From Pseudomonadota bacterium (GTDB taxonomy: Bacteria; Pseudomonadota; Gammaproteobacteria; Steroidobacterales; Steroidobacteraceae), in contig JAJXZV010000230.1 of NCBI GenBank assembly GCA_021779875.1, positions 1-17,311 of the forward strand: 17,311 bases of DNA. Reading direction: 5' to 3'. The stretch's first letter is position 1, and the number at the start of each line of letters is the position of its first letter. Shown in pieces: positions 1 to 17,311 of the stretch. A model generated the notes under the pieces. The model searched no databases. It was not told the DNA's origin and worked only from the letters and a program-made list of their open reading frames with translations. Made by a program: the position numbers and the translations under genes.

Positions 1-1
1 C

Positions 2-328
2 GATCGCATCGCCGTCATGAGCCGCGGCCGGGTGCTGCAATATGACCAGCCGGCCGCGCTGCTCGTGCGGCCCGTCGATCCGTTCGTCGCACGCATGACC
101 GGCATCGCGGACCGGGCGCTGCGCCTACTGTCGCTGACCACGGCGGGCGCGGCCGCGCAGCCCGGCACGGCGCCGGGCCCGCGCGTGCGCGCGGACGCGT
201 CGCTGCGCGAGGTGCTGTCGGATCTCGTATGGAGCGGCGCGGACTCGGCCGAGGTCGTGGACGCCGGCGGCCGACCGTGCGGGCACCTCACGCTCGCGGC
301 GATCCTCGCGCACGGTCGGGCGAGGTGA
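2..328 (+). CDS. Osmoprotectant ABC transporter ATP-binding protein, C-terminal part (5' end outside window)
   Basis: The reading frame is open from base 2 to a TGA at 326-328 and gives the last 108 residues. It opens with DRIAVMSRGRVLQYDQP, the segment that follows the D-loop/H-loop in ATPases of the OpuCA/ProV/OsmV (YehX) type. The segment reading DPFVARMTG is also typical of that group. The tail, roughly residues 60-105 of this fragment, reads like a single CBS-type motif (ASLREVL...VVDAGGRPCGHLTLAAIL), which OpuCA/ProV-type ATPases often carry as an ionic-strength sensor. The nucleotide-binding motifs lie upstream of the window. The stop codon overlaps the GTG of the permease gene, so the two are translationally coupled. 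The substrate is probably glycine betaine, choline or a similar quaternary amine, inferred from the family only. Confidence 0.85.
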   Translation, partial: DRIAVMSRGRVLQYDQPAALLVRPVDPFVARMTGIADRALRLLSLTTAGAAAQPGTAPGPRVRADASLREVLSDLVWSGADSAEVVDAGGRPCGHLTLAAILAHGRAR

Positions 329-1068
329 GGTCGCGCTGCGCCGTCGCGCTGCGCGTCGCGGCCTACGCGCTGCTCGCGGCATTCCTGCTGTGGCCGCAGC
401 GGTTCGCGCCGCTGTTCGCGCCGCTGACTCGCCACGGGGCGCCGCCGATCTACGATCAGGGCGACCTGCTCGCACTGGCGCTCGCCCATCTCGCGGTCGT
501 GGGCTGCGCCGCCGCCGCCAGCACCGTGGTCGCCGTCGTGCTCGGCATCCTGGTGACGCGCGCGGCCGGCGCGGATTTCCTGCCGCTGTCGCGCACGCTG
601 GTCAACGTGGGGCAGACCTTTCCGCCGGTCGCGGTGCTCGCGGTCGCGGTTCCGCTGGTCGGCTTCGGCGAGAAGCCGACCCTGATGGCGCTGTTCGCCT
701 ACGGCCTGCTGCCGATCTTCGAGAACACCATCGCCGGCCTCGAGAGCTGCCCGGCCGCGCTGCTCGAGGCCGCGAGCGGCATGGGCATGAGCGACGCCGA
801 GCGGCTGAGGTCGGTCGAGCTGCCGCTGGCGCTGCCGCTGATCCTCGCGGGCGTGCGCATGTCGCTGGTGGTCGGCATGGGCACGGCGACCATCGGGTCC
901 ACGGTCGGCGCCAAGGGTCTGGGCGAGGTGATCATCGCGGGGCTGCTGTCCGACAACGCCGCCTTCATCCTGCAGGGGGGGCTCGCGACCGCCCTGATGG
1001 CCATCCTGCTGCACGACGCCGTGTCGGCCGTCGAGCGGCGCTGCGTTCGGGCGGCCCGCACGGCGTGA
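325..1068 (+). CDS. Osmoprotectant ABC transporter permease (OpuCB/OsmW/YehW-like)
   Basis: This is the inner-membrane channel subunit of the betaine-type importer, 247 residues if started at GTG 325. I chose that start because GTGA overlaps the upstream stop by 4 bp and gives a natural hydrophobic N-terminus. The frame is open back to an ATG at 229, but that would add an Arg-rich stretch inside the ATPase gene. There are about six membrane segments. The cytoplasmic EAA-loop signature is clear (EAASGMGMSDAERLRSVELPLALP), followed by GVRMSLVVGMGTATIGSTVGAKGLG, which is characteristic of OpuCB/YehW-type permeases. In the E. coli yeh order (Z-Y-X-W) the W permease also follows the ATPase, so a binding protein and a second permease may lie upstream of the window. 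Confidence 0.9.
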   Translation: MRSRCAVALRVAAYALLAAFLLWPQRFAPLFAPLTRHGAPPIYDQGDLLALALAHLAVVGCAAAASTVVAVVLGILVTRAAGADFLPLSRTLVNVGQTFPPVAVLAVAVPLVGFGEKPTLMALFAYGLLPIFENTIAGLESCPAALLEAASGMGMSDAERLRSVELPLALPLILAGVRMSLVVGMGTATIGSTVGAKGLGEVIIAGLLSDNAAFILQGGLATALMAILLHDAVSAVERRCVRAARTA

Positions 1069-1113
1069 GCCCGGCGGACGCGGCCGCCGACATTCGCTAC
1101 AATCGATCGAACG
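1069..1113 (+). promoter_or_regulatory. Possible promoter for the desaturase gene
   Basis: The 45-bp gap between the permease stop and the desaturase ATG holds a small GC inverted repeat (CGGCGG at 1072-1077 and CCGCCG at 1084-1089), then TACAAT at 1098-1103. TACAAT matches the sigma-70 -10 consensus at five of six positions and lies ten bases before the ATG. I see no good -35. The gap could equally be plain operon spacing with weak attenuation. Confidence 0.3.
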
Positions 1114-2091
1114 ATGGCCGCCGCGATCCCCGATGGACAGCCCGTCAACGCCGATCCGCCACGCGGGCGGATTGCGGCGGTGGAGTGGCCGACGCTGATC
1201 CTGCTGCTCGCCACGTATGCCGCCTGGCTGGCGATCACCCGCGCCTACGGTCGCTGGCCGCTGCCGGCGGTCGCGGCCGGCACCACGCTGCTGCTGATCC
1301 TGCACAGCTCCCTGCAGCACGAGATCATCCACGGGCACCCGACCCGTCGCGCCGGCCTCAACCGGCTGCTCGGCATGGTCCCGCTGTCGCTGTGGCTTCC
1401 CTACGATCGCTATCGCGACAGCCACCTGGCGCATCACGAGGATGCGCGGCTCACCGATCCGCACGACGATCCGGAGTCGTACTACCTGGCGCCGGATGCC
1501 TGGGCGAGGGCGGGCGGATTCGAGCGCGCGATGCTGAAGGTGCAGCAGACGCTCGCCGGGCGCGTGCTGGTGGGCGCCTTCTGGCGCATCGGCGCATTCC
1601 TCGCCGCGGAGGTCCGGGCTCTGGTCGATGGCCTGCCGGGCAGGCGGCGGGCCTGGCTCGTGCATCTGGCCTGGTGCGTTCCGGTGATCCTCTGGCTGGA
1701 CCTCGTCTGCGGCATGCCGCTGTGGTTGTACGCGGTGGCGATGGTGGTCCCGGCGAACGGCATCCTGCTGATCCGCTCCTTCGCCGAGCATCGCGCGACG
1801 CCGCGGGTGCGCGAGCGCATCGCGCTGGTCGAGCGTTCGTGGATCCTGGGTCCGCTGTTCCTGTTCAACAACCTGCACTCGTTGCATCACGAGGCGCCGA
1901 TGATCCCCTGGTATCGGTACCTGGCCCGCTACCGCACCGAGCGCGGCCGGTTGATCGCCGAGAACGGCGGGCTCGTGTATGCGACGTACTTCGAGGTGGC
2001 GCGCCGGTTCCTGTGGCGCGCGCACGACGTGCTGCCGCACCCGATGGGCCGGATACCGGACCGGATGTCGGATCAGGCCGGCCGGGGGTAG
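1114..2091 (+). CDS. Membrane fatty acid desaturase-superfamily protein
   Basis: This is a 325-residue integral membrane di-iron oxygenase of the fatty acid desaturase superfamily (DesA-like, COG3239). Three histidine boxes that bind the iron pair are visible: HEIIHGH at residues 69-75, HLAHH at 104-108 and HSLHH at 255-259. Hydrophobic stretches lie at about 25-43, 50-65 and 170-205. The DNA-level context is the same strand as the betaine transporter, 45 bp downstream, so co-transcription is possible. Family members desaturate or hydroxylate acyl lipids, carotenoids or other hydrophobic substrates, and the substrate here cannot be told. ATG 1114 was chosen because it precedes the first hydrophobic segment, although the ribosome site is poor. 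Its 3' end overlaps the convergent minus-strand gene by 19 bp. Confidence 0.85.
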   Translation: MAAAIPDGQPVNADPPRGRIAAVEWPTLILLLATYAAWLAITRAYGRWPLPAVAAGTTLLLILHSSLQHEIIHGHPTRRAGLNRLLGMVPLSLWLPYDRYRDSHLAHHEDARLTDPHDDPESYYLAPDAWARAGGFERAMLKVQQTLAGRVLVGAFWRIGAFLAAEVRALVDGLPGRRRAWLVHLAWCVPVILWLDLVCGMPLWLYAVAMVVPANGILLIRSFAEHRATPRVRERIALVERSWILGPLFLFNNLHSLHHEAPMIPWYRYLARYRTERGRLIAENGGLVYATYFEVARRFLWRAHDVLPHPMGRIPDRMSDQAGRG

Positions 2092-2888
2092 CCGGCCGCC
2101 GTCGCGGCGCGGTCCCACTCGAGCAGCCCGTCGTAGGTGGCGAGCTCGACGGGCGCGAAGCCGTCGATCTGCAGGACCTCGCCCCAGCGGGCGAACCCGG
2201 CGTGCGTCGAGGCGTCGAGGAAGGCGGCCCGCAGGCGCGCCACCATCCCCGCGGGCGCCCCGGCGGCGGCCACCAGGGCCGGCATCGGCGCCGGCAGGGT
2301 GGCGTCGAGGATGCGCACCTGGGCGGCGATTTCCGGGGCGCTGCGCGCGAACAGCATGTGCCAGTACGCATCGAGAGGTCCCACGTCGATGCGCCCCGCG
2401 ATGACGCCGTCGAGCACCCGCCTCGCGGTCACCAGGTCGCCGACCATCTCGCCGTAGAGCGCCGGCCGCCCGGCCGTGCGGAACCCGAGCAGATGATGAC
2501 GCCAGGCGTTGAATCCGGAGTGCGAGTGCGCCACGGTGAATCCCGCGCGCGCGCCGAAGGTGTCCTCGAGACGTCGATAGGGAGCGTCGCGGCGCACGAT
2601 CAGATCCGTCCGATAGACCGCCCGGCCCTGCGCCCAGCCGGCGCGCGGCCGCGGCGCGGCGATGGGAGTGACCGGCGCGAGCCGAAGGGCGATCGGATAG
2701 CCGCACATGAACACCGCGCCGAGATCCTCCCGGGACCACAGCCGTTCGAGGGGTTCGGGGGCGGGATAGGGCACGTACACGAGCGGCACGTCGGCCGCGC
2801 GCGTGATCTCGCCGAGCAGCGAGCGCCACGCGGCCTCGATCTCGGGGGTCACCGCGTACATGCGCGCATTCATGATCCACGGGCCCAC
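2073..2888 (-). CDS. PhnD-like substrate-binding-domain protein without signal peptide
   Basis: The 271-residue product resembles the PhnD/SsuA-type periplasmic binding fold (PF12974-like, COG3221). It has an N-terminal MYAVTPEIEAAW, a CGYPIAL segment near residue 65, a SHSGFNAWRHHL loop near 125, and a GRIDVGPLDAYW segment near 168. These are the ligand-cleft strands of the signal-less group of PhnD-like proteins. No signal peptide is visible, so it is probably cytoplasmic or the export start has been lost. It could be a sensor or an enzyme accessory rather than a transporter subunit. The start taken is GTG 2888, 15 bp after the MttB-like gene stop and with a GGAG some 11 bases upstream. ATG 2873 is an alternative. 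The pair is almost certainly one operon. No permease or ATPase of a phosphonate transporter is adjacent. Confidence 0.75.
   Translation of the reverse strand: MGPWIMNARMYAVTPEIEAAWRSLLGEITRAADVPLVYVPYPAPEPLERLWSREDLGAVFMCGYPIALRLAPVTPIAAPRPRAGWAQGRAVYRTDLIVRRDAPYRRLEDTFGARAGFTVAHSHSGFNAWRHHLLGFRTAGRPALYGEMVGDLVTARRVLDGVIAGRIDVGPLDAYWHMLFARSAPEIAAQVRILDATLPAPMPALVAAAGAPAGMVARLRAAFLDASTHAGFARWGEVLQIDGFAPVELATYDGLLEWDRAATAAGYPRPA
2076..2097. terminator. Hairpin in the convergent 3' overlap
   Basis: A 7-bp GGCCGGC/GCCGGCC stem (2076-2082 and 2091-2097) with an 8-base loop lies exactly where the desaturase and the PhnD-like gene end against each other. No T-run follows on either strand, so intrinsic termination is uncertain. 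It is palindromic and could serve both directions. Confidence 0.3.
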
Positions 2889-2903
2889 GGCGAGGGGTGC
2901 TCC

Positions 2904-4433
2904 TCAGCCGGTCGCGCCGCGCCGGCGCGCGACGTAGTCGGCGATCGCGTCCCGCACCCCGGCGTCGAGCGGCGGCGCGGAGTATTCGGCCAGGAGCTTC
3001 TTCCAGAGCGCCGTGGCGCGCTGGGTGGCGTTGCGCGAGCCGGCCTCGGTCCAGCTCTCGAAGCCGGACCAGTCGGACAGCAGCGGCCGATAGAACGCGG
3101 ACTCGTAGCGGGCGAGGGTGTGCGGCGCGCCGAAGAAATGCCCGCCCGCGGGGACCTGCTTGATCGCCTCGACCGCGAGATCGTCGTCGTCGAAGCGGAC
3201 CGGCTTCAATATCTCGGCCCAATGGCGCAGCAATTCGGCGTCGACCACGATCTTCTCGAGGGACGCCGACAGGCCGCCCTCGAGCCAGCCGGCGGCGTGG
3301 TTGATCAGGTGGCTGTGGCTGAGGATCGCCGCCTGCAGTGAGAAGGCCGTCTCGTAGGTGGACTGGGCGTCGACCGCGGGCGAGGCGTTCACCGCGCTGC
3401 TGCGCACCGGCAGCCTCAGGCGGCGGCCGATCTGCGCGCCGGCGAGCACCGCGTGGACATATTCCGGTGTGCCGAACGCCGGCGAGCCGGTGCGCATGTC
3501 GACGTTGGAGGTGAATCCGCCCATGACGCAGGGTGCTCCCGGACGCAGCAGCTGGCACAGGGCCACGATGGCCAGCGCCTCGGCCGTCTGCTGCACCAGG
3601 GCGCCGGCCAGTGTCACCGGGGCCATGGCACCCATCAGCGTGAAGGGCGTGATCACGACGCATTGCCCGTGTCGCGCCATGACCATGATGTTGTCGAGGA
3701 TCTCCTCGTCCACGCGCCGCGGCGAGTTGACGTTGGTCACGGTCATGAGCGTCGGCCGCGCCGCCAGCTCCTCGATGGCGCAGCCGTGCTCGATCGCCGA
3801 CATGGCGATGGCGTCCTGCGCCTGGATGCCGCCGACCCCCCGGGCGGCCCAGACGATGTCCGAGCATTCGATGTGCGCCTGATAGGCCGCCAGGTGGCGC
3901 AACGGCACGGGCACGTCCACGGGCTCGACGACGATGCCGCCCTGCCAGTGCAGGATGCCTAGCGTGTGGCATACCTTCAGGATGTTGCGAAACGCCTCGA
4001 GGTCGCCGTAGCGGCGTCCACCCTCCAGATCGCTCACGTTCGGCGCGCCGTTCACCGGACCGAAGTTCACGACCTTGCCGCCCACGTGCAGGTGCCGGGC
4101 GGGGTTGCGCGCGTGCAGGACGAAACGCTCCGGTGCGTGGGCGAGCTGCGCCTCGACCAGGTCGCGCCCGAGGCGCACCATCTGCGTCTCGGGGTCCACC
4201 AGCGCGCCGGCCCGGGCGTAGACCTCACGCGCGGCGGGATGGCGGATCTCGAGGCCGGCTTCCTCGAGCACGCGGAAGGCCGCGTCGAGGATGCGCTCGA
4301 CCTGTTCGGCGCTCAGGATCTCGAGGGGCGGCCAGGGATTCTCCAGCCGCGGCAGCGGCGCGAGGGACGGTCCCGTGGAGCGGGGCGCGCGCCCGCGCTC
4401 GCGGCGCCGGGGAGATGAGGGGATCTCGTTCAT
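2904..4433 (-). CDS. MttB-family (trimethylamine/betaine methyltransferase-like) protein, non-pyrrolysine
   Basis: This 509-residue TIM-barrel protein belongs to the MttB superfamily (COG5598), whose members transfer a methyl group from a methylated amine to a cognate corrinoid protein. Recognisable stretches include GPVNGAPNVSD, SDIVWAARGVGG, TVTNVNSPRRVDEEILDN, TPFTLMGAMAPVTLAGAL and the C-terminal INHAAGWLEGGLSASLEK. The gene is uninterrupted by any in-frame amber codon, so it is the non-pyrrolysine type like glycine betaine methyltransferase MtgB, not a true trimethylamine MttB. The first 35 or so residues are Arg/Pro-rich and may be unstructured, or the true start may be later. The Shine-Dalgarno match is weak. 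No corrinoid protein gene or reductive activator is in the window. The PhnD-like gene follows it, and a betaine-type importer lies 2 kb away on the other strand. The substrate is unproven. Confidence 0.85.
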   Translation of the reverse strand: MNEIPSSPRRRERGRAPRSTGPSLAPLPRLENPWPPLEILSAEQVERILDAAFRVLEEAGLEIRHPAAREVYARAGALVDPETQMVRLGRDLVEAQLAHAPERFVLHARNPARHLHVGGKVVNFGPVNGAPNVSDLEGGRRYGDLEAFRNILKVCHTLGILHWQGGIVVEPVDVPVPLRHLAAYQAHIECSDIVWAARGVGGIQAQDAIAMSAIEHGCAIEELAARPTLMTVTNVNSPRRVDEEILDNIMVMARHGQCVVITPFTLMGAMAPVTLAGALVQQTAEALAIVALCQLLRPGAPCVMGGFTSNVDMRTGSPAFGTPEYVHAVLAGAQIGRRLRLPVRSSAVNASPAVDAQSTYETAFSLQAAILSHSHLINHAAGWLEGGLSASLEKIVVDAELLRHWAEILKPVRFDDDDLAVEAIKQVPAGGHFFGAPHTLARYESAFYRPLLSDWSGFESWTEAGSRNATQRATALWKKLLAEYSAPPLDAGVRDAIADYVARRRGATG

Positions 4434-4533
4434 CCGGCGGCATAGTGCGGCCGGGAAGCGCGGGAAGGCAACCGTCGCGAGAGCTCTTCAGCGCCCGCGC
4501 CGGTCTACTATTGGCTCGCGCCGCGCATTCCGG
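4434..4533 (-). promoter_or_regulatory. Intergenic region upstream of the MttB-like gene
   Basis: These 100 bp separate the protease stop from the methyltransferase start, both read on the minus strand. AATAGT-like and ACTATG-like -10 candidates exist, but there is no convincing -35. A dedicated promoter is likely because the two genes have unrelated functions. I see no operator or riboswitch-like structure. Confidence 0.2.
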
Positions 4534-5091
4534 TCACCGAATCCATAGCGCAGCGCCCGCGAAGAATTCCAGATTGAACGCCATGTGCAGGAACACGCCG
4601 GGCCACACGCTGTCGTGCCGGTCGCGGAGCCAGCCGAGCGCCAGCGATGGCAGGAACGTGGCGAGCGCCCAGGCCGGCGGGTGATGGAGCCCATGCAGGG
4701 CGACGAAGGCCGCGGAGGTCAGGAGGTTCGCGGCCGTGAGCCCGTGAAACGGACGGCGCTGCGCCGGTCGCCGGCGCAGCGCTCCCTGAAGCGCGCCCCG
4801 GAAGAGCCACTCCTCGAGAAGGGGCTGCACGAGCACCGCGCCCAGCCATTGGTCCAGACCGATGAGCGACGAGCGATTCGGGTCCATGCCGGGCAGCGTC
4901 CACGGCACGATCGCCGCGACGCATCCCACCAGGGCGAGCGCCCACCACCACGGATCGCGCCGGAAGGCGCCGGCGTGCCGGAGCGCCAATCCCTCGATCA
5001 GTCCTTCCGCCACGCCGGCGGGTGAGAGCGCGAAAACGGCACGCCCCCCGGGACCGGGGGGCGTGCCGCCGTTGGCCGAACCGCCGAGCAC
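4534..5091 (-). CDS. CPBP-family glutamic intramembrane protease, MrtJ-like (JDVT-CTERM processing)
   Basis: This is a small multi-pass membrane protein (185 residues from GTG 5091) of the CPBP/CAAX-protease (Abi) family. All three active-site motifs are present: EEWLFR (E93, E94, R98), an ALHGLHH segment with H133, and FLHMAFN with H169 and N173. Four or more membrane helices flank them. Family members of this size act as sorting proteases for C-terminal signals, and the gene lies 1 bp after a surface protein that ends in such a signal. That arrangement points to MrtJ, the JDVT-CTERM protease. The start is uncertain. From GTG 5091 the TAG-C-GTG arrangement suggests coupling, but codons 8-20 form a strong terminator hairpin. 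GTG 5013 or TTG 4989 would avoid it and still keep every catalytic motif. Confidence 0.85.
   Translation of the reverse strand: MLGGSANGGTPPGPGGRAVFALSPAGVAEGLIEGLALRHAGAFRRDPWWWALALVGCVAAIVPWTLPGMDPNRSSLIGLDQWLGAVLVQPLLEEWLFRGALQGALRRRPAQRRPFHGLTAANLLTSAAFVALHGLHHPPAWALATFLPSLALGWLRDRHDSVWPGVFLHMAFNLEFFAGAALWIR
5037..5068 (-). terminator. Rho-independent terminator of the JDVT-CTERM protein gene
   Basis: A near-uninterrupted GC hairpin pairs 5037-5050 with 5055-5068 (CGGCACGCCCCCCG stem, 14 bp) around a four-base loop. On the minus strand it is followed directly by TTTT. It lies 25 bases after the TAG at 5093-5095. It therefore stops transcripts of the surface-protein gene before the protease body, or attenuates them. 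Confidence 0.6.
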
Positions 5092-5092
5092 G

Positions 5093-7963
5093 CTACTTCG
5101 CGGCCTTGGCCGTCCGCCGTGCGGGCCGGATCAGCAGGCCGCCGAGCGCGGCCGCCAGCAGCGCGGTGAGCGTGGGATCGAACGGCCGGCCCGGATCGTA
5201 GGCGCATCCGCCGCCGCCGGAGTCACCGACCGCCACGGACAGGCTCGCCTGGTTGTTGGTGGGCACGGGATCCTTCAGATCCGAACTCACCGTGCCGGTG
5301 ACGCTCATGCGGCCCGCCGTGACCAGCCGCACCGAGAAGGTCGCCGAGTACTGCGCGCCGGCGGCGAGCGCCGGGGTCGTGCAGGTCACGATGGCTCCCG
5401 CGGCCGTGCAGGTCGAGCCGCTGCCCGAACTCACGAAGGTCATGCCGCTCGGCAGGGTGATGGTCATCTTCACGTTCGTGGTGCCGATGCCCGCGACGTT
5501 GGTGACCGTCGCCGTGAGGGAGGCGACGTCACCGGCCCGGAAGATCCCGGCGCCGGTGCCGAGCTGCAGCTGCAGGTCCGCAAGCCCGGTGATCGTCAGG
5601 GACACCGAGGCGGTGTCGTTGTCGGGCTGCTGATCGCGCTCCTGCGCGCTGGTGCCGAACAGGGCCGAGACCGGTCCGTCCACCGCCCCGGAGACCGTCA
5701 GGGTGCCGGTCACGGCGGCGCCGCTCGCCATCGTGCCGATGGCGCAGTCCACCGAGCCGTCGATGCTCGAGTACGTGCACGTGCCCTGACTGATCGCGAT
5801 CGACTGATACACCAGCCCCGGCGGCAGGAAGGCGGCCGCCTGGGCACCATTGGCCGTATCCGGGCCGTGATTGGTGACCGTGAACGCGATGTCCGTGTTG
5901 GTCCCGGAGTTCACCGGGGTCGCGCTGCCGCTCGCCGTGATGCCCATGTCCGCGTTGCCGGTGACCTGAACGTGCACCGTCGCCGTATTGTTGGCGAGAA
6001 TCGGGTCGATCGGCGCCGTGGAGGACACGTTGCCGACGATGGTCAGCGTTCCCGGTGAGGTGGTGGAACCGACCAGCGTCGCCGTCGCCAGGTCGCCGAC
6101 CGCCATGGTGCCCACGGTGCAGGTCACCACGCCCGCCGAGACCGTGCAGGGGCTGGTGCCCGCGGTGGTGGTCACCGAGGCGCTGGTCAGCGTGTACCCG
6201 GCCGGCAGCGCGTTGGTATAGATGAGCACGCCGCTCGCCGAGGTGGTCGCCGACGGATCGTTGTGCGCCACGATGGTGACGGTGATCGAGTCACCCGTGA
6301 AACTCTGGTCCGGCGCCGTCATGTTCTCGATGTGCACGTCGGCCGTGTGCACGAACAGCTCGAACGCGCCGATGTCGCACACGAAATTCCCGTCGAGATT
6401 GCCGTCCGCCGGGCGGATGTCGCCGCGCTGGTCGTTGTTCGGACATCTGCTGTTGTCGCCGGCGTCGATCGCCGGGCTGTTCGCGGGCAGCGCCATGGTC
6501 TCGGTCGGGCCGCCGTTGTTGCCGAGCGCCTGCACCTGCGGGTTCGTGTTCTTCAAATCGCCCGCGGCGGTGAGATTGCAGCTGTCCGCGTCCTCCAGGT
6601 TGTGGCCGAGCGAGGTCAGGAAGTTGCTCGCGGAGCCGCTGCCGGCGCTGCCGCAGTTCGACAGGACATTGGTGGTGCCGGTCACCACGTTGTTGGCGAT
6701 GATCGTGTTGACGTAGGTGAACTGACCCGACCCGAAGGAACTCAGGCCGGCGCCGCTCGGCGCCTCGGTCGTGCTGGTCGGCGAGATCTTATTGCCGTCC
6801 AGCGTCACGTTGACGAGATTGACCCGGCCATTGGTCGAGATCGCGCCGCCCGTGTCCTGCGCCACGTTGCCGCTCACGGTGGTGTTGGTGAGATTGTCGA
6901 TGGTGGTCGAGCGGCCCGAGATCGCGCCGCCGCCGATCGCGGTGTTGCCGACCAGCGCGCTCGCGCGGATGTCGGTGGTGTGCAGGCCGGTGTCGAAGAT
7001 GCCGCCGCCGTTCTCGGCGTGATTCGGCTTCGAGAACGCCGCATTCGTGACCATGGTGCCGATGGTGGTCGACGTGATGGTCATCCCGGCGGACCCGTAG
7101 ATGCCGCCGCCGTTCGCGGCGGCCGTGTTGCCGCTGACCACGGAGCCGGTCAGCGTGAGCGGCGCCGCGTTGTAGATGCCGCCGCCGTCCGCGCCGCTGA
7201 TGCAGTCGATGACGTGCACGTCGGTCAGCGTGACCGAGTCGATGGCCACCGCGGTCTCCTCGCCGCCGTGGCCGCCGCCGCCGCCCATGCCGCCGCCACC
7301 GCTGCCGCTGCCGTGGGTGATGGTCGGGTCGAGCAGGTTGGTGGCCGCCGAGGTGCCGATGGCGATGCCGCCGCCATGGCGCTTGAACTGCCAGATCTTC
7401 CCGTCGGCGGTGGTTTCGATGTTCACCGGCGGCGGGGTATAGCCGTTCAGCACCGTCAGGCCGCTGATCGAGACGCTGATGTTCGTGCTCACCGCTTCGA
7501 TGTGGAACACCCGATCCGCGGCGCCCGCGCCCTGGTCCGCGGTCGACCACTCGATCACGGTCTTGCCAGAACCGGCGCCGACGATGTTGGTCGAGTCGGT
7601 GATGTTCAGGTCGCCGATCGAGGCGTCGTGGGTCGCGACCGCGACGTAGCCGGAGGCGGTGGACGCGGCGTAGGTCTCGTCCGCACCCTTGATGGTCAGG
7701 ATGATGGGATTGTTCGGATCGTTGATGCCGCTCAAGTCGATGGTATCGACGCCCGCGAGGGCGTTCGACTCCATGATGGCCGCCCGCAGCGTGCATTGTC
7801 CGGCGGCGTCGGCGCAGATGCCGTCGCCCGGATGGGCATCGACCGTATCGGCGGTACTGTTCACGGTGAAAGTGGCCGCGTGGGCCGGCAGCGCGCCGGC
7901 GCACGTCAGGGCAGCGAGGAGCGCGAGGGCCTTGAGGCGCGTCGCGCTGGTGGTAAGGTTCAT
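5093..7963 (-). CDS. JDVT-CTERM-type surface protein: CSLREA, parallel beta-helix, choice-of-anchor Q and DUF11 repeats
   Basis: This 956-residue exported protein is built from recognisable modules. A signal peptide covers about 1-29 (ends PAHA). A CSLREA-type motif (CTLRAAI) lies within about 30-75. A right-handed beta-helix with repeated GGGI turns spans about 190-490 and is broken by a Gly/His-rich insert near 215-234. A choice-of-anchor Q motif (NSPAIDAGDNSRCPNND...CDIGAFE) covers about 494-535. Three DUF11-type Ig-like repeats follow at about 540-667, 668-793 and 794-912, and then the sorting signal. The protein is probably an adhesin-like or structural surface protein displayed on the outer face. 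ATG 7963 has GGAG seven bases upstream. It lies 33 bp after the outer-membrane protein gene, and the CPBP protease follows 1 bp after its TAG. The calls rest on motif recognition, and the ligand is unknown. Confidence 0.85.
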   Translation of the reverse strand: MNLTTSATRLKALALLAALTCAGALPAHAATFTVNSTADTVDAHPGDGICADAAGQCTLRAAIMESNALAGVDTIDLSGINDPNNPIILTIKGADETYAASTASGYVAVATHDASIGDLNITDSTNIVGAGSGKTVIEWSTADQGAGAADRVFHIEAVSTNISVSISGLTVLNGYTPPPVNIETTADGKIWQFKRHGGGIAIGTSAATNLLDPTITHGSGSGGGGMGGGGGHGGEETAVAIDSVTLTDVHVIDCISGADGGGIYNAAPLTLTGSVVSGNTAAANGGGIYGSAGMTITSTTIGTMVTNAAFSKPNHAENGGGIFDTGLHTTDIRASALVGNTAIGGGAISGRSTTIDNLTNTTVSGNVAQDTGGAISTNGRVNLVNVTLDGNKISPTSTTEAPSGAGLSSFGSGQFTYVNTIIANNVVTGTTNVLSNCGSAGSGSASNFLTSLGHNLEDADSCNLTAAGDLKNTNPQVQALGNNGGPTETMALPANSPAIDAGDNSRCPNNDQRGDIRPADGNLDGNFVCDIGAFELFVHTADVHIENMTAPDQSFTGDSITVTIVAHNDPSATTSASGVLIYTNALPAGYTLTSASVTTTAGTSPCTVSAGVVTCTVGTMAVGDLATATLVGSTTSPGTLTIVGNVSSTAPIDPILANNTATVHVQVTGNADMGITASGSATPVNSGTNTDIAFTVTNHGPDTANGAQAAAFLPPGLVYQSIAISQGTCTYSSIDGSVDCAIGTMASGAAVTGTLTVSGAVDGPVSALFGTSAQERDQQPDNDTASVSLTITGLADLQLQLGTGAGIFRAGDVASLTATVTNVAGIGTTNVKMTITLPSGMTFVSSGSGSTCTAAGAIVTCTTPALAAGAQYSATFSVRLVTAGRMSVTGTVSSDLKDPVPTNNQASLSVAVGDSGGGGCAYDPGRPFDPTLTALLAAALGGLLIRPARRTAKAAK
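5096..5218 (-). other. JDVT-CTERM-like C-terminal sorting signal (residues 916-956)
   Basis: The last 41 residues have the tripartite form of a protein-sorting tail. There is a Gly run with one Cys (GGGGC, Cys920), then DP and FDPTL, a hydrophobic helix at 931-945 and a basic cluster (RPARRTAKAAK). The Cys plus FDPTL pattern matches what I recall of JDVT-CTERM. The adjacent CPBP protease supports it. The basic tail would stay cytoplasmic and cleavage would fall near the helix. I expect the Cys to be modified or anchored after cleavage, as proposed for related MYXO-CTERM and GlyGly-CTERM tails, but this is inference. Confidence 0.75.
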
Positions 7964-7996
7964 GGTGGTCTCCGCTTTGATTCCGTTATGCTCTTC
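7964..7996 (-). promoter_or_regulatory. 33-bp gap with ribosome site for the surface protein
   Basis: The gap between the outer-membrane protein stop (TAA at 7997-7999) and the ATG at 7963 carries GGAG about seven bases before the ATG. There is no hairpin, so read-through from the upstream gene is likely. Confidence 0.4.
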
Positions 7997-8839
7997 TTAA
8001 GGCTCTCTGGGCTCGATCCAGTCGCGCGGGGCGCTCTTCCAGCCGATCGACACGCCGGCGCCCCAGGACGGCGTGCTGTTGGTGAATCCGGCCGCGAGGT
8101 ACGGCCGGATCGTCATGTGGTGCGGTCCGCTCAAGATCAGGAAGATCGACGCCTGTTCGATCGGGTCGTCGCCGGGGATCGCCGAGGGCCGATAGTCGAA
8201 ACTCACCCCGGCCCGCACGCCGTCGGTGAACAGCATGTCCGCGCCGACGCCGCCGTAGGCGACGTTGCGCAGGCGCAGCAGCGTGGGGCTGCCGCGCACG
8301 ATGTAGCCGGCGGTCGCGAACAGCCCGAACCGGTCGAACTCCTTGAGGGCGTCGATCTGCGCCGCGTAATCGTTCTCGCCCGTTCCCAGGCCCTGCGCGG
8401 CGTCGGCCGTGCCGAATTTGATGCGCGCGGACATGTCCACGTAGAAGCGCGCCTCGTCGGAGTGCAGCACGTCGTACACCGTGGCGGCGGCGATCACGTC
8501 GCCGAGGCCGGAGTGGGTGCCGCCCGGTCCGGGCGCGAACTCGCCCGTGGCATCGACGATGGTCGCCGGTCCCGACACGCTGACGTAGGGGACCGTGACG
8601 CGCACCTCGAACTGATCGACGCGGTAGGCGCCGGTCAGCGGCACGTAGGTCTCGTCGATCGTCTGCGAGCCGCCGTAGCTGCCGCTCGAGTAGTCGTAGC
8701 CCACGGCGGCGCGGAAGGAGGAGTCGGCGAGCGCCGCGTGCGCGGCGAGCGTGGCGGCCAGCAGTGCGCACGCGCCGGGCATCCCTGCCCGGCGCGTGCG
8801 CGATCCGTCGTGAGTCGAAGCGTGAGTCGGTGAGTTCAC
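7997..8839 (-). CDS. Outer-membrane beta-barrel protein, MetA-pathway/transporter-like
   Basis: This 280-residue exported protein is predicted to sit in the outer membrane. A signal peptide runs through residue 38 or so: a basic n-region RTRR, then MPGACALLAATLAAHAALA and a cleavage site before DSS. The mature part alternates short hydrophobic and polar stretches with many Gly and aromatic residues. It carries GLGDVIAAATVYDVL, a hallmark of the phenol-degradation MetA-like barrel group, and ends GAGVSIGWKSAPRDW. I took GTG 8839 as the start because the basic n-region is needed. The internal ATG at 8782 would leave an uncharged signal peptide. The stop of the Asp-Arg repeat gene lies 11 bp upstream and the surface protein starts 33 bp downstream, so this is the middle gene of one operon. 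Its transported substrate is not evident. Confidence 0.75.
   Translation of the reverse strand: MNSPTHASTHDGSRTRRAGMPGACALLAATLAAHAALADSSFRAAVGYDYSSGSYGGSQTIDETYVPLTGAYRVDQFEVRVTVPYVSVSGPATIVDATGEFAPGPGGTHSGLGDVIAAATVYDVLHSDEARFYVDMSARIKFGTADAAQGLGTGENDYAAQIDALKEFDRFGLFATAGYIVRGSPTLLRLRNVAYGGVGADMLFTDGVRAGVSFDYRPSAIPGDDPIEQASIFLILSGPHHMTIRPYLAAGFTNSTPSWGAGVSIGWKSAPRDWIEPREP
8766..8801. repeat. Perfect 15-bp inverted repeat spanning an internal start codon
   Basis: GCGCACGCGCCGGGC at 8766-8780 pairs perfectly with 8787-8801 around a six-base loop. It lies inside the signal-peptide codons of the outer-membrane protein, and the alternative ATG (8782) overlaps the stem-loop junction. No T-run follows on the minus strand, so it is not a classical terminator. 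It could lower translation initiation or protect or stall the transcript. Confidence 0.7.
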
Positions 8840-8850
8840 GATGCGCCGCT

Positions 8851-9402
8851 CTACGGGGTCGGCGGAGCGGCCTTCGAGGCCTGCTCACGCTGTTGCGTCT
8901 GCTCGCGCTCCTGTTGACGGGCCCGTTCCTGCGTCGTGATCTGCGCGCGCGTGAGCGCCTTCGGCAGTTTCGCGCCGCGCTCGCGGGCGCGCGTCTGCAT
9001 CTGCTGCTGGTGTTCGAGCCGGTACTGGATGCGCTCCTGCGCGTTCGCCGTGTTGCGCAGCTTCTCCTGGTACGCCGTGCGTTCCTCGGCGGTCATCAGG
9101 TTGTTGCCGTAGATCCGGTCGCGCGTGCGCAACTGATCGTGCGTGCGATCGTGCAGGCGATCCTGGGTGCGATCCCGGGTCATGTCGCGGTCCTGGGTGC
9201 GATCCATGGTCCGGTCCGTGGTTCGGTCCATGAGACGGTCGCGATCCTGCTGTCGGGTCTGGTCGCCGGAGCGTGTCTGGCTGCTCTGGCCGCCGCCGCC
9301 GGGTGCGCCCTGCGCGCTCTGCGCGAGCGCACCGGTCGTGCCCGCGGCGGCCAGGGCGACCCCGAGGATCACGGGAATCAATCGATCGGTTCTTAGAAGC
9401 AT
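8851..9402 (-). CDS. Small secreted protein with an Asp-Arg repeat region
   Basis: The 183-residue product has a signal peptide (residues 1-27, cleavage after GALA). A Gly/Gln/Ser linker follows, then a strongly repetitive charged region at 53-96 (DRTTDRTMDRTQDRDMTRDR and similar). The C-terminal segment at 97-180 contains IYGNNLMTAEERTAYQEKLR and an Arg/Gln-rich helix. That segment resembles a short helical domain seen in uncharacterised proteobacterial secreted proteins, which I cannot name with certainty. The start is ATG 9402, supported by GGAG eight bases upstream. The frame stays open back to 9528, but the extra 42 residues look non-coding. The repeat has a net alternating charge and could be extended or helical, for example binding polyanions or a surface. 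It leads a run of three envelope genes. Confidence 0.8.
   Translation of the reverse strand: MLLRTDRLIPVILGVALAAAGTTGALAQSAQGAPGGGGQSSQTRSGDQTRQQDRDRLMDRTTDRTMDRTQDRDMTRDRTQDRLHDRTHDQLRTRDRIYGNNLMTAEERTAYQEKLRNTANAQERIQYRLEHQQQMQTRARERGAKLPKALTRAQITTQERARQQEREQTQQREQASKAAPPTP
9115..9246 (-). repeat. In-frame tandem-like DRT/DR repeat DNA
   Basis: Units of about four codons encoding D-R-T-x are repeated with variations (DRT, TDRT, TQDR). At DNA level the plus strand shows recurring GCGATCC / GGTCC / GGGT blocks. Copies have diverged, so this is a degenerate tandem repeat coding region rather than a recent expansion. Confidence 0.6.
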
Positions 9403-9592
9403 TGCGAGTCTCCTCAATGGTCCATTCGTGGTGAAACTGCCACGAAGGATCCGCTGATTTCGCGGCGCGGATAATCGGCCGCTGTACCTAGGCCGGTCGT
9501 GGCATCTACCCAGGCAAGTCCGTGTCAAGACCTAGTTCGGCGGGAGGCGGCGCAGCCGCCGCCGGCGGGATCCTCGATGCCGCGCCCGCCGG
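9403..9592 (-). promoter_or_regulatory. Upstream region of the secreted-protein operon
   Basis: This is a 190-bp gap after the rtcB stop. Read on the minus strand it has TTGACA (9528-9523), a perfect -35 hexamer, but no good -10 at 16-18 bp. GATTAT lies at 9476-9471. An inverted repeat (TTCGTGG at 9425-9431 and CCACGAA at 9440-9446) sits about 20 bases before the ATG and would fold in the 5' leader. A small GC hairpin at 9546-9560 follows rtcB. The promoter is likely here but not defined. Confidence 0.35.
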
Positions 9593-11023
9593 TCAGCCCT
9601 TGATGCAGACCAGCGGCTCGAGCCGCGCGACCTTGCGCGCCAAGCCGGCCGCCTCGGCCACCTCGACCACGCGATCGACGCTCTTGTAGGCATCCGGCGC
9701 CTCCTCGGCGACGCCGCGCATCGAGGCACTGCGCACCAGGATGCCGCGCTCCGCGAGATCCGCGACGACCTGCCTGCCGCTCCAGCGCCGCGATGCCGCG
9801 GTGCGCGACAGGCTGCGCCCCGCGCCATGACAGGCCGACCCGAAGGCCGGATTCGACGCGCCGGGAGCGCCGATCAGGATGAACGAACCGGTGCCCATCG
9901 AGCCGCCGACCAGCACCGGCTGGCCGATTGCACGCAGCGAGTCGGGCAGGGCGGGGTCGCCGGGCCCAAGCGCGCGGGTCGCGCCCTTGCGATGCACGAA
10001 CAGCCGGCGCGGCCGGCCGTCGACGAGGTGAGTTTCCTCCTTGCAGGTGTTGTGCGAGACGTCGTACAGCAGCCGCGGCCGGGCGGCCGGCAACAGCGCC
10101 GCGAAGGATTCGCGCACCCAATGGGTGATGACCTGCCGATTCGCGAGCGCGCAATTGATGGCGGCCCTCATGGCGCCGAGGTAGCGCCTGCCGAGATCGG
10201 ACTGGATCGGCGCGCAGGCGAGCTCCCGATCGGGCAGACGGATGCCGAACGCCGGCGCGGCCAGCACCATCTCGTGCAGATAGTCGGTGCCTATCTGGTG
10301 GCCGAGCCCGCGCGAACCGCAGTGAATGGTCACCACGAGCTCGCCGCGGACGAGGCCGAGCGTGCCCGCGGCCGCCGGGTCGTCGATCCGCGTGACCGCC
10401 TGGATTTCCAGGTAATGATTTCCCGAGCCGAGCGTGCCCACTTCTTCGCGCATGCGCGCGAACGCGCGCGCCGACACGTCGCCCGGCTTGGCGTGCGGCA
10501 CCTGGCCGCCGTCCTCGATGCGCGCCAGGTCGGCCGCCTCTCCGTAGCCCTGCAGGACGGCCCAGTGCGCGCCGCCGGTCATGACGTCGGCCAGCTGCGA
10601 GTCGTTGAGGCGCACATGGCCGGTGCGACCCATGCCCGCGGGCACCCGCCGCGCCAGATCATCGGCGAACGCGTGCCGCAGCGGCGCGAATTGCGCGAGC
10701 GAGATGCCGGTGAGCAGGGTGCGCACGCCGCAGGAGATGTCGAAGCCCACGCCGCCGGCGGAGACGACGCCGCCCGCGTCTGGATCGAAGGCGGCCACAC
10801 CGCCGATCGGAAAACCATAGCCCCAATGCGCATCGGGCATGGCGTGCGCGGCGCCGACGATGCCCGGCAGCCGGGTGACGTTGGCGAGCTGTTCGCCCAC
10901 CCGATCATCCATGGCCGCGAGCAGGGTCTCGTCGGCGTACAGGATGGCGGGCACCCGCATGTCCTTGCCGTGCCGCAGGCGCCACGCCGCGGGTCCCATC
11001 CGTTCCCAGTTCTCGCGCTGCAT
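9593..11023 (-). CDS. rtcB: tRNA/RNA-splicing ligase RtcB
   Basis: RtcB is the GTP- and Mn-dependent RNA ligase that joins a 2',3'-cyclic phosphate or 3'-phosphate end to a 5'-OH. The 476-residue product carries the full active site at nearly the same numbering as Pyrococcus horikoshii RtcB. It has D95 and C98 in GFDISCGVR, H203 in GSGNH, H234 in IHCGSRG, H324 in SHN, and the guanylylated histidine H399 in ACHGAGR. MGTGSF and AYKSVDRV are also present. At 476 residues it is longer than the about 408-residue E. coli RtcB. ATG 11023 is preceded by AAGG. No archease, RtcA or sigma-54 regulator RtcR is beside it, so control and partners are unclear. It is divergent from the ThDP enzyme. Confidence 0.97.
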   Translation of the reverse strand: MQRENWERMGPAAWRLRHGKDMRVPAILYADETLLAAMDDRVGEQLANVTRLPGIVGAAHAMPDAHWGYGFPIGGVAAFDPDAGGVVSAGGVGFDISCGVRTLLTGISLAQFAPLRHAFADDLARRVPAGMGRTGHVRLNDSQLADVMTGGAHWAVLQGYGEAADLARIEDGGQVPHAKPGDVSARAFARMREEVGTLGSGNHYLEIQAVTRIDDPAAAGTLGLVRGELVVTIHCGSRGLGHQIGTDYLHEMVLAAPAFGIRLPDRELACAPIQSDLGRRYLGAMRAAINCALANRQVITHWVRESFAALLPAARPRLLYDVSHNTCKEETHLVDGRPRRLFVHRKGATRALGPGDPALPDSLRAIGQPVLVGGSMGTGSFILIGAPGASNPAFGSACHGAGRSLSRTAASRRWSGRQVVADLAERGILVRSASMRGVAEEAPDAYKSVDRVVEVAEAAGLARKVARLEPLVCIKG

Positions 11024-11177
11024 GCGAACGCCTTGCGGAGGTCCGCGTAGCGGGTGACCGTGCGCCCGTCATCCTGGAAGCCGGCGCGGCACGAGTCGAT
11101 GCGAGCTACTACGTAGGGCGGGTGCCCCGACCCGCGGCATCGGCGGCTGGTATCATGCCCGCGCGATCGGTCATCGA
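11024..11177. promoter_or_regulatory. Divergent intergenic region of rtcB and the ThDP enzyme
   Basis: These 154 bp must hold the promoters of both genes. For the plus gene TATCAT at 11151-11156 is a fair -10, 21 bases before the ATG. A -35 is not clear. An inverted repeat GCGGGT/ACCCGC spans 11118-11135 with a six-base loop and is preceded by GTAGG. That arrangement resembles a short palindromic element common between genes in GC-rich proteobacteria. I see no strong minus-strand promoter. Confidence 0.35.
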
Positions 11178-12926
11178 ATGAACGGGGGAAGCGTGGGCGG
11201 CGAACAAAGGCTATCGAGTCGGGCGACGGACGGGTCGACGAGCGCCGGGTCCGCGCAGGCCGCGCCGGCGGCGGAGCGCAGCGGCGGGCGCATTCTCGTC
11301 GATCAGCTGGTCGCACAGGGCGTCACGCACCTCTTCTGCGTGCCCGGCGAGAGCTTCCTGGCTGCGCTCGACGCGCTGCACGATGCGCCCATCGAACTCA
11401 CGGTCTGCCGCCAGGAGGGCGGGGCGGCCATGATGGCCGAAGCCCACGGCAAGCTCACCGGCAGGCCGGGCGTGTGCTTCGTGACCCGCGGCCCGGGCGC
11501 CACCAACGCGAGCCCCGGGGTGCACATCGCGTCGCAGGACTCCACCCCGATGGTGTTGCTGGTGGGGCAGGTGGGACGCGACATGCGCGGCCGCGAAGCC
11601 TTCCAGGAGCTCGATTACCGGGCCGTGTTCGGCACCATGGCGAAGTGGGTCGCGGAGGTCGACGATGCGGCGCGCATCCCGGAGATGCTGGCGCGAGCCT
11701 TTCACGTCGCCGCAGGCGGGCGCCCCGGGCCCGTGGTGCTCGCCTTCCCGGAGGACGTGCTGACCTCGACGGCGGTGTGCGCCGACGCGCCGCCGGTGCG
11801 CATCCCGGACAGCGCGCCGCCGAGCGGCGATCTCGAGGCGCTGGAGGATTTGCTGGCGCAGTCCGAGCGGCCGCTGGTGATCGCCGGCGGCAGCCGCTGG
11901 CCCGTGGACAGCGCCTCGCTCCTGGGTGAGTTCTGCCGGCGACGCGAATTGCCGGTCTGTGTCACCTTTCGGCGCCAGTCCATCCTGCCGGGCAGCCATC
12001 CGAATTACGTGGGCGACGTCGGTATCGGCGCCAATCCGCGGCTGCTCGAGGCCATCCGGGACAGCGATCTGCTGCTGCTCCTCGGCACCCGCTTCTCGGA
12101 GGCCGCGAGCCAGGGGTACACGCTGCTCGACGTGCCCCGGCCGCGGCAGCGCCTGGTGCACGTGCATCCGGGCGCGGAGGAACTGGGCCGGGTGTATCAG
12201 GCGGACCTGGCGCTGCACGCGTCGCCGGCCGCCTTCCTGCGGGCGGCGGAACGATCCCGGCCGCGCGTGCCGGCGCGCGGCGACCATCTCGCGCTCCTGC
12301 GCCGCCGCTATCTCGCCTGGTGCGACGTGCCGACCGAGGTGCCCAGTCCGTTCAATCTCGGCGAGGCGCTCATCGCGCTGCGTGCGCGGCTGCCGGCCGC
12401 GGTGACCATCACCACCGGCGCGGGCAACTATGCCGCCTGGATCAATCGGTTCTTCCAGTTCCGCGAAACCGGCCGGCTGGTCGCCCCGACCAGCGGCTCG
12501 ATGGGCTACGGCGTTCCGGCGGCGGTCGGCGCGCTGCGGCTCGACCCGACGCGCCTGACCATCGCCTTCGCCGGCGACGGCTGCTTCCTCATGAACGGCC
12601 AGGAATTCGCGACCGCGGTGCAGTACGAACTGCCGCTCATCGTGGTGGTCGTGGACAACGGCGCCTACGGGACGATTCGCATGCATCAGGAGCGCCACTA
12701 TCCCGGCCGGGTGATCGGCACCGGGCTGCGCAATCCGGACTTCGCGGCCTATGCGCGCGCGTTCGGCGGGCACGGCGAGCGAGTCGAACGGACGGCGGAT
12801 TTCGTGCCGGCGTTCGAGCGGGCCCGGGCCTCGGGCAAGGCGGCCATCCTGCACTGCCTCACCGACGTCGAGGCCTTGAGCCCGAGCGTGTCGATCGCGG
12901 CGCTGCGCGCGGCCGCCGGGCGTTGA
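11178..12926 (+). CDS. Thiamine-diphosphate-dependent enzyme, acetolactate synthase large-subunit-like
   Basis: This 582-residue enzyme has the three-domain acetolactate synthase/pyruvate oxidase architecture. The N-terminal pyrimidine-binding domain covers about 37-200, with the catalytic glutamate E80 in CRQEGGAA and the GPGATNAS loop. The central domain covers about 215-360, with PLVIAGGSRW and LLLLGTRFSE. The C-terminal pyrophosphate domain covers about 400-560, with GDGCFLMNGQEF at 466-477 ending VVVDN as the Mg/ThDP motif. It condenses or decarboxylates 2-oxo acids. No small regulatory subunit gene is adjacent, so a true branched-chain acetolactate synthase is less likely than a catabolic or uncharacterised carboligase/decarboxylase. 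GTG 11193 has a better ribosome site (GGGGGAA) than ATG 11178, and the first 35 residues are low-complexity, so the start is uncertain. It is monocistronic. Confidence 0.9.
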   Translation: MNGGSVGGEQRLSSRATDGSTSAGSAQAAPAAERSGGRILVDQLVAQGVTHLFCVPGESFLAALDALHDAPIELTVCRQEGGAAMMAEAHGKLTGRPGVCFVTRGPGATNASPGVHIASQDSTPMVLLVGQVGRDMRGREAFQELDYRAVFGTMAKWVAEVDDAARIPEMLARAFHVAAGGRPGPVVLAFPEDVLTSTAVCADAPPVRIPDSAPPSGDLEALEDLLAQSERPLVIAGGSRWPVDSASLLGEFCRRRELPVCVTFRRQSILPGSHPNYVGDVGIGANPRLLEAIRDSDLLLLLGTRFSEAASQGYTLLDVPRPRQRLVHVHPGAEELGRVYQADLALHASPAAFLRAAERSRPRVPARGDHLALLRRRYLAWCDVPTEVPSPFNLGEALIALRARLPAAVTITTGAGNYAAWINRFFQFRETGRLVAPTSGSMGYGVPAAVGALRLDPTRLTIAFAGDGCFLMNGQEFATAVQYELPLIVVVVDNGAYGTIRMHQERHYPGRVIGTGLRNPDFAAYARAFGGHGERVERTADFVPAFERARASGKAAILHCLTDVEALSPSVSIAALRAAAGR

Positions 12927-12930
12927 GGCC

Positions 12931-12961
12931 GCCGCGGCGGACCCGACGGGTCCGCCGCGGC
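12931..12961. terminator. Bidirectional hairpin between convergent genes
   Basis: A perfect 14-bp GC stem (12931-12944 and 12948-12961) with a three-base loop lies 4 bp after the ThDP-enzyme stop and 5 bp before the stop of the convergent SRPBCC gene. Neither strand has a following T-run, so it is a stall or end-protecting structure rather than a textbook terminator. Confidence 0.5.
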
Positions 12962-12966
12962 ATCGA

Positions 12967-13494
12967 TCATTTCGCTTCGAGCATCTTCTTCAGGTTGTCG
13001 AGACCGGACTGGTAGACGCCGTTGACGGTGTCGAGCGCGGTCTTGTCGTTTTCGTTGTCGGCGGGGTGAGCGCCGGTGTTCTTGCGCTTGAAGCTGCCGG
13101 ACCAGGAGACCGTGGAGCGGCCCTTGCCCTTGGACTTGACCACCAGGGTCGAGCTGTAGTCGGAAACCGGCAGCACGCCCTCGAGAATCGAGTAATGGAA
13201 ACTGCGCCCCTTGGAATCGAAGGCCAGCAGCTTCTCCTTGATGGTGCCGCCGTCCTTGAGCGTCAGCAACCGCACCGCGCCGGGCTTGTTGTTCGCGCCG
13301 GCGACGATCTCGTCCTTCGCGACCGCCGGGTGCCAGGTATTCAAGCCGTCGAAGTTCTTCACCGCGTCCCATACCTTCGAGGCCGGCGCATCGATGGTGA
13401 CCGTCCTGATGGTGTGCAGCCGCGGCGCCGCCGCGAGGCTCGCGCCGGAAGCCAGCGTGAACAAACCGAGCATGAATGCTGTGATGGTCTTCAT
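12967..13494 (-). CDS. Secreted SRPBCC (MxaD/polyketide-cyclase-like) protein
   Basis: The 175-residue product starts at ATG 13494 with a signal peptide (MKTITAFMLGLFTLASGASLAAA). A START/SRPBCC helix-grip fold follows, showing VTIDAPASKVWDAVKNFDGLNTWHPAV at about 30-56. The SSTLVVKSKGKGRSTVSWSGSFKRK segment near 120-145 forms the later strands. A hydrophobic cavity for a small ligand is usual for this fold, but no substrate can be assigned. MxaD-like members are periplasmic and often linked to methanol dehydrogenase. No such gene is in the window, so the link is only fold-level. An upstream in-frame ATG at 13542 would place 16 non-hydrophobic residues before the signal and is less likely. 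Confidence 0.85.
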   Translation of the reverse strand: MKTITAFMLGLFTLASGASLAAAPRLHTIRTVTIDAPASKVWDAVKNFDGLNTWHPAVAKDEIVAGANNKPGAVRLLTLKDGGTIKEKLLAFDSKGRSFHYSILEGVLPVSDYSSTLVVKSKGKGRSTVSWSGSFKRKNTGAHPADNENDKTALDTVNGVYQSGLDNLKKMLEAK

Positions 13495-13613
13495 TGTGAT
13501 TGATTCTCGTGAAGTGAAGTGATTGAAGGAAGGCTCGAGCAACTCCCCCGTGCCGACCCCGGACCCGCGACGCCTGCCGGTCGCCGGCCCGAGATGCTGG
13601 CCGCCGGGAGCGC
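13495..13613 (-). other. Short intergenic region between the SRPBCC and RND genes
   Basis: These 119 bp hold the SRPBCC promoter region and the 3' end of the RND gene. A 9-bp inverted repeat (CCGGGAGCG at 13604-13612, CGCTCCCGG at 13624-13632) brackets the RND stop codon, which lies in its loop. No clear -10/-35 pair was found. A direct GAAGT repeat (GTGAAGTGAAGTG) sits upstream of the SRPBCC ATG. Confidence 0.3.
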
Positions 13614-16600
13614 CTATCCCACACGCTCCCGGGGTCCCAAGTCAAGCCGCGGCTGCAGCCAGCGCGCCGCCATGGGCGGGATCAGCAACAGGCTAACCAG
13701 CGTGGACGAGACCAGGCCGCCCAGGATCACCACCGCCATCGGCCCCTCGATCTCGTGCCCCGGCTGATGAAGCTGCAGCGCGACCGGCAGCAGCGCCAGG
13801 CCGGTCAGGAGCGAGGTGAGCAGCACCGGCGTCAGCCGCTCCTCGGCTCCACGCAGCGCCGTCTCGAGGCTCCAGGCCTGGCCTTCGTTCTCCACCAGGT
13901 GGTCGAAGTGCGAAACCAGCAGAATGGTGTTGCGCGCGGCCATGCCGAACAACGCGACGAAGCCCACCATGGAGCCGAGCGTGAGCGTGCCGCCGGTCAG
14001 CGCCACCGCCGCCACGCCGCCGATCAGCGTGCTCGGCAGGGCGACCAGGACCAGCACGACGTGCCGGGACGAGCCGAACGCGATCGCCATGAGCAGCACG
14101 ATCAGCACGAACGCGGCGGCCGAATGCAGCAGCAATTCGCGGGCCGCCGCCGACTGCGTTTCGGCCGCGCCGCCGTACTGCAGGTACACGCCGGGCGGCA
14201 GATCCACCTTCGCGCCGATCGCCCGGCGCGCCGCCCGCGCATAGCCCGCCTGGTCCGATCCGCGCGGCGTCGCGACCACGATCTGCCGGCGAAGCCCGTC
14301 CTGGTGGTCGACCAGGCTGCGCGCCAGCACGGTCTCGACCTTGGCGACCCTCGCGAGCGGCGTGAGGGCGCCGTCGCGCCCGCGCAGCAGCAGTGCACCG
14401 ACCGACTGCGGATCGGCGCCGACGCCGGCGACGCGCAGCACCACCGGCACCGAGCGGTCGGCTTGATTGAGCTGCGAGGCGATGCTGCCGTGAAACGCGG
14501 CGTTGACCATCTGCAGCGCGTCGGACGGCTGCAGCCCGTACGCGGCCAGCCGGTCCGGCAGCAGCTCGATGCGCAATTCGGCCTCGCGCGGCGGCACGAT
14601 CAGGCGCACGTTGCCGCTGTCGGGCAGGTGCTGAAGCACGTCGACGATCCGCGCGCCGACGCGGTCGTCGACGTCGAGATCCGAGCCGATCACGCTGATG
14701 GTGAAGGGCGCCGATTCACCCGACAACGTCTCGCCGATGCGTTCCGCGAGCACCGAGTAGATCTCGACGAGCTGGTTGGGATAGTCGGCGAAGACGTCGC
14801 GTATCGCGGCGTCGATCTCGCCGGCATTGTGCCCTTTGCTCGGGTCGATCTGCACCTCGAACTCGCTCTTGTTGGGCGCATCGGGGTCCTGGCCGTTCTC
14901 CGCCCGTCCGATCTGCTCGGCCACGCTGCGGACGCCGGGAATCGCCATCAGGCCGCGGCTGATCTGCTCGCCGATGCGCGTCGTTTCCTGGAGCGAGACG
15001 CCGGCGCGCAGCGAGGCGTGCGCGATCAGGTAGTTCTCCCGGAAGTCCGGCAGGAGCCGTGCACCGAGCAGCGGCAGCAGCACCACCCCGGCGATGCCGC
15101 TCACCATCAAAATCCCGGCGAGCGCGCGCGGGCGTCCGGCGAGCCACCGGACCGCCCGGCTCTGTCCGCTTTTCAGCCGCCGCAGGAAGCCGGCTTCGTC
15201 GCGCGGCCGGTGGCGCGCCATGCCGATCGCGCAGAGCGCGGGCGTCGCGCTCATCGCCACGAGCAGCGACAGGCCGACTGCGACCAGGAAGGAGATCGAC
15301 AGCGGCCTGAAGAACGACCCCTGCAGGCCCGACATCATCAGGATGGGCAGGAACGCCACCGCCACCGCGGCGGTCGCGTAGAACACCGGACGGCGCACCT
15401 CGAGCGAGGCGTTCAAGAGCAATTCGCGCACGTCGACCTCCAGCGCGGCGTTGCGCCGCCGCCTGAGGATGTTCTCCACGTCGATCACCGCGTCGTCGAC
15501 GACCACGCCGAGCGCCACCACCAGTCCGCCGAGCGTCATGGTGTTGAGGCTCAGGCCCAGCACGTCGAGGATCCAGACCGTGGTGAGCAGCGTGAGCGGA
15601 ATGGCGCTGAAGGAGACCAGGGCGCCGCGCCAGTCGCGCAGGCTCACGAGCAGCAGGCCGACGACCAGCACCGCGCCGATGAGCAGTGAATTGCGCAGCT
15701 TCTCGATGGCGCTCTCGATGAAGCTCGCGGGCCGGAGCAGCGCCGGGTGGTAGATCACGCCCTGGCGCGCGAGCGCCGGCGCCAGCGCATCGAGCCGCTG
15801 CTCGAGCGCGCGGGTGACCTCGAGCGTATTGGCGCCGAACTGGGTGGAGGTCTCGATCAGGATGCCCGGCCGCCCCTCGATGAGCGCATCTCCGAAGCGC
15901 GGTTCGGCGCCGTCACGAATGGTCGCGACGTCGCCGAGGTGCACGGGCAGGCCGGCGCGCGTGGTGACCACGGCCGCCGCGAGAGCGCCCGGCGCGACGC
16001 CCGGCGCCTGGGCCTGGATCACGATGCGCTGGGTGGGCGTCTCGACGTAGCCGCCGCCGATCGAGGCGGTCGCGCGCCGCGCGGCGGCGAGCACGTCCTC
16101 GAGCGTCAGATCGGCGGCGGCGAGCTTGACCGGATCGATCTCGACCTGCCTTTCGCGCACCTCACCGCCGAAGATCTGCGCCTGGGCGACGCCGGGCACC
16201 GAGAGGATCTGCGGCTTCACGATCCACTGCACCAGATCCCGCAGCTCGATCGGCGAGAGCCGGTCGCTGGTGAACCCGAAGTGAACCAGGTATTCCATCG
16301 ACGAGCTGAGCGGCGACAGCAACGGCGGGCCAACGCCGTCCGGCAGCAGGCTCGCCGCCTCGGCGAGCCGCTCGGTGACCACCTGGCGCTGTCGATAGGG
16401 ATCGCCGCCGCGGTTGAACACCACCTGGATCGCCGACAGTCCCTGGCTCGAGGTCGAGCGCACCGTCTTGACGTTCTCCGTGCCGGCCAGCAGTCCCTCG
16501 AGCGGGCGGGTCACCATCGCCTCGACCTGGGTGGCATCGAGCCCCGGCGCCTCGATCTGCACCAGCACGTGCGGCGGCGCGAAATCGGGGAACACGTCGA

Positions 16601-16706
16601 AGCGCGCCTCGCGCAGGGCGGCGGCGCCCAGGATCGCGATCAGGCAGGACAGCGCGGTGAGTATGCGCGGATTGGCGAGCGACGCCCGAACGATGGCGGC
16701 CAACAT
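13614..16706 (-). CDS. RND efflux pump inner-membrane subunit, CusA/CzcA (HME) family
   Basis: This 1030-residue proton-driven transporter forms the inner-membrane part of a tripartite efflux pump. It has twelve membrane segments in the usual plan: one at about 12-32, five at about 338-490 and the rest after 855. Two large periplasmic loops lie at about 33-335 and 550-860. The first loop carries FDVFPDFAPPHVLVQ and the region in membrane segment 4 reads GVVVDDAVIDVENI at about 395-412, typical of the heavy-metal HME group. The methionine cluster of the Cu/Ag pump CusA is not seen in the expected part of the second loop, so the substrate is uncertain. Its start lies 11 bp after the adaptor stop, showing an adaptor-pump operon. 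No outer-membrane factor gene is in the window. Confidence 0.92.
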   Translation of the reverse strand: MLAAIVRASLANPRILTALSCLIAILGAAALREARFDVFPDFAPPHVLVQIEAPGLDATQVEAMVTRPLEGLLAGTENVKTVRSTSSQGLSAIQVVFNRGGDPYRQRQVVTERLAEAASLLPDGVGPPLLSPLSSSMEYLVHFGFTSDRLSPIELRDLVQWIVKPQILSVPGVAQAQIFGGEVRERQVEIDPVKLAAADLTLEDVLAAARRATASIGGGYVETPTQRIVIQAQAPGVAPGALAAAVVTTRAGLPVHLGDVATIRDGAEPRFGDALIEGRPGILIETSTQFGANTLEVTRALEQRLDALAPALARQGVIYHPALLRPASFIESAIEKLRNSLLIGAVLVVGLLLVSLRDWRGALVSFSAIPLTLLTTVWILDVLGLSLNTMTLGGLVVALGVVVDDAVIDVENILRRRRNAALEVDVRELLLNASLEVRRPVFYATAAVAVAFLPILMMSGLQGSFFRPLSISFLVAVGLSLLVAMSATPALCAIGMARHRPRDEAGFLRRLKSGQSRAVRWLAGRPRALAGILMVSGIAGVVLLPLLGARLLPDFRENYLIAHASLRAGVSLQETTRIGEQISRGLMAIPGVRSVAEQIGRAENGQDPDAPNKSEFEVQIDPSKGHNAGEIDAAIRDVFADYPNQLVEIYSVLAERIGETLSGESAPFTISVIGSDLDVDDRVGARIVDVLQHLPDSGNVRLIVPPREAELRIELLPDRLAAYGLQPSDALQMVNAAFHGSIASQLNQADRSVPVVLRVAGVGADPQSVGALLLRGRDGALTPLARVAKVETVLARSLVDHQDGLRRQIVVATPRGSDQAGYARAARRAIGAKVDLPPGVYLQYGGAAETQSAAARELLLHSAAAFVLIVLLMAIAFGSSRHVVLVLVALPSTLIGGVAAVALTGGTLTLGSMVGFVALFGMAARNTILLVSHFDHLVENEGQAWSLETALRGAEERLTPVLLTSLLTGLALLPVALQLHQPGHEIEGPMAVVILGGLVSSTLVSLLLIPPMAARWLQPRLDLGPRERVG

Positions 16707-16717
16707 GCGATGACGCC

Positions 16718-17311
16718 CTAGTCGTCATCGTCGGCTGTGCGATTGCCGACTCCTTGCAGCGACCACAGGACGCCGGCGCCCCGGACCACGATGTCGTCGT
16801 CGTCGTCGACGCCATCGACCAGCCAGCCCTCGCCGTACGGCACCACGAGTTCGATCTTCACCGGCGCGTAACGCATCTGCCGATCGCCGGCTCGCGGGCG
16901 CAGCTGCTTGTAGACGTAGGTTCCCTGCTCGTCGAACAGGAGCGCCGTGCGGGGCAGCACCAGGCCGGCGCGCTCCGAGGTGAGCAGGGCCACCGGCAGG
17001 ATCGCGCCCGGACCGAGTCCCGCCGGCGGATTCTCGACCGAGACCAGCAGGGCGGCGCCCTGCGACTCGCCGGTCTGCCGCAGCGGCCCGAGGACGCGGC
17101 CGGGCACCTGAACGCCGTCCACGTCGAGCACGGCTTTGCGGGGCAGTTCGCCGAAGCTGTGCTGGCCGGACAACTCGGCGCGCACCAGGAGGCCCCCCTC
17201 AGTCAAGGGTTCCACACGATCTTGGTCATACCAAATGCTCTGGCCACAACCATCCACAACGCCCCTGAGATCCAGTGCGTGCGCACCATCGCGCAGGACA
17301 GATCGGTAACC
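16718..17311 (-). CDS. RND efflux periplasmic adaptor (membrane fusion) protein, C-terminal part
   Basis: The frame is open to the window end, giving 197 C-terminal residues. I do not take the GTG at 17257 as a start, because the codons upstream continue with coding-like sequence. It resembles the beta-barrel and membrane-proximal domains of HlyD/CusB-type adaptors: a strand pattern with SVENPPAGLGPGAILPV, a LVLPRTALLFDEQGTYVYK hairpin and APVKIELV. This part docks the pump below the outer-membrane factor. Two poly-aspartate runs are unusual: five D at VDGVDDDDDIVV and a terminal DDDD before the TAG. These acidic patches could bind metal or cap the protein, but this is a guess. The N-terminal half, including lipoyl and helical hairpin, lies beyond the window. 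Confidence 0.88.
   Translation of the reverse strand, partial: GYRSVLRDGAHALDLRGVVDGCGQSIWYDQDRVEPLTEGGLLVRAELSGQHSFGELPRKAVLDVDGVQVPGRVLGPLRQTGESQGAALLVSVENPPAGLGPGAILPVALLTSERAGLVLPRTALLFDEQGTYVYKQLRPRAGDRQMRYAPVKIELVVPYGEGWLVDGVDDDDDIVVRGAGVLWSLQGVGNRTADDDD

Follow-up and report, generated by a model that had tools for sequence, protein, structure and literature searches.

Does the intramembrane protease encoded directly behind a large, apparently exported protein serve that protein as its dedicated processing enzyme? The locus lies in a MAG (72% complete), within a stretch of 17,311 nucleotides that was analyzed as a whole and is referred to here as the window; all features described below are on its minus strand. 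The surface protein (956 amino acids, positions 5093 to 7963) is followed by an ORF of 185 amino acids for a glutamic-type (CPBP) protease, read from a GTG at 5091 and extending to 4534, and by these ORF coordinates only 1 bp separates the stop codon of the first from the GTG of the second. The tandem of secreted protein and CPBP protease put forward in the original prediction is present, with both ORFs on the same strand and both products exceeding curated NCBIfam cut-offs. Because both partners pass these cut-offs, and neither the tail model NF033191 nor the MrtJ model did so in any of 14 control genomes (0/14 each), we do not regard the pair as a chance arrangement. Very likely, the two genes encode a substrate and its dedicated protease, belonging to the myxosortase-like JDVT-CTERM/MrtJ sorting system.

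The putative substrate is a multidomain protein, as seen from the ORF list and profile matches. A predicted signal peptide covers residues 1 to 29 (7877 to 7963), with a hydropathy peak at residues 12 to 30 and a cleavage site after AHA placed by eye; judged from hydropathy alone, the protein thus possesses the N-terminal signal peptide expected of JDVT-CTERM proteins. It is followed by a CSLREA N-terminal domain at residues 32 to 67 (7763 to 7870; TIGR04214, 31.7 bits, cut-off 25), a choice-of-anchor Q domain at residues 474 to 536 (6356 to 6544; NF041518, 74.5 bits, cut-off 25, identical coordinates in a repeat search), and three DUF11 stretches, the best of which spans residues 672 to 788 (5600 to 5950; PF01345, whole-protein score 125.5 bits, cut-off 24.6). 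The JDVT-CTERM sorting signal occupies residues 915 to 946 (5126 to 5221) and comprises SGGGGC, FDPTL, and a hydrophobic stretch, with a basic end after it. The tail, SGGGGCAYDPGRPFDPTLTALLAAALGGLLIRPARRTAKAAK, reads GGGGC-AYDPGRP-FDPTL, then the hydrophobic segment TALLAAALGGLLI, then RPARRTAKAAK, and so displays the Cys, the D-x-T-like motif, the helix, and the basic end of its class, with the helix below a strict hydropathy threshold (1.5 over 19 residues). Cys920 (codon 5204 to 5206) is the residue common to JDVT-CTERM tails, found in 34 of the 35 tails that we read. NF033191 scored 32.3 bits in the protein search and 39.7 bits in the genome search, against a curated C-terminal cut-off of 27. 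The predicted GGGGC...DP...FDPTL motif, hydrophobic helix, and basic tail were therefore borne out, and the concern that the tail might hit no sorting-signal profile fell away. Profile searches of the 72%-complete MAG detected this one tail over the cut-off in all, and a single MrtJ.

The protease ORF matched the MrtJ model NF033192 with 107.3 bits (cut-off 75) and PF02517 with 71.1 bits. Profile match, alignment, and residue reading place the MrtJ core domain at 4558 to 4842, with EEWLFR at residues 93 to 98, H133, and H169-x3-N173. E93, E94, R98, H133, H169, and N173 were invariant in 20/20 aligned MrtJ proteins, in full agreement with the intact EExxxR, H, and HxxxN motifs proposed before. 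The CPBP models listed for the protease besides MrtJ all remained under their cut-offs. A second CPBP protein of this genome, on contig 69, was not matched by the MrtJ model at E 1e-10. Searching contigs across genomes with a single MrtJ protein returned only distant CPBP proteins (12 loci, 30 to 40% identity), no solved structure matched an MrtJ profile at E values up to 1, and support in an MrtJ tree of 20 rows was too weak for the tree to be used. By profile scores and catalytic residues, we assign the protease to MrtJ and the tail to JDVT-CTERM, and this family assignment holds.

We surveyed the distribution of tail and protease in 150 genomes of the family, 369 genomes of the class (53 with and 316 without MrtJ), and 23 genomes of the genus. 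In the family sample, MrtJ and a JDVT tail exceeded their cut-offs in the identical 5/150 genomes, and in 5/5 of these the two genes lay side by side. In the class sample, a tail over the cut-off was present in 40/53 genomes with MrtJ versus 2/316 without it (G274 and G484). Co-occurrence and adjacency as originally claimed are thus supported, and the protease did not prove to be a general CPBP member equally common without such tails. A tail was located within 4 kb at 19/54 MrtJ places of the class sample, 17 of these 19 upstream and on the same strand, consistent with the occurrence of MrtJ with, and often adjacent to, a JDVT-CTERM protein. At E 5e-4, 28 of the 53 MrtJ genomes encoded one tail, 15 two to seven, and 10 none; when only tails over the cut-off were counted, 12/53 had at least two and 13/53 had none. 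A motif scan around MrtJ in the 10 tail-less genomes gave one divergent tail (G174); given the genomes without a tail, MrtJ may have other targets. Within the genus, MrtJ exceeded the cut-off in 4/23 genomes, and the choice-of-anchor Q proteins beside it carry the JDVT tail; in the two that have choice-of-anchor Q and lack MrtJ (G520 and G522), all three matches to this domain fell in ORFs ending without a tail. RefSeq plasmids of Paraburkholderia ginsengisoli and Sulfurovum mangrovi also contain a gene with such a tail, recognized by eye, preceding an annotated MrtJ. Weaker MrtJ-model matches (45 to 59 bits, 12/150 family genomes) were considered as further myxosortases with other tails and rejected, as inspection by eye revealed no Cys-helix tail in the ORFs of the 14 short stretches around them; two such matches in one genome (G080) are truncated relics.

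In the class sample, MrtJ occurred almost exclusively where type II secretion is present: GspD exceeded its cut-off in 50/53 MrtJ genomes, including the one studied here, versus 172/316 others (Fisher p 2e-9, ignoring genome relatedness). Within the genus GspD is uninformative, because 10/11 tested congeners without MrtJ possess it too. We propose that the surface protein would be exported via its signal peptide and that its C-terminal helix would keep it in the inner membrane, the GGGGC-FDPTL motif facing the periplasm. The Cys would probably be lipidated by another enzyme, and MrtJ, as a glutamic intramembrane protease, would then cut beside it and release the helix. Lipidation, cleavage site, type II route, and surface anchoring are here modeled on the scheme published for MrtX of Myxococcus; family membership of both proteins, intact catalytic residues, co-occurrence, adjacency, and presence of GspD are direct observations of this work.

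Rather than standing alone, the pair might belong to a larger cassette that includes a dedicated outer membrane barrel helping to display the tailed protein. A gene for an exported protein of 280 amino acids, by eye a probable outer membrane barrel and possible cassette partner, lies 33 bp upstream of the substrate gene (7997 to 8839), and a 225-amino-acid ORF of uncertain start, another possible partner, precedes it (8851 to 9528). In G080, a 47% identical homolog of the 280-amino-acid protein is encoded near and behind an MrtJ relic, and a 38.5% identical homolog of the 225-amino-acid protein occurs in the same order. Among 40 MrtJ loci that we read, an OmpA-like barrel cluster supplies the gene before MrtJ in nine, with a tailed gene preceding the barrel in seven of them; of the six cluster members scanned, 6/6 passed a Pfam barrel model and 5/6 the OmpA model, and in G327 tail and barrel share one open frame. 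However, the barrel-like protein of the window reached no Pfam or NCBIfam cut-off, and the gene before MrtJ was not of the barrel cluster in 25/34 loci where gene calls resolved MrtJ. The 280-amino-acid gene was rejected as a constant partner, occurring in 1/23 genus genomes, its own, and not found in the other 22; since no homolog was found in G107, G124, and G148, the pairs there do without it, as far as these incomplete assemblies show. Plasmid searches yielded three distant matches for the barrel-like protein and one for the 225-amino-acid protein; two of the three were inspected, and one was annotated, with no MrtJ listed. We consider a larger cassette unlikely here, and equally unlikely that a barrel is frequently encoded at MrtJ loci as a third partner, one that receives the tailed protein, or holds it, at the outer membrane. 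If this were true, one theme, with variations, would run through the OmpA-like barrel placed between the tailed gene and MrtJ, the G327 fusion, and the unrelated barrel-like gene linked to MrtJ in the window and in G080: a sorting protease, its tailed cargo, and the cargo's own outer membrane seat. The G327 protein could then be split by MrtJ.

Another reading, which we judge very improbable, is that the tail is a membrane anchor mostly left in place and that MrtJ either acts little on it or acts on other proteins. It draws on a terminator-like element between the genes (5033 to 5068), a 14-bp GC-rich stem-loop at 5037 to 5068 followed by TTTT at 5033 to 5036, which was left unlisted by a terminator scan requiring 5 T in 8 and was seen by eye and folding. 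The 76-nt fold of 5020 to 5095 had -48 kcal/mol and a z score of -4.66, and a longer 101-nt fold a z score of -3.28. Terminator-like hairpins also occur in G107 (z -3.42) and G148 (z -1.34, 18/200 shuffles as stable), that is, in two of three congeners or, counting the genome studied here (G000), in 3/4 genus genomes with MrtJ. A terminator-limited protease gene would fit such a reading, as would the defect of Myxococcus lacking MrtX, described as not absolute (PMC11980579). Nevertheless, enzyme amounts need not equal substrate amounts, the single tail over the cut-off in this 72%-complete genome leaves no other recognized substrate, and the G124 pair has no such hairpin (region fold z -1.71) and overlaps at the stop codon. 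The hairpin also bears on gene structure: since it separates GTG 5091 from the conserved protease region, this start is doubtful. The true MrtJ start is probably further downstream, and the GTG at 5011 to 5013 (159 amino acids) is at least as likely as GTG 5091 (185 amino acids). The 1-bp spacing of the original prediction is literally correct for the ORFs, but is probably a start-codon artifact, and the hairpin argues against simple co-transcription of the pair in this genome.

That MrtJ is a general CPBP protease, e.g., for bacteriocin self-immunity or other peptide processing, with an incidental tailed neighbor, could draw on PF02517 exceeding its cut-off in 11/14 control genomes and on the 10/53 MrtJ genomes without a tail at E 5e-4, but is most improbable and largely refuted by the MrtJ score, the failure of the other listed CPBP models to reach their cut-offs, and a co-occurrence with the tail that is too tight.

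The pair is best compared with three known systems. GlyGly-CTERM tails are not known to contain an invariant Cys. GlyGly-CTERM/rhombosortase of Vibrio resembles the present pair in its removable C-terminal anchor, intramembrane protease, and type II secretion, but employs a rhomboid serine protease, whereas the partner here is a CPBP protein, and is termed many-to-one (PMC3237569). MYXO-CTERM/MrtX of Myxococcus xanthus shares the Cys-containing motif, helix, and basic end, a CPBP protease with EExxxR, H, and HxxxN, and the type II route, reported for MYXO-CTERM and presumed for this pair. It differs in its dozens of tails per genome, with 35 proteins in M. xanthus (PMC11980579), versus one JDVT tail here, and the MrtX model scored only 41.7 bits on our protease (cut-off 180), placing it outside that family. 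One-to-one pairing, taken at the outset as established for all three systems, is therefore not established for either of these; for JDVT-CTERM it is common (28/53) but not general, as 15/53 MrtJ genomes carry more than one tail, and our survey adds such exclusivity figures to the pairing. With the JDVT-CTERM/MrtJ system (NF033191/NF033192) the locus shares scores over both cut-offs, a single tail and a single adjoining MrtJ with the tail gene first, the Gly-rich Cys motif, FDPTL, helix, and basic end; it departs in the terminator-like hairpin and in a substrate body of CSLREA, choice-of-anchor Q, and DUF11. MrtJ with one JDVT-CTERM protein was described as a conserved two-gene neighborhood in 2025 (PMC11980579), and thus our pair is a further example. 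The enzyme-target relation that the pair was proposed to assign had been assigned in silico before (PMC11980579, citing Haft 2024). The system is a predicted one, and in the accessible portions of the literature bench tests were found only for the relative MrtX; one enzyme and one recognized target in one genome make a tidy test case. GlyGly-CTERM targets adjoin rhombosortase in single-target genomes (PMC3237569), whereas adjacency to MrtJ is not so limited, as a tail adjoins it in 14/28 one-tail and 5/15 multi-tail genomes of the class sample.

We show here that the 956-amino-acid secreted protein (positions 5093-7963, minus strand) and the adjoining 185-amino-acid membrane protein ORF (4534-5091, minus strand) form a well-formed example of the JDVT-CTERM/MrtJ two-gene neighborhood described in PMC11980579. 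The secreted substrate combines a hydrophobic N terminus with CSLREA and choice-of-anchor Q domains and three DUF11 stretches; the JDVT-CTERM signal at its C terminus scored 32.3 bits against model NF033191 (cut-off 27). The ORF reached 107.3 bits with the MrtJ model NF033192 (cut-off 75), the remaining CPBP models listed for it all stayed below their own cut-offs, and the catalytic residues were invariant in all 20 aligned proteins. The original prediction had proposed the JDVT-CTERM profile for the tail and the MrtJ profile for the enzyme, and both assignments are confirmed by the scores. Mechanistic steps beyond family membership would be those taken over by analogy from MrtX of the MYXO-CTERM system.

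One MrtJ and one tail above the cut-off were found in the 2.37-Mb metagenome-assembled genome to which the window belongs as contig 280; since the genome is 72% complete, additional tails might reside in the missing ~28%. A second JDVT match was chance-like (14.5 bits, E 0.11), and another CPBP protein is encoded on contig 69. Also in the window, the protein encoded at 2904-4433 (minus strand) is by Pfam a member of the MttB (trimethylamine methyltransferase) family, scoring below the cut-off of the NCBIfam TMA--corrinoid methyltransferase model (268.5 of 525 bits).

The tail and the protease co-occur in relatives. Among 150 genomes of the family, MrtJ and the tail exceeded their cut-offs in the same five, and the two genes adjoin in all five, with the protease preceding the tailed gene in one (G030). 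In the class sample (n = 369), MrtJ exceeded its cut-off in 53 genomes, the tail in 42, and both in 40; the tail was thus above the cut-off in 40/53 genomes with MrtJ versus 2/316 without (Fisher p = 1e-39, relatedness ignored). At a looser threshold (E 5e-4), these fractions were 43/53 and 3/316, and no tail was detected in 10 of the 53 MrtJ genomes. A motif scan near MrtJ in these 10 genomes yielded one divergent tail, in G174, and the control two chance-like hits in eight stretches. In genome G174, an S8 protease adjoining MrtJ (locus L122, 5782-7353) ends in a tail, GGGGGC...DSGLILLP, that the JDVT-CTERM model missed; thus, the tail counts are lower bounds.

The tail goes with the protease rather than with the protein body. 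Choice-of-anchor Q domains occurred in 6 of the 23 genus genomes (10 matches). All four such proteins adjoining MrtJ (in the window's genome, G107, G124, and G148) are tailed, and all three ORFs in genomes lacking MrtJ (one in G520, two in G522) end tail-less. Second copies are tail-less in G107 and run off their contigs in G124 and the window's genome. Other bodies flanking MrtJ, before or after it, include S8 proteases, an ASH/Ig-like protein, acidic repeat proteins (judged by eye), and an annotated alpha/beta hydrolase, among others. Cys was present in 34 of the 35 tails read, which are those matches that came with a locus; the exception is a sub-cut-off match in the family sample (G122), a genome without MrtJ.

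The protease had been placed 1 bp after its substrate. A GTG (5091) does lie 1 bp past the substrate stop, but the true start is probably downstream, for example at GTG 5011-5013. This reading rests on a terminator-like hairpin (5033-5068, minus strand) inside the proposed N terminus, consisting of a perfect 14-bp GC-rich stem and a 4-base loop (5037-5068) followed by TTTT; on stem-loops with T-rich runs and different stem letters at the corresponding place in G107 and G148, the congener hairpins lying just past the substrate stop (loci L099 and L100); and on ~26 N-terminal residues that most of the 20 aligned proteins lack. Such a terminator may keep the protease below the substrate. In G124, a stop/start overlap takes the place of the hairpin. 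By eye, no good ribosome site was seen at either start.

Among 40 MrtJ loci read (1 from the window, 4 from the family, and 35 from the class), the gene directly before MrtJ belonged to a cluster of OmpA-like barrels in nine (L110, L113, L114, L116, L117, L118, L119, L126, and L134), a lower bound because rough gene calls missed MrtJ in 6/40 loci. In seven of the nine, the barrel is itself preceded by a repeat protein with a tail; of six barrels scanned with Pfam, all passed a barrel model and five the OmpA model. Outside these loci, G327 has the same order across a contig edge, with tail and barrel in one frame: the JDVT tail continues into an OmpA-like barrel that has a signal-like stretch of its own (L156, 1-1500, minus strand), and the remainder of a barrel and MrtJ lie at the beginning of a second contig (L157, 3-806). 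In the window, a 280-amino-acid barrel-like gene, detected in none of the 22 other genomes of the genus, and a 225-amino-acid ORF lie upstream of the pair. Homologs of both stand in the same order behind a truncated MrtJ relic in G080, from another genus of the family. This relic is 5'-truncated and present on two contigs, one carrying both homologs (L153, 55-258, 490-1032, and 1084-1857) and one ending within the 225-amino-acid homolog (L154).

PMC11980579 describes the neighborhood as sporadic in beta- and gammaproteobacteria. RefSeq annotation places MrtJ also outside this range: Sulfurovum mangrovi, a member of the Campylobacterota, carries it on a plasmid. There (L167, 5363-8432), MrtJ occurs with a JDVT-like tail borne by an Ig-like gene before it, and two overlapping S8 peptidase genes likewise precede MrtJ.

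GspD exceeded its cut-off in the window's genome and in 222/369 class genomes, namely 50/53 with MrtJ versus 172/316 without (p = 2e-9); the three exceptions are G247, G327, and G460. By analogy, this association is consistent with reports that MYXO-CTERM and GlyGly-CTERM proteins take the type II route, and Haft and Varghese reported a similar association for rhombosortase (PMC3237569). Within the genus, GspD is uninformative, since of the 11 MrtJ-less genomes tested, 10 have it too.

The proposed one-to-one pairing stands in part. At E 5e-4, 28 of the 53 MrtJ genomes have one tail, but 15 have more (two in six, three in four, four in four, and seven in one) and 10 none; at least two tails exceeded the cut-off in 12/53. 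In these 53 genomes, MrtJ occupies 54 places, 19 of which have a tail within 4 kb; in 17 of the 19, the tail is encoded upstream on the MrtJ strand. For rhombosortase, Haft and Varghese (PMC3237569) noted that, certain cases set aside, adjacency is missing wherever a genome has more than one target. In comparison, the link of adjacency to single-target genomes is softer for MrtJ, with adjacency in 14/28 one-tail genomes versus 5/15 with more tails (p = 0.35).
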